From positions 1 through 54,395 of the forward strand of contig JALCBQ010000005.1 in the NCBI GenBank assembly GCA_028066335.1: DNA of 54,395 nucleotides, in the 5' to 3' direction. Both the position numbers and the translations under genes were made by a program. This document shows, one piece after another, positions 1-54,395 of the stretch. Numbering within the stretch: the stretch's first letter is position 1; each line of letters starts with the position of its first letter. The notes below the pieces were generated by a model that had not been told where the DNA came from, did no database searches, and saw only the letters and a program-made list of their open reading frames with translations. The stretch is from Pirellulaceae bacterium. GTDB taxonomy: Bacteria; Planctomycetota; Planctomycetia; Pirellulales; Pirellulaceae.

Positions 1-2
1 AT

Positions 3-1673
3 CTTGTCCTCTTAAAATCGGATCAGGGAGAAGAGTATTTGCTCCAAGAAGAGGCAAACCGGCAGGCGCAAGCGGTCAACGTCCATTCGTTAAAAACAAT
101 CTCGCCAGCAAAACAACTCGCTCAATTTACCGGGCAGCAGCTTCGCAATGACCTAGGCCTTATTAGCCACCTTGCAATCGACCGAAAAGAACTCGCCTCG
201 ATCTTAAAGGTCTCTCCTGAAGAACTACGCCATGTCTATCAGACGACAAGCGTTGCCGTTCGTGCCAGCCTCAACGGGCCACTCACTGCCCAGAAAGGGA
301 GCACATTACAACGAATACTCGCAGATCATTTTCAAAACTTCCCAACGACAAACACTGTTTTGCTAACCCTCAATAGTCCTGGAGGCGATCTCACAGCAAG
401 CTTGACCTTGTTAAACTATTTATCTGATCTCCGACAAAAAAACATTGAGGTGATCATCCTCATCCATGGTGAAGTCCGTTCTGATGCTGCACTCATTGCC
501 CTCGCTGCTAGCCAGCTCTACATGACAGAAGGCTCTCTCCTCGGAGGTGAGGGAGCTGCTTATCACGTTCAAGAAGATTTAGCAGAGGCAAAGGTCGCCC
601 TCAAAAAAATAACAGACGATCAATTCCGACATTGGTCACTTTGGCAGGCGATGATCGAAAACAGCCTGGAAATACGACGAATTAAAAATCTTAAAACGGA
701 AGTAGAGTACCTTCTTTGCAAAGAAGAATACGAATTGTTACGTAAAAATGAATTTGGACAAAATCATCCTCTTGCCGACCAGGAAGGAGGGACCAATTTT
801 CAAAGCTGGGACGAGGGAAAACCGATTGAGATACGCATGGGAATCTCTGCTGAAAAGGCACTCTCCCTCCGACTCGTCGATAAAACGTTCGATTCACCTG
901 GTGAAATTTATAACCACCTTGCTATCTCTAAAGAGGAGGTCGCCTCGGTCACTCCCGGCTGGGCACATACCCTTATCAATGCCCTTGCCTCCGATACTTT
1001 GGCCAATTTCTTCCTTTTCATAGCTTTTGTATCCCTTATGGGAGAGCTCTCGGCACCCGGCATTGGAATCCCTGGTTTCCTTTCGGCGATTTCGTTCGGC
1101 CTCTTCTTTTGGAGCCGATTTCTTCATGGAACCTCTGGCTGGCTCGAAGTCATGCTCTTCTTGCTTGGCCTGACATGTCTGCTTCTTGAGGTCTTTGTTC
1201 TACCTGGTTTTGGAATTTTTGGCCTCGGTGGTGGTGCCCTCGTTTTGGCCTCACTCGTTCTGGCAAGTCAAACCTTTGTCCTGCCGAGCAATAGCTATCA
1301 ATACCAACAACTCCCCAGATCGCTCCTTACAGTCGTTATAGCTATGGGCGGGTTTTTCCTGACGATGTTCGTCATGCGAAAATATTTACATTTGGCCCCT
1401 TGGCTAGGAAACATGGTCACAACCCCACCGAGTCCCGAAGAGGGAAAAGAACTGGACTATCGCGAAACACAGGCTCATTTTGAACACCTTTTGAATAAAC
1501 ATGGGATGACCACAACCCCTCTTGTCCCTGCCGGAAAGGCCCGCTTTGGCGATGAGATCGTGCAGGTCGTCTCAAGTGGAGAGATGGTCTCGCTAGGCCA
1601 ACCCGTTTACGTAACAGAGATCCAAGGCAACCGTGTTGTTGTCGCCTCTGTACTGGAAGAGAACGAAAGCTAG
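3..1673 (+). CDS. long NfeD-family membrane protein (ClpP-class serine protease-like), 5' partial
   Basis: The reading frame is open to the left edge, so the true start and any signal peptide lie outside the window; the first possible internal start is TTG at 39. Numbering from 39, residues about 105-175 form a ClpP/crotonase-like domain with SPGGD at 113-117 and a candidate nucleophile Ser148 in VRSDA. Residues about 310-455 carry four or five hydrophobic segments, and the C-terminus (about 495-540) is the small OB-like NfeD domain. This is the long NfeD1b layout. Family members act in the membrane beside flotillins. A second NfeD gene and floA follow on the same strand, as in the Bacillus yqeZ-yqfA arrangement. 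Family assignment is firm; protease activity is inferred. Confidence 0.85.
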   Translation, partial: LVLLKSDQGEEYLLQEEANRQAQAVNVHSLKTISPAKQLAQFTGQQLRNDLGLISHLAIDRKELASILKVSPEELRHVYQTTSVAVRASLNGPLTAQKGSTLQRILADHFQNFPTTNTVLLTLNSPGGDLTASLTLLNYLSDLRQKNIEVIILIHGEVRSDAALIALAASQLYMTEGSLLGGEGAAYHVQEDLAEAKVALKKITDDQFRHWSLWQAMIENSLEIRRIKNLKTEVEYLLCKEEYELLRKNEFGQNHPLADQEGGTNFQSWDEGKPIEIRMGISAEKALSLRLVDKTFDSPGEIYNHLAISKEEVASVTPGWAHTLINALASDTLANFFLFIAFVSLMGELSAPGIGIPGFLSAISFGLFFWSRFLHGTSGWLEVMLFLLGLTCLLLEVFVLPGFGIFGLGGGALVLASLVLASQTFVLPSNSYQYQQLPRSLLTVVIAMGGFFLTMFVMRKYLHLAPWLGNMVTTPPSPEEGKELDYRETQAHFEHLLNKHGMTTTPLVPAGKARFGDEIVQVVSSGEMVSLGQPVYVTEIQGNRVVVASVLEENES

Positions 1674-1721
1674 ACACTTCCTTTTTCTGTCCAACAAACC
1701 CCCTGAAGAAACATAAGCTTT

Positions 1722-2624
1722 ATGGCACTTGCCCTTTTATCATCGGCCTTCGAGACATTTTTCCTCTACCAATGGGCTATCGTCTTTTTGGTTGTGGCGA
1801 TCGTCCTTTTGGTTTTGGAAATCTTTTTACCTTCGGGCGGCATTCTCGGTTTTTTCTCGGTCGCTTCGGCTATTACCTCGGTAACGATCGCCTTTACCAT
1901 TAGTGTTGTGGGTGGGACTTTTTTCCTTCTGGCAGTTGTCTTTGGTGGCTTTCTTTTTGTAAACATCGCAATTGCGATTTGGCCCGATACCCCTCTAGGA
2001 AAGCTGATTTTAATTCCAAAAATTCTTAGCCCTGACGACGTTCTTCCCAATCCTGAGAAACGGCAACAGCTCAAAGAGCTCATCGGTCGACAAGGTGTTG
2101 CCTCACGCCAAATGGCCCCCCACGGGAAAATTAAAATCGATGGCCAAGCCTATCCTGCTCTTACTGAAGGTGAGCTCATCAACAAAGGGGATTCTGTGGA
2201 AATCTTTGCCGTTCGGCTCAACCAATTGATCGTTCGCCCTGTCGAGAGTCTCCAGACTGGCCATGAAGAACCTACCCTTCAAGAGATGGCCAATCCTGCC
2301 CCCAAACCAGCTATGCCCAAACCGACGGTAGAACCGACAACACAGAGGCCATCGGCTGAAACCCACCCTCCCGTTTCTCCCCCCTCTTTACCACAAACAG
2401 AAACTCCCACACAGCCCAGCCGGCCCCCTGCCCCACCTTCTCCTCCCCCATTGAAAGAAGAAAGACCACTCCCTCCAACGATTGATGACCCACTATTACA
2501 CACCTTTGATGACCTAAACCTTGAAGCCCTCGACCCGACCCCGAATGATTCGACTTCGGAGGAGAATCTGCCCTCTGACGATAGTAGCCCCCCGACCCCA
2601 GAGGATCGGCAAAATCGCCCCTAA
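1722..2624 (+). CDS. short NfeD-family membrane protein with proline-rich C-terminal tail
   Basis: A 300-residue protein. Residues about 10-87 are a block of closely packed transmembrane helices typical of NfeD. Residues about 120-175 form the NfeD OB-fold domain (RQGVASRQMAPHGKIKIDG, later DSVEIFAV). From about residue 190 to the end the chain is low-complexity, rich in Pro, Thr, Ser and Glu, and probably disordered. Most short NfeD proteins end near the OB domain, so the roughly 110-residue tail is an extension. The gene starts 48 nt after the long NfeD gene and is followed by floA after a 302-nt spacer. A role in organising or partnering flotillin membrane domains is inferred from family and position. 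Confidence 0.8.
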   Translation: MALALLSSAFETFFLYQWAIVFLVVAIVLLVLEIFLPSGGILGFFSVASAITSVTIAFTISVVGGTFFLLAVVFGGFLFVNIAIAIWPDTPLGKLILIPKILSPDDVLPNPEKRQQLKELIGRQGVASRQMAPHGKIKIDGQAYPALTEGELINKGDSVEIFAVRLNQLIVRPVESLQTGHEEPTLQEMANPAPKPAMPKPTVEPTTQRPSAETHPPVSPPSLPQTETPTQPSRPPAPPSPPPLKEERPLPPTIDDPLLHTFDDLNLEALDPTPNDSTSEENLPSDDSSPPTPEDRQNRP

Positions 2625-2926
2625 CCTCACTTATTTACTTGACATTAAGGCTAAAAACTGCGCTAATAAGAGATCACACAGATTCTTTATATACCGTTTT
2701 AAGGGGGCTGTTTGAAGCGAAATGATAAACAGGCAAGGTAGTACGAGTTTGCCCGCCCAGGCCCCGACTATTTTAGCACCTTGTTTATTATCCCTTTATT
2801 TGCATCTGGTAATTAAATGGGGGTTGATGAACAAACGATCCCCCTTCAACCACTAAACGACACGAACACCACACCCAGCGAAATATACTCGATTCGCCAA
2901 GACACACTCTAGAAAGCAGAAAGCAT
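2625..2926. other. spacer between nfeD-like gene and floA
   Basis: No gene is seen in these 302 bases. A poor promoter-like pair (TTGACA at 2639 and TAATAA at 2664, spacing 19) is present but too weak to call. The spacer is long for an operon, so floA may have its own promoter. Confidence 0.5.
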
Positions 2927-3922
2927 ATGGAACCACTACTTATCGGCCTTATTATTGCTCTTCTGGTCGGCCTCGCCTTTTTAGGTATTTTCGCCTACTT
3001 CTTCCGCCTTTGGATGCAAGGGGTTACGACTGGCGCAAATATTCGGCTCGTCGATCTTATCGGAATGACTCTTCGAAAAGTCAATCCTAGGGTTATTGTT
3101 CGATCAAAAATCATGGCCGTTCAGGCCGGAATTGGTGACGACGAGCTGACCTCACGTGATCTTGAAGCCCATTATCTCTCTGGTGGTAATGTCCCCCTCG
3201 TCGTTCAGGCACTCGTCGCTTCTCGTAAAGCAAAGACGATCAAGCTCTCGTTTGGTGAGGCGACCGCTATCGACCTAGCGGGCCGAAATGTCCTTGAGGC
3301 TGTTCAGACGAGCGTCTATCCCAAAGTGATCGATTGCCCCGATGCAAAAGGGCGAAAGCTCGACGCCGTCGCTCGAAATGGTATTCAGCTAAAGGTTCGG
3401 GCTAGGGTGACGGTCCGTGCAAACCTGCAACGCCTTATCGGGGGTGCAACCGAAGAGACAATCATTGCCCGTGTCGGGAAAGGGATCGTTAGTGCGATCG
3501 GGTCGGCCGAAACACATGCCGATGTCCTTGAAAATCCTGATAACATTACCCGCGCGGTTTTGGCAAGTGACCTCGATGCTCAAACGGCCTTTGAAATCGT
3601 CTCGATCGATATCGCTGATATGGATGTTGGTGCGAATATCGGTGCTAAATTACAGGCTGATCAAGCGGAAGCCGATACAAACGCAGCCCAGGCCAAGGCA
3701 GAAGGACGCCGTGCAATGGCCGTCGCCCAGGAACAAGAGATGCAAGCCAAGGTCGAACAATGTCGGGCACGACTTCTACGTGCCGAAGCCGAAGTCCCTA
3801 AGGCAATCGCTGATGCCTTTAACACTGGAAAACTCGGAATCATTGAATACAACAAACTCCGAAATATTCAAGCTGACACCAAAATGAGGACAATGCTTGC
3901 GGAAAACAACCGTCCCGACTAA
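2927..3922 (+). CDS. floA: flotillin-like protein FloA
   Basis: A 331-residue protein, the usual length of FloA. Residues about 4-27 form one hydrophobic membrane-anchoring segment. An SPFH-type domain follows ([20 protein letters not shown] at about 166-185). The C-terminal third is an Ala/Glu-rich coiled coil (about 235-300) that drives oligomer formation in the family. FloA scaffolds ordered membrane microdomains in bacteria. The preceding NfeD genes match the known NfeD-flotillin partnership. The ATG at 2927 lies directly before the membrane segment, which supports this start. Confidence 0.93.
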
Positions 3923-4026
3923 CTGCTAAATTCTTGGTCCCCTCAAGTACGGTTACATTTTGGACACTTTGTCGCGTAAAAGCATAAAAGCAGATCAATC
4001 GTTTTTTTCATCTCGTTAAGGTTCTC

Positions 4027-4518
4027 ATGGCAAAACTCAATATCGACGATTTTCTCAAAAAGATTGTCCAATCGATGGACGAAGCTGTCGAGCAGCAACA
4101 GCCTCCCAAACGGCGTCAGCGACCACCAGAAGGTCAGCCACCGATGGCTCAGCCCCAAATGGCTCAACCGGTTGAAGAGAGCCATTCGGCCTTTCAGGGT
4201 AGTGAATATCAAGCTGAGTCACCAGTTCCGAGGGCTAGGCCGATCCCTGGAAGCCATTCAGCCTTTGGCGCTTCTGAAATTCACCGACTTCCAAGCCAAG
4301 ATCAAGCTAAAAGAAAAAAAGAACGGCAGCTAAAACGGCAACAACAACTTGCCAAAGATCAAGCCCAAGATAACGTCCATGATAAAGCTTACAGAAGAAA
4401 GCAAAACGACAACCAGTATCATCTTGATATTCTTACCATGCTCTCATCTGCTGAAAGTCTTCAAAATATGATTATCGCCAGTGAGATTCTAAACCGCCCA
4501 ACCGACCGGTGGGAATAA
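4027..4518 (+). CDS. unknown Gln/Pro-rich protein with two SHSAF repeats
   Basis: A 163-residue hydrophilic protein that I do not recognise. The N-terminus (MAKLNIDDFLKKIVQSMDEA) looks helical. A Gln/Pro-rich low-complexity middle follows. It contains two copies of a motif of the form SHSAF-x-x-SE, near residues 57 and 77. Then come a Lys/Arg/Gln-rich stretch that may form a coiled coil and a less charged C-terminal helix (LTMLSSAESLQNMIIASEIL). There is no signal peptide or membrane helix. It lies 104 nt after floA on the same strand, the position occupied by the small unknown yqfB in Bacillus, though I see no sequence similarity to it. A FloA/NfeD accessory role is only a positional guess. 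Confidence 0.7.
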   Translation: MAKLNIDDFLKKIVQSMDEAVEQQQPPKRRQRPPEGQPPMAQPQMAQPVEESHSAFQGSEYQAESPVPRARPIPGSHSAFGASEIHRLPSQDQAKRKKERQLKRQQQLAKDQAQDNVHDKAYRRKQNDNQYHLDILTMLSSAESLQNMIIASEILNRPTDRWE

Positions 4519-5279
4519 TATCTGCACCTGCCAAAGATCGACAACAACAAATCGATAGCGGAACTGGCAAAAGAAAATGCACCAGAATTGCAGGATGGCG
4601 ACAATTGGTACTCACACCCTTAAAGCACAGACTAGTCGCTTATTCTCGCCTTCCCTCTCCTGCAGAACATCTCTCTAAAACAATTCTTTTTCAAAAATAT
4701 TTAGACTGTTTTCTTCATTTCTGGCCTTTTTCCATTTGCCACGAAATTTTTATTTTACTAAAATGGCGGCGTTTCATTTTTGAAATTTCCTTATGTATTA
4801 TTCTTCTTTAAGGGATTTCAACTCGGAAGACCTGTCTGCGCCTTGTGCCCGGGCAGGTTTTTCGTCATTCTGTGCTTCTCCATTCTGTGTTTTCGGATTC
4901 CGTGTTTCTGGGAAAAGTACCCACCTGCTTCTGAATAGAGTACCACGTCTCTGCTTACTGATAGAATACAACCTATTCTGTTTACCGAGTAGAGCCCCTC
5001 ACCGGCCATGTCTGAGTTGTCTCTGTTATGATCAAATGTGATCAGCACCGTCGTCAGGTCGTGTCGTTTTAAGAATTTCGTCTACTCAGTAGAGGAAGTT
5101 TGTGGGCACTTGTTAGTGAAGCCTTCATTTGATCTCGGCGTTGCGAAGGGCGTTGCCAACAACGTAAATACTGCCTGACGAATATCCCGACCGTGCTAGA
5201 GGTTCTTGCTGCACTGGACTCGTTTCAGTCAGTTTTCAGAGAGACCAATACCAGGTGGTTGTTCATTTAACTCGTTTGG
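4519..5279. other. 761-nt spacer without a supported gene
   Basis: Short open frames exist here, but their translations are low-complexity and Cys/Ser/Leu-rich without family features. One hairpin is described separately. I see nothing else. Confidence 0.5.
4830..4862 (+). terminator. possible terminator downstream of the floA cluster
   Basis: ACCTGTCTG (4830-4838) pairs with CGGGCAGGT (4850-4858), nine pairs including two G-T wobbles, and a run of five T ends at 4862. It is about 310 nt past the last plus-strand gene. The T run is short, so this is tentative. Confidence 0.35.
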
Positions 5280-5849
5280 TTATTCATCTGGCTTTTGCAA
5301 CGGCTGAAATATTAACGACGCCGAGTTGATACAATACCGCTGCCCTGTCGGCGGGGGGCCATCTGAGAAGAGATGCCCAAGATGGGCGCCACAATTCCCA
5401 CAAAGAACCTCAGTCCGTCGACACATACCGTAGCTGAAGTCGTCTTCTTCTTGTGTATTGTTTTCTTTGATTGTCTTTGTAAAACTAGGCCAGCCACAAC
5501 TGGTTGAATACTTTGCGGTCGAATGAAAAAGGGGGATTCTGCAACAGACACACTCATAGATACCGTATTCAAAGTGGTTCCAATACTCGCCACTAAAGGG
5601 CAATTCAGTCCCTTTCTGCTGGGTAATGTGATAAACATGGGCTGAGAGGTTCCAACTATTATCACTGGTCGTGCTCCAAGAAGGCCCCTTGCTTAGTGGC
5701 GGGTATTCGCAAAAACCGTCGTCCACCCCACCCGTGTGTGATCTCCCCTCACCTGAATGTGGCCTCTCTGAAGAATCACTAGGAGTCTGGTTTTCTGATT
5801 TTGAAGAAAACTTCTCAGAACTAAAATTTTCTGGCGATCTCTCAGACAT
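5280..5849 (-). CDS. msrB: peptide-methionine (R)-S-oxide reductase MsrB
   Basis: Reduces methionine-R-sulfoxide in proteins. The C-terminal domain (about 68-185) has all family marks: two zinc-binding CxxC pairs (Cys100/103 and Cys150/153), GWPSF at 119-123 preceded by the likely resolving Cys118, and the catalytic cysteine in RYCINS (Cys173). The first 65 residues are Ser/Glu-rich, probably disordered, and not part of the usual roughly 130-150-residue MsrB. The N-terminus has no convincing signal peptide. The gene lies 72 nt downstream of a Fur-family regulator on the same strand, so co-transcription and redox or metal control are likely but inferred. Confidence 0.93.
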   Translation of the reverse strand: MSERSPENFSSEKFSSKSENQTPSDSSERPHSGEGRSHTGGVDDGFCEYPPLSKGPSWSTTSDNSWNLSAHVYHITQQKGTELPFSGEYWNHFEYGIYECVCCRIPLFHSTAKYSTSCGWPSFTKTIKENNTQEEDDFSYGMCRRTEVLCGNCGAHLGHLFSDGPPPTGQRYCINSASLIFQPLQKPDE

Positions 5850-5921
5850 GGCGTTCCCTTTCCCTAATACGATAGAAACGAAAACAGCTACGGAACAAGT
5901 TAGGGGGGCAGTACAAACGGC

Positions 5922-6395
5922 CTACCGACATTCGGAACAGATTCCTTTGAGTAGGACCTCCTGAATTTTATAGATAGTCACGTTCTGGCTCAGAAGCTCC
6001 TTTAGTGGCGGATTTCCAAGACAGAGGACTTTATTACAAGAGGTACACATAAAATGGCTATGATTATTTTCAAACTCTTCACTCCCATTTTCTCCCGCAG
6101 GGAGGGCGAGCTCATACCGGCGCACTTGATCACCAAGATCGATTTTTCGAATAAGTCTTTTTTTGGAAAGCTCCTGTAAAGATCGAAAAATCGTCGATTT
6201 ATCGAAACCGCCAGGCATTAGCTCGTCGGCAATCTCTGCATGACTTAGGGGAAACTGCGAGCGAGCCATCAACTTGAGAACCGCAATCCTTGCCGAGGTA
6301 CATCGCAGCTTGTTACTTTTTAGCCATTGCTTGATCTCTTCGGTGCTGATTTCTCCCCCAACTCCTGGGTGAAAATCAGATCTGGTATCGGTCAT
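5922..6395 (-). CDS. Fur-family metal/peroxide-responsive transcriptional regulator
   Basis: A 157-residue Fur/Zur/PerR-type repressor. The winged helix covers about residues 18-98, with the recognition-helix pattern DKSTIFRSLQEL at 65-76. The dimerisation/metal domain has HSHF at 112-115 followed by CTSC (Cys117/Cys120) and a second pair, CSEC (Cys153/Cys156), one residue from the end. This is the structural zinc site of the superfamily. The subclass (Fur, Zur or PerR) cannot be decided by eye. Because msrB follows in the same direction, a PerR-like or iron-linked oxidative stress role is plausible. Confidence 0.9.
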   Translation of the reverse strand: MTDTRSDFHPGVGGEISTEEIKQWLKSNKLRCTSARIAVLKLMARSQFPLSHAEIADELMPGGFDKSTIFRSLQELSKKRLIRKIDLGDQVRRYELALPAGENGSEEFENNHSHFMCTSCNKVLCLGNPPLKELLSQNVTIYKIQEVLLKGICSECR

Positions 6396-6597
6396 AAAAA
6401 GCCTTGTATTACGCTAGATACTGTAAAAATTTCTTTTGTACAGAGTCTATTCTATTCGAACCTGAGCCCGAATGCAAACACCAGATGTACTCCGACGAGT
6501 AGAGAGAATAGATGGCCCCCCACTCGTTGAAAGCAGCTCTGCACTTTTCTGTCCATCGTTAGAAAATTTTTTTCAAGCGACAGCCATACAGTCACTC

Positions 6598-6629
6598 TTG
6601 TGTCGTTACTTTGTTGTGTCGTTACTTTA
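6598..6629. repeat. tandem duplication, 16 bp x 2
   Basis: TTGTGTCGTTACTTTG at 6598-6613 is followed directly by a copy with one mismatch at 6614-6629. It lies in the spacer between the Fur-type gene and the PQQ-propeller gene. Confidence 0.9.
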
Positions 6630-6671
6630 TTACCACCACTTTTGTAACAGTCGCTCTGAAACGACTGGCAC

Positions 6672-8006
6672 CTACGATGATTCGGTTAAATCTAGACAAA
6701 CAAGGTTCCCGGTCGCATCACGGCAATAGAGTCGCCCACCCGTTAAAACAGGGACTGTCCAACATAGGCCATTTAAAACCCGATGTTTGGCCAGCTCATC
6801 ATATTTCTCCGCAGAAGCTTTTGCCAAAATAAGATCACCTTCATCAGAGAGGATGATAAGGTATCCACGAGAGACTAAAACCGACCCGACACCATAACCG
6901 ACTTTATTCCATTTCTCTTCGCCCGTTTTATAATCCATACAAACGATCTTGCCACGCCGACGGCTGTGGGTATTGCCATCTATCCCGTATAGGTTCCCTT
7001 CCCAGTAGACAGTATTATTGAAATGATTTCTCATTTTTCGGTTTTCATAAATCGGCTCAAGCCCTTTGTCGGTAATTTTTAGCAACACACAACCTTCGTT
7101 ATACCCTGTCGAGATAAAGATCGTATCATCGATAACAACTGGTGTTGAAGCACTACAATCAAAATTCGTTTTCCATTTACTTCTGGCAAACTCTTTCCCA
7201 GTTTTAGCGTTAAAAATCATGACAAAGTCGTTATTGAGTACAGCGACCATCTCTTCTCCTGCAATCGTTAGCGGTCTAGCTGCTCCATAGCCAGGATGGA
7301 ATTTTTCCGAACGCCAGATCTCTTTGCCCGACTCTTTATTCAGAGCAATAGTACAACCAACATCCAAGATAACCTTGTCCTCAAGAAGTAGTGGAGAGCA
7401 GGTAAAGCCCCACGGTGGAAGCGCAACCCCAACGAGTGTTGCAAGTTGTTTCGACCAAACCTCTTTGCCCGTCACTTTATCAAGGCAATAGAGCATCCCT
7501 TCGCGAGAAAGGGCGTAAACGTTCTTCTCATCGACGGCGGGGGTCGCCCCAGGGCCACCCGAATGGGTATTGTCGACTAAAAGACTCTCATAGTCGAATT
7601 GCCAGACAGTCTTTCCAGTTTCCGTGTCGACACAATAAACGGTCTCTTTCCCTTTTGGTTTTTTCCCATCGTGCCCCATCGTATAGAGCTTTCCATCCGA
7701 GATAGCAAACGAGCTATACCCAATGCCGACACTCGCCTTCCAAAGCTCTTTGGGGCCCTTCTTAAAAGTTTCTGGGCTCCATAATTGATCTTCCGAAATA
7801 CCATCATATTTTGGGCCAAGCCAATGTGGCCAATCACCAGATGAATCCTGTTTCCCAACGACAGTAACAGATAATGGATTACCACTTGGCGGCGTTATTC
7901 CTTGCTGAGGGAAAACAAGGAGTATCCCAACAAATCCACACAGGGCCAATGGAATAACAGAGACGACCGGTAGAGTTTTAATAGTTCCCATTTTGTTTAC
8001 ACTCAA
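6672..8006 (-). CDS. PQQ-like beta-propeller repeat protein, membrane-anchored or exported
   Basis: A 444-residue protein. It starts with a hydrophobic segment (about residues 10-32) that serves as signal or anchor; Met1 at 8006 or Met6 at 7991 could be the start. The rest is a beta-propeller of PQQ/BamB-type blades, seen as repeated D-x-x-TGK-x-x-W strands: VYCVDTETGKTVWQF, LYCLDKVTGKEVWSK, IALNKESGKEIWRS, IFNAKTGKEFARS and VCMDYKTGEEKWNK. The early segment DWPHWLGPKYDGIS resembles the opening of many planctomycete PQQ-repeat proteins. Such proteins are periplasmic. The substrate and any cofactor are unknown, and dehydrogenase activity is not implied. It is divergent from the DUF1294 gene. 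Confidence 0.85.
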   Translation of the reverse strand: MSVNKMGTIKTLPVVSVIPLALCGFVGILLVFPQQGITPPSGNPLSVTVVGKQDSSGDWPHWLGPKYDGISEDQLWSPETFKKGPKELWKASVGIGYSSFAISDGKLYTMGHDGKKPKGKETVYCVDTETGKTVWQFDYESLLVDNTHSGGPGATPAVDEKNVYALSREGMLYCLDKVTGKEVWSKQLATLVGVALPPWGFTCSPLLLEDKVILDVGCTIALNKESGKEIWRSEKFHPGYGAARPLTIAGEEMVAVLNNDFVMIFNAKTGKEFARSKWKTNFDCSASTPVVIDDTIFISTGYNEGCVLLKITDKGLEPIYENRKMRNHFNNTVYWEGNLYGIDGNTHSRRRGKIVCMDYKTGEEKWNKVGYGVGSVLVSRGYLIILSDEGDLILAKASAEKYDELAKHRVLNGLCWTVPVLTGGRLYCRDATGNLVCLDLTESS

Positions 8007-8256
8007 TTCTTTAAAGACTTATTCGTTTTAAACTTTTCGAATAGAATAAGATATCTCAGCCGATAGCTAGCCCCCCCGTTTCAAAAATGGCTCCTTAAAG
8101 AGCTGGGAGTATCAACGGCTATTGATGTAATTGCCAATGTTCAATATAAGCAATAAATAGTCCTCGATTCAACTGCTTTTTATGAGAAAGCAGAAAAAAG
8201 AGAGAGCCGCTTCTCGTCGACCTCGCCTCTAATAATCTACCCTCCTACAGACATCC

Positions 8257-8679
8257 ATGATGAACGAAACGAATAAAAAGCCCTTTCGGCTCTCCCTGTC
8301 TACCCTTAGTGGCGTCCTCACATCATTGTGGCTTTTGGGTGCTCTTTTGGTCGTTTGTGCTGCTCTTTTTAGCGAAAAATATCGACCAGAGATCTACCAA
8401 ATCGTTTATATGGGGGCGACCCTGGTTATGAGTGGCGCAACGTTTTTCCTCTTTTCACTCGATAAGCTCAAAGCTCGCCGCGAATCGGGATCCCGAATTT
8501 CAGAAAAAACGTTGCTAATATTTTGCGCAATCTGTGGTTGGCCTGGTGGGGTTTTGGCTCAAATTCTTGTCCGCCACAAGTCAAGCAAAATACCATTCCG
8601 TATTTGGCTATGGTTTATTATGAGTGTCCATCTTTTTATGGGTGGATGGATCTTCTTGGTATGGGTCGGTCTTCTTTAA
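8257..8679 (+). CDS. DUF1294-family small membrane protein
   Basis: A 140-residue protein with about four hydrophobic segments (residues about 17-38, 48-66, 83-103 and 114-138). Between helices two and three it has DKLKARRESGSRISEKTL, then GWPGG and RHKSSKIPFR. This pattern (DK-x-x-A ... R-I-x-E-x-x-L ... GG-W-x-G ... HK-x-x-K-x-x-F) is the DUF1294 signature. The family has no settled function. The gene stands alone, with a 250-nt divergent spacer on its left. Confidence 0.85.
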   Translation: MMNETNKKPFRLSLSTLSGVLTSLWLLGALLVVCAALFSEKYRPEIYQIVYMGATLVMSGATFFLFSLDKLKARRESGSRISEKTLLIFCAICGWPGGVLAQILVRHKSSKIPFRIWLWFIMSVHLFMGGWIFLVWVGLL

Positions 8680-8732
8680 AGTCATCTGAAAAACACTCTA
8701 AACCAGAACCTTTATTTACTCACAAACAATCA

Positions 8733-8930
8733 ATGACGGTCGCCCAAAGGGTGGCAAAAGCTTATGTCGAGGCCATAAAACCGAGCCCCAATTACCGAGC
8801 CTCTGATTGTTGTGACGAACTCATGAAAAAGTTCTACTCGCTCAAGGAAGAAAATTTCAAGACAAAAATCTTAAAACAAGCAGGTCTTAAAACGATAGCG
8901 CTGGTTGAAAAGACCCCGAGAATAACCTGA
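8733..8930 (+). CDS. possible 65-residue small protein
   Basis: ATG at 8733 opens a frame for a short charged protein (MTVAQRVAKAYVEAIKP, later DELMKKFYSLKEENFKTKIL). The composition looks like two soluble helices and uses codons like its neighbours. No Shine-Dalgarno sequence is visible and I recognise no family. It lies 53 nt after the DUF1294 gene and upstream of the phage-like cluster. It may be real or a chance frame. Confidence 0.3.
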   Translation: MTVAQRVAKAYVEAIKPSPNYRASDCCDELMKKFYSLKEENFKTKILKQAGLKTIALVEKTPRIT

Positions 8931-9316
8931 GGATAAATATAGGCCACTTCTGCAGAAAACTGTCCTCTTGAGGACACTTCTAAAAAAAGAAAAACCTTCG
9001 ACCAACGGTTTTGCGGCGAGTGGTATCGCTGCGAGACTAGAAAGATCTGGCGTGCTGCGCACTAGCTCTTGTTTGATCTTTACTAACGCTAAAAATTGGT
9101 CCCTCTGCCGGAAATTTGGGCCGAAGGCAGTACCATATTGTACTTTAATTTTATCGACATGCAAACACCGCCAGTCGAGTAATTTCTTATACCAATTTCT
9201 AAAAACCGCTCTAAAAATATCTCAACCTCCTCAGCGCTTTTAAAAACTGTGCCATTATTTGAAAAATTTAACGAAGAGATATAGAGTTAACAAACATAAA
9301 TGAGAACCATTTTTCC
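8931..9316. other. spacer before the terminase-like cluster
   Basis: No supported gene is present in these 386 bases. The open frames here translate to Ser/Arg-rich text without family features. I saw no tRNA or attachment-like repeat. Confidence 0.5.
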
Positions 9317-9337
9317 GTGAAATCTTCAGCTCACTCC

Positions 9338-9604
9338 ATGGCTCACATTCTCCGTAAAAAATTAAGGACTAAAAACGTGGACATCAGCATGACAATGACT
9401 CTCTTAACCTGCCTCGTTGGACTAGGCGTTACGATAATGATGGCCGGAATCCCCTGGGCGTACAGTATCCATGGCCGGCTCACCAAAATTGAAACCAATA
9501 TTGTTGACAGCCTGGAATGTCGCGAAAGAATTGACGAACTCGGCGAAAGGGTTCTCCGCATTGAAATTAAACTGGATAGTAATAATGACCATTCCCAAAG
9601 CTAA
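9338..9604 (+). CDS. small membrane protein with one TM helix and a coiled coil
   Basis: Read from ATG 9338 the protein has 88 residues; a GTG at 9317 would add seven. After a basic N-terminus there is one strong transmembrane segment (LLTCLVGLGVTIMMAGIPWAY), then a charged heptad-like stretch (LTKIETNIV, then RIDELGERVLRIEIKL). Small proteins with a TM helix and coiled coil occur at the edges of phage lysis and packaging gene sets, but I cannot assign a family. The end overlaps the next gene by 20 nt, which ties it to the ParB-like/terminase run. Confidence 0.6.
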   Translation: MAHILRKKLRTKNVDISMTMTLLTCLVGLGVTIMMAGIPWAYSIHGRLTKIETNIVDSLECRERIDELGERVLRIEIKLDSNNDHSQS

Positions 9605-10211
9605 AAAACCTGTTTACAAAACCAAAAATGGAGTGGTCGCCGATCGAATTCTCTCGCTTCGCCGAATTCCCATTTCGTCTATTATTCCCCGAAAAAATCG
9701 TTGGCGAAAACACCCCAAGAGACAAAAAGATCTCCTGACCTCACTACTTCAGGAAATCGGCTTTACTCAGCCGATCGTCGTCACCCCAAGCCGGCAGAAA
9801 AAAAACGAAGAGCAGTTTATCCTCCTCGACGGTCACCTGCGCCTTGAAATTTTAACTGAGCTTCAAGCAGCAGCTAAAAGTAAGTCGCCACCAAAAATCC
9901 CTGCTCTTGTTTTACAACTCTCACAAAAAGAAGAGCGGGCTTTGGCGATCTTTAGCGACTACACAACACAGCTCTCCCAAAAAGACAAAGCTGAGCTTGC
10001 TAGTCTGAGCAAATCGATCGAGTCGAAGAACAAACAAATTTTAGCCTCTCTTGAGAAGATCGAACAACAAGACAGGAATGCCAGACAACGCAAAGTCGCT
10101 GTGCCTGAATTCCATCACATCCAAATTGAGTGCACCGACGAAGAAGAACAAAGAGAGGTCTATGATCTCGTCAAAAGAAAAGGTTATTCTTGCCGGATTC
10201 TGACTCTCTAA
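9585..10211 (+). CDS. ParB-like (ParB/Srx fold) protein of phage type
   Basis: A 208-residue protein from ATG 9585; an earlier in-frame start would extend much further into the upstream gene. Residues about 24-90 are a ParB N-terminal domain: a strand with RIPISSIIP, a helix ending in GFTQPIVV, and the diagnostic DGHLRLE at 82-88. The C-terminus ends EEEQREVYDLVKRKGYSCR, a pattern I associate with ParB-like proteins of phages and mobile elements rather than chromosomal ParB. It lacks the central HTH domain expected of a partition ParB. ParB-fold domains bind nucleotides and can act as nucleases or CTP switches; the activity here is unknown. The next gene begins 33 nt downstream. Confidence 0.8.
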   Translation: MTIPKAKKPVYKTKNGVVADRILSLRRIPISSIIPRKNRWRKHPKRQKDLLTSLLQEIGFTQPIVVTPSRQKKNEEQFILLDGHLRLEILTELQAAAKSKSPPKIPALVLQLSQKEERALAIFSDYTTQLSQKDKAELASLSKSIESKNKQILASLEKIEQQDRNARQRKVAVPEFHHIQIECTDEEEQREVYDLVKRKGYSCRILTL

Positions 10212-10244
10212 CCATAAACAATAACGAACGACAGGGGACATTTT

Positions 10245-11390
10245 ATGAAAGTTCAAAAACATAACTACAACCTAGTTTGCCATACTAAACCGAGTTTTCG
10301 CAGCGAACAAGTCATCGGGATGTTTGGTCTCGACCAGGAAGAGGCCTCGTTGTGTAAAACTGAAATTCAATCAGAGCTACCACTGCTGAGTGAAGATTGG
10401 TCGATCGGTGCAATCGTCGGGCCATCAGGGTCGGGCAAATCGACACTCGCTCAAAAAGTCTACGAAAAACAATACTACAACCCTAAAAAGACCCGATGGA
10501 AAAAAGAGGTCTCAATAATCGATCACTTCCCCTTAAAGTCGACGATCAAAGAGGTCACTCATCTATTGACAAGTGTTGGTCTTTCCTCACCGAAAGCCTG
10601 GCTACGCCCCTATTCGATCCTTTCAACGGGTGAAAAGTTCCGTGCCGATCTCGCCCTGGCCCTTCTTTCATCAGACTCGGTACTCGCCTTCGACGAGTTT
10701 ACCAGTGTCGTTGATCGCCAAGTTGCCCATGCGATCTCTTATTCGGCAGCTCGTGCTATTCGGAAAAAAAGAATCGAGAAGAAATTCGTAGCAATCAGTT
10801 GTCATACCGATATCCTCGATTGGTTAAGGCCCGACTGGGTTTACGACATGGGCTCGGGCCAGCTCGCCCGAGAGTGCCTTCGGCAAAGGCCACCTATTGA
10901 GCTGGAAATCGTCCGTTGTCGACAAACCCTCTGGTCAATTTTTTCAAAGCATCACTATTTAAACCACAACATACCTCAATCAGCGACCTGCTACCTGGCA
11001 ACATGGGACGACCAACCGGTCGCCTTCTGCGCCGTCGTCGGCATGTTTGGCAGAAAAGGGCGTAAACGAATTAGCCGTATCGTTACCCTTCCTGACTATC
11101 AGGGACTGGGGATCGGCTCATCCCTGTTAGAAAGTGTTGCGACCCATCAACAAGAATTAGGGTTCCGTATAAACATTACAGCAAGTCATCCCGCAGTCAT
11201 TTCTTATTGCAAATTATCATCAGCCTGGAAAGCTGTCGGCTTCTCAAAAACAGGCCACCACGGAAAACAGTATTTCCAAGATATCCGTTTCAAAACCTCG
11301 TTTGGTCGGGCAGTTGCCTCGTTCGAATGGCTCGGTCCCTCGAAGCACCATCCCCAAATGCAAACGACCGCAACAAAATCTCTACGATAA
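10245..11390 (+). CDS. ABC-type ATPase fused to GNAT acetyltransferase-like domain (COG2401 type)
   Basis: A 381-residue protein. The N-terminal half is an ABC ATPase: Walker A GPSGSGKST at 59-67, signature LSTGEKFRADLA at 126-137, Walker B VLAFDEF at 146-152 and switch histidine ISCH at 184-187. Residues about 228-345 form a GNAT fold with the acyl-CoA loop RIVTLPDYQGLGIGSSLL at 278-295. There are no membrane segments, so it is not a transporter subunit. This domain order matches the predicted ABC-acetyltransferase fusion known as COG2401. The GNAT half opens with SKHHYLNH, which resembles Mom-like base-modifying GNATs of phages; that comparison is from memory. DNA or protein modification driven by an ABC motor is an inference. 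Confidence 0.82.
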   Translation: MKVQKHNYNLVCHTKPSFRSEQVIGMFGLDQEEASLCKTEIQSELPLLSEDWSIGAIVGPSGSGKSTLAQKVYEKQYYNPKKTRWKKEVSIIDHFPLKSTIKEVTHLLTSVGLSSPKAWLRPYSILSTGEKFRADLALALLSSDSVLAFDEFTSVVDRQVAHAISYSAARAIRKKRIEKKFVAISCHTDILDWLRPDWVYDMGSGQLARECLRQRPPIELEIVRCRQTLWSIFSKHHYLNHNIPQSATCYLATWDDQPVAFCAVVGMFGRKGRKRISRIVTLPDYQGLGIGSSLLESVATHQQELGFRINITASHPAVISYCKLSSAWKAVGFSKTGHHGKQYFQDIRFKTSFGRAVASFEWLGPSKHHPQMQTTATKSLR

Positions 11391-11470
11391 GATTTTTCAA
11401 AAAGTCTTTCGTCACGAGCCAACGTTTTATCTCTATTAACTTTTTCTTTTGATTTTCGCAGGCTCAAAAT

Positions 11471-11962
11471 ATGAACAAACCACCAACAAACCGCGAGTAC
11501 GATATTTTCACGGCAGTCACTGTTCACGGAAAATCGCTTACCGAAGTCGGTCAACAATACAACGTTCGCCCTACTCAAGTTAGCCGAATTGTTTCAAAAA
11601 CAAAAAAGTGGCTCTCCATGGAACTTCTTTTCAAAGAGGAAGAGTCCCTACCCAACCTGACACTACTACTCCACAAAAAACGATTAGAACATCAATGGTA
11701 CGAGTACATGAACTCTTGGTACCTCTCCTCAAAGGAGGCTCAGGGAGGAGATTGGCGACTCCTGGAACAAGCTCGGAAAGTTCTGGCAGAAATCCGGCAA
11801 ATCATACAACAAATCACCCAGAACAACAAAGAAGGCGAGCCCGATGCCACACAAATCCCCGAAGAACAACGAGATGAAATTATCCGATACCTCATGGATC
11901 AAATTCGCAACCGACGAACAACTCAAGGCTCTTCTAAAACTCTTCCCCAAACCGACCAATAA
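11471..11962 (+). CDS. small HTH protein in terminase small-subunit position
   Basis: A 163-residue protein. The N-terminal 45 residues hold a helix-turn-helix (HGKSLTEVGQQYNVRPTQVSRIV). Long helical regions (about 55-135) suited to oligomerisation follow, then a polar tail. This layout fits small terminase subunits, which recognise DNA and dock the large subunit. They are too variable to prove by eye, so the call leans on the large terminase gene that begins inside its 3' end. The two frames overlap by at least 89 nt. Confidence 0.6.
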   Translation: MNKPPTNREYDIFTAVTVHGKSLTEVGQQYNVRPTQVSRIVSKTKKWLSMELLFKEEESLPNLTLLLHKKRLEHQWYEYMNSWYLSSKEAQGGDWRLLEQARKVLAEIRQIIQQITQNNKEGEPDATQIPEEQRDEIIRYLMDQIRNRRTTQGSSKTLPQTDQ

Positions 11963-13331
11963 AACCAATAACACTCCCCTCCAAATCTATTGTCCAATCG
12001 CCCCTACCCCCAAACAGACACTTTTTCTCAAGCAAAAGAAACGGGAAGTTTTTTACGGTGGAGCCGCCGGGGGTGGTAAAAGTAACGCCTTACTCATGGG
12101 TGCCCTGCAATACGTTCATATACCAGGATACTCTGCTATTATTCTCCGAAAAGATCTGCCTCGACTTCGCCTCTCTGGCGGTCTTTTGCCACAAAGTCAT
12201 GCCTGGTTTTCACACACCTCGGCGACCTGGAACAGCCGTGATTGGCGATGGACTTTTCCAACCTCACAAGGCTCACCGGCGACAATCAGCTTTGGTTACT
12301 TAAAAAACAGTCTCGACAAATTCCGTTACGGATCGAGTGAATACCAATACATCGCCTTTGACGAGTTGACCGAATTCACCGAAAACGATTACCTTTTTAT
12401 GTTTTCACGTTTGAGATCGACCAAAAAAATTAACGTCCCACTACGAATCCGGGCCGCCAGCAACCCCGGCAACCTCGGTCACCAATGGGTCAAGCGTCGG
12501 TTTATTCCCGAATTTGACCACTTAAAACCGAAAAAATTCTACCAAAAAAATGGCCGCGTTTTTATACCAGCCTCAATCGCCGATAACCCTTTCGTCAACG
12601 AAAAAGAGTACACCAAAAGTCTCCAAAACCTGCCGACTGTTTTACGAGAAAGACTTTTAAATGGTGACTGGCGTATTCAAGATATTGGCCTTATCAAACA
12701 AGAGTGGCTACAGTACTACTCGTTTGACGGTGGGAAATTTTTTCCCCTTAATCAGACAAAAGATACCCCGCAAACAATCTCTCTCAAAGAAGGAACCGTC
12801 TTTACAACAATTGACCCGGCAGGAACGAGTGCTGAAAAGGCTCGTGAAACGAAAGGTTACCAACCGAGTTGGTCGGTCGCCTCGACCTGGTTCTGGAGTC
12901 ACAACCCTGTCTATCCTGATCGACTGTTTCTTTTAAGCGTTTGGCGAGAGCGGGTCAGCTTCGACCGTTTGTGTGCTGCGATTGAAAACATCGCTAAAAA
13001 GTGGCAACCAAAAAAAATTCTCATTGAGAACGAAAAACTTGGCAAAGCGGCTGTTGACATCTTAGGGCAACACTTGCCAATTGAGACGATTGCAACCAGA
13101 GGCCAAGACAAAGTAACCCGTGCCGCCCCCTTCATTAACAAACTACAACAAGGGGAGATCTATTTTCCCGAAGCGAATAATGGGTGGCTTGCAACCTTTG
13201 AGGCCGAGCTTCTCGGTTGGACTGGCCTTCCTCAAGAGACCTCCGACCAAATCGATACGGCCGCCTATGCAGCCGACTACTTGCTAAAAAACCGTCCTCA
13301 ACAAGGGGCAATCTTTACCGACTGGACCTGA
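11874..13331 (+). CDS. phage-type terminase large subunit (ATPase plus nuclease)
   Basis: DNA-packaging motor protein of the TerL family. From ATG 11874 it has 485 residues; ATG 11844 would add ten. Numbered from 11844, the ATPase has an adenine-motif TPKQTLFL (55-62), Walker A GGAAGGGKS (72-80), Walker B YIAFDE (169-174) and AASNP motif III (204-208). The RNase H-like nuclease keeps three acidic residues: Asp324 in TTIDPAG, Glu395 in LIENE and Asp471 in DQIDTAAYA. All motifs look intact, so the protein is probably active. No start codon exists in frame between the end of the upstream gene and Walker A, so translation must begin inside the upstream gene. No portal, protease or capsid gene follows; the next gene is on the opposite strand. 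Confidence 0.92.
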   Translation: MKLSDTSWIKFATDEQLKALLKLFPKPTNKTNNTPLQIYCPIAPTPKQTLFLKQKKREVFYGGAAGGGKSNALLMGALQYVHIPGYSAIILRKDLPRLRLSGGLLPQSHAWFSHTSATWNSRDWRWTFPTSQGSPATISFGYLKNSLDKFRYGSSEYQYIAFDELTEFTENDYLFMFSRLRSTKKINVPLRIRAASNPGNLGHQWVKRRFIPEFDHLKPKKFYQKNGRVFIPASIADNPFVNEKEYTKSLQNLPTVLRERLLNGDWRIQDIGLIKQEWLQYYSFDGGKFFPLNQTKDTPQTISLKEGTVFTTIDPAGTSAEKARETKGYQPSWSVASTWFWSHNPVYPDRLFLLSVWRERVSFDRLCAAIENIAKKWQPKKILIENEKLGKAAVDILGQHLPIETIATRGQDKVTRAAPFINKLQQGEIYFPEANNGWLATFEAELLGWTGLPQETSDQIDTAAYAADYLLKNRPQQGAIFTDWT

Positions 13332-13397
13332 CGTCACCATCAACTTCTTTTCTCTTTACACACGTGCTAAAAAATCTTAACGATCGAATCGGCTTTG

Positions 13398-14978
13398 TTA
13401 CGAGGAGGTCTCTTTTGTTTTTTTAGCCGCTGCCTTGCTTTTTTCACGGAACTGAAAACTTTCGGCCATGATCCGATCCGTTACTCCAAAGACTCCGGCA
13501 TATTTTGGCTCGTAAGAAAAAACATAAGAGGCTTGTTGCCCATCATCGCTTAAAAAATGGTAATAAATCCACTGCATAGGAAGTCCATTAACATGCCCAA
13601 CACCAACCAATCGTAGTACTTGAACGGAACCAGTTTCCTCAAGAACCTCTGAAGAGACGACCTGTTGTAATTGATCTCCCTGAGCGAGACGAATATTTTT
13701 CTCGAACAACTCTTTAGAGAGTTTTTTCCCCTTTGGAAATTTGGGCAATCGGGTCACATGGCACTGCCCAATGAGCTGGCCATCGGTAATCATTCGTAAA
13801 ACAGTCATATCGTACCGATCCAAAACTGTATGCCAACGACGATCATGCAAAAAAGCGAAGTTGCCCACAGGTGAATGCAATAAAAGATACGAGTTCCCTT
13901 TGAGTGGAAGTGCGAGAGAGGCAAGCTCTTTTTGAGAAACAAAGTGTGCCTGACCACGCTCTTTTTTATCAATACCTTCTCCTTCCTGAACCTCCTCGTC
14001 TTTTAGAATACTCTCTTGCGGCAAAATACTCACTGATAAGTCGACCTTAAGGTCGTGCCCCGGCTCAATAAACCCGGCCGATTTTTTTTCGTGGAACTGG
14101 GCTTTTAGGGTCGTTATTACTCCCTCTGCCAAATTGAATGTCCCTTCGAGTGTTACTTTCATTTCTATTTTTGCTGCCGACTGAGCGCCCGTTATAGATC
14201 CACTCATATGCCACAATAGTCGATCGTCTGACAATTCGACAACTTTTCCCGTCAAACCACCTTCATCTAATACATCAAGGCCAAGAAGCTCGGCGGCCGA
14301 CTCTCCTTCAACTTCCCATTTATCACCGACCTCAAGGTCGGTTTCAGGAAACAGTTTATGCAAAATTGCCGTATTCAGCGGAACATCCAATATTTGCAAT
14401 TCCTCGCGAGTCAACGGTTCGGCCGAAGGTACAAGGTCGTACCCTTTCCCCGGTTTTTTTCCTGTAGGCAACACGGGTGCCTCATCTGACTCGTCTAAAT
14501 GGACCTCTGCATCAATTACAAGCCGATCGTTTTCAACAACATAAATGACATTGTGCTTGGCAGGCAAAAGGCGATTTTGTGTCACCTTTGTTTCGTGCAA
14601 TGTTATTTTGGCTTTGGCACTAAGGTCAGTCCGTTTTGCCAAAACGTTATTTCCATTTTCAAAGATCTGCTCGGTGTATTCGATATCGACTTTCGTCGCC
14701 ACGGGAAGATCATGGACCTCTTTTTCAGCATCGACAATATGAATTTTTCCCTCGGTAGTAAGTCCGACAACGACCTTTCGCTCTCCTAAGTTTTTCTCAA
14801 TCCCAAAGATCTTATTGCTAAAGTTTTTTGGTGGCAAAAGGTGGCTATCTAGCTCGTTCTCCTGGGCCATTAAGGTGCCCAAGCCAGGAGCCAAGCCAGA
14901 CTCTCCCAGAAATCCAATCACCCCAAAAAGACATAAACCAATATACAGAAACGACTTATACCTTTTCAAAACAAACAT
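13398..14978 (-). CDS. exported protein of unknown function
   Basis: A 526-residue protein beginning with a classic export signal: basic MFVLKRYK, a hydrophobic core (about 9-36) and a likely signal peptidase site near LMAQ. The mature part is mostly beta-strand-like, with no cysteine pairs or catalytic motif that I recognise. It contains a segment rich in Asp/Glu and Lys around 325-345 and a Lys/Ala/Ser-rich C-terminus. The region DVPLNTAILHKLFPETDLEVGDKW recalls planctomycete secreted proteins of unknown role. It converges on the terminase gene with a 66-nt gap and appears monocistronic. Confidence 0.75.
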   Translation of the reverse strand: MFVLKRYKSFLYIGLCLFGVIGFLGESGLAPGLGTLMAQENELDSHLLPPKNFSNKIFGIEKNLGERKVVVGLTTEGKIHIVDAEKEVHDLPVATKVDIEYTEQIFENGNNVLAKRTDLSAKAKITLHETKVTQNRLLPAKHNVIYVVENDRLVIDAEVHLDESDEAPVLPTGKKPGKGYDLVPSAEPLTREELQILDVPLNTAILHKLFPETDLEVGDKWEVEGESAAELLGLDVLDEGGLTGKVVELSDDRLLWHMSGSITGAQSAAKIEMKVTLEGTFNLAEGVITTLKAQFHEKKSAGFIEPGHDLKVDLSVSILPQESILKDEEVQEGEGIDKKERGQAHFVSQKELASLALPLKGNSYLLLHSPVGNFAFLHDRRWHTVLDRYDMTVLRMITDGQLIGQCHVTRLPKFPKGKKLSKELFEKNIRLAQGDQLQQVVSSEVLEETGSVQVLRLVGVGHVNGLPMQWIYYHFLSDDGQQASYVFSYEPKYAGVFGVTDRIMAESFQFREKSKAAAKKTKETSS

Positions 14979-15781
14979 TTTTCAACCTATATCATACGAC
15001 TTGATTATCTGGGTGACCGACGAAAGGAAGCTCACCTCCACCTCCCCTGTTTATATGCGATTTCGTCAAATCCGCAGCCTTTCCTTGCACGTTTCATAAC
15101 GATTTTTCGGAAAAAACGAACCTGACCAGGCGATACACCCTCCCTAACGTAGAGGGACCAGCCAGCAACGTCTCTCCTTCGCTCCTCTCCAAATCGAGAA
15201 CAAATACCTCCCAAGAAAAATATAACGCACCTATGTTGGGTAGAAAAACCTTCATTTTTCACCCGATTTTTTCAAAAAAGAGGTAAGATATCGGGCTATT
15301 AAGGAAGTTTTGGCCTCTAAAGTGATGAATATCTACCAACCAGCCGACAGCTTTGCGGCGACTTTATTTTAGAACAACCCGCCCGTCCAAGCAAACGACA
15401 TAAGCACCGACGCAGACCTTCCATTTTGCCTATTTTCCCAATGTCAAATATTCATTCGCCACAACCTATACCGAATAACTAGTCGTCATTTGTACAGAAC
15501 TTTTCATTTTTTTCAACGTAATGAAGCAATTCATGACTTTACCGAGTACCATTGATAAGATGGGAAATCCTCTTCATGATGGAGAGGCACTGACACACGA
15601 CTTCTTTTAGCGTCAAAGCGCAAGGATTTAGGATTTTCAACCTCACAAGGTGGCAATACAAACAACGACATAATTTTTAATTTTTTATAGAATAATAGGC
15701 CCTCCTTGGCCCTCAAATTGCACCTAGTCCGTTACAGGCGGGAACCGGCGTCGATCTGCCATAATTGCATGTTCCTATAGG
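14979..15781. other. 803-nt spacer between divergent genes
   Basis: No gene is supported. The spacer separates the exported-protein gene (minus) from the sigma-factor gene (plus), so promoters for both should lie here, but I see no convincing -35/-10 pair. Open frames in this stretch are short and compositionally random. Confidence 0.5.
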
Positions 15782-17602
15782 ATGGGTCTTGCAAAATCCT
15801 ATAACACAAAGAATGTTTACATCAGCGAAAGAAAGGGTTTCGCCGTGAACAAACGATACCAAAATCTTGCGATTGCCCAACTATGCGATCAACTTCGCTT
15901 TACTCCGCCCAAAGTACAGTATGAGGAGACCTTGCGCGCCGAGCGACTCATTGAAGAGCTACTCCCAGAAAAAGAGTACAGCTTCGAATACCTCTACTTC
16001 CGTATAACAGGTCAGCGACCAGATAAGACCGAAATAATATTAATTCATGGACGCGATGCAATCCATGACCTTCGTATTTTTATCGAAGACCTCTCATTCC
16101 TTGCCTGTATTCCAGTCAACGAAGCGGGCGAAACGGTCCACACAATTCAAGATCTCAGCAAACGATTTCAGGTCGCTACCAAAACAATTTCACGATGGCG
16201 AGAACAGGGACTCATCGCCCGTCGCTTTCTCTATAACGGCCGCAAACGCCTCGGCTTTCTTGACAGTAGTATCGAGAGGTTTCTCGTAAAAAACAAGGAA
16301 CAAGTCCTTCGTAGCGAGCGGTTCCGCCAACTAAGCTATCAAGAGAAAAACAATATCGCCCAATCGGCCCGACACCTTGCCCACGCAGGGTATAAATTCT
16401 CGGAAGTCACCAAACGGCTAGGCAAAGAACTAGGCCGATCGACCGAGACAATACGCTATACCCTCAAAGAATACGATAAGAAAAATCCTCGCATAGCGAT
16501 CTTTCCCAACCAAAATGATTCCCTCTCCCATGAGGGGAAACGGTCGATCTATGAACAGTACCACAGTGGTGAATCTGTCAAAAACCTCTCCGACCGATTT
16601 CAACGGACTCCGAGCAGTATTTACAGAATTCTTAGCGAAATCCGAACCGAACATGTCCTACAACTTCCCCTAGACTACATGGACAGTGACGAGTTTGCCG
16701 CCGCAACGACCGACGACGACCTCGATGCAGAAATCCTCTCCGAACTCCTTCTCCCTCAGGAAAAAGAGAACAAGGTTCGACCACCAAGCAACCTCCCGCC
16801 TTATTTGGCAGCTCTTTACCAAACCCCCCTTCTTAATCGACAACAGGAAGCTCACCTTTTCCGAAAATACAACTATCTGAAGTTCAAGGCCTCAAAACTC
16901 CGACAGGGAGCGGAAGAGGCACAAGCAGCAGAGCCAGGGGCTTGGCAAGCTTCTCGGCAAAAAGGAGATGTCCCAGCAGAAGAGGGCTCGTCTGCAGTGA
17001 CCAGAAAACCCCTTACAAAACAGGTTCTTGACGAGATCGAATCCCTCTATCAACAGGCGATCAAGGTTAAAAACCAGATTTTAAAAGCGAACCTGCGGCT
17101 TGTTGTTTCGGTCGCCAAGAAACATAGTGCCGCCAACCGAGGGTTCTTTACCTTGATCTCTGACGGTAATATGTCACTTATTCGGGCGATAGAAAAGTTC
17201 AACTACACACTTGGAAACAAGTTTAGTACCTATGCCACCTGGGCGATCATGAAGAATTTTGCCCGCTCCATTCCGGCAGAACTAAAACATCAAGACCGCT
17301 TTCGCAACACCGCTGACGAGACCTTTCAGTTCAAGGAAGATTTTCGCGCCAACGCCGCCAAGCAGGAGGCCGAAAACCGTGTACGTGAACAACAAATCGG
17401 TAACATGCTTCACTACCTAGACAAGCGTGAGCAACAAATTATCATCCATCGATTTGGCCTAAACTATCAAGAAGAGCCCAAAACCCTCCAGGAGGTAGGA
17501 AAAATCCTTGAAGTCACCAAAGAGCGTGTTCGCCAAATCGAGGCGAGGGCACTGAACAAACTACGTGTCGCGGCCAAGAAAGAGAAAATCGATCCTGAGT
17601 AA
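15782..17602 (+). CDS. sigma-70 family protein with HTH-rich N-terminal extension
   Basis: A 606-residue protein. The N-terminal half holds three predicted helix-turn-helix units: a MerR/excisionase-like one at about 121-150 (IQDLSKRFQVATKTISRWRE), another at 205-232 and a third at 262-288. Sigma region 1.2 follows (340-374), then an Ala/Glu-rich linker (375-410), region 2 (428-500, with RLVVSVAKKH, LISDGNMSLIRAIEKF and FSTYATW) and region 4 (540-600, DKREQQIIIHRFGL, TKERVRQIEARALNKLR). Regions 1.1 and 3 are not recognisable. It probably directs RNA polymerase to promoters, with the HTH units adding DNA contacts. GTG 15845 is an alternative start. A terminator follows 57 nt after the stop. 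Confidence 0.85.
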   Translation: MGLAKSYNTKNVYISERKGFAVNKRYQNLAIAQLCDQLRFTPPKVQYEETLRAERLIEELLPEKEYSFEYLYFRITGQRPDKTEIILIHGRDAIHDLRIFIEDLSFLACIPVNEAGETVHTIQDLSKRFQVATKTISRWREQGLIARRFLYNGRKRLGFLDSSIERFLVKNKEQVLRSERFRQLSYQEKNNIAQSARHLAHAGYKFSEVTKRLGKELGRSTETIRYTLKEYDKKNPRIAIFPNQNDSLSHEGKRSIYEQYHSGESVKNLSDRFQRTPSSIYRILSEIRTEHVLQLPLDYMDSDEFAAATTDDDLDAEILSELLLPQEKENKVRPPSNLPPYLAALYQTPLLNRQQEAHLFRKYNYLKFKASKLRQGAEEAQAAEPGAWQASRQKGDVPAEEGSSAVTRKPLTKQVLDEIESLYQQAIKVKNQILKANLRLVVSVAKKHSAANRGFFTLISDGNMSLIRAIEKFNYTLGNKFSTYATWAIMKNFARSIPAELKHQDRFRNTADETFQFKEDFRANAAKQEAENRVREQQIGNMLHYLDKREQQIIIHRFGLNYQEEPKTLQEVGKILEVTKERVRQIEARALNKLRVAAKKEKIDPE

Positions 17603-17953
17603 ACAGGGCAACCTTCTTTCTACAGGTTTTGACCTCTTTGTTCCCGTAACATTGTTCCTCACAAAAAACCACTTTTTATGAAGTGGTTTTTTGTGAATGG
17701 GCCGAACCTCCTGAAATACCTCCTCTCTTCTAACCCAACGACGGCGAGAAAGGTTACTTGGTCCCTCCGAAAACCTGTCGAAAAACGACCATATTTCTGC
17801 CTCAAGGCCCAAGTAAAAAAACCTATCTACAAGGGGATAAAACAGAGTTTTGGGGGTGAGTAAAAAAGGGGGACAAATTCCCTTTTTTTGCCCAAACAGA
17901 TATTGCAAGAATAGCGACCACCGTTATATTAACTGGTTTTCGCCGAGTATTGT
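17603..17953. other. spacer with terminator before the tRNA group
   Basis: Apart from the hairpin at 17660-17695, nothing is recognised in these 351 bases. Confidence 0.5.
17660..17695 (+). terminator. intrinsic terminator after the sigma-factor gene
   Basis: CACAAAAAACCACTT (17660-17674) is perfectly complementary to 17681-17695, with a six-base loop and an A6/T6 tract in the stem. It can serve both strands. A very similar element occurs after rpsG. Confidence 0.75.
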
Positions 17954-18026
17954 GCCAGCGTAGCTCAGTTGGCAGAGCAGCTGATTTGTAATCAGCAGGT
18001 CGTGAGTTCGAATCTCTCCGCTGGCT
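17954..18026 (+). tRNA. tRNA-Thr (anticodon TGT)
   Basis: The acceptor arm GCCAGCG pairs with CGCTGGC. The anticodon stem GCTGA/TCAGC holds loop TTTGTAA, giving anticodon TGT. A T-arm with GTTCGAATC is present. The CCA end is not encoded. It is the first of four tRNA genes before tuf. Confidence 0.95.
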
Positions 18027-18155
18027 CTTTTCGACGCCAATTTTTCTCTTTTTGTCGTTAATTAAATACGACTTTAAAAGAGGGGAAGAAATCCTGCAAC
18101 GGGGGCCATACTCGAAGAGCTTTTGCCAAGGTAAGTTCACTGCAGCAAAGGTGTT

Positions 18156-18181
18156 GAAAAAACAGACTGAAAAAACAGACC
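18156..18181. repeat. tandem duplication, 13 bp x 2
   Basis: GAAAAAACAGACT and GAAAAAACAGACC lie head to tail, ending one base before tRNA-Tyr. Confidence 0.75.
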
Positions 18182-18262
18182 GGGAGGTTACCCGAGTGGC
18201 CAAAGGGGACAGACTGTAAATCTGTTGCGCAAGCTTCGAAGGTTCGAATCCTTCACCTCCCA
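18182..18262 (+). tRNA. tRNA-Tyr (anticodon GTA)
   Basis: The acceptor arm GGGAGGT pairs with ACCTCCC. The anticodon stem ACAGA/TCTGT holds CTGTAAA, giving GTA. A long variable arm (class II) is present, as expected for bacterial tRNA-Tyr. CCA is not encoded. Confidence 0.95.
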
Positions 18263-18575
18263 CTTAAAGTCCATGGGAGAGGCCGCAAGTAGCTCGCCGA
18301 TCCGATGGAGACCTCTCCCTTTGAGGCCTTGATTCCTTCGGGATTTTGGTGGATAATGGCTCGCGCCGCGGGAGGGTGAAAACTACGAGTTTTTTGTGTT
18401 GACGAGTTTTTACATTGATCCTGATCAAGTGGGCTATTGCTCCTCTTTGACTCTCTGTTTCGGCAGATTGTCTAGGGGGTCGCGCCGCTGGCTAAGGGTC
18501 GCGCCGCTGGCTAAGCCAAAGCTTATAGCGCCAAAGCTGTTGCTGTGGATTTTAGCTGTGGAAACTGGAAACTAT
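18263..18575. other. spacer between tRNA-Tyr and tRNA-Gly
   Basis: No gene is seen in these 313 bases. They contain a 19-bp tandem duplication, listed separately. Confidence 0.5.
18477..18514. repeat. perfect tandem duplication, 19 bp x 2
   Basis: GGGTCGCGCCGCTGGCTAA occurs twice without a gap in the spacer between tRNA-Tyr and tRNA-Gly. Confidence 0.95.
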
Positions 18576-18646
18576 GCGGGTGTTGCTTAGTGGTAAAGCT
18601 CCAGCCTTCCAAGCTGGCGACGAGGGTTCGATTCCCTTCACCCGCT
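18576..18646 (+). tRNA. tRNA-Gly (anticodon TCC)
   Basis: The acceptor arm GCGGGTG pairs with CACCCGC. The anticodon stem CCAGC/GCTGG holds CTTCCAA, giving TCC. The D-arm is short, as usual for tRNA-Gly. CCA is not encoded. Confidence 0.95.
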
Positions 18647-18695
18647 CTTTCTAGCCTTTTTATTTTACGAGTTGTTGACCCTTTTACGAGCATTG

Positions 18696-18727
18696 GCGGT
18701 GTGCTTTATGAGCGGTGTGCTTTATGA
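18696..18727. repeat. perfect tandem duplication, 16 bp x 2
   Basis: GCGGTGTGCTTTATGA occurs twice head to tail. A partial third copy (GACGGTGTG) begins nearby. Confidence 0.93.
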
Positions 18728-18863
18728 GCATTGACGGTGTGGGTCTCTCTCGTTAAAAAGGGATGGTTAGAGATAGAAACAAGAGACAAGCGGACATAAA
18801 AGGTTGGTACGCCACTTTTTATGGCCAGTATTTTGAAAACCAAGGGCGCAGTATGCCCCAGAG

Positions 18864-18936
18864 GCTGTTGTAGCTCAGTCGGTAGAGCACTTCATTGGTA
18901 ATGAAGAGGTCGTGGGTTCAAATCCCACCAACAGCT
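18864..18936 (+). tRNA. tRNA-Thr (anticodon GGT)
   Basis: The acceptor arm GCTGTTG pairs with CAACAGC. The anticodon stem CTTCA/TGAAG holds TTGGTAA, giving GGT. It is a second threonine isoacceptor in the same cluster, directly upstream of tuf. Confidence 0.95.
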
Positions 18937-18948
18937 CTTTTCGTCACA

Positions 18949-18977
18949 TTGACGAGCTATTTGACAAAGACGATAAA
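18949..18977 (+). promoter_or_regulatory. possible tuf promoter
   Basis: TTGACG (18949-18954) and GATAAA (18972-18977) are spaced by 17 nt, between tRNA-Thr(GGT) and tuf. The -10 match is only moderate. tuf could instead be read from an upstream tRNA promoter. Confidence 0.3.
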
Positions 18978-19125
18978 TTTACACGACGGTTTACGCAACG
19001 GTCCGTTTTTTGCGTTGCCGCCTCTTGAATTTGTCATCTGGTTGAGTAGAGTCGGTGTTGTCCGAAAGAATTATCGTTTTTCGTTTTTTTACATCACGCG
19101 CTAGAAATACAGGTAGAAAAGAAAC

Positions 19126-20322
19126 ATGGCCAAGGAGGTATTCGAAAGAACCAAGCCGCACGTGAACGTCGGCACCATTGGTCACATCGACCACGGCAAA
19201 ACGACATTAACCAGTGCCCTCTTGTCTTGTCAGGCAGCCAAGGGTATGGCAGAAGCGAAAGCTTACTCCGATGTCGCTAAAGGTGGGACCGTTCGTGACT
19301 CCACCAAAACAGTAACCATTCACGTTTCTCACGTGGAATACGAATCGGATGCACGTCATTACGCGCATATCGACTGTCCAGGTCACGCCGACTTTATCAA
19401 GAACATGATCACCGGTGCCGCCCAAATGGACGGTGCGATTTTGGTGGTTTCCGCGTATGATGGCCCTATGCCTCAGACCAAGGAACATGTCCTGCTTGCC
19501 CGTCAGGTAGATGTGCCACGTATCGTTGTTTTCCTCAACAAATGCGATCTCGTCGATGACGAAGAGATGCTTGAACTTGTCGAAATGGACGTACGTGAAT
19601 TGCTCAATAAGTACGACTTCGAAGGGGACGACGCCCCTGTCATTCGTGGTTCGGCCTTACCTGCTTATGAAAACCCAAATGACCCAGAAGCTCGAAAATG
19701 TATTGACGAACTTCTTGCGGCACTCGACGAGTTCATTCCACTTCCAGAACGCGATGTCGACAAGCCTTTCCTAATGGCTATCGAAGACGTCTTCTCCATT
19801 GAAGGTCGTGGAACTGTTGTCACTGGTAAAATTGATCGTGGTATCGTCAAGGTTGGTGAAGAAGTCGAAATTATCGGTCTTACCACCGAACCGACCAAAA
19901 CGACCTGCACCGGTGTCGAAATGTTCCGTAAAGAGATGGGCGAAGGTCGCGCTGGAGAAAACGTTGGTTGCCTCTTGCGAGGTGTCAAACGTGAAGATGT
20001 CCAACGTGGTCAGGTCTTGGCCAAGCCAGGGTCAATCACCCCACACACCAAATTTGAAGCAGAAATCTATTGCTTGTCCAAAGACGAAGGTGGTCGTAAG
20101 ACTCCTTTCTTCAACGGCTACAAGCCACAGTTCTACTTCAACACAACTGATGTTACCGGTTCGGTCGACCTGGTCGATGCCGAAATGTGTATGCCTGGTG
20201 ACAACGTCAAGATCACTGTTGAACTTGGCAAGCCAGTCGCTATGGACACAAACGTTCGCTTTGCAATTCGTGAAGGTGGGCGGACTGTCGGCTCTGGTGT
20301 TGTCAGTACTATCACTGAATAA
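19126..20322 (+). CDS. tuf: elongation factor Tu
   Basis: Delivers aminoacyl-tRNA to the ribosome. The protein has 398 residues with all three domains. G motifs are GHIDHGKT (19-26), DCPGH (83-87, catalytic His87) and NKCD (138-141). Switch I is unusual: the standard EEKARGITI stretch is replaced by [10 protein letters not shown], keeping the magnesium-binding threonine (Thr64) but not the Arg-Gly before it. I recall the same sequence from Rhodopirellula-type planctomycetes. The gene sits in the classical place between tRNA-Thr and tRNA-Trp/secE and is closed by a strong terminator, so it may be a separate unit. Confidence 0.98.
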
Positions 20323-20338
20323 GTAAATTCGACGATTA

Positions 20339-20368
20339 AAAACGGCAGGCGTTTTGACCTGCCGTTTT
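20339..20368 (+). terminator. intrinsic terminator of tuf
   Basis: AAAACGGCAGG (20339-20349) pairs perfectly with CCTGCCGTTTT (20358-20368) around an eight-base loop, 16 nt after the tuf stop codon. Confidence 0.88.
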
Positions 20369-20501
20369 CTCGTCTTTACTGGATTATTTCATAGACTACA
20401 TTATTTTCAGGATGCCTTTCCAGAGATGATGTCGTGCAAGGATTCCCTCGGCTTTAAGGTCGTTGATCTATTCTTGCGAAAGCCTTCTTTGCGAGGCGCA
20501 G

Positions 20502-20574
20502 AGGGGCGTAGCTCAATTGGTAGAGTACTGGTTTCCAAAACCAGGTGTTGTGAGTTCGAGTCCCACCGCCCCTG
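20502..20574 (+). tRNA. tRNA-Trp (anticodon CCA)
   Basis: The acceptor arm AGGGGCG pairs with CGCCCCT. The anticodon stem CTGGT/ACCAG holds TTCCAAA, giving CCA. It lies between tuf and secE, a position conserved in many bacteria. Confidence 0.95.
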
Positions 20575-20673
20575 CCTTTTTACGGTGCTACTGAGAAGGG
20601 TAAATAGCATTAGAAAAACCTGATGCAAATATCCTTATCGGTGCGAAATGTGTTAGAATATCGTCTGAACGGC

Positions 20674-20693
20674 GTTGTTCATTTATGAACAAC
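20674..20693 (+). repeat. palindromic hairpin GTTGTTCAT-TT-ATGAACAAC
   Basis: A perfect nine-base inverted repeat with a two-base centre, followed after about 10 nt by a T6 run. It could end the tRNA-Trp transcript or be an operator for secE. Confidence 0.5.
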
Positions 20694-20760
20694 TGGTAAA
20701 GTCTTTTTTAGCGTGTTTGCAGCGACAACAGCACCCTGACGCTCTATAGACCAGATAGTG

Positions 20761-20788
20761 AGCCGGTCTGCCTTAAAAGGCAGCGGCT
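20761..20788 (+). promoter_or_regulatory. hairpin in the secE leader
   Basis: CTGCCTT (20768-20774) pairs with AAGGCAG (20777-20783), and outside it AGCCG (20761-20765) pairs with CGGCT (20784-20788), with a two-base bulge. It lies about 60 nt before the secE start. It has no T run, so it is more likely an RNA leader structure than a terminator. Confidence 0.35.
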
Positions 20789-20850
20789 AGGCTGTTTCTA
20801 TAGATGACTTAATTTTGATCCATCTTTATTTTTTAAAAACAATAGACGCC

Positions 20851-21303
20851 ATGGCTAATCCTAGTAACAAGCAGTCGACTGCTGGGTACTTTGCCTCCTT
20901 TTTTAGCTTATCTCTTCATAAACCGAAGCAAGGAATGGTCGTCCGGCAGGTCACTTTTGCCGTCTTTGCCATCATTGTTTTGTTCGCTTCTTACCGACTC
21001 TACTATTATGAACCGATCGTCGGAGAAGGTAACGGCAAAATTTTCATTCCTATCGGCTTCCTCCTTGCTGGCCTGTGGGCAACTTTTCGCCTCGTTTACT
21101 ACCCACGGTTTGCCGACTTTTTAATCTCGGTCGAAGCCGAAATGAACAAGGTCTCCTGGCCATCGAAGCCAGAAATTGTTCGAAGCTCACTCGTTGTGAT
21201 CGTTACGATGCTTATATTAACAGCCGCATTATTTAGTTTTGACACAGCTTGGCACCTACTGTTTGATCTGCTCGGTGTCGGTTACCAGCAAAACCCAAGT
21301 TAG
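20851..21303 (+). CDS. secE: preprotein translocase subunit SecE (three-TM form)
   Basis: From ATG 20851 the protein has 150 residues; a TTG 36 nt upstream is less likely. Two hydrophobic segments (about 34-50 and 67-84) precede the conserved SecE core, which has the amphipathic helix EAEMNKVSWPSKPEIVRSSL and a final TM helix (about 120-140). Many bacteria have only the last helix, so this is the extended form. SecE clamps SecY in the Sec translocon; secY is about 29 kb downstream in the same supercluster. nusG follows, the standard neighbour. Confidence 0.93.
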   Translation: MANPSNKQSTAGYFASFFSLSLHKPKQGMVVRQVTFAVFAIIVLFASYRLYYYEPIVGEGNGKIFIPIGFLLAGLWATFRLVYYPRFADFLISVEAEMNKVSWPSKPEIVRSSLVVIVTMLILTAALFSFDTAWHLLFDLLGVGYQQNPS

Positions 21304-21495
21304 CACCCGATGAACCTAGCACCCCGATGGACACGGCTTGACAGTCGGCATCGTTTGATACCACATTTACAGTTCCTATTACAGCATAAACGAAACCTAT
21401 ATACTCCAGGCCCATTACCTAGCTTTTCTTCAGCTGATTCTTCAAATGGCCGAACTAGGCGACTTTAAATACAGGCAAAGAAATAAGAGGTCATC

Positions 21496-22191
21496 ATGAA
21501 CGAATCTCCTCAAGAAAACGATCTATCTGCCAAAGAGCCTGCCGTGGAAGGGCTCCCTTCCGAAGAACCGTCGCCAACAGAGCCACAAACTGCCCAGGAA
21601 GAGACTCCTTTGCCCACCAATGAATCTACAGTAGAGGAGCCAGAAGAAAACTCGACCTGGAACTGGTATATTTTAAAAGTTCAAAGCAATCGCGAAAACA
21701 GTGCCGCCCGAGCCCTCGAACGCCGAGTCAAAATGGAGGGACTTGATGAATATTTTGGCGAAGTCATTGTCCCCATGGAAGATGTCGTCGAATTCCGAAA
21801 CGGCAAGAGGAAAATTACCAAGCGAAAGCTCTACCCTGGCTATATCGTCGTCCATATGGAACTTAACGACGACACATGGTTTCTAGTTCGTGAGACTCCT
21901 GGAGTCGGCGACTTCACAGGGGCGACCGGTAAGCCGGCAGCAATGCTCCCCCACGAAGTCGAGCGAATTATCAAGAAAGAGAAAAAGGCAGGTGAAGGCG
22001 ACGAGAAGCTCCGTGTCAAGATCCCTTTTGTCAATGGAGACCGAGTTCGTGTCAACGAGGGCAACTTTACCAATTTTGAAGGTGAAGTCGAGTCTATTGA
22101 TGAATCAAATGGTCGTGTAACGGTCATCATTCAAATTTTTGGCCGCTCAACCCCAGTTGAGCTTGAGCACCAACAAATCGAAAAGCTTTAG
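21496..22191 (+). CDS. nusG: transcription termination/antitermination factor NusG
   Basis: A 231-residue protein, longer than the usual roughly 180 because of a Glu/Pro/Thr-rich acidic N-terminal extension of about 50 residues. The NGN domain begins at WNWYILKVQSNREN and includes RKLYPGYIVVHM, and the C-terminal KOW domain contains PFVNGDRVRVNEGNF. NusG binds RNA polymerase and couples it to Rho or the ribosome. It lies between secE and rplK as in most bacteria. Confidence 0.96.
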   Translation: MNESPQENDLSAKEPAVEGLPSEEPSPTEPQTAQEETPLPTNESTVEEPEENSTWNWYILKVQSNRENSAARALERRVKMEGLDEYFGEVIVPMEDVVEFRNGKRKITKRKLYPGYIVVHMELNDDTWFLVRETPGVGDFTGATGKPAAMLPHEVERIIKKEKKAGEGDEKLRVKIPFVNGDRVRVNEGNFTNFEGEVESIDESNGRVTVIIQIFGRSTPVELEHQQIEKL

Positions 22192-22598
22192 TAAAGATTG
22201 TTACAATAATCCTCCAAATTCTCTGATTTTATACCTTGGTAGAATTGCAAAGTTCCATTATAAACTCAGATTACAAATTTTCGGGCTAGCTTCTTTTAAT
22301 TTCACCTGTCGATTGATTTTGACAACGCTTCTGGTGAAACGGGAAAACGATAGACCGCTGCTCGGAAACAACAACTCACAAGAGTCTGGCGTAGTATTGC
22401 TGGTGTTGCGTGCCTAGTGCCCGAAAGTCTCTAGACAAGCTAAATCGCTAAGTGTGAAGTTGTTTTTGTCACTATCTGTATAGTGGCCACTGGTGAAAAG
22501 AAATGTTATTGTCTGCCCCTCCTTGTGGACATTTGTCCTCTGGATGTTTTGGCCGGCAATGATCGGTAATAATTTTGTATATATACGGCAAATAAATC
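22192..22598. other. rplK leader/spacer
   Basis: No gene is seen in these 407 bases. A small hairpin is listed separately, and TATATA close to the rplK start might be part of a promoter. The spacing suggests rplK begins a new transcript. Confidence 0.45.
22470..22485 (+). promoter_or_regulatory. small hairpin in the rplK leader
   Basis: CACTAT-ctgt-ATAGTG is a six-pair stem about 115 nt before rplK. In other bacteria L1 represses this operon through an RNA site in the leader. Whether this hairpin is that site is unknown. Confidence 0.25.
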
Positions 22599-23027
22599 AT
22601 GGCAAAGGAATTTGTTGGCGAGGCGAAGTTTCAGGTCCCTGGTGGGCAAGCGACTCCAGCACCGCCGGTCGGTACCTCGCTCGGTAAGTTTGGTGTTAAC
22701 TTAGGACAATTTGTCCAACAATTCAACGATCGAACCAAGGAACACAACGGTATCCCGATTCCGGTTGTCGTCTCTGTTTTTAGTGATCGTTCTTTTGAGT
22801 TTGTCACCAAAAGCCCCCCTGCTGCTGTCCTGCTCAAGCAGGCGGCCGGCATCGCAAAAGGGTCTGGCATCCCAAACCAAAACAAGGTTGGAACTGTCAC
22901 CCAGGCGCAAATTGATGAGATCTCCAAAACCAAAATGGCCGATCTTAACGCCCGTGATCTCGAACATGCTGGCCGAATGATTGCCGGTACTGCTCGTAGT
23001 ATGGGGCTAGAGGTTTCCAACGACTAA
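22599..23027 (+). CDS. rplK: 50S ribosomal protein L11
   Basis: A 142-residue protein of normal length. The N-terminal domain contains the proline pattern [18 protein letters not shown], and the C-terminal rRNA-binding domain has [19 protein letters not shown] and ends [11 protein letters not shown]11 binds the GTPase-associated centre of 23S rRNA. rplA follows after a 338-nt spacer with repeats, unusually far. Confidence 0.97.
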
Positions 23028-23365
23028 CTTCTCCTGACCATAAAGGCTGGCAATAAAGGCTGGCAATAAAGGCTGGCAATGCACTTTAGTCAATACACTT
23101 TAGTGGTTATGGCCATCCTTTACATGAAAGAGACTTTGGAGAATACTTCGAAAAAGAACCTTTGAGCGACCTTTGAAAACAAAAGTTGAGTTGCCAAAGA
23201 GACACATAAGATTATTCTGGCAGAGGTCGTTTTAGCGACACTCTCCCTGTGGCATCGCTTCTGCGGCAACCCTGACAACCGGCCTAAAAACCTAAATTTC
23301 GCTGGTAAATTGAGTAAATAAACTTTGCTATTAGCAAACAGAATAGATCGAGTTGAAATCGTACT
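23028..23365. other. rplK-rplA spacer
   Basis: No gene is seen. It holds three 13-bp tandem copies (listed) and a direct repeat CACTTTAGT just after them. L11 and L1 genes are normally almost adjacent, so 338 bases is long. Confidence 0.5.
23041..23079. repeat. perfect tandem repeat, 13 bp x 3
   Basis: TAAAGGCTGGCAA occurs three times without gaps, 13 nt after the rplK stop codon. Confidence 0.96.
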
Positions 23366-24040
23366 ATGAAACATTCCAAGCGTTTTCGCGAACTAAGCAA
23401 AAAAACAACAGAAGAGGCTTTGCCTCTTGAGAAAGCGATCTCTCTCCTTAAAGAATTTGGAACGACCAAATTTGACCAGGCGGCCGAGGTTCACCTTCAC
23501 CTTGGGGTCGATCCCAAGCAGGCCGATCAAATCATCCGTGGTTCGATCGTCCTTCCTCATGGTATTGGCAAAGACCAGCGGGTCATCGTTTTTGCCAAAG
23601 GAGAAATGGTCGAAGCAGCGACCGAAGCTGGCGCCGATCGTGTTGGCCAAGAAGACCTTGCGAAAGAGATTCAGGGTGGTTTCCTTGATTTCGACGCATG
23701 TATTGCTTCGCCCGACATGATGACCGTTGTCGCTCCACTCGCCCGGATACTTGGGCCGCGTGGGCTCATGCCCTCACCCAGGGCAGGTACGGTAACCCCT
23801 GATGTCGCCAAGGCAGTCAAGGAATACAAAGCTGGTAAAGTCGAATTCCGAAATGACAACACAGGGAATGTCCACGCTGTCTTTGGTCGCCTTAGCTTTG
23901 AAGCCGATCAATTAACTGAAAATTTGCAGGCGTTCCTCCGTTATATTCAAGACCTTAAACCCGGAACCCTCAAGGGCTCTTACATTAAGAACATTAGCAT
24001 TAGTGGCACAATGAGCCCTGGTATTGCTGTATCCGCCTAA
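23366..24040 (+). CDS. rplA: 50S ribosomal protein L1
   Basis: A 224-residue protein, near the usual 225-235. Signature segments are [21 protein letters not shown] early and [18 protein letters not shown] in the middle (the L1 rRNA-binding signature). The end, [17 protein letters not shown], is typical. L1 forms the mobile stalk near the E site and often represses its own operon. Confidence 0.97.
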
Positions 24041-24117
24041 GTGTTGCTTTAGCTAGGCTTTTTCCAGTCGAGCTGTAACCTAAAAATCATCGCTTGGGCA
24101 CGGCGACCCTTAATATA

Positions 24118-24131
24118 AATATTTAAATATT
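24118..24131. repeat. 14-bp AT palindrome in the rplJ leader
   Basis: AATATTTAAATATT is a perfect palindrome 32 nt before the rplJ start. The role is unknown. AT-rich palindromes can also arise by chance. Confidence 0.4.
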
Positions 24132-24163
24132 AGAGAATTTAATCCCGTCTTTAGGGTGTTTTC

Positions 24164-24682
24164 ATGAGTAAATACGTAAAAGAATTGTTAACCCAAGACC
24201 TCAAAAGTCGCCTCGATGGTGTCGAAGATGCCCTGATTGTCAGCCTTACTGGCATGGATGCAAACGCCACGGTTAAGATGCGCGATCAGCTCCACGAAAA
24301 AGGCATTCGAGTTATGGTTGTGAAAAACAGCCTTGCCCGACGTGCTACGGAGGGAACCTCGCTGGCTCCTGCTTTTGAAGGTCTCAAAGGGAGCAGTGCT
24401 GTCGTTTGGGGAGCCGAAGATTTTGTCTCTCTCTCCAAAGAGGTCGTTAAACTTGACGGTGATGAAGAGCTCGAACATTTCGTCACTCGTGGTGGAGCGA
24501 TGGATGGGGAGCCACTTACCCCTGCCAAGGTTAAAGAGATCAGCAAATGGCCTAGCCGTACTGAGCAACTAAGCTTGCTAATCGGGCAAATTCTTGGACC
24601 TGGCCGAACGCTCGCTGCACAAGTCACTGGCCCTGGTAGTCACCTTGCTGCCCAAATTAAAACAAAAAGTGAAGATGAATAA
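24164..24682 (+). CDS. rplJ: 50S ribosomal protein L10
   Basis: A 172-residue protein that anchors the L7/L12 stalk. The N-terminal domain binds 23S rRNA and contains GIRVMVVKNSLARRA, a family signature. The C-terminal helix (QVTGPGSHLAAQIKTKSE) would carry L12 dimers. rplL follows after 100 nt, the conserved pairing. Confidence 0.95.
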   Translation: MSKYVKELLTQDLKSRLDGVEDALIVSLTGMDANATVKMRDQLHEKGIRVMVVKNSLARRATEGTSLAPAFEGLKGSSAVVWGAEDFVSLSKEVVKLDGDEELEHFVTRGGAMDGEPLTPAKVKEISKWPSRTEQLSLLIGQILGPGRTLAAQVTGPGSHLAAQIKTKSEDE

Positions 24683-24744
24683 GCCTTTTTTGTTACGCTT
24701 CCATATACCGTCGATTTAATACTCATTCGAACCATTTGACATTT

Positions 24745-24762
24745 CGGTACCTTACCGTTTTT
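24745..24762 (+). terminator. small hairpin with T5 between rplJ and rplL
   Basis: CGGTA-CCT-TACCG followed by TTTTT, about 20 nt before rplL. The stem is only five pairs, so it could be a weak attenuator, an mRNA processing site, or chance. Confidence 0.25.
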
Positions 24763-24782
24763 CAGAAAGGATCGTATATACG

Positions 24783-25193
24783 ATGTCCGAAGAAACCGCA
24801 ACGAAAGAATTCAGCGACTCCACAAAAACTCTTGGTGATCAAATCGCTGAACTTACCCTTAAGCAAGCTAAAGAGCTTAGCGATTACCTCAAAGATGTCC
24901 ATGAAATCGAAGCTGCTGCAGGTGGTGGAGTTGTCATGGCTGGCCCAGCTGCCGGCGGTGGTGGTGAAGAGGCCGCTGAGCAGACCGAATTTGATGTTGT
25001 CATGACCTCCTTTGGTGACAAAAAACTAGGTGTCGTCAAAGCCGTCAAAAACATCACTGGTGCTAGCCTCATGGAAGCCAAAAAATTGGTTGAAGGCATT
25101 CCTGCTACACTCAAAGAGAAAGTTAGCAAGGAAGATGCAGAAAAGGTCAAAGCAGAACTTGAAGAAGCTGGCGCAACTGTCGAGCTTAAATAA
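24783..25193 (+). CDS. rplL: 50S ribosomal protein L7/L12
   Basis: A 136-residue stalk protein. The N-terminal dimerisation helices contain [17 protein letters not shown]. The flexible Ala/Gly hinge ([17 protein letters not shown]) is followed by the factor-binding domain with [15 protein letters not shown] and [16 protein letters not shown]. It recruits EF-Tu and EF-G. A terminator about 80 nt downstream closes the rplJL segment. Confidence 0.98.
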
Positions 25194-25272
25194 CGGTAGA
25201 GTTCTCTGCTGATTGTTTACAATTGCTAATACGACCAACTTAAGGGAAAATTCTTGAGAAATACTAAAATGA

Positions 25273-25314
25273 TGTCGTACCACGAAGGTTTTTTGATGGT
25301 ACGGCACATTTTTT
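25273..25314 (+). terminator. intrinsic terminator after rplL
   Basis: TGTCGTACCA (25273-25282) pairs with TGGTACGGCA (25297-25306) with one G-T wobble, and a T6 run follows at 25309-25314. Confidence 0.7.
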
Positions 25315-25865
25315 GCACAATCGGGCTTTTCTTTTTCAGGAACCTGTGTTAAGTTACGTCGTTCAGTGAGGTTGTAAGTGTGTAGCAGGTTTGGCCGGCG
25401 ATAGTTTTACAAGATAGTTTTATGGGTAATGCTCCATAAAACCTTTTCCTGTAGGTCTCTCGTTGATTTGCTCGGGGTAAAGTAAGTAATTTTTGGGGTT
25501 TGGTTGCGGTTAATGTTCTTCGGTGAGTTAGGCCTGATGGGCAGCACTACTCGGAGACGTTGGTTTTGACAAATAAGCCCTTGACTTCCTTCTTCCCACC
25601 AGAGCTTCTGTCTGTTTCTCCTTTCTTTGCTGAATCTCGTCAGAGATTTTTTCCTGCCGAGTCCTTGTGAATTTTCGAAAGTCTTCATTGAATTTTTCTT
25701 GAAGTGCTTTTTTAGGGGCGCTTTCTTCGAAATATTTTGGTGTTGCCTTAGTCCGCAAGGTGTTTACCCTGAGGTTTTGTGGCTCTTTTCATAAGTAGTT
25801 TGCCGTCGGTCGAGTCGGACCCGTCGGCTCTTGCTGCCAATAGATTTTGCTGCAACCCCTCACAG

Positions 25866-25895
25866 TGCCTCTAGATTAAATGCCTCTAGATTATA
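25866..25895. repeat. tandem duplication, 15 bp x 2
   Basis: TGCCTCTAGATTAAA is followed by TGCCTCTAGATTATA (two mismatches). A decayed third copy (TGTTTCTAATTT) comes next, in the rpoB leader. Confidence 0.88.
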
Positions 25896-26132
25896 TGTTT
25901 CTAATTTTGTGCCGCTGTTTTATTCGTATATAACTGCTGTGCCTTTGGATGAAACGAAGAACCCACTCTCTCTGAAAGACCATCTAGAAAGACTCGGGGT
26001 TACCAGATTGATATTGACGTTTGATCGTTCTCTTGTCGATCCGGCCCTTTGACCGTTTTCTACGATGGCTATTTTTCGTGTTTTCTTATCTTGATCGTTC
26101 TACCGCATTTTGAATAAGGAGCCAGGGCCAAC

Positions 26133-29100
26133 ATGGCTGTCTCTGCTCAACGCCGCCTAGAACCCACAGAAGTCCGTTACTTCGGTGGTGATTCCGCCGA
26201 GTATTCTATTCCTAACTTGACCGATATTCAAACGGTAAGTTACGCCAAATTCTTACAAGAAGATACCGACCCTGCAAAGCGAAATGACCAGGGTCTTGAG
26301 AGTGTCTTTCGTGAGATATTTCCTGTTGAAAGCTACGATGGGCAACTCTCCCTCAGCTTCCTTCGGTATGAATTGGGGAAACCCCGTTACACGCCACAAG
26401 AATGTCGTCAGCTCCGCTTAACCTATGGGCGCCCCCTTCGTGTTTGGCTCCGCCTCGACAAGGAAGAACCTATCGAAGAAGAGGTCTATCTCGGTGACAT
26501 CCCTGTTATGCTTGGTGGTGGTGAATTCATCATTAACGGTGCGGAACGTGTCGTCGTTAGCCAACTACACCGTAGCCCTGGTGTCGACTTTGTCGTTGAA
26601 CAAGATCCGACCTCCGACCGAAAGCTTCATAGCTGCCGAATCATTCCCGAACGGGGTAGTTGGATAGAAGTCAATACAACGAAAAAAGATAGTCTCACCG
26701 TCCGAATTGACCAAAGTGGTCGCTTCTCGGCAATGACCCTGTTGCGGGCCATGGACCCCGCCTATAGCACCGATGCCGATCTCATTCGTCTTTTCTACAA
26801 AACGACCAAAGAGAAAATCAAAGGGGCCTCTACGGCCAAAAAAATCGAGGGCAAAATTGCCGTCGATGATGTCGTGTACCCTAGTGGTCATGAAAATGCC
26901 GGTGAAATCATTCTCGATGCCGGAAAGAAAATTACTGAAAACATTTCGGAGTTGATCTGTACTTGTGGCATCCGCTCGATCGAAGTCATTCCTCTCCCCA
27001 AAACTCAGGTCTTATTTAACGCCCTTGAGGACGATCCAACAGGGAGTCATGAAGAGGCGATTCTACGGATCTACCAGCGGCTTCGACCTGGTAACCCACC
27101 ACAACTTGAAAAAGCTAAAACTCTTTTCATCGAAAAATTCTACGATTCGAACCGGTATCGACTCGGGCGTGTTGGTCGTTTCCGAATGAACAGAAAGCTT
27201 GAGCTAACTGTTCCCGAGGAGGAGATGACCCTCCGCTCTGAAGACCTCGTTGCAACGGTCCAGTACCTTGTGAAACTGGTCGAGCAAGGTGACGATGTCT
27301 ACCTTGACGATATCGACCACTTGGGGAATCGACGTTTACGAACGATCGATGAGCTCGCCTGTGACGAAATGAGAAAAGGATTTCTTAAGCTCCGTCGTAC
27401 CGTCCAGGAACGGATGAGCATCAAAGATGTCGCCGACATGACCCCTCGAGCGTTGGTCAATCCAAAGAGCATCTCGGCGGCGATTGAATACTTTTTTGGA
27501 CGTGGTGAACTTTCGCAAGTCGTTGACCAGACGAATCCACTTTCACAGCTCACTCACGAACGCCGCCTTTCAGCTTTAGGGCCTGGTGGTCTTAACCGAA
27601 AACGTGCCGGCTTCGAGGTTCGTGACGTTCACATTTCTCACTACGGTCGAATTTGTCCGATCGAGACTCCTGAAGGAACAAATATCGGTCTAATTTCGAG
27701 CTTGGCGATTTTTGCAAGTATCGACGACTATGGATTCCTGGTAACACCATACCGTAAAGTGGTTGATGGCGTTCTTCAAGACGAAACCTGTTGGCTCCGT
27801 GCCGACGAAGAGTCCAACGCTTACGTCGCTCCGGCTGACTCCCCGCAAAAAAATGGTAAACTCCTTGCGACTGTTGGAACCAACCTCCTCGCACGTTACC
27901 GAGCCGACTTTGACCTCGTTCCTCCCAAAAAGGTCGAGTATATCGATGTAGCGCCTAGCCAAATGGTCGGTGTTTCAGCGGGCCTTATTCCTTTCCTCGA
28001 ACACGATGACGCGAACCGTGCTTTAATGGGATCAAATATGCAGCGTCAAGCAGTTCCTCTCCTTATCCCTGAAGCTCCAATCGTCGGGACCGGTATGGAG
28101 AAACAGGTTGCTCAAAATTCGAGCATGGTCGTCCGAGCCCAAAAAGCCGGAACCGTAACCTATGTCGATGCGACCAAAATTATCGTCGGAGAAGAAGAGC
28201 ACGAACTGACGAAATTTAAAGGCCTTAACGAACGTACTTGCCTCAACCAAACCCCTATCGTCTCAATGGGGCAAAAGGTTAAAAAGGGGCAAATCATCGC
28301 CGACGGGGCGGCAACCCACCGTGGTGAGCTTGCACTTGGGCGAAACGTTTTGGTTGGCTTTATGTCATTTGATGGCTTCAACTACGAAGACGCTATTATC
28401 ATTAGCGAAGAGCTTGTTCAGCGAGATGTCTACACCTCAATTCACATTGAAGAGTTTGACGTTGAAATTCGTGAAACAAAGCTCGGCAGGGAAGAGTTCA
28501 CACGCGACATTCCCAATGTTAGTGAAAAAATGTTACGCAACCTTGACGAGAATGGTATCGTCCAGGTCGGAACACGAGTCAAGCCAGGCGATATTCTCGT
28601 CGGTAAAGTCTCTCCAAAATCGAAGACTGAACTGACGCCAGAAGAAAAACTCCTTCACGCTATTTTTGGTCGTGCGGGTGAAGATGTCAAAAACGACTCC
28701 CTCGAAGTCCCTTCGGGTGTCGACGGTATCGTTATTGATACTCAAAAATTCTCCCGTCGAATGAGCCTTTCAGAAGAAGAACGTCGACTCTTTGAAAAAG
28801 AACTCAAAGAGATCGAAACTGAGGGCAACGCCAAAATAGCCGAAAAATTTGTCGCCATGATTCAGGCACTTGAAGCCTCTCTAGGACGTACCCTGGCCGA
28901 CGACGATGGCACTCCTCTGGCAGGCGACCAAGACCACCGTTACATTTCGGAACGTGCCCAACATTTCCGCTTGCAATGGCTCTCTGGAAAACTTAACGAA
29001 GAAAAGAAGAAAGCTTCTGTCCAAAAGATTTTTGCAGAACACTGGCCAGCTGTTGATCACGCCATCGACGAACGTGACGGCAAACTCAACAGTATGAAGC

Positions 29101-29861
29101 GGGGCGATGAACTACGCAGTGGTGTTCTCCAGATGTGCAAGGTTTACGTCGCGACCAAGCGGGTTATTTCTGTCGGTGACAAAATGGCCGGACGCCATGG
29201 TAATAAGGGTGTTATCTCGAAAATTTTACCCGTCGAAGATATGCCGTTTCTACCCGATGGAACACCTGTCCAAATTATGCTCAACCCACTCGGTGTTCCG
29301 AGTCGTATGAATGTCGGACAAATTCTGGAAACTCACCTTGGTTGGGCAGGAGCAAAACTAGGATTTCAGTCAATTACCCCTGTCTTCCGTGGTGCCAGCG
29401 AAAAAGAGATTAACCAATGTCTCGCCGATGCCGGCCTGCCGGCTCATGGCAAGATTCAATTGCGAGATGGCCGTACTGGTGAACTCATGGAACAAGAGAC
29501 GACTGTTGGCTATATCTACATGTTGAAACTTCACCATTTGGTCGATGACAAAGTTCACGCCCGAAGTACCGGACCTTACTCTCTCATTACTCAACAACCA
29601 CTTGGTGGAAAAGCCCGCTTCGGTGGCCAGCGGTTTGGTGAGATGGAAGTCTGGGCCCTCGAAGCATACGGAGCCGCCTACATTTTGCAAGAACTTCTCA
29701 CTGTCAAATCAGACGATGTCGAAGGTCGAACCAAAATCTACGAATCAATGGTCAAAGGGAAGAACACTCTCGAAGCTGGTACCCCTGCTAGCTTTGATGT
29801 TTTGACCAATGAAATTCGTGGATTGGCTCTGAACATGCACCTTGAAAAACGACGGAATTAA
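26133..29861 (+). CDS. rpoB: DNA-directed RNA polymerase subunit beta
   Basis: A 1242-residue catalytic core subunit. The start ATG has a good ribosome site AAGGAG at 26116-26121. The rifampicin pocket reads [14 protein letters not shown] then [13 protein letters not shown], with Asp465 matching the Asp of the E. coli cluster and the His and Ser of the cluster also kept. Other marks are [34 protein letters not shown] and [12 protein letters not shown]. The C-terminus has [27 protein letters not shown], split here in the usual order. It is followed by rpoC after 255 nt. Confidence 0.99.
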
Positions 29862-29936
29862 CCTTGCCCAAACCGGCAACGATTTATTCCCTTAATAAGT
29901 ACAACTAGGCACCACCCTTACCGTGCCCCTCCCCCC

Positions 29937-29963
29937 CCCTGAAAACAAGAAGCCTTTTCAGGG
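29937..29963 (+). promoter_or_regulatory. perfect hairpin between rpoB and rpoC
   Basis: CCCTGAAAA (29937-29945) and TTTTCAGGG (29955-29963) are perfectly complementary with a nine-base loop, just after a C-rich run. No T tract follows, so an mRNA processing or stability element is as likely as a terminator. Confidence 0.45.
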
Positions 29964-30116
29964 CAACACATTGAAAACGATCTCAAGCAAAGATGGTACA
30001 GCGGTAACAACCTTTGTTCCGTTGTGATCAATTTTTAATAGATTTTACGTAACTACTCAGTCAGACTTTTCCCCATTTGTGGTGAACTATAAATCCGATC
30101 TAAGGAGCAAAATCAG

Positions 30117-33100
30117 ATGAGCATTGGTGACAGCTCGTATGATAAGGTCAACGATTACGCCTCGGTTAAAATCAGCTTGGCCAAGCCGACCGATATTCGT
30201 GGCTGGTCTTTTGGCGAAGTCAAAAAGCCGGAGACGATCAACTACCGTACTTATCGTCCTGAAAAAGACGGCCTCTTCTGCGAAAGGATTTTTGGCCCTG
30301 AAAAGGACTGGGAATGTGCTTGTGGCAAGTACCGTGGAATGAAATACAAAGGGATGATCTGCGATCGCTGCGGGGTGAAAGTCACCCATAGCCGTGTTCG
30401 TCGTAAACGTATGGGCCATATTGAACTGGCCGCACCTGTCGTTCATATCTGGTTCTTTAAAGCGATGCCTAACCGTTTGGGCAATCTCCTTAGCATGAAG
30501 ACGACCAGTCTTGAGAAGGTTATTTATTTCCAAGACTACGTCGTCATCGACAAGGGAGAGACGCCTCTGGAAGATGGTCAGCTCCTTACCGAAGAAGAGT
30601 ATCGTGCCGCGATAGAGACTCACGGTGTCGGTGCTTTTGAAGCGGGTATGGGTGCCGAAGCGATTCGCTCTTTACTGGGCCGACTCGATCTGGTTCAGCT
30701 TTCGATCGACCTCCGAAAAGAGCTGGTCGAAACGAACTCGAAACAAAAGAGAAAAGACCTTTCCAATCGCCTAAAAATTGTCGAGTCTATTCGAGATAGC
30801 GACAATCGGCCCGAGTGGATGGTCTTGGATGTTGTTCCTGTTATTCCACCCGACTTGCGTCCTTTGGTTCTTCTCGATTCTGGCAACTTTGCCACGAGTG
30901 ACCTCAACGATTTATACCGCCGTATTATCAACCGAAACAACCGTTTACGAAAACTGGTCGACCTCAACGCACCCGAGGTGATTATTCGTAACGAAAAACG
31001 TATGCTCCAACAATCGGTTGATGCGCTCTTTGACAACAACCGGTGCAAGCGTCCCGTCCTCGGTAGCAGTAACCGCCCTCTTAAGTCACTCACCGACATG
31101 ATCAAAGGGAAGCAAGGACGTTTCCGGGAAAACCTCCTCGGAAAACGGGTCGACTACTCGGCACGCTCGGTGATCGTTGTTGGGCCACGCCTTCGTCTTC
31201 ACCAATGTGGTCTGCCAAAGCGAATTGCCCTTGAGCTTTACCAGCCATTTATCATACGAAAACTGAAAGAGATGGGCCACGCCGACACGATAAAAAGCGC
31301 AAAGAAAATGCTTGAGCGCAAAGATGAAGAGGTCTGGGATATCTTGGAATCGGTTATCAAAAACCATCCTGTCCTGCTCAACCGTGCCCCGACATTGCAC
31401 CGTATGGGTATCCAAGCCTTTGAACCGACTCTTGTCGAAGGGAACGCAATCCATCTTCATCCGTTGGTTTGCAAAGGTTTCAACGCCGACTTTGACGGTG
31501 ATCAAATGGCGGTTCACCTCCCCTTGTCAATCGAAGCCCAGGTCGAATCCCACACCTTGATGATGTCGACGAATAACATTTTCGCCCCGTCAAACGGGAA
31601 ACCGATTATGAGTCCGTCCCAAGACACGGTCATGGGTTGCAACTACATTACGATTGAACTCCCCAACCGCAAAGGTGAAGGGATGTCCTTTGCCTCTCCG
31701 GAAGAGGCACAACTAGCCTATCAACAAAAAATCTTGGATATTCACGCCAAGATCAAAGTCCGTCTCCCCGAAGATCGTAAGGAACACTCTGAAACTGAAC
31801 CAAAACAGAATGGTGCAATCATCGATACAACCTATGGACGTATCATGTTTAACATGGTCCTTCCACAGGGTATGGATTTCTATAATAAACCCCTAAAATC
31901 GGGTGACCTTGCCTCTGTTATTTCGGATTGCTACCAAATCTTGGGGCGTGGAGCAACGATCGACCTTTTGGACGACATGAACCAACTCGGCTTCCGTGAA
32001 AGTACCCGCAGTGGTCTCTCCTTTGGGACGGATGACTTGGTAACGACCGAGAGCAAACTCTCCTATGTCGCCGATGCAGAGAAAGAAGTTCTCAAATTCC
32101 GCAAACTATATAACCGCGGGGTGATTACCAACCAGGAACGTTACAATCAGGTTCTCGATACATGGACACAGGCTCGAGAAAAAATCACTTCTGACATGAT
32201 GGAAGCGATGAAAAACGATACCCGTGATAACTTAGGGTATGTCAACCCTGTTTACCTCATGGCAAACTCGGGTGCTCGTGGTGGTATCGAACAGATTCGT
32301 CAGCTTGGTGGTATGCGTGGTCTTATGGCCAAGCCGACCGGTGAAATTATTGAAAACCCGATTAAGGCAAACTTCCGTGAAGGGCTAAGTGTTCTCGAAT
32401 ACTTCTCGTCAACACATGGTGCCCGAAAAGGTCTGGCTGACACAGCCCTCAAAACGGCCGACTCGGGGTACTTGACCCGAAAGCTTGCTGACGTCGCCCA
32501 AAACGTTGTTGTAACGATCGAAGATTGTGGCACAACCCAGGGAACGACCAAAAGTGTCGTCTACCGTGGTGAAAATGTCGAAGTCAGCCTTGCCGATGCA
32601 ATCAAAGGGCGCGTTAGCCGGCAAAATATCGTTAACCCGGTCACCGACGAATTCATCGTTCGTGAAAGCGAATTGATCACTTATGAAATCGCCCGAAAAA
32701 TCGAAGAGATGGGCCTTGAAAAGATCCAGGTTCGTAGCCCAATGACCTGCGACGCACCTCTTGGTATTTGCCGTGCCTGCTACGGTATGGACATGGCGAC
32801 CGGAAACATGGTTGAAACGGGTATGGCCGTCGGTATTATCGCTGCCCAGAGTATTGGTGAACCAGGTACCCAGTTGACGATGCGTACCTTCCACATCGGC
32901 GGTACGGTCAATACCGAGCTTCGTGACCATGAAGCGGCTGCAACGAAAGAGGGCTTTGTCAAGTTCGCTCGCATTCGCTCTGTCAATAACGAAACAGGAC
33001 AAAAAGTTTCGCTAACAAGAAGTGGCGAAATCGTCGTCGTCGATGCCAAAGGGCGTGAGCTTGAAAAATTTGAAATCCCAACCGGCGCTATTATTACTGT

Positions 33101-34451
33101 CGAAGAAGGTCAGGAAATCAAAAAAGGGACACCTCTTTGCCAGTGGGATCCACACAGTATTCCAATTATCGCCGAGGTTGCCGGTCGGGTTCGCTACGAT
33201 GATATTATCGAGGGCGAAACAATGCGGTCTGAAAAAGATGCCAGCGGTATTACTCGTCGCCAAATCGTCGAACACAAAGGGGAATTTCATCCTCAAATCG
33301 TCCTTGAAGACGCCGAAGGCAAACCACTCGACGTCTACTATATGCCAGAAAAAGCCTATGTCGAAATCGAAGAAGGTCTTATGGTCGCTGCTGGCTCGAT
33401 CATTGCGAAAACTCCACGTGATTCATCCGGTGTTAGTGACATTACCGGTGGCCTGCCACGTATCACTGAGATCTTCGAAGCTCGTAAACCCAAAGACCCG
33501 GCTGTCATGGCCGAAATTGATGGCACCGTCGAAATTTTAACCGAGAAAAAACGGGGCAAACGGACCGTGATCGTCCGAAACGAAAGTGGTATCGAGCGGG
33601 AGCACCTTGTCCCACCAGGAAAAGACTTCCTCGTTCATACCAATGACGTCGTCAAGGCGGGGCAAGCCCTCGTCGACGGCCCTTTGGTCCCACACGATAT
33701 TTTGAGAATTTCTGGTGAAGAGGCTGTTCAGCAATACCTCCTTCATGAAATTCAACAAGTCTATCGTAGCCAACGGGTCGAAATTAATGATAAACATCTT
33801 GAAGTGATTGTCGCCCGTATGCTTCGCAAGGTACGCATTGAAAACCCGGGTGACACGAACCTCCTCCCCGGCCTTATCTGTGACAAATTCGAGTTCCGAA
33901 GTGTCAATACGCAACTTGCCGACTGTCTCAAAATTTCCGATCAAGGCGACAGCCGGTTCGAGGTTGGAACCATCGTTCCGAAAGAAGCTCTTGAGCAAGA
34001 GAATGCCCAAATTGAAGCACTTGGTGGTACACCTGCCAAAGGGAAACGTCCCAAAATGGCCACCGCCAGTACCCAACTTCTTGGGATTACCAAAGCTTCT
34101 GTTCAAAGTAGCAGCTTTATCTCTGCCGCGAGTTTCCAGGAAACGACTAAAGTTCTCACCGAAGCTGCTCTTTCCGGAAAAATCGATAGCCTTGTCGGTC
34201 TCAAGGAAAATGTGATTCTAGGACACCTTATCCCGGCGGGGACAGGGTTTGCCTCCCTCCAAAATTCGGAGGTTCGCTATCGTCAAGAAGCACTCGAAGC
34301 ATTGGTCGATCGTTCTGAACCATCACTGGCCGAACAGTTCCCTCTTCTCGCAGAAGAGGGACCGAGTCTAGACGTTACCGACGAGACACCAGAGGCCCAA
34401 ACCTCACCGACCGACCTCGACACTTTACTTGGTGGAGGAACTGCCGAGTAA
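30117..34451 (+). CDS. rpoC: DNA-directed RNA polymerase subunit beta'
   Basis: A 1444-residue catalytic subunit. The N-terminal zinc site uses Cys67, Cys69, Cys82 and Cys85. The active-site loop NADFDGDQM is at 456-464 with the three catalytic aspartates. The second zinc site is formed by Cys804 and the [11 protein letters not shown] cluster (Cys878, 885 and 888). [21 protein letters not shown] marks the bridge-helix/trigger-loop region in part. The C-terminal tail is acidic and variable. A strong ribosome site, AAGGAG, precedes the ATG. Confidence 0.99.
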
Positions 34452-34682
34452 CGATTATTTGACCCTTTGCCATTCATTTCGTATGGATAGTTTCGGCAAA
34501 AAGATCATTCGCCACAAAAGTCGCCTGGAGGCCCTTTTTTCTTGTTATCTTCGGAAAAAGGAGCCTTGACGAGAGGTGGCGATGGGGTATCTTGTTAGGT
34601 TCCCTAAAGTTTTAGGATTTTATCGCTGCCCCCTTTGGGTCGCTTGACAATAAACATGTATTCTCGTTGGACGCCTTAATTC

Positions 34683-35051
34683 ATGCCAACCATTAACCAA
34701 TTAGTTCGCAAAAGTCGCCGCTCGAAACGTAAATTCAGCAAAGCTCCTGTTTTGAACAACTGCCCGCAACGTAAGGGGGTTTGCCTTCAGGTTCGAACGA
34801 TGACCCCAAAGAAACCGAACTCGGCTCTTCGTAAGATTGCCCGTGTCCGTCTCACCAATGGTAAAGAGGTAACGGTCTATATCCCAGGTGAGGGTCATAA
34901 CCTTCAGGAACACTCGATCGTTTTAGTTCGTGGTGGTCGTGTTCGTGACTTGCCAGGTGTCCGTTATCAGGTCGTCCGCGGTGCTCAAGATACCCTCGGT
35001 GTCGATGGTCGTAAACAGTCCCGTAGTAAATACGGCGCGAAAAAGAAATAA
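34683..35051 (+). CDS. rpsL: 30S ribosomal protein S12
   Basis: A 122-residue decoding-centre protein of normal length. It starts [12 protein letters not shown] and carries [19 protein letters not shown], with the lysine that streptomycin resistance changes usually affect still present, and [17 protein letters not shown]. It opens the str operon; rpsG begins about 130 nt downstream. Confidence 0.98.
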
Positions 35052-35179
35052 CTATAATTCGAGCTTCATGAGAAAGAGATTACTTTTCCTGGAAGCTCAG
35101 CCGTTTGTTGTCGCCATTTTTAGGTGACGATAGTACCCTTCCCTCAAAGCTGAAAGAAACAAGATTCGGATTACCAAGT

Positions 35180-35650
35180 ATGGGACGTATTACCGCTAGC
35201 CGAAAACAACTAAAACCAGATCCACGCTTTGGATCGACCCTTGCCAGCAAATTCATCAACTGCCTCATGCTTGATGGTAAAAAGACCGTTGCTCAACAGG
35301 TTTTTTATGCGGCACTTGAAAACATTAGCGAACGGGTAAAAGATGCCGACGCGATTGACGTCTTCACCCAAGCCATTGAAAATGTCAAACCCCATCTTGA
35401 AGTCCGATCCAAGCGGGTCGGTGGTGCCGCTTATCAAGTTCCCATGCAGGTCAACCACGCTCGTCAACAATCTCTCTCATTCCGATGGATTCTTGAATCT
35501 GTCCGATCTAAAAAGGGACGACCAACCTATCTAAAGCTAGCCGATGAGCTTATCGCTGCCTTTAACAAAGAGGGTGCTGCCATTAACAAACGTGAAAATG
35601 TTCACCGAATGGCCGACGCAAACAAGGCGTTTGCACACTTTGCCTGGTAG
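35180..35650 (+). CDS. rpsG: 30S ribosomal protein S7
   Basis: ATG 35180 gives 156 residues, the standard length; an upstream in-frame start would add 25 unrelated residues. Features are [22 protein letters not shown] near the start in divided form, [15 protein letters not shown] in the 16S-binding beta hairpin, and [18 protein letters not shown] at the end. S7 nucleates assembly of the 30S head. The stop codon lies inside a degenerate tandem repeat. Confidence 0.97.
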
Positions 35651-35656
35651 ATTTTG

Positions 35657-35700
35657 CTTGGTAAATACTGACCTCTTACTTGGTAAATACTAACCTCTGT
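35657..35700. repeat. tandem duplication, 22 bp x 2
   Basis: Two copies of CTTGGTAAATACTGACCTCTTA (19 of 22 bases agree). A shorter decayed copy, GCCTGGTAGA, covers the end and stop codon of rpsG. Confidence 0.85.
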
Positions 35701-35733
35701 CAAAGACAAAGTACCCAGTAAATCCCCTTAGTG

Positions 35734-35767
35734 TGGCTAGGCAAACACCATGGCTAGGCAAACTAGA
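35734..35767. repeat. tandem duplication, 17 bp x 2
   Basis: TGGCTAGGCAAAC followed by ACCA, then the same 13 bases again followed by a diverged end. Confidence 0.8.
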
Positions 35768-35799
35768 GATAGGTATTTGCTCCGCCCAAAATAACATTA

Positions 35800-35837
35800 C
35801 CACAAAAAACCGCGGCCTCATCCGCGGTTTTTTGTGG
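35800..35837 (+). terminator. bidirectional intrinsic terminator after rpsG
   Basis: CCACAAAAAACCGCGG (35800-35815) pairs perfectly with 35822-35837, 16 bp with a six-base loop and A6/T6 in the stem. It separates rpsL-rpsG from the EF-G gene. Confidence 0.82.
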
Positions 35838-36026
35838 TTCAATAGTTTCAATTTTCTTGAAAAACGAATCGATTCATTCCCGTGGCAGAGGCAAAAGAAA
35901 TAAGAGCAAGGGCCTTCTTTATTTCCTGGAAATGAAGGGACCAAACGATTCGGCAACTTGCACAAACATGGATTTCTCCCTTAAGATAAGACCGTGTTGC
36001 CCCTCCTTTAGATTGCAAAAACGACC

Positions 36027-38126
36027 ATGACAACCAATATCCAGCAGATACGAAACATCGGCATTATCGCCCATATTGACGCAGGAAAGACGACCGTTAC
36101 CGAGAATATGCTTTTCTGTAGTGGCTCTTCTCATCGGGCTGGAAAGGTCGACCAGGGAACGACCGTCACCGATAGCGACGAAGAAGAACAACAACGTGGC
36201 ATTACCATCTATTCTGCCTGTGTAAAGTTTCAATGGAACGAGGTCCACATAAACCTCCTGGATACTCCTGGCCATGTTGACTTTACTGCCGAGGTTGAAC
36301 GGTGCCTTCGGGTGCTTGATGGTGGTGTTGTCGTCTTTAGTGCTCGCGAAGGAGTCGAAGCCCAGAGCGAAACGGTTTGGCGGCAAGCAAACAAATACCA
36401 CGTTCCCAGAATGATTTTTATTAACAAGCTCGATCGTGAAGGTGCCAGGTTTGAGGGAGTTTTGGACGAAATTCGAACCCGCCTCAACGGTAAGCCCCTT
36501 CCTCTTCAAATCCCCGTCGGTCTTGGGCCAGAACATATCGAAAATTCGTTCCGTGGTATTATTGACCTCATCACTATGGAGATGGTCACCTTCGACCTTC
36601 AAGACAAAAAACCTCTCCTCACGCGAAGCCCAATTCCGAAAGAACTTGCCGACGAGGCAGCGATCTATCGAGAGCAGATGCTAGAAGCACTCTACGATTA
36701 CAGTAACGAGATGACCGAGCTCGCCCTCGCCGAAGAGCCGATCCCTAGGGAGCTCATCGAATCAACGATTCGTAAAGCGACAATCGCACAAAAAATTCAT
36801 CCACTTTTCTGTGGCTCAGCCCTCCACGGGATTGGCATTCAGACTCTCCTCGACGGAGTCGCCTCTTTTCTTCCAAGCCCCCTCGACAAACCTCCTATCG
36901 AAGGGGCAGACTCTAAAAAACCGGAGAAAACTCTCAAGCGAAAACCGAGTGTTGGGGAACCATTTTGTGGCCTTGTTTTTAAAATTCTCCCCTACAAAAC
37001 AGGCGACCTCTATTGGGTTCGCATCTATTCCGGCCAGCTCAAAGGGAATTCACGAGCCCTGAATCCTACGAAGGAAAAGAAAGAAAATATAACTCAACTC
37101 TGGCAGATTCATTCTTCAAAAAAAGAGCAACAACTTCAAATCGCCGAAGCGGGCGATATTGTCGGTATTATCGGGCCACGTCATTCGACAACAGGAGATA
37201 CCCTTTGCGATAGTTCCTCACCGATTGTTTTGGAAAACATCGATTTCCCGGAGACTGTTATCTCCATGGCTGTCGAGCCCGACAGTACTGCCGACAAACA
37301 GAAGCTCCTCGAAACCCTCGAGATGTTGAAAAAACAGGACCCAACATTTGAGGCCCTTGAAAACGAAGAGACGGGGCAAATGGTCGTTAGTGGAATGGGT
37401 GAACTACATCTTGAGGTTTTAAAACACCGCCTTCTCCGTGACTTCAATCTTAATGTAAAGGTCCATAAACCGCGGGTGAGCTACCGAGAAACGATCCACA
37501 AAAAAAGTGCCGTCATTGGGGAATGCCATCGCCAGGTCGGTGGGCACAGCCTCTTTGCTAAAATCGGCCTTGAAATAGAACCAATTGCTCAAGAAGAGAG
37601 CAAGCCACCGATCATCCTTAGCCGCCTCACTCCAGAGGCAATCGAAGCTTTGCCGACCGAATATTTTGACGAAATTCTTGGTGAACTGCGCGACCGTGCA
37701 GCTGGTGGCGGCCCAATTATGGGAAGTCCGTTGGTCAATTTTCGGATTATACTTACCGACTATGAATTAAACGAAGAGAACTCAAACGAAACGGCCTGCC
37801 GAATCGCTGCCTCAGACGCCTTTGAAAAAGGGCTCACAAAGGCAATTCCGACCCTTCTTGAACCTGTCATGAAGGTCGAAATCTCGACCCCCGAAGACTA
37901 TTTGGGCGAATTGACGGCCGACCTTCTTAAACGGCGAGCAACCATTACCAAAACAGAGCCCCAACTCGGCTTTTCAACGATCGAAGCCCAAACCCCCCTT
38001 GGCGAGCTTTTTGGATACTCAAATCAAATCAGAAGTCTTAGCCAGGGGTTTGCAACCTACTCAATGGAACCATATGCCTACCTTCCTGCCCCCCCTGAGG
38101 TCATGCACGAAGCGAGTGGATTCTAA
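36027..38126 (+). CDS. fusA: elongation factor G, EF-G2-like class
   Basis: A 699-residue translational GTPase with the EF-G five-domain layout. G motifs are AHIDAGKT (15-22), DTPGH (79-83) and NKLD (133-136). Switch I reads TTVTDSDEEEQQRGITI (45-61) instead of the canonical EF-G form with MDWMEQEQERGITI. That TTVTD pattern is characteristic of the second EF-G class (spdEFG2) of spirochaetes and planctomycetes. A canonical EF-G is expected elsewhere in the genome. Domain IV (GECHRQVGGHSLFAKIGLEI) also departs from standard EF-G. Whether it serves elongation or recycling cannot be told from sequence. Confidence 0.9.
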   Translation: MTTNIQQIRNIGIIAHIDAGKTTVTENMLFCSGSSHRAGKVDQGTTVTDSDEEEQQRGITIYSACVKFQWNEVHINLLDTPGHVDFTAEVERCLRVLDGGVVVFSAREGVEAQSETVWRQANKYHVPRMIFINKLDREGARFEGVLDEIRTRLNGKPLPLQIPVGLGPEHIENSFRGIIDLITMEMVTFDLQDKKPLLTRSPIPKELADEAAIYREQMLEALYDYSNEMTELALAEEPIPRELIESTIRKATIAQKIHPLFCGSALHGIGIQTLLDGVASFLPSPLDKPPIEGADSKKPEKTLKRKPSVGEPFCGLVFKILPYKTGDLYWVRIYSGQLKGNSRALNPTKEKKENITQLWQIHSSKKEQQLQIAEAGDIVGIIGPRHSTTGDTLCDSSSPIVLENIDFPETVISMAVEPDSTADKQKLLETLEMLKKQDPTFEALENEETGQMVVSGMGELHLEVLKHRLLRDFNLNVKVHKPRVSYRETIHKKSAVIGECHRQVGGHSLFAKIGLEIEPIAQEESKPPIILSRLTPEAIEALPTEYFDEILGELRDRAAGGGPIMGSPLVNFRIILTDYELNEENSNETACRIAASDAFEKGLTKAIPTLLEPVMKVEISTPEDYLGELTADLLKRRATITKTEPQLGFSTIEAQTPLGELFGYSNQIRSLSQGFATYSMEPYAYLPAPPEVMHEASGF

Positions 38127-38487
38127 GGCTCCTCTCACTCTGCTTGTTCTCATTGCCCGGGCTCCCCTTTCCTGCAAAACTTCCTGCCCTGAATTCTTTG
38201 GGAATCACAGCGAGACAAAGAAAAGAGGAGAGAGGCCGGGTCTGGTACTTTAGGCAAAATCTCCTTTTGGCAATTACGAATATTGGGGCAAAGGTCAAAT
38301 TTTTCAGTATTTTTTTTGAGAAATAAATATTACCCGTTGACGATTTTGGCGTGAGCCAATAAGCTTATGCTCTTCCTCATTGACGGGGAATGAGTCCGTT
38401 AGTTCTTTGACAATTTCGACAAAGATCCTGTTCCTTAAGGCAAATGCCGTAGGACAAAAGAGATTTTGAACTTAGGAGTTTTATAAC
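38127..38487. other. fusA-rpsJ spacer
   Basis: No gene or clear hairpin is recognised in these 361 bases. The S10 operon promoter probably lies here. Confidence 0.45.
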
Positions 38488-38814
38488 GTGTCGACTGCCA
38501 CCCGCGAAATTATTCGCATCCGAATGGAAGCCTATGATTATGCCATTTTGGATCAAAGTGCACAAGAAATCGTAGAGACTGTCAAGCGGACCCACTCCGA
38601 AGTTCACGGCCCGATCCCATTGCCGACCCGTATTGAAAAATATACCGTCCTTTCGGGTCCCCACGTAAACAAGAAGGCACGAAAGCAGTTCGAAATTCGA
38701 ACCCATCGGCGCCTCCTTGATATCGTTCAAGCGACTGCCAAAACGATTGAAGCCCTCAATAAGCTGAACCTTCCCGCTGGTGTTGATATTCGAATCAAGG
38801 CATCTTCGAAGTAG
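38488..38814 (+). CDS. rpsJ: 30S ribosomal protein S10
   Basis: A 108-residue protein with GTG start at 38488 and ribosome site TAGGAG about 10 nt upstream. It contains [17 protein letters not shown] and the loop [14 protein letters not shown], then [10 protein letters not shown]10 lies in the 30S head and also works with NusB in antitermination. It opens the S10 operon. The last codons and stop are tandemly duplicated. Confidence 0.97.
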
Positions 38815-38834
38815 TCAGATTCGAAGTAGTCAGA
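38805..38834. repeat. perfect tandem duplication, 15 bp x 2, spanning the rpsJ stop
   Basis: TTCGAAGTAGTCAGA is repeated head to tail. The first copy contains the last codons and TAG of rpsJ. The second puts another TAG in frame at 38827-38829. Confidence 0.95.
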
Positions 38835-38979
38835 AATAGTCACTTGAGGTAGAAAAGATTTTTGTCGGATTGTAAATGTTATACTTCCAGAGAGTTTCAG
38901 ATATTTGAACGGAAAGTCTGCGGGTAAGTTAGCTGCATAGCGGTTATACTCCTGCATTCAAGCACTAGGATACAAAGCG

Positions 38980-39696
38980 ATGGTTAAAGGGATACTCGGC
39001 CAGAAGGTCGGTATGACTCAGGTCTTCACAGAAGAAGGTAAGGCTGTGCCCGTTACGGTTGTACAGGCTGGTCCTTGTTCTGTTTTGCAAATAAAGACTC
39101 AAGACCGAGATGGTTACCAGGCGGTCCAACTCGGTTTCAAAGACAAACGTCGCCCTAGTGGAAGTGTTCGCTCGGCAGGTTCTCAAGCACGTAAAAGTGA
39201 ACGAGGTCATGTCGCTGCCATTAATAGTAAGCGATCCGCAGCGAGGAAAGCTCGAGGGATCGACCTCTTGCCAAAGCCGGAATGTGAGCCAAAACGCTTC
39301 ATTCGCGAGCTTCGTGGTGAAACCGAGGGCTACGAAGTTGGCCAGGAAATTGGTGTCTCTTCTCTCGCCGATGTCAAAAAAGTTGATGTCGTTGCAACGA
39401 GCCGTGGGCGTGGTTTTTCTGGTGTTATGAAACGACACAACTTTTCTGGTCAACGGGCAACTCACGGTGTTAAAAAATGTCACCGGCATGCTGGTGGTAC
39501 TGGTATGAGTGCCTCGCCAAGCCGACTCTTTAAGGGGGTTCGCATGGCTGGCCAATATGGAAATACGCGTACAACGGTTCGAAATCTGGAAATCGTTGGT
39601 ATCGATGAAGAGAAGCAGGTTCTCCTCGTTCGAGGAGCTATCCCTGGGCCTAACGGTGGCTATGTCGTCGTTAGTGAAACGAACATGAAGAAATAG
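38980..39696 (+). CDS. rplC: 50S ribosomal protein L3
   Basis: A 238-residue protein with MVKGILGQKVGMTQVF at the start and the central signature HNFSGQRATHGVKKCHRHAG, then GVRMAGQYGN. L3 reaches the peptidyl-transferase centre. The 333-nt space to rplD is filled with tandem repeats. Confidence 0.97.
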   Translation: MVKGILGQKVGMTQVFTEEGKAVPVTVVQAGPCSVLQIKTQDRDGYQAVQLGFKDKRRPSGSVRSAGSQARKSERGHVAAINSKRSAARKARGIDLLPKPECEPKRFIRELRGETEGYEVGQEIGVSSLADVKKVDVVATSRGRGFSGVMKRHNFSGQRATHGVKKCHRHAGGTGMSASPSRLFKGVRMAGQYGNTRTTVRNLEIVGIDEEKQVLLVRGAIPGPNGGYVVVSETNMKK

Positions 39697-39721
39697 GCTT
39701 AGAAATAAAGCTCCTTGTCCG

Positions 39722-39740
39722 AACACTGGTTGCCAGTGTT
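39722..39740 (+). promoter_or_regulatory. perfect hairpin after rplC
   Basis: AACACTGG-TTG-CCAGTGTT is an eight-pair stem 25 nt after the rplC stop, with a T6 run about 15 nt further on. It may end or process the transcript. Confidence 0.4.
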
Positions 39741-39760
39741 TGCTGGAGTCGTGTTTTTTG

Positions 39761-39802
39761 CTGAAGCAGTGTTTCTGAAGCAGTGTTTCTGAAGCAGTGT
39801 TT
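39761..39802. repeat. perfect tandem repeat, 14 bp x 3
   Basis: CTGAAGCAGTGTTT three times without gaps. Confidence 0.97.
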
Positions 39803-39828
39803 ATTGTAGCCGGGTTTATTGTAGCCGG
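39799..39828. repeat. perfect tandem repeat, 15 bp x 2
   Basis: GTTTATTGTAGCCGG twice. It shares its first four bases with the end of the preceding repeat array. Confidence 0.96.
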
Positions 39829-39849
39829 AATTACTGCCGAGCTGGGATT

Positions 39850-39875
39850 GCTGAAACTCGGTGCTGAAACTCGGT
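39850..39875. repeat. perfect tandem repeat, 13 bp x 2
   Basis: GCTGAAACTCGGT twice, followed by GCTGA, the start of a third copy. Confidence 0.95.
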
Positions 39876-39880
39876 GCTGA

Positions 39881-39940
39881 GGCACGGCCTTGAGGGGCAC
39901 GGCCTTGAGGGGCACGGCCTTGAGGGGCACGGCCTTGAGG
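39881..39940. repeat. perfect tandem repeat, 15 bp x 4
   Basis: GGCACGGCCTTGAGG four times without a mismatch. There are no spacers, so this is not a CRISPR array. Confidence 0.98.
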
Positions 39941-40029
39941 CTGCTTTTATTAACGATAAAATTTCAAAGAACTGTCGTATTGCTTTTGCAAATAGACAAC
40001 CAACAATATTATAGAAGAGTTTTTGTGAA

Positions 40030-40650
40030 ATGGGTTCGCTAGCTGTTTATAACTTGGAAGGTAAAGAGGTCGGAAATGTCGATGTCGACTCGACTGATTT
40101 CGCCGAGAGTGTCAACAAGCAGTTGTTACATGATGCCGTAGTGATGTATCAAAACAATCTGCGAAATGGCAATGCCAAGACAAAAAATCGTAGTGAAGTA
40201 GCAGGTTCGATGAAAAAACTCTATCGTCAAAAGGGGACGGGTAATGCCCGTGCTGGCACACGAAAGAGTGGTATTCGTCGTGGTGGTGGTCATATTTTTG
40301 CCATTCGCCCAAGAGACTATACCTATCGCATGCCACGCAAAATGCTCCAAAAAGCGACCCGCATGGCGATTGCTGCAAAGCTGCAATCCGACCAGGTAAC
40401 CGTTGTCGATACTATTTCGCTAAGTGCCCCTAGTACCAAGACATTAGCAACCGCCTTTGGAAAACTGGGTCTTGCCGGCAAAACGATACTCATTGCGACA
40501 GAGGGCGTTGATCGAAATACTTATAAAAGTGTTCGCAATATACCAGGCGTTGAGGTATTACCAGCCAGTGACCTTACCGCATATGCTTTGCTCAAGCCAC
40601 ATCGGGTTATTTTTGTCCAAGGTGCTCTTGAGGCCCTCAAGAAAGGCTGA
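40030..40650 (+). CDS. rplD: 50S ribosomal protein L4
   Basis: A 206-residue protein. The extended loop reads RSEVAGSMKKLYRQKGTGNA then RRGGGHIFAIRPRDY, the L4 signature that lines the exit tunnel. L4 represses the S10 operon in E. coli; no matching leader structure is evident here. Confidence 0.96.
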   Translation: MGSLAVYNLEGKEVGNVDVDSTDFAESVNKQLLHDAVVMYQNNLRNGNAKTKNRSEVAGSMKKLYRQKGTGNARAGTRKSGIRRGGGHIFAIRPRDYTYRMPRKMLQKATRMAIAAKLQSDQVTVVDTISLSAPSTKTLATAFGKLGLAGKTILIATEGVDRNTYKSVRNIPGVEVLPASDLTAYALLKPHRVIFVQGALEALKKG

Positions 40651-40664
40651 AGCCAGGATCCTCA

Positions 40665-40693
40665 ATTAACTTTTTAGATATTAACTTTTAGAC
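40665..40693. repeat. tandem duplication, 15/14 bp x 2
   Basis: ATTAACTTTTTAGAT is followed by ATTAACTTTTAGAC, in the rplD-rplW spacer. Confidence 0.75.
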
Positions 40694-40745
40694 TTAGCAA
40701 AAACAATTTCACACAACAAGTAGACTAACGCAAGCAGATAGCACT

Positions 40746-41069
40746 ATGTCGACCTTAACAAACAAATCTCGCTCCACGTCCGGGCTAAACCTCGAAGCTT
40801 ATCAGGTCGTCGTTCGCCCCGTTGTTACCGAGAAAAGTATCCAGCTGTCAGAAACGACGAATCAGTATACCTTTGAGGTTCATCCCCAGGCAGACAAGGT
40901 CGAAATCCGAAAGGCGATTGAGGAGCTTTTCGATGTTAAGGTTGAGCGAGTTTGTACGCAAACCCGTAAAGGGAAACCACGACGCTACAGAGCCCAGACT
41001 GGCCACACGCGAGCCTGGAAAAAAGCGATTGGTACCTTAAACGCCGATGACCGAATCAATCTTTTCTAG
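40746..41069 (+). CDS. rplW: 50S ribosomal protein L23
   Basis: A 107-residue protein with VRPVVTEKSIQLSE, YTFEVHPQADKVEIRKAIEELFDV and the basic loop RKGKPRRYRAQTGH. An N-terminal extension of about 15 polar residues precedes the conserved part. L23 sits at the tunnel exit and binds trigger factor and SRP. Confidence 0.95.
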   Translation: MSTLTNKSRSTSGLNLEAYQVVVRPVVTEKSIQLSETTNQYTFEVHPQADKVEIRKAIEELFDVKVERVCTQTRKGKPRRYRAQTGHTRAWKKAIGTLNADDRINLF

Positions 41070-41143
41070 GGAAAAGAGCCCTTTTGGCAAATATAAAGTA
41101 AAAACTAAATAACTCAACGAGAAATACTTAAGAGTACTAACCA

Positions 41144-42001
41144 ATGGGTATTCGCAAATACAAACCGACCTCCGCAGGGCGACGCAACGCATCTGTCAGT
41201 GACTTTGCCGAGTTGACTCCTGGTGCCAAGCCCGAAAAGAGCTTGCTCCGCCCTATTAAGAAGACGGGCGGCCGAAACAACCAGGGCAAAATTACTTCGC
41301 GACATCGTGGCGGTGGTCACAAGCGAATGTACCGTGTTATCGATTTCAAACGATCCAAAGACGGTATTTCGGCGAAAGTCCATTCGATCCAATATGATCC
41401 GAACCGTAGTGCCCGCATTGCTCTTCTTTTCTATAAAGATGGAGACAAACAATATATCATCGCACCTGTTGGCCTTAAGGTCGGCATGACTGTCGAGAGT
41501 GGCAAAGAAGCCCCTCCAGAAGTTGGCAATTGCCTTCCTTTGAGTTCGATACCTCTCGGCAGCACGATTCATAACGTCGAGCTACGGCCAGGTTCAGGTG
41601 GTGTTTTGTGCCGAAGTGCTGGCACAGAGGCGACCCTCATGGCCCGTGAGGCCGGATGGGCGCAGCTTTCGATGCCAAGTGGTGAAATTCGCCGTGTTCC
41701 TGTCGCTTGTCGAGCAACGCTTGGACGAGTCGGTAACCTTGACCATATGAACGTTGTTCTTGGTAAAGCAGGGCGTAAGCGTTGGCTCGGCCGTCGTCCA
41801 CATGTTCGTGGTACGGCGATGAATCCGGTCGACCATCCACATGGTGGTGGTGAAGGTAGAACAAAAGGTGGCCGTCATCCTGTGAGCCCGACTGGTAAAT
41901 CGGCCAAAGGTGGTTCGACCCGTCAACGACGTAAACCGTCGAACTCGGCGATCGTTCGTCGACGACGCTCACGACGTTACGGCCAGTTAAAACTAAAATA
42001 A
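41144..42001 (+). CDS. rplB: 50S ribosomal protein L2
   Basis: A 285-residue protein with a basic N-terminus ([17 protein letters not shown]), [19 protein letters not shown] and the signature [23 protein letters not shown] in its C-terminal part, which includes the conserved histidine near the peptidyl-transferase centre. The stop codon lies within an 11-bp tandem duplication. Confidence 0.98.
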
Positions 42002-42013
42002 CACTAAAATAGC
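41992..42013. repeat. tandem duplication, 11 bp x 2, spanning the rplB stop
   Basis: ACTAAAATAAC and ACTAAAATAGC lie head to tail. The first copy contains the TAA stop. A further in-frame TAA follows at 42005-42007. Confidence 0.8.
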
Positions 42014-42082
42014 AAAATGTGGCTCACCCTTGAGTCCAACCTGTACTGAATATTTCTTACTGCATAACTGACGAAAGATACA

Positions 42083-42355
42083 ATGGGACGCTCGCTGAAA
42101 AAAGGACCCTATGTCGATCCAAAGCTTTACATGAAAGTGCAAAAGCATGTCGAAAGTGGGGCAAAGACACCAATTAAGACTTGGGCCAGAGCCTGCACAA
42201 TTGTTCCGGAATTTATCGGTTATACGTTCGAAGTTCACAATGGCCGCGCCCACGTTAAGGTCCTTGTTTCCGAAGACATGGTAGGCCACAAGCTTGGCGA
42301 ATTTGCTCCGACCCGTACCTTTCGTGGTCACGCAGGTGCCAAAAAGAAAAAATAA
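42083..42355 (+). CDS. rpsS: 30S ribosomal protein S19
   Basis: A 90-residue protein starting [15 protein letters not shown], with [21 protein letters not shown] and a basic tail. It has the normal length and the conserved position between rplB and rplV. Confidence 0.97.
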
Positions 42356-42377
42356 CCACTTTATTGTCGTCAGCAGC

Positions 42378-42415
42378 TAGTTTGACAAGACACATGTAGT
42401 TTGACAAGATACATG
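42378..42415. repeat. tandem duplication, 19 bp x 2
   Basis: TAGTTTGACAAGACACATG is followed by the same 19 bases with one mismatch, in the rpsS-rplV spacer. Confidence 0.93.
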
Positions 42416-42488
42416 GCGATTTAGCCAATTACGATTTTAAATAGATATAAACTGAAATTTTGATAGATAGCATTGACTGAGGCTTATT

Positions 42489-42842
42489 ATGGCGTTTCAT
42501 GCAAAACACAGCTATGCCCGAGTCGGCTGCCGCAAGGTACGGCCAATGGCAGATTTGATTCGTGGCGAATTTGTCGACGACGCCTTGAATATTTTGCGTT
42601 ATCAGCCCAATCGAGGAGCTCGCCTTCTTGAGGGTGTTATTAAAAGTGCTCTTGGAAATGCCCAAGACCCCGATCAAAACCAAGGTGAGATTGCTCATCC
42701 TTCGCAGTTGATCGTTTCTGAAGTTCGTGTCGATGGAGGACCGATGATGAAACGAATACGACCACGTGCTCGTGGTATGGCGTTTGGGATTAAAAAGCGG
42801 TCTTCGCATATATCCGTTACGTTGAAGGCACCGACTTCCTAG
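42489..42842 (+). CDS. rplV: 50S ribosomal protein L22
   Basis: A 117-residue protein with SYARVGCRKVRPMADLIRG at the start and the tunnel-wall hairpin PMMKRIRPRARGMAFGIKKR near the end. Position and length are standard. Confidence 0.96.
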   Translation: MAFHAKHSYARVGCRKVRPMADLIRGEFVDDALNILRYQPNRGARLLEGVIKSALGNAQDPDQNQGEIAHPSQLIVSEVRVDGGPMMKRIRPRARGMAFGIKKRSSHISVTLKAPTS

Positions 42843-42925
42843 GCTTTTGCCTTTGGCTGTTTTGTTTTCTCGGTAGAAATGTTGAGAACTTTAGACAGAT
42901 TTAAATAACAGACAGAAGTTCAGAT

Positions 42926-43639
42926 ATGGGACAAAAAGTACATCCAACCAGCTTTCGAACAGGGGTTACTCTCGGCTGGAAAAGTCGCTGGTATGCCTCC
43001 AAGCAAGAGTTTGCCGACCTCCTGTTGGAAGACAGGAAAATTCGAAAGTTCATAAAGGAACATCCTGACAAGCCACAATACCGAAACGCCGGCATTTCAA
43101 AGATTGAGATTGAGCGGACTCGCGACGAGGTCAAAGTCGTCTTGTTCGTGGCTCGCCCAGGACTAATTATTGGTAAAAAGGGTCAAGAGGTTGAGGTCTT
43201 GCAGGCCGACATTCAAAACCTCATTGGTCGACATGTAAATTTAAAAGTTGAAGAAGTTACCAAACCAGAACTACAGGGTCAGCTTGTCGCCGAAGATATT
43301 GCCCAACAACTCGCTCGCCGTGCCAGTTTTCGCCGCACGATGAAAAAGTCGATGGAGCAAGCGATGGAGGCAGGAGCGAAGGGCATTAGGGTTCAGCTTT
43401 CGGGACGTTTGGGGGGGGCTGAAATGGCTCGCCGTGAGAAACAGAGCGAAGGCTCGGTCCCTATGAGTACACTCCGTGCTGACATCGACTATGGGTTTGC
43501 TGAATCCCAAACTCCGCAAGGAAACATTGGTGTTCAGGTTTGGATTAATCGTGGTATGTTTGAAGGAGACGGCACCAATGGCACTAATGCCGAAGAGAGT
43601 CAAGCACAGAAAAAGCCAAAGAGGTCGTATAAAAGGTAA
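42926..43639 (+). CDS. rpsC: 30S ribosomal protein S3
   Basis: A 237-residue protein starting MGQKVHPTSFRTGVTLGW, with KH motif RPGLIIGKKGQEVE and the C-terminal domain ending LRADIDYGFAESQTPQGNIGVQVWI in two parts. The last about 20 residues are a polar tail (after NRGMFEGDG) encoded in the stretch that overlaps rplP by 62 nt. Confidence 0.97.
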   Translation: MGQKVHPTSFRTGVTLGWKSRWYASKQEFADLLLEDRKIRKFIKEHPDKPQYRNAGISKIEIERTRDEVKVVLFVARPGLIIGKKGQEVEVLQADIQNLIGRHVNLKVEEVTKPELQGQLVAEDIAQQLARRASFRRTMKKSMEQAMEAGAKGIRVQLSGRLGGAEMARREKQSEGSVPMSTLRADIDYGFAESQTPQGNIGVQVWINRGMFEGDGTNGTNAEESQAQKKPKRSYKR

Positions 43640-43994
43640 CGCGACCCGCGGTAACCGAGTTGTCTTTGGTGACTATGGCCTCCAAAGCCTCGACTCGGGT
43701 TGGGTAAAAGCACAAACGATCGAAGCTGGTCGTATTGCTGCCCAACAGTATGTCCGTGGTATTGGGAAACTATACATTCGTATTTTTCCTGACAAATCAG
43801 TTACCTCTACTCCTCTTGAAACTCGTATGGGTAAAGGGAAGGGCGAACCCGATTTCTGGGTAGCCGTTGTCAAACCTGGTACGATCCTTTACGAGCTTAA
43901 AGATGTTACTGAAGAGCAAGCGCGAGTTTGCTTTGCCCGCCTGGCCCATAAAATGCCAGTGAAGACCCGCTTGGTAAAGCGACTTCCTGACTGA
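43578..43994 (+). CDS. rplP: 50S ribosomal protein L16
   Basis: From ATG 43578 the protein has 138 residues, the usual length, beginning MALMPKRVKHRKSQRGR. ATG 43587 is an alternative. The signature RGIGKLYIRIFPDKSVT and MGKGKGEPDFWVAVVKPG are clear. The start lies inside rpsC, in another frame, so the two genes are probably translationally coupled. Confidence 0.96.
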   Translation: MALMPKRVKHRKSQRGRIKGNATRGNRVVFGDYGLQSLDSGWVKAQTIEAGRIAAQQYVRGIGKLYIRIFPDKSVTSTPLETRMGKGKGEPDFWVAVVKPGTILYELKDVTEEQARVCFARLAHKMPVKTRLVKRLPD

Positions 43995-44019
43995 TTGGTT
44001 CGTGTGAGGACATGCCTTT

Positions 44020-44075
44020 ATTCGTGAGCGACCCCTTTATACGTCAGCGACTGAGCATACGTGAGCGACTGAGGT
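44020..44075. repeat. degenerate tandem repeat, about 18 bp x 3
   Basis: Three related units around the core CGTGAGCGAC; the second and third (TACGTCAGCGACTGAGCA and TACGTGAGCGACTGAGGT) are closest. They lie in the 293-nt rplP-rpmC spacer, which holds no gene. Confidence 0.7.
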
Positions 44076-44147
44076 AGCGAAGAGCCTTAAAGGGACCTTC
44101 CTTTGGAGCTGTCGTTCTTAAAAACCTTGTTTTACAACACACCCAAA

Positions 44148-44183
44148 CAGACGAACAGAGACTCGCAGACGAATAGAGCCTCG
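44148..44183. repeat. tandem duplication, 18 bp x 2
   Basis: CAGACGAACAGAGACTCG is followed by CAGACGAATAGAGCCTCG, two mismatches. Confidence 0.85.
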
Positions 44184-44287
44184 CAAAGTGTATTTGAAGC
44201 CAAAAAATATTTTAAAACTGACTTTGTTTGTAGAAAGAAACTTTCTTAACCGCAAATTAAAGTCAACTGCATAGAGTTAGATATATC

Positions 44288-44521
44288 ATGAAAATATCCG
44301 AATTGCGTGAAATGAGCGACGAACAACTCGCCATTACGTTAAGGGAGACGATCTCTCAGCTTTTTAAGCTGCGAGTTCAGGCGGCGACCGAACGAGTCGA
44401 CGCGCCCAATATGTTGCGTCTTTACCGGCGTACCATTGCACGTATTAAGACACTGCAGCGTGAACGTGTACTCGCGGCAGCCCCTTCTGTCGCCGATTCC
44501 GATGTTACTGCCTCAGCCTAA
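44288..44521 (+). CDS. rpmC: 50S ribosomal protein L29
   Basis: A 77-residue helical protein starting MKISELREMSDEQL, with ETISQLFKLRVQAAT and RLYRRTIARIKTL, the L29 pattern. A short Ala/Val/Ser tail follows. It is preceded by an unusually long spacer from rplP. Confidence 0.93.
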   Translation: MKISELREMSDEQLAITLRETISQLFKLRVQAATERVDAPNMLRLYRRTIARIKTLQRERVLAAAPSVADSDVTASA

Positions 44522-44599
44522 AACCGCCCCTTTGCGAGTGCCCATTCCCCTTCGTCCTCCTCAATAGATTCCTTCACAAATTTTAGAGTTTGATTTCCA

Positions 44600-44920
44600 A
44601 TGCCAAAAAAGGTTGCAATCGGAGTTGTCAGAAGCGACAAAATGGATAAGACCTGTGTCGTTGAGATTCCACGTCGGCTAAAACATCCGAAATATGGAAA
44701 GTATATTCGACGCAAAACACTTTGCCACGTTCACGACGAAAACAACGAATCTCGTAAAGGAGATACCGTTGAAATCGTTGAGGCGAACCCTCGTTCAAAA
44801 ACAAAGCGATGGGATCTCGTCCGTATTGTTGAAAAGAGTCGCCTTGTCGACCTGGCCGCACTACGTGCAGCTCGCTCGGAAGAGGCCCAAGAGGAGACCA
44901 ATGAAAGTGATGCTTCCTAG
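44600..44920 (+). CDS. rpsQ: 30S ribosomal protein S17
   Basis: A 106-residue protein with [19 protein letters not shown] and [20 protein letters not shown], an OB fold binding 16S rRNA. The C-terminal about 20 residues are acidic and extend beyond the usual end. Confidence 0.95.
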
Positions 44921-45030
44921 GTTTACCTCACTTTGTCCACCTCAATGTTAAGGTAATGAGGCAAGCATAATGAGGGTCGAGTGCAACCTCTTCTTGCTCC
45001 TTAACGACTATTTTGCCAAGCACTAACCAA

Positions 45031-45058
45031 GAATTAATACTAGCGAATTAACATTAGC
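45031..45058. repeat. tandem duplication, 14 bp x 2
   Basis: GAATTAATACTAGC and GAATTAACATTAGC, two mismatches, in the rpsQ-rplN spacer. Confidence 0.65.
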
Positions 45059-45096
45059 CAAGCAGATTTTTTGCGATAAGTTAACAGGCATAAACG

Positions 45097-45462
45097 ATGA
45101 TTCAACAAGAAAGCAGACTCCAGGTAGCCGATAACACTGGTGCAAAAGAAGTAATGTGCATCAAGGTGCTTGGTGGATCCCGTCGACGCTTTGCCGGCCT
45201 TGGCGACATTATTGTCTGCTCCGTTAAAAGTGTCAGCGCCGGAAGCGACCTTAAGGGCAAGATCGTTAAGGGTGTTATTGTTCGTACCCGGCAGGCAACC
45301 CGCCGCCCCGACGGCAGCTATATCCGATTCGACAGTAACGCTATCGTTCTAGTCGACAAAGATGGCAACCCATCGGGAACACGTGTTTTTGGTGCCGTTG
45401 CTCGTGAATTACGTGATCACAAATTTACTAAAATTGTTAGCCTCGCCAATGAGGTCTTATAA
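45097..45462 (+). CDS. rplN: 50S ribosomal protein L14
   Basis: A 121-residue protein starting [19 protein letters not shown], with [17 protein letters not shown] and [20 protein letters not shown]. rplX begins at the very next base after its stop, the tightest junction in the cluster. Confidence 0.98.
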
Positions 45463-45795
45463 ATGCATTTAAAAACCGAAGATACCGTTGAAGTCATTGC
45501 AGGTGCCGATAAAAGTACCCGTGGCAAAATCATCCTCATTGACCGCCCTGCTGGTAAGGTTTTGGTCGAAGGTGTCAACCGTGTCCGCAAGCACGTTCGA
45601 CGTAGTCAAAAACATCCACAAGGTGGACGCCTTTCCAAAGAGATGCCCATTAGCATTTCGAATGTCCTCCTTGTTTGTCCTTCATGTGGCCAACCTACAC
45701 GTACCGGTGTACGCATCGAAAAAGATGGTTCAAAAAACCGGTTCTGCAAGAAATGTGGGTCGGCGATCGGTTTGATTTCATCCGCAAAAAGATAA
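45463..45795 (+). CDS. rplX: 50S ribosomal protein L24
   Basis: A 110-residue protein with the KOW motif DTVEVIAGADKSTRGKIILI and NRVRKHVRRSQKHPQGG. The C-terminus carries two Cys pairs (CPSCG and CKKCG), a zinc-ribbon-like end found in some L24 proteins. Confidence 0.95.
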   Translation: MHLKTEDTVEVIAGADKSTRGKIILIDRPAGKVLVEGVNRVRKHVRRSQKHPQGGRLSKEMPISISNVLLVCPSCGQPTRTGVRIEKDGSKNRFCKKCGSAIGLISSAKR

Positions 45796-45830
45796 TTTGG
45801 TCCAGGCCCCATTCTCTTGGCAATTTTGCT

Positions 45831-45868
45831 CCGACGATTTTATTAACGACAATTTTATTAACGACAAT
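45831..45868. repeat. tandem repeat, 15 bp x 2.5
   Basis: CCGACGATTTTATTA, ACGACAATTTTATTA and a partial ACGACAAT, in the rplX-rplE spacer. Confidence 0.85.
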
Positions 45869-45927
45869 GGGGACTAAGTTTTTACCTTTTACTAAACTAT
45901 CCGTATAGAAACCGGCTAGTAAAAATC

Positions 45928-46488
45928 ATGATACCAAGACTACAAGAAAAATATTTTAACGAAATTCGTCCCGAGCTTTCAAAGGAGCTCGGCATTAAGA
46001 ATGTTCACGCTCTTCCCCGCCTTGAAAAAATCGTCCTTAATATGGGTGTCGGCTCGGCCGTTATAGACAAGAAGAATCTTGAAACAGCTGTTGACGCTCT
46101 CACGACCATTGCAGGCCAAAAGCCTTTGATTACCCGAGCACGCAAGTCGATTGCTAACTTTCGCCTTCGTGAAGGGGTTGCAATCGGTTGCAAAGCGACC
46201 CTGCGACAACAACGGATGTACGAATTCCTCGATCGGCTTGTTGCGATTGTTCTCCCCCGTGTACGTGACTTTCGTGGCATTAGCCCAAAGGCATTTGACG
46301 GGAACGGGAACTACAGCCTTGGCCTCGTCGAACAACTCGTTTTTCCTGAACTCAACCCCGACAAATTCACCAAGCCGCAAGGCTTGAACATTTCTATTGT
46401 AACAACGGCAACAACGAATGAGGCTGCCTACACGTTACTTAAGAAATTTGGCCTCCCTTTTCGTGAGAAAAGTAAGAGCGCCGCATAA
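45928..46488 (+). CDS. rplE: 50S ribosomal protein L5
   Basis: A 186-residue protein with [31 protein letters not shown] and [20 protein letters not shown]5 binds 5S rRNA and contacts S13. rpsH follows after only 79 nt; the S14 gene that usually intervenes is absent. Confidence 0.98.
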
Positions 46489-46567
46489 CTTATAGTCTAT
46501 TTTTTTCCTGTCCGACTGATTACTAAGCACTCTTTATTAGTGAACTGGTAAAAGGAACCGCACAACG

Positions 46568-46963
46568 ATGATGACAGACCCCCTTGCCGACATGCTTACG
46601 CGTATTCGTAACGCTGTTCGTGTCGAGCATCCTTATGTCCTAATGCCCCTCTCCAAAGTCAAACGTGGTATCGCCGAGGTACTCAAACGTGAAGGGTATA
46701 TTTGGGATTATTCCGTTGTCGAGAAATCTCCTGTCAACGAACTTTCCATCGAACTAAAGTATGGCCCTAACGGTGAACGGGTTATTCAAAATATCAAACG
46801 TGTTAGCAAGCCTGGCTGCCGTGTTTATCGAAGAGCACGCGATCTAAGGCCGGTCCTCAATGGACTAGGTATTAGTATCGTCAGTACAAGCCAGGGGGTC
46901 GTTAGTGACCGTGAAGCACGCCAAAAAAACCTAGGTGGTGAAGTCATCTGTAAGCTCTGGTAG
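46568..46963 (+). CDS. rpsH: 30S ribosomal protein S8
   Basis: A 131-residue protein starting MMTDPLADMLTRIRNAVR (the second Met at 46571 is possible), with GLGISIVSTSQGVVSDREAR at the end, the S8 signature. Its last codons and stop are duplicated in tandem. Confidence 0.97.
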   Translation: MMTDPLADMLTRIRNAVRVEHPYVLMPLSKVKRGIAEVLKREGYIWDYSVVEKSPVNELSIELKYGPNGERVIQNIKRVSKPGCRVYRRARDLRPVLNGLGISIVSTSQGVVSDREARQKNLGGEVICKLW

Positions 46964-46984
46964 TTCAAACTCTGGTAGTTTCCG
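46955..46984. repeat. tandem duplication with 15-bp period spanning the rpsH stop
   Basis: CTCTGGTAGTT occurs at 46955 and 46970. The first copy encodes Leu-Trp-stop of rpsH. The second places Leu-Trp-TAG in the same frame, with a second stop at 46976-46978. Confidence 0.88.
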
Positions 46985-47168
46985 CCTCGGTTTGCAGCGA
47001 TTCCGCACCGGCAACATGAGCCCCTTGGGTGCTGGTGTGTCGATGGATCGCAACCGTTGGCAAATGACTTCGTTAGCTAGCCTATAAGACCGTTCGGCCC
47101 GATCTGTTTCATTTCTGGATCGAACGGAACCCTTTGAAAATAAATTTCCTTTCTAAAGTAGCAAAACC

Positions 47169-47714
47169 ATGTCCCGTATTGGCAAAAAACCGATTTCTAT
47201 CCCTGCTGGTGTTGATGTTCAAATTGATGGCCGCCAGGTAAAGGTCAAGGGAAAAGAGGGAGAGCTCTCGATCACCCATCGCCCTGAAGTTACGGTCCAG
47301 CTTAACGAAGATTCCAAAGAGATCGTCGTGGCAGCAAATGACGAAACTCCTCAAGCCCGTGCTTTCCATGGCTTGACCCGCTCGTTGGTCGCAAACATGG
47401 TCGACGGTGTTGTGAAAAAGTACGAAAAGAAGCTTGAGATCGTCGGTGTCGGATATGTTGCCCAAATAGCCGGTGACAAGCTGAAGCTACGTGTCGGTTT
47501 TGCAAACGAAATTCAAAAGACGATTCCATCCGGTCTTGATGTCTCGTGCCCCGATCAGACCCACGTAACCATCGTCGGCTGTGACAAACAAATGGTCGGT
47601 CAATTTGCTGCAGAGGTAAGGGCCGTTCGCAAACCTGAGCCGTACCGGGGGAAAGGTATCCGTTATCAAGACGAAGTCGTCAAGCTCAAACCAGGTAAAG
47701 CGGCTTCGAAATAA
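47169..47714 (+). CDS. rplF: 50S ribosomal protein L6
   Basis: A 181-residue protein starting MSRIGKKPISIPAGVDV, with TRSLVANMVDGVVKKYEKKL and the C-terminal signature RAVRKPEPYRGKGIRYQDE. Normal length. It lies near the factor-binding site of the large subunit. Confidence 0.98.
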   Translation: MSRIGKKPISIPAGVDVQIDGRQVKVKGKEGELSITHRPEVTVQLNEDSKEIVVAANDETPQARAFHGLTRSLVANMVDGVVKKYEKKLEIVGVGYVAQIAGDKLKLRVGFANEIQKTIPSGLDVSCPDQTHVTIVGCDKQMVGQFAAEVRAVRKPEPYRGKGIRYQDEVVKLKPGKAASK

Positions 47715-47789
47715 CCCCCTGCCAAGTGAACAAAAACTGATCACAAATAACCAAAACGTAGAAGTACAAAATACAAAAGGATCGTTCCG

Positions 47790-48161
47790 ATGGCAAACCA
47801 TCAAAAACAACAAAGTAGACAACGGACCCGTCGCCGCTTCCGTGTGCGCAACAGTGTTCGCGGTACGAGCAATCGTCCACGCCTTCACGTTTTCCGTAGT
47901 AGCAAACATATTTATTGCCAACTTATTGACGATGAAAAGCGGCTCACAATCGCTTCTTGCAGTACCCGCGAAGCGATTGAGGGTAACAAACTCTCTTACG
48001 GTGGAAATGTTGCCGCTGCCGAAGCCGTCGGGAAAACGATCGCCGAGAAAGGTCGTGCTGCTGGTATAAGCGAAGTCCGCTTCGACCGAGGTGCTTTTAA
48101 GTACCACGGCCGCGTAGCAGCCCTGGCAAATGCTGCCCGCGAGGGTGGTTTGGTCTTTTAA
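47790..48161 (+). CDS. rplR: 50S ribosomal protein L18
   Basis: A 123-residue protein with a basic N-terminus (RQRTRRRFRVRNSVRGTSNR), PRLHVFRSSKHIYCQLIDDE and RGAFKYHGRVAALANAAREG. L18 binds 5S rRNA. Confidence 0.97.
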   Translation: MANHQKQQSRQRTRRRFRVRNSVRGTSNRPRLHVFRSSKHIYCQLIDDEKRLTIASCSTREAIEGNKLSYGGNVAAAEAVGKTIAEKGRAAGISEVRFDRGAFKYHGRVAALANAAREGGLVF

Positions 48162-48205
48162 GTTGTTGATACCCCGTTTAGGAAAGACGACGTTGCAGGC
48201 ACTTG

Positions 48206-48243
48206 AGCCCTAAACACTGCCTTCCCTAGTACTTAGGGCTTTT
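48206..48243 (+). terminator. terminator-like hairpin after rplR
   Basis: AGCCCTAA (48206-48213) pairs with TTAGGGCT (48233-48240), a 19-base loop, then TTT. The loop is large, so it may be a partial terminator. Confidence 0.5.
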
Positions 48244-48414
48244 CGCTTTTGGCAATGTTTTTAAAACCTTATTTGAGAATATACCGATTTTTGTCCTTAA
48301 CTGGCTGATTGGGGGGACTCTCTCCTTTTGTCCATTGTAAAAAAGGGGTTTTCGCGTATATTATGTTTGGCTTTTTGCTTGGCAATGGCAAAATCGCCTT
48401 GGACAAAAATCGAC

Positions 48415-48464
48415 ATGACCATGACACTGGCGTGACGACATTGACGTGACAATGTCATGGTCAT
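48415..48464 (+). promoter_or_regulatory. mutually exclusive hairpins upstream of rpsE
   Basis: ATGACCATGACA (48415-48426) pairs perfectly with TGTCATGGTCAT (48453-48464). Inside it, GACATTG (48437-48443) pairs with CAATGTC (48450-48456), which uses four of the same bases, so both stems cannot form in full. This resembles an attenuator or a protein-binding RNA switch. Confidence 0.45.
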
Positions 48465-48533
48465 TGAGAGTCACTTTCATTTTAGATATACAATTTTTAG
48501 ACATTTATAGTTATATAGTGGAGTAAGCCAAAG

Positions 48534-49034
48534 GTGGCCAAGAACAATCGTGGAGATCGAGCCGGTCGTAAAGAGTTAGTAGATCGCGTTGTAAAAATCA
48601 AGCGTTGTGCAGCCGTTGTCAAAGGTGGCCGCCGATTTAGTTTTGCAGCAATGGTTGTCGCTGGAGATGGGAAGGGTAAAGCAGGCTGGGGCTACGGCAA
48701 GGCAAACGAAGTCCCCCCTTGTGTTGACAAGGCCCAGCGAAAAGCATCTCGCAGGATGACGGTCGCCCCTATTGTCGACGGAACGATCCCCCACGAAGTG
48801 AAAGGACGCTTCGGCGCTGCGAGAGTTATCCTCCTTCCTGCCCGCCCTGGTACCGGTATTATTGCTGGTGAATCGGTTCGCTCTGTCTGCGAAGCATTCG
48901 GCATTACCGACATTCTCACCAAAAGCTTTGGCTCAAACAACCCGGTTAGCCTCGTCAAGGCAACCTTCCAGGCGCTCGATCAACTACGCACAAAACAAGA
49001 TATCGAACATCTTCGAGGAGTAACCCTAGGATGA
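48534..49034 (+). CDS. rpsE: 30S ribosomal protein S5
   Basis: A 166-residue protein with GTG start and GGAG 10 nt upstream. The N-terminal domain has [18 protein letters not shown] and [18 protein letters not shown]; the C-terminal domain has [19 protein letters not shown]. It overlaps rplO by four bases (ATGA), leaving no room for rpmD (L30). Confidence 0.97.
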
Positions 49035-49519
49035 GATTACACGACGTAAACGAAGGCATTGTCAAGTTTAAAAAGAAAAAACGGATCGGTCGTGGTCCCG
49101 GTAGTGGGCACGGTAAAACTTCTGGCCGTGGCCACAAAGGTGCTAAATCCCGTTCTGGTTACTCCCGCAATCCACTCTTTCAGGGTGGTACCACCCCTCT
49201 TTTCATGCGGATCCCCAAGCGTGGATTCAACAACCGCTTTGCCCTTGTCATCGGTGAAGTCAACCTTAGCGACCTAGAGCGTTGTTTTGAGGCCGGTGAA
49301 GAGGTTACCCCTGAGAGTCTCAAGGCGAAAAGCCTGGCAAAACACCGTTATGATGAACTGAAAATCCTTGGAAACGGTAACCTTTCCAAAAAGCTCACTG
49401 TTTCGGCTCACCGCTTTAGCAAATCGGCAAAAGAGGCGATCGAAAAAGCAGGTGGCACCGTCGTTGTGATGCCGGGAAGAACCCCTGTAGCAGACAAGAA
49501 TAAAAGCAAGCCCTCCTAA
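49031..49519 (+). CDS. rplO: 50S ribosomal protein L15
   Basis: A 162-residue protein with [29 protein letters not shown] and [18 protein letters not shown], the L15 Gly-rich core. The ATG overlaps the rpsE stop, so it is translationally coupled. Confidence 0.97.
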
Positions 49520-49777
49520 TGAAAAGCCTGGTCATTTGAGACTCCAGATTTTGGCTTGTTTTGGTAACTAGCCTGAAATACAGGTCGATTTGTTCAGACA
49601 CAATTTGCGTTCTTTCGGAAAAGCCTTGGGCAACTTCCAAAGAGCTTTTAAAGATTCGCCTTTGACAACTAAAGAAATTTTCTCGATAACATAAGCTCAG
49701 GCAATAAGGGCGTCAATAAGACGACTTAATGTCTGGGCAGTTTATGGATATTGGGCACTTATAAATGGATCAATAGT

Positions 49778-51169
49778 ATGTTGGAAAAGCTACGCGTCGT
49801 TTTTACAATTCCCGAACTGCGACAAAAAATTCTTCTTACGTTGTTTCTATTGGCCATTTACCGCATCGGGTTTAATATCCCGTTGCCGATTGCTAACGTC
49901 GCCGTCCTCGAAGGGATTGGTGGCTCGGGCAGTTTTGGTGATATTCTTAGCCGTGTCTCGGTTCTTTCTGCGAGTAACCTCCAGCAACTGACGATCTTTG
50001 GCCTCGGCATTATGCCCTATATTTCGGCCTCTATCGTTTTTCAAATTTTGGGCACTGTCTGGAAGCCTCTTGAAGAACTCCGTAAAGAGGGCGAGGCTGG
50101 ACGGAAGAAAATCAACGAGTATACCCGGTACGCAACGGTTGTCCTTTGCCTCATACAAAGCTACTTCTTCCTGAAATTTGCCAGCCTTGGAACTGGAGGT
50201 GGGTCGTCCATTGATGCCGCCTTTTTAAATGATTCTGGCCAGTTAACCCTTGGCTGGACGGTGGCGGCCGTGCTGACAATGACCTGCGGTACTGCCTTTC
50301 TTATGTGGATTGGTGAGCAAATCGACGAATATGGTATCGGTAACGGTATTAGCCTTCTCATTATGGCCGGTATTCTCACGAGTGCTCCGGGAGCATTTAG
50401 TTCGCTCTTTGCGAATAACTCCTTTACAGTTATGGGAAGTGTTGGTGCTGACGGCCTTGAAAAGATCATTGTTCTTCTTATCCTCTTTCTGGCAATTGTT
50501 GCCGGGGTCGTTTTTATTACTCTCGGCCAGCGCCGAATCCCCATGCAAAGTGCCAAACATGTTCGTGGACGACGTGTCCAAGGAGGAACTCGACAATATT
50601 TGCCATTACGAATTAATCAAGCCGGTGTGATGCCGATTATTTTTGCAAGCAGCCTTTTGCTTATCCCTAGCCTTCTGTTTTCATCACTTGAGCAGTTTTC
50701 GCGAGCCGAAACGCCCGCTCAACAGGCCGGTGTCTCAGGGTTCTTTAATAACCTCTTTCAAGAACTGGGAACGATGTTCTCCAACCCCAGTTCACTCGGC
50801 TATAGCTTATTACTTATCGGTATGATCTTTTTCTTCTGTTACTTTTGGACTGCCATTACGTTCAATCCTAAAGAGATGGCCGACAACCTTAAGAGTCATG
50901 GGAACTTTATTCCTGGTTATCGTGCCGGGAAAAAAACGGCCGACTACTTGGAAAAGGTCATGGTTCGAATCACTTATGTCGGTGCTGCTTTTTTGGCATT
51001 AATTGCGGTTGTCCCGTCGATTATTTCCGGAAGTATGGAAGTCGACCCTGCCCTCGCTGCCTTTTATGGTGGTACCGGTATGTTGATTGCCGTTAGTGTT
51101 TCGTTTGATCTCGTTCAAAAAATTGATGGTCATCTTGTTATGAGAAACCATCGTGGCCTTTTAGAATAA
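49778..51169 (+). CDS. secY: preprotein translocase subunit SecY
   Basis: From ATG 49778 the protein has 463 residues; a TTG 27 nt upstream is less likely. It has the ten hydrophobic helices of SecY. Marks include FGLGIMPYISASIVFQIL (helix 2 region), EQIDEYGIGNGISLLIMAGIL and YRAGKKTADYLEKVMVRITY. The plug and lateral-gate organisation is not resolvable by eye. SecY forms the translocation channel with SecE. adk follows after 62 nt. Confidence 0.97.
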   Translation: MLEKLRVVFTIPELRQKILLTLFLLAIYRIGFNIPLPIANVAVLEGIGGSGSFGDILSRVSVLSASNLQQLTIFGLGIMPYISASIVFQILGTVWKPLEELRKEGEAGRKKINEYTRYATVVLCLIQSYFFLKFASLGTGGGSSIDAAFLNDSGQLTLGWTVAAVLTMTCGTAFLMWIGEQIDEYGIGNGISLLIMAGILTSAPGAFSSLFANNSFTVMGSVGADGLEKIIVLLILFLAIVAGVVFITLGQRRIPMQSAKHVRGRRVQGGTRQYLPLRINQAGVMPIIFASSLLLIPSLLFSSLEQFSRAETPAQQAGVSGFFNNLFQELGTMFSNPSSLGYSLLLIGMIFFFCYFWTAITFNPKEMADNLKSHGNFIPGYRAGKKTADYLEKVMVRITYVGAAFLALIAVVPSIISGSMEVDPALAAFYGGTGMLIAVSVSFDLVQKIDGHLVMRNHRGLLE

Positions 51170-51231
51170 CGTTTTCGCTCGTCGTTTTTACTGTCTGGTG
51201 ACGCTCGTTTACCTTTCCTTGGCTTGTCGCT

Positions 51232-51849
51232 ATGCAAATAATCTTCCTAGGTCCGCCCGGTGCAGGAAAAGGGACCCAGTCATCCAAGTTAATGGCTTAT
51301 CTCGACATCCCACTGTTGTCGACAGGGGAAATTCTGCGAAATGCCAAATCGCAAGAGGGGCCACAAGCACAGACGATTGCAAACTATATCGATCGTGGTG
51401 AGCTCGTCCCTGATGAGATGATCGTTTCGATGATCGTTGATACTCTGGAAGACCCAGTATACCAAAAGGGCTGCCTTTTTGACGGTTTTCCACGAACGAT
51501 CAATCAGGCCGAATCCCTTGATGAATGTCTTTCAAAAGTCGGCCATCCTCTCGATCTTGTCCTAGAACTACGTGTTAATAACGAGGAACTCGTCCGCCGC
51601 CTTAATAACCGAGCCAACGAGACGGATACCCCAAGGGAAGACGATCAAAAAGAGGAGACCGTCCGACACCGGCTTGATGTCTACGACGAGCAGACCCGGC
51701 CACTTGTCGAATACTATCAGGCACGAGGCCTTTTGGTTTCAATTGATGGAACACAAACCATGGAAAAGGTCTTTAGCGATATTACCAAAGCGATAGAACA
51801 TATTAAGGCAAGAAAGTGCCGAGCAGGTGAATTAAAGAGGGGATATTAG
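51232..51849 (+). CDS. adk: adenylate kinase
   Basis: A 205-residue enzyme catalysing 2 ADP = ATP + AMP. The P-loop GPPGAGKGT is at 7-15, LSTGEILR at 29-36 binds AMP, and DGFPRT is at 84-89. The LID (about 126-150) is short and lacks zinc cysteines. The place after secY is standard. map, infA and rpmJ, which often follow, are absent. Confidence 0.96.
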   Translation: MQIIFLGPPGAGKGTQSSKLMAYLDIPLLSTGEILRNAKSQEGPQAQTIANYIDRGELVPDEMIVSMIVDTLEDPVYQKGCLFDGFPRTINQAESLDECLSKVGHPLDLVLELRVNNEELVRRLNNRANETDTPREDDQKEETVRHRLDVYDEQTRPLVEYYQARGLLVSIDGTQTMEKVFSDITKAIEHIKARKCRAGELKRGY

Positions 51850-52166
51850 GAAAAATAGAGAACAAACTAAGCTGCGGCGGGACGAAAAACGGGCCTTTCC
51901 TGGTGGCTACTTGCAATCGCCCCTATTTTCCCAGCTTTTGATTATTTTTCCTATTGTCAGACCTTCATTACCAAGATTATACTTTCACGTTTTCCCTTTA
52001 AAACAAATCCATTTATTCCCCCAATTTGCTGTACGCTTCTCCCGTTCGCCTTTAAAATTGCCCGAAGGGTGACCTCTGAGTGGCCCTACCCTTGCCCTTT
52101 CCTGAGAAAGGGTCGGGTGAATCTGCTAAGGTAACGAACGGAACGGAGGCGGTGGAGTTTTTACGT
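51850..52166. other. adk-rpsM spacer
   Basis: No gene is found in these 317 bases. I looked for the short basic, Cys-containing L36 and for IF1 in all frames and saw neither. Confidence 0.55.
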
Positions 52167-52550
52167 ATGCCCCGTTTAATCGGTGTTGATATTCCCAACG
52201 ACAAAAAGACTGTTGTCTCGTTAACCTACCTCTTTGGTGTTGGAGCGCAGAGCTCACGAGATATATGTCAAGCCTTGAACATTGATCCCAACAAGCAGGC
52301 ACGAGACCTCACCGAAGACGAGCTGGCCCAGCTCGGATCGACTCTTGAAAGAGAGTATACGGTCGAAGGTCCGTTGCGTCGCCAGACTCAACAAAACATC
52401 ACCCGCCTTCGAGAGATCGGTTGTTATCGGGGTGTTCGCCACCGACGTGGTCTTCCCGTCCGGGGCCAAAATACACAAACCAACGCCCGTACCCGTAAAG
52501 GTCCGAAAAAGACAGTTGCTGGTAAAAAAGGTGTTAAAGATATGCGTTAG
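52167..52550 (+). CDS. rpsM: 30S ribosomal protein S13
   Basis: ATG 52167 gives 127 residues, starting MPRLIGVDIPNDKKTVVSL, with a purine-rich ribosome site (GGAGGCGGTGGAG) upstream. A longer GTG-initiated frame from 52080 would add 29 unrelated residues. GCYRGVRHRRGLPVRGQNT is the family signature. S13 contacts L5 and the P-site tRNA. Confidence 0.97.
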   Translation: MPRLIGVDIPNDKKTVVSLTYLFGVGAQSSRDICQALNIDPNKQARDLTEDELAQLGSTLEREYTVEGPLRRQTQQNITRLREIGCYRGVRHRRGLPVRGQNTQTNARTRKGPKKTVAGKKGVKDMR

Positions 52551-52985
52551 TCATTCCCTTTGGGGGGCTGATTTAACGATTCGCCTTATATGTTTACATA
52601 AAAAGCTTTTCGGCTGCCGGTTTACATGTGTACCCATTGACACGCATTGGTGCCATTTTGGTACTGGCCGCTGTAAAACAAAGAAGGCTTACCTTTTCCA
52701 AGGTGGGCGACCAAGCAAGCCTTTATAGATACTACCTGCTCGCCTTGCGACCGACTTGCTGACTGGTTTTTGACAACGAGACTTTCATGAAGGTGGTTAT
52801 GGCGTTTTTGGTTTTTTACCAAGGGCGGCCCCCGACACCACCCTTTTGGGTGCGATTGTGCACTCCCGTGGTCGATGCCCTCCTAGTCAGCACCCCCGTA
52901 GTTAACGCCTTTGTCGAAAAAAGAGAACCTCAATTAAAATACCTATAAACCGTAAAAAGATAATCATTACAGGAGTTCATTTTCT
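52551..52985. other. rpsM-rpsK spacer
   Basis: No gene is recognised in these 435 bases. A small hairpin (CACCC-TTTT-GGGTG) lies around 52840. S13 and S11 genes are usually adjacent, so this gap is unusual. Confidence 0.5.
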
Positions 52986-53366
52986 GTGGCAAAAGTCAAG
53001 AAAAGAAAAGTCAGACGCAATGTCATCTCGGGTGTTGTTCACATCAAGGCAACTTTTAACAACACCACGGTCACGATAACTGACCAAAAAGGTGATACCC
53101 TCTGCTGGGCAAGTTCGGGCACCAGCGGATTTAAGGGGAGCCGAAAGAGCACTCCCTTTGCCGGCCAAAGTGCTGCCCAACAAGCAGCTGAAAAAGCGAT
53201 CAAGTTCGGCATGAAGGAGGTCGACGTCCTTGTAAAAGGGCCCGGTTCAGGGCGTGAAAGCGCCATTACCGCTCTTCAGGCTACCGGACTCCATGTCCGT
53301 ACGATTGAAGATTGCACACCGATTCCACACAATGGATGCCGCCCACGAAAACGGCGACGCGTCTAA
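52986..53366 (+). CDS. rpsK: 30S ribosomal protein S11
   Basis: A 126-residue protein with GTG start at 52986 and AGGAG upstream. It has [40 protein letters not shown] and the basic end [12 protein letters not shown]. rpoA follows; the S4 gene usually between them is absent. Confidence 0.97.
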
Positions 53367-53647
53367 ACCTAGCCCTTTTGATACAGCAGGGCTCTTCTAA
53401 AAAGCTCTCTGGCTCAGACTGGCAAGACACTCACATACATCGTTGTCCCGTCCGTAGACTGTTCACCATGTGTGTGTCGGCTTTATCCGATCCGCATAAC
53501 AACATAACAAACTGTCTTTTCCAGTGGGTATTACATCAATACCATTGGGTGACAAAAAGCAAAACAAGCAACCACCACTAAAATACGACCGCACCACTTG
53601 TCGCAAGTTCCCAATGATTTGCGATCTTATACTAACGGAGGATTTCC

Positions 53648-54395
53648 ATGCACATCCGATGGCGAGGACTTGAGCTTCCCAGTAGCGTTCAATGCGTTCA
53701 AGAAATGCTCACTCCGACTTTTGGCCGCTTTGTTGCCGAGCCGTTCGAAAGAGGGCTTGGGGTAACTATTGGTAACAGTCTGCGAAGAATTTTACATTCT
53801 AGCCTAGAAGGCAGCGCCGTTACCCAGATTAAAGTCCAGGGTGCACAACACGAGTTTGCAGATATCCCTGGTATTGTTGAAGATATTGCGAATATCATTT
53901 TGAATGTAAAATCGTTGATCGTCAAAAATCATGGTGAATCGACGAAAGTCATTACAATCGACAAGAGAGAGCGTGGCCCAATTACTGGTGCCGACGTTCA
54001 AACCGACGCTGATGTTGAAATCATTAACAAAGATCACCTGATTTGCACCATGACCGACGATATCGAGTTTGTCATGGAGATGGTCGTTGAAAAGGGGCGT
54101 GGCTATGTCCCGGCGACGGAGCATAGTAGTAGAGACCATGAAATTGGCATCATCCCGATCGATGCTATTTACAGCCCAATCATGGCTGTTCATTACGAAA
54201 TTGAAGATACCCGTGTCGGCCAAAAGACAAACTACGACAAGTTGGTTTTGGACATTACCACCGATGGCAGCATCACCCCTGAAATGGCAATGGTTGAAGC
54301 GGCAAAGATTTTACGAAAGCACCTCAATCCATTTGTTCAGTATGCCGAACTAGGAGAACAGGTTCACTCACCGAGTAAATCGGGTGGTAGTAGTG
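53648..54395 (+). CDS. rpoA: DNA-directed RNA polymerase subunit alpha, 3' partial
   Basis: The frame from ATG 53648, with ribosome site GGAGGA at 53637-53642, runs off the right edge after 249 codons. It contains the alpha N-terminal domain: [28 protein letters not shown] in two parts and [10 protein letters not shown], then [16 protein letters not shown]. These are the assembly and dimerisation marks. The C-terminal domain lies beyond the window. Confidence 0.97.

Follow-up and report, generated by a model that had tools for sequence, protein, structure and literature searches.

A candidate gene-transfer-agent (GTA)-like DNA-packaging block in a Pirellulaceae genome and its relatives across the order Pirellulales

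The window analysed here is the whole of contig C31 (54,395 nucleotides) from a 2.9-Mb draft genome of a Pirellulaceae bacterium (a MAG, here G000), and carries a block of five plus-strand genes, all present with intact reading frames in the window sequence (Table 1). A first-pass annotation, made from the letters of this DNA alone, had reported five linked plus-strand genes with intact motifs in the large terminase (TerL), and this description was borne out by the sequence, by profile matches and by alignment, in which Walker A, Walker B and the nuclease acids of TerL line up with those of two other genera and of the Methanobacterium phage psiM2.

Table 1. Genes of the packaging block on contig C31 (positions in the window).
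Feature	Position	Strand	Remarks
Small membrane/coiled-coil protein, 88 aa	9338..9604	+	Adjoins the ParB-like gene, upstream of it; holin-like is a guess
ParB-like protein (ParB/Srx fold), DGHLR motif	9585..10211	+	PHROG ParB families
ABC ATPase-GNAT fusion	10245..11390	+	phrog_11143, E 2.3e-102; Pfam ABC_tran, Acetyltransf_1/_7
TerS-like protein, N-terminal HTH	11471..11962	+	Homologue precedes TerL in G020
TerL, psiM2-like, intact ATPase and nuclease motifs	11844..13331	+	phrog_979, 5e-67; Terminase_6N, 1.5e-6

The membrane protein, which has no Pfam match, is 41-45% identical to the proteins occupying the same slot in two relatives from other genera (G020 and G003), with a fainter likeness to the slot proteins of G041 and G113. 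The open frame of the ParB-like gene begins at 9471, the later start tabulated here being favoured by homologues, and its product matches PHROG ParB/methyltransferase N-domains at 2.9e-13 and 2.5e-9. The HTH of the TerS-like protein gave a weak sigma-70-like (sigma-r4-like) match in NCBIfam (1.5e-6). TerL is 48-52% identical to its counterparts in the blocks of G003 and G020 and 36% identical to that of psiM2; terS and terL overlap in the window as they do in G020 and psiM2, although the psiM2 portal gene directly follows the terminase, whereas that of the window genome lies at another locus (see below). A sequence search of the PDB returned no relative of TerL or of ParB.

The ABC-GNAT protein is similar over its full length to the phrog_11143 fusions of an ABC ATPase with GNAT, and its Walker A, signature, Walker B, H-loop and GNAT QGxGxG (the acetyl-CoA loop) are invariant across 32 aligned homologues, while its structural model, a confident one (pLDDT 87.6), matches a Leptospira phage LE4 protein along the full length. 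In several genera (L024-L029, and others), an insertion that varies in length and keeps the frame lies between signature and Walker B, at about residue 144 of the window protein. The ParB homologue adjoins ABC-GNAT across nearly all relatives, and ParB is directly followed by ABC-GNAT also in the complete, replicating Gordonia phages Sisko and Jace, whose ABC-GNAT proteins are about 36-42% identical to that of the window; in Sisko, one gene and then terminase and portal come next. Judged by these sequence relationships, the ParB-ABC-GNAT pair is of phage origin. A homologous ABC-GNAT with the same two domains (36% identity, E 4e-37) occurs in the jumbo-phage setting of Tenacibaculum phage pT24, named in a report that predicts acylation of a DNA base by the phage fusion (PMC7824862), and the window protein is likewise predicted to be a DNA-base acyltransferase or a packaging accessory. 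Its ABC half weakly matches PADLOC mad3 (1.7e-11); a defence-system reading of this hit was rejected, since the similarity is confined to the ABC domain.

On its left, the block is flanked by cellular genes (NfeD, NfeD, FloA, MsrB, Fur, a PQQ protein and DUF1294), and on its right by an opposite-strand gene, with rpoB further on. The sigma-70 factor encoded at 15782-17602 of the window has a long N-terminal extension with MerR/HTH-like domains, its top NCBIfam match being an MZA-associated sigma factor, far under the cut-off. No structural phage genes were found on C31; the rest of the genome has them. The earlier statement that such genes are missing nearby thus holds for the contig and fails for the genome, and the accompanying idea of a minimal, orphan system with TerL but no portal falls with it, for the search of the same genome that the first-pass annotation had proposed located both portal and capsid at another locus.

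Specifically, a capsid fragment near the block of G003 matches one G000 gene, on contig C77, the end of which holds a putative scaffold, a cap_E major capsid protein (MCP; PF03864, Phage_cap_E, 3.8e-8), a gp36-like adaptor (7.4e-7) and tail-like genes, and a Mu-type portal lies on contig C178 (PF06074, 1.1e-11). The ends of C77 and C178 have 17 exact bases in common and a 547-aa frame stays open over the join, so that the two contigs join into a single structural module, ~8 kb long and bordered on either side by cellular genes; base composition of the contigs is consistent with one bin. Portals of the phrog_21 and PF04860 types gave no match in this genome, the Mu-type being matched instead, and the C77 capsid matched none of the phage records. 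A Rep-like HTH_36 gene stands beside the capsid module on the opposite strand (L122 13531-14061), and no integrase was found among the genes annotated around the two loci. Because of the G003 evidence and the shared phage character, and because no other portal was found, C31 and C77/C178 are probably two loci of one system.

Among 60 relatives, the window's type of TerL found full-length strong matches in G003 and G020 only, and in both it is preceded by the membrane protein, ParB and ABC genes (over a contig break in G020) and followed by unrelated genes on the opposite strand; their cellular neighbours differ. That three genera retain the block at about 50% identity indicates that it is old and constrained. 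The G000-type MCP was found in G003 alone among the 60 genomes, where it lies with a weakly similar scaffold close to the block, and the G000-type portal was found in neither G003 nor G020. Capsid and portal types vary by genus within the window's family, which points to module exchange or to the domestication of separate phages. Yet another variant in this family is that of G019 (L048 9810-20000), where ABC-GNAT and TerS are accompanied by a TerL of still another type and by a portal of the Mu type (phrog_113, 3.3e-29). Such differences between genera, together with the Rep-like gene adjoining the capsid module and the incomplete gene set on the contig, would fit the decay of one or two prophages of which packaging and head genes remain, without present function. 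We consider this rather unlikely, however, as every frame and catalytic motif is intact, the same block persists in three genera at the divergence given above, and related clusters elsewhere occupy fixed sites under strong purifying selection.

These related clusters extend over the order. Strong ABC-GNAT matches were obtained in about 27 of the 60 relatives, the usual order in other families being ParB, ABC-GNAT, TerS, TerL (phrog_38), portal (phrog_21), protease, decoration, MCP and adaptors. The portal was found in 24 and the MCP in 26 of the 60 genomes; of the 23 that belong to families other than the window's, 19 carry both, usually once, and 112 of 198 genomes of the order had the portal, mostly as a single intact copy of near-constant divergence. 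When 84,980 species were scanned, the best 80 of 149 portal relatives were planctomycete-titled, save one in a MAG titled Nealsonbacteria, which is probably misbinned. Of 426 relatives in IMG/VR, the 80 retained are on contigs 4-32 kb long; a viral label is attached there to many short contigs that belong to the planctomycete cluster (L234-L313). On the strength of these comparisons of predicted genes, a related gene set is present in most Pirellulales families, usually in one copy, and a divergent version, with a psiM2-like TerL, occurs in the window genome and in two further genera. In the proposed comparison of neighbourhoods across planctomycetes, the block is kept in G003 and G020 and the order-wide cluster includes capsid genes; an orphan module is at odds with relatives that carry it alongside portal, protease and capsid.

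Two further arrangements were observed among these relatives: a second ParB-like/ABC-GNAT copy in G059, which is divergent and sits apart from the main cluster (C1, about 2.087 Mb; L022/L133), and, in G113 of the Lacipirellulaceae (L357 8936-12105), a conserved cassette before ParB comprising a papain-like protein (by eye), a trypsin-like protease, an unknown protein and a small membrane protein. This pre-ParB cassette of the Lacipirellulaceae is a possible release module. No HTH match was found in the TerS of G113. In G028 and G045, ParB and ABC-GNAT have no terminase nearby, which, with the weak mad3 match, would suit a domesticated packaging or DNA-modification module acting independently of capsids, e.g., in defence or competition. 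Such a role appears highly improbable given that TerL retains both its ATPase and its nuclease, that the genome has a portal and a capsid, and that portal and MCP co-occur in the order.

Evidence on inheritance comes from the order-wide relatives. In a Lacipirellulaceae-like family, genes upstream of the cluster are common to Bythopirellula, Botrimarina, Lacipirellula and further genera (including MogA/MoaB-like and endonuclease/exonuclease/phosphatase-like genes, named from sequence), and downstream ones to several, while one genus of the window's family has kept a fixed cluster site of its own. Within genera, dN/dS was mostly 0.04-0.2 at dS near 1 (0.21-0.33 in one genus). Congruence with rpoB is seen at family level: Mantel correlations were about 0.5-0.6 (ABC 0.54, portal 0.53, MCP 0.54) and weaker for TerL, protease, decoration and ParB; splits were shared with rpoB (P 0.004), with two families forming clades in both trees, and in its deep backbone the portal/MCP tree disagrees with rpoB. 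Dispersal is seen in the single-contig complete genome G041, where the packaging genes are preceded by the capsid genes and the portal is about 50 kb from TerL, with FabF (a name given from its sequence) among the genes in between, in G045, where ABC, TerL-portal and MCP fall on three separate contigs, and in Bythopirellula G147, where the capsid half runs in the opposite direction to the packaging half. As read from gene arrangement and dN/dS, this fixed neighbourhood in Lacipirellulaceae and dispersal elsewhere is the signature of a GTA-like element, not of a mobile prophage.

A temperate prophage would be contiguous, with integrase, lysogeny and replication genes, at a variable site; found instead were two cellular-flanked loci and flanks shared by related genera. 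The gene families are nonetheless phage families, and the viral label that many short contigs of this cluster carry in IMG/VR would agree with an active temperate phage or capsid-forming satellite split by assembly alone. We regard this as very unlikely, because cellular genes bound both loci, no integrase occurs among the genes annotated around them, and the portal of the order is mostly single-copy, nearly constant in divergence and set in shared chromosomal flanks. The first-pass annotation had named a complete prophage in close relatives as the finding that would refute it: full head-and-packaging sets do exist there, yet their behaviour is that of chromosomal genes passed on vertically and not that of mobile prophages, so the finding was made in part only. 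Its suggestion of domestication, with a link to GTAs, is supported by the relatives, in which the genes are retained vertically at a fixed site, evolve under purifying selection and, in some, lie at dispersed loci.

Taken together, we favour the view that the block supplies the packaging functions of a (GTA-like) particle system domesticated from a phage in the window genome, a reading that is reasonably probable, and a GTA-like function of the order-wide cluster is likely. GTAs tend to occupy several loci (PMC11841831), as do the genes of G000 (C31 vs. C77/C178), G041 and G045, and packaging and head genes are intact (TerL, TerS, portal, MCP and adaptor in G000, full sets in relatives). In Alphaproteobacteria, RcGTA, CcGTA and DsGTA likewise derive their packaging and head genes from phages and pass them on vertically; the genes are often spread over several loci and often annotated as prophage (PMC11841831). 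Compared with the RcGTA type, the planctomycete candidate, predicted from its genes, belongs to a different phylum and phage ancestry and has ParB and ABC-GNAT before the terminase; in addition, the window TerS has an HTH, whereas the TerS of all known GTAs is without a detectable DNA-binding domain (PMC11841831).

From these genes, we infer particle formation, host-DNA packaging, transfer and base modification as follows. In a few cells, TerS and TerL would cut host DNA and dock on the portal encoded at C77/C178, and headful filling of the capsid would follow; ParB and ABC-GNAT may bind the DNA for packaging and acyl-modify or organise it, and the membrane protein might assist release. It is tempting to speculate further that Pirellulales have an ancient GTA unrelated to the proteobacterial ones, in which ParB/ABC-GNAT chemically marks the packaged host DNA, e.g., against recipient restriction; we hold this full scenario as doubtful, the marking having its precedent in the phage ABC-GNAT predicted to acylate a base (PMC7824862).

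GTAs have been proven experimentally in few lineages, and the review cited above names none in Planctomycetota (PMC11841831); nor did we find a report of a planctomycete GTA in the literature searched (a scope that left preprints and most subscription journals outside). The Pirellulales cluster would probably be a previously unreported GTA. If so, head and packaging genes that span nearly the whole order, mostly as single copies under selection, could be tested in cultured hosts (Lacipirellula, Bythopirellula, Botrimarina and Aeoliella), the chromosome would be a setting in which a predicted DNA-acylating phage enzyme has been kept, and viral catalogues would hold many GTA-like clusters labelled as viruses.
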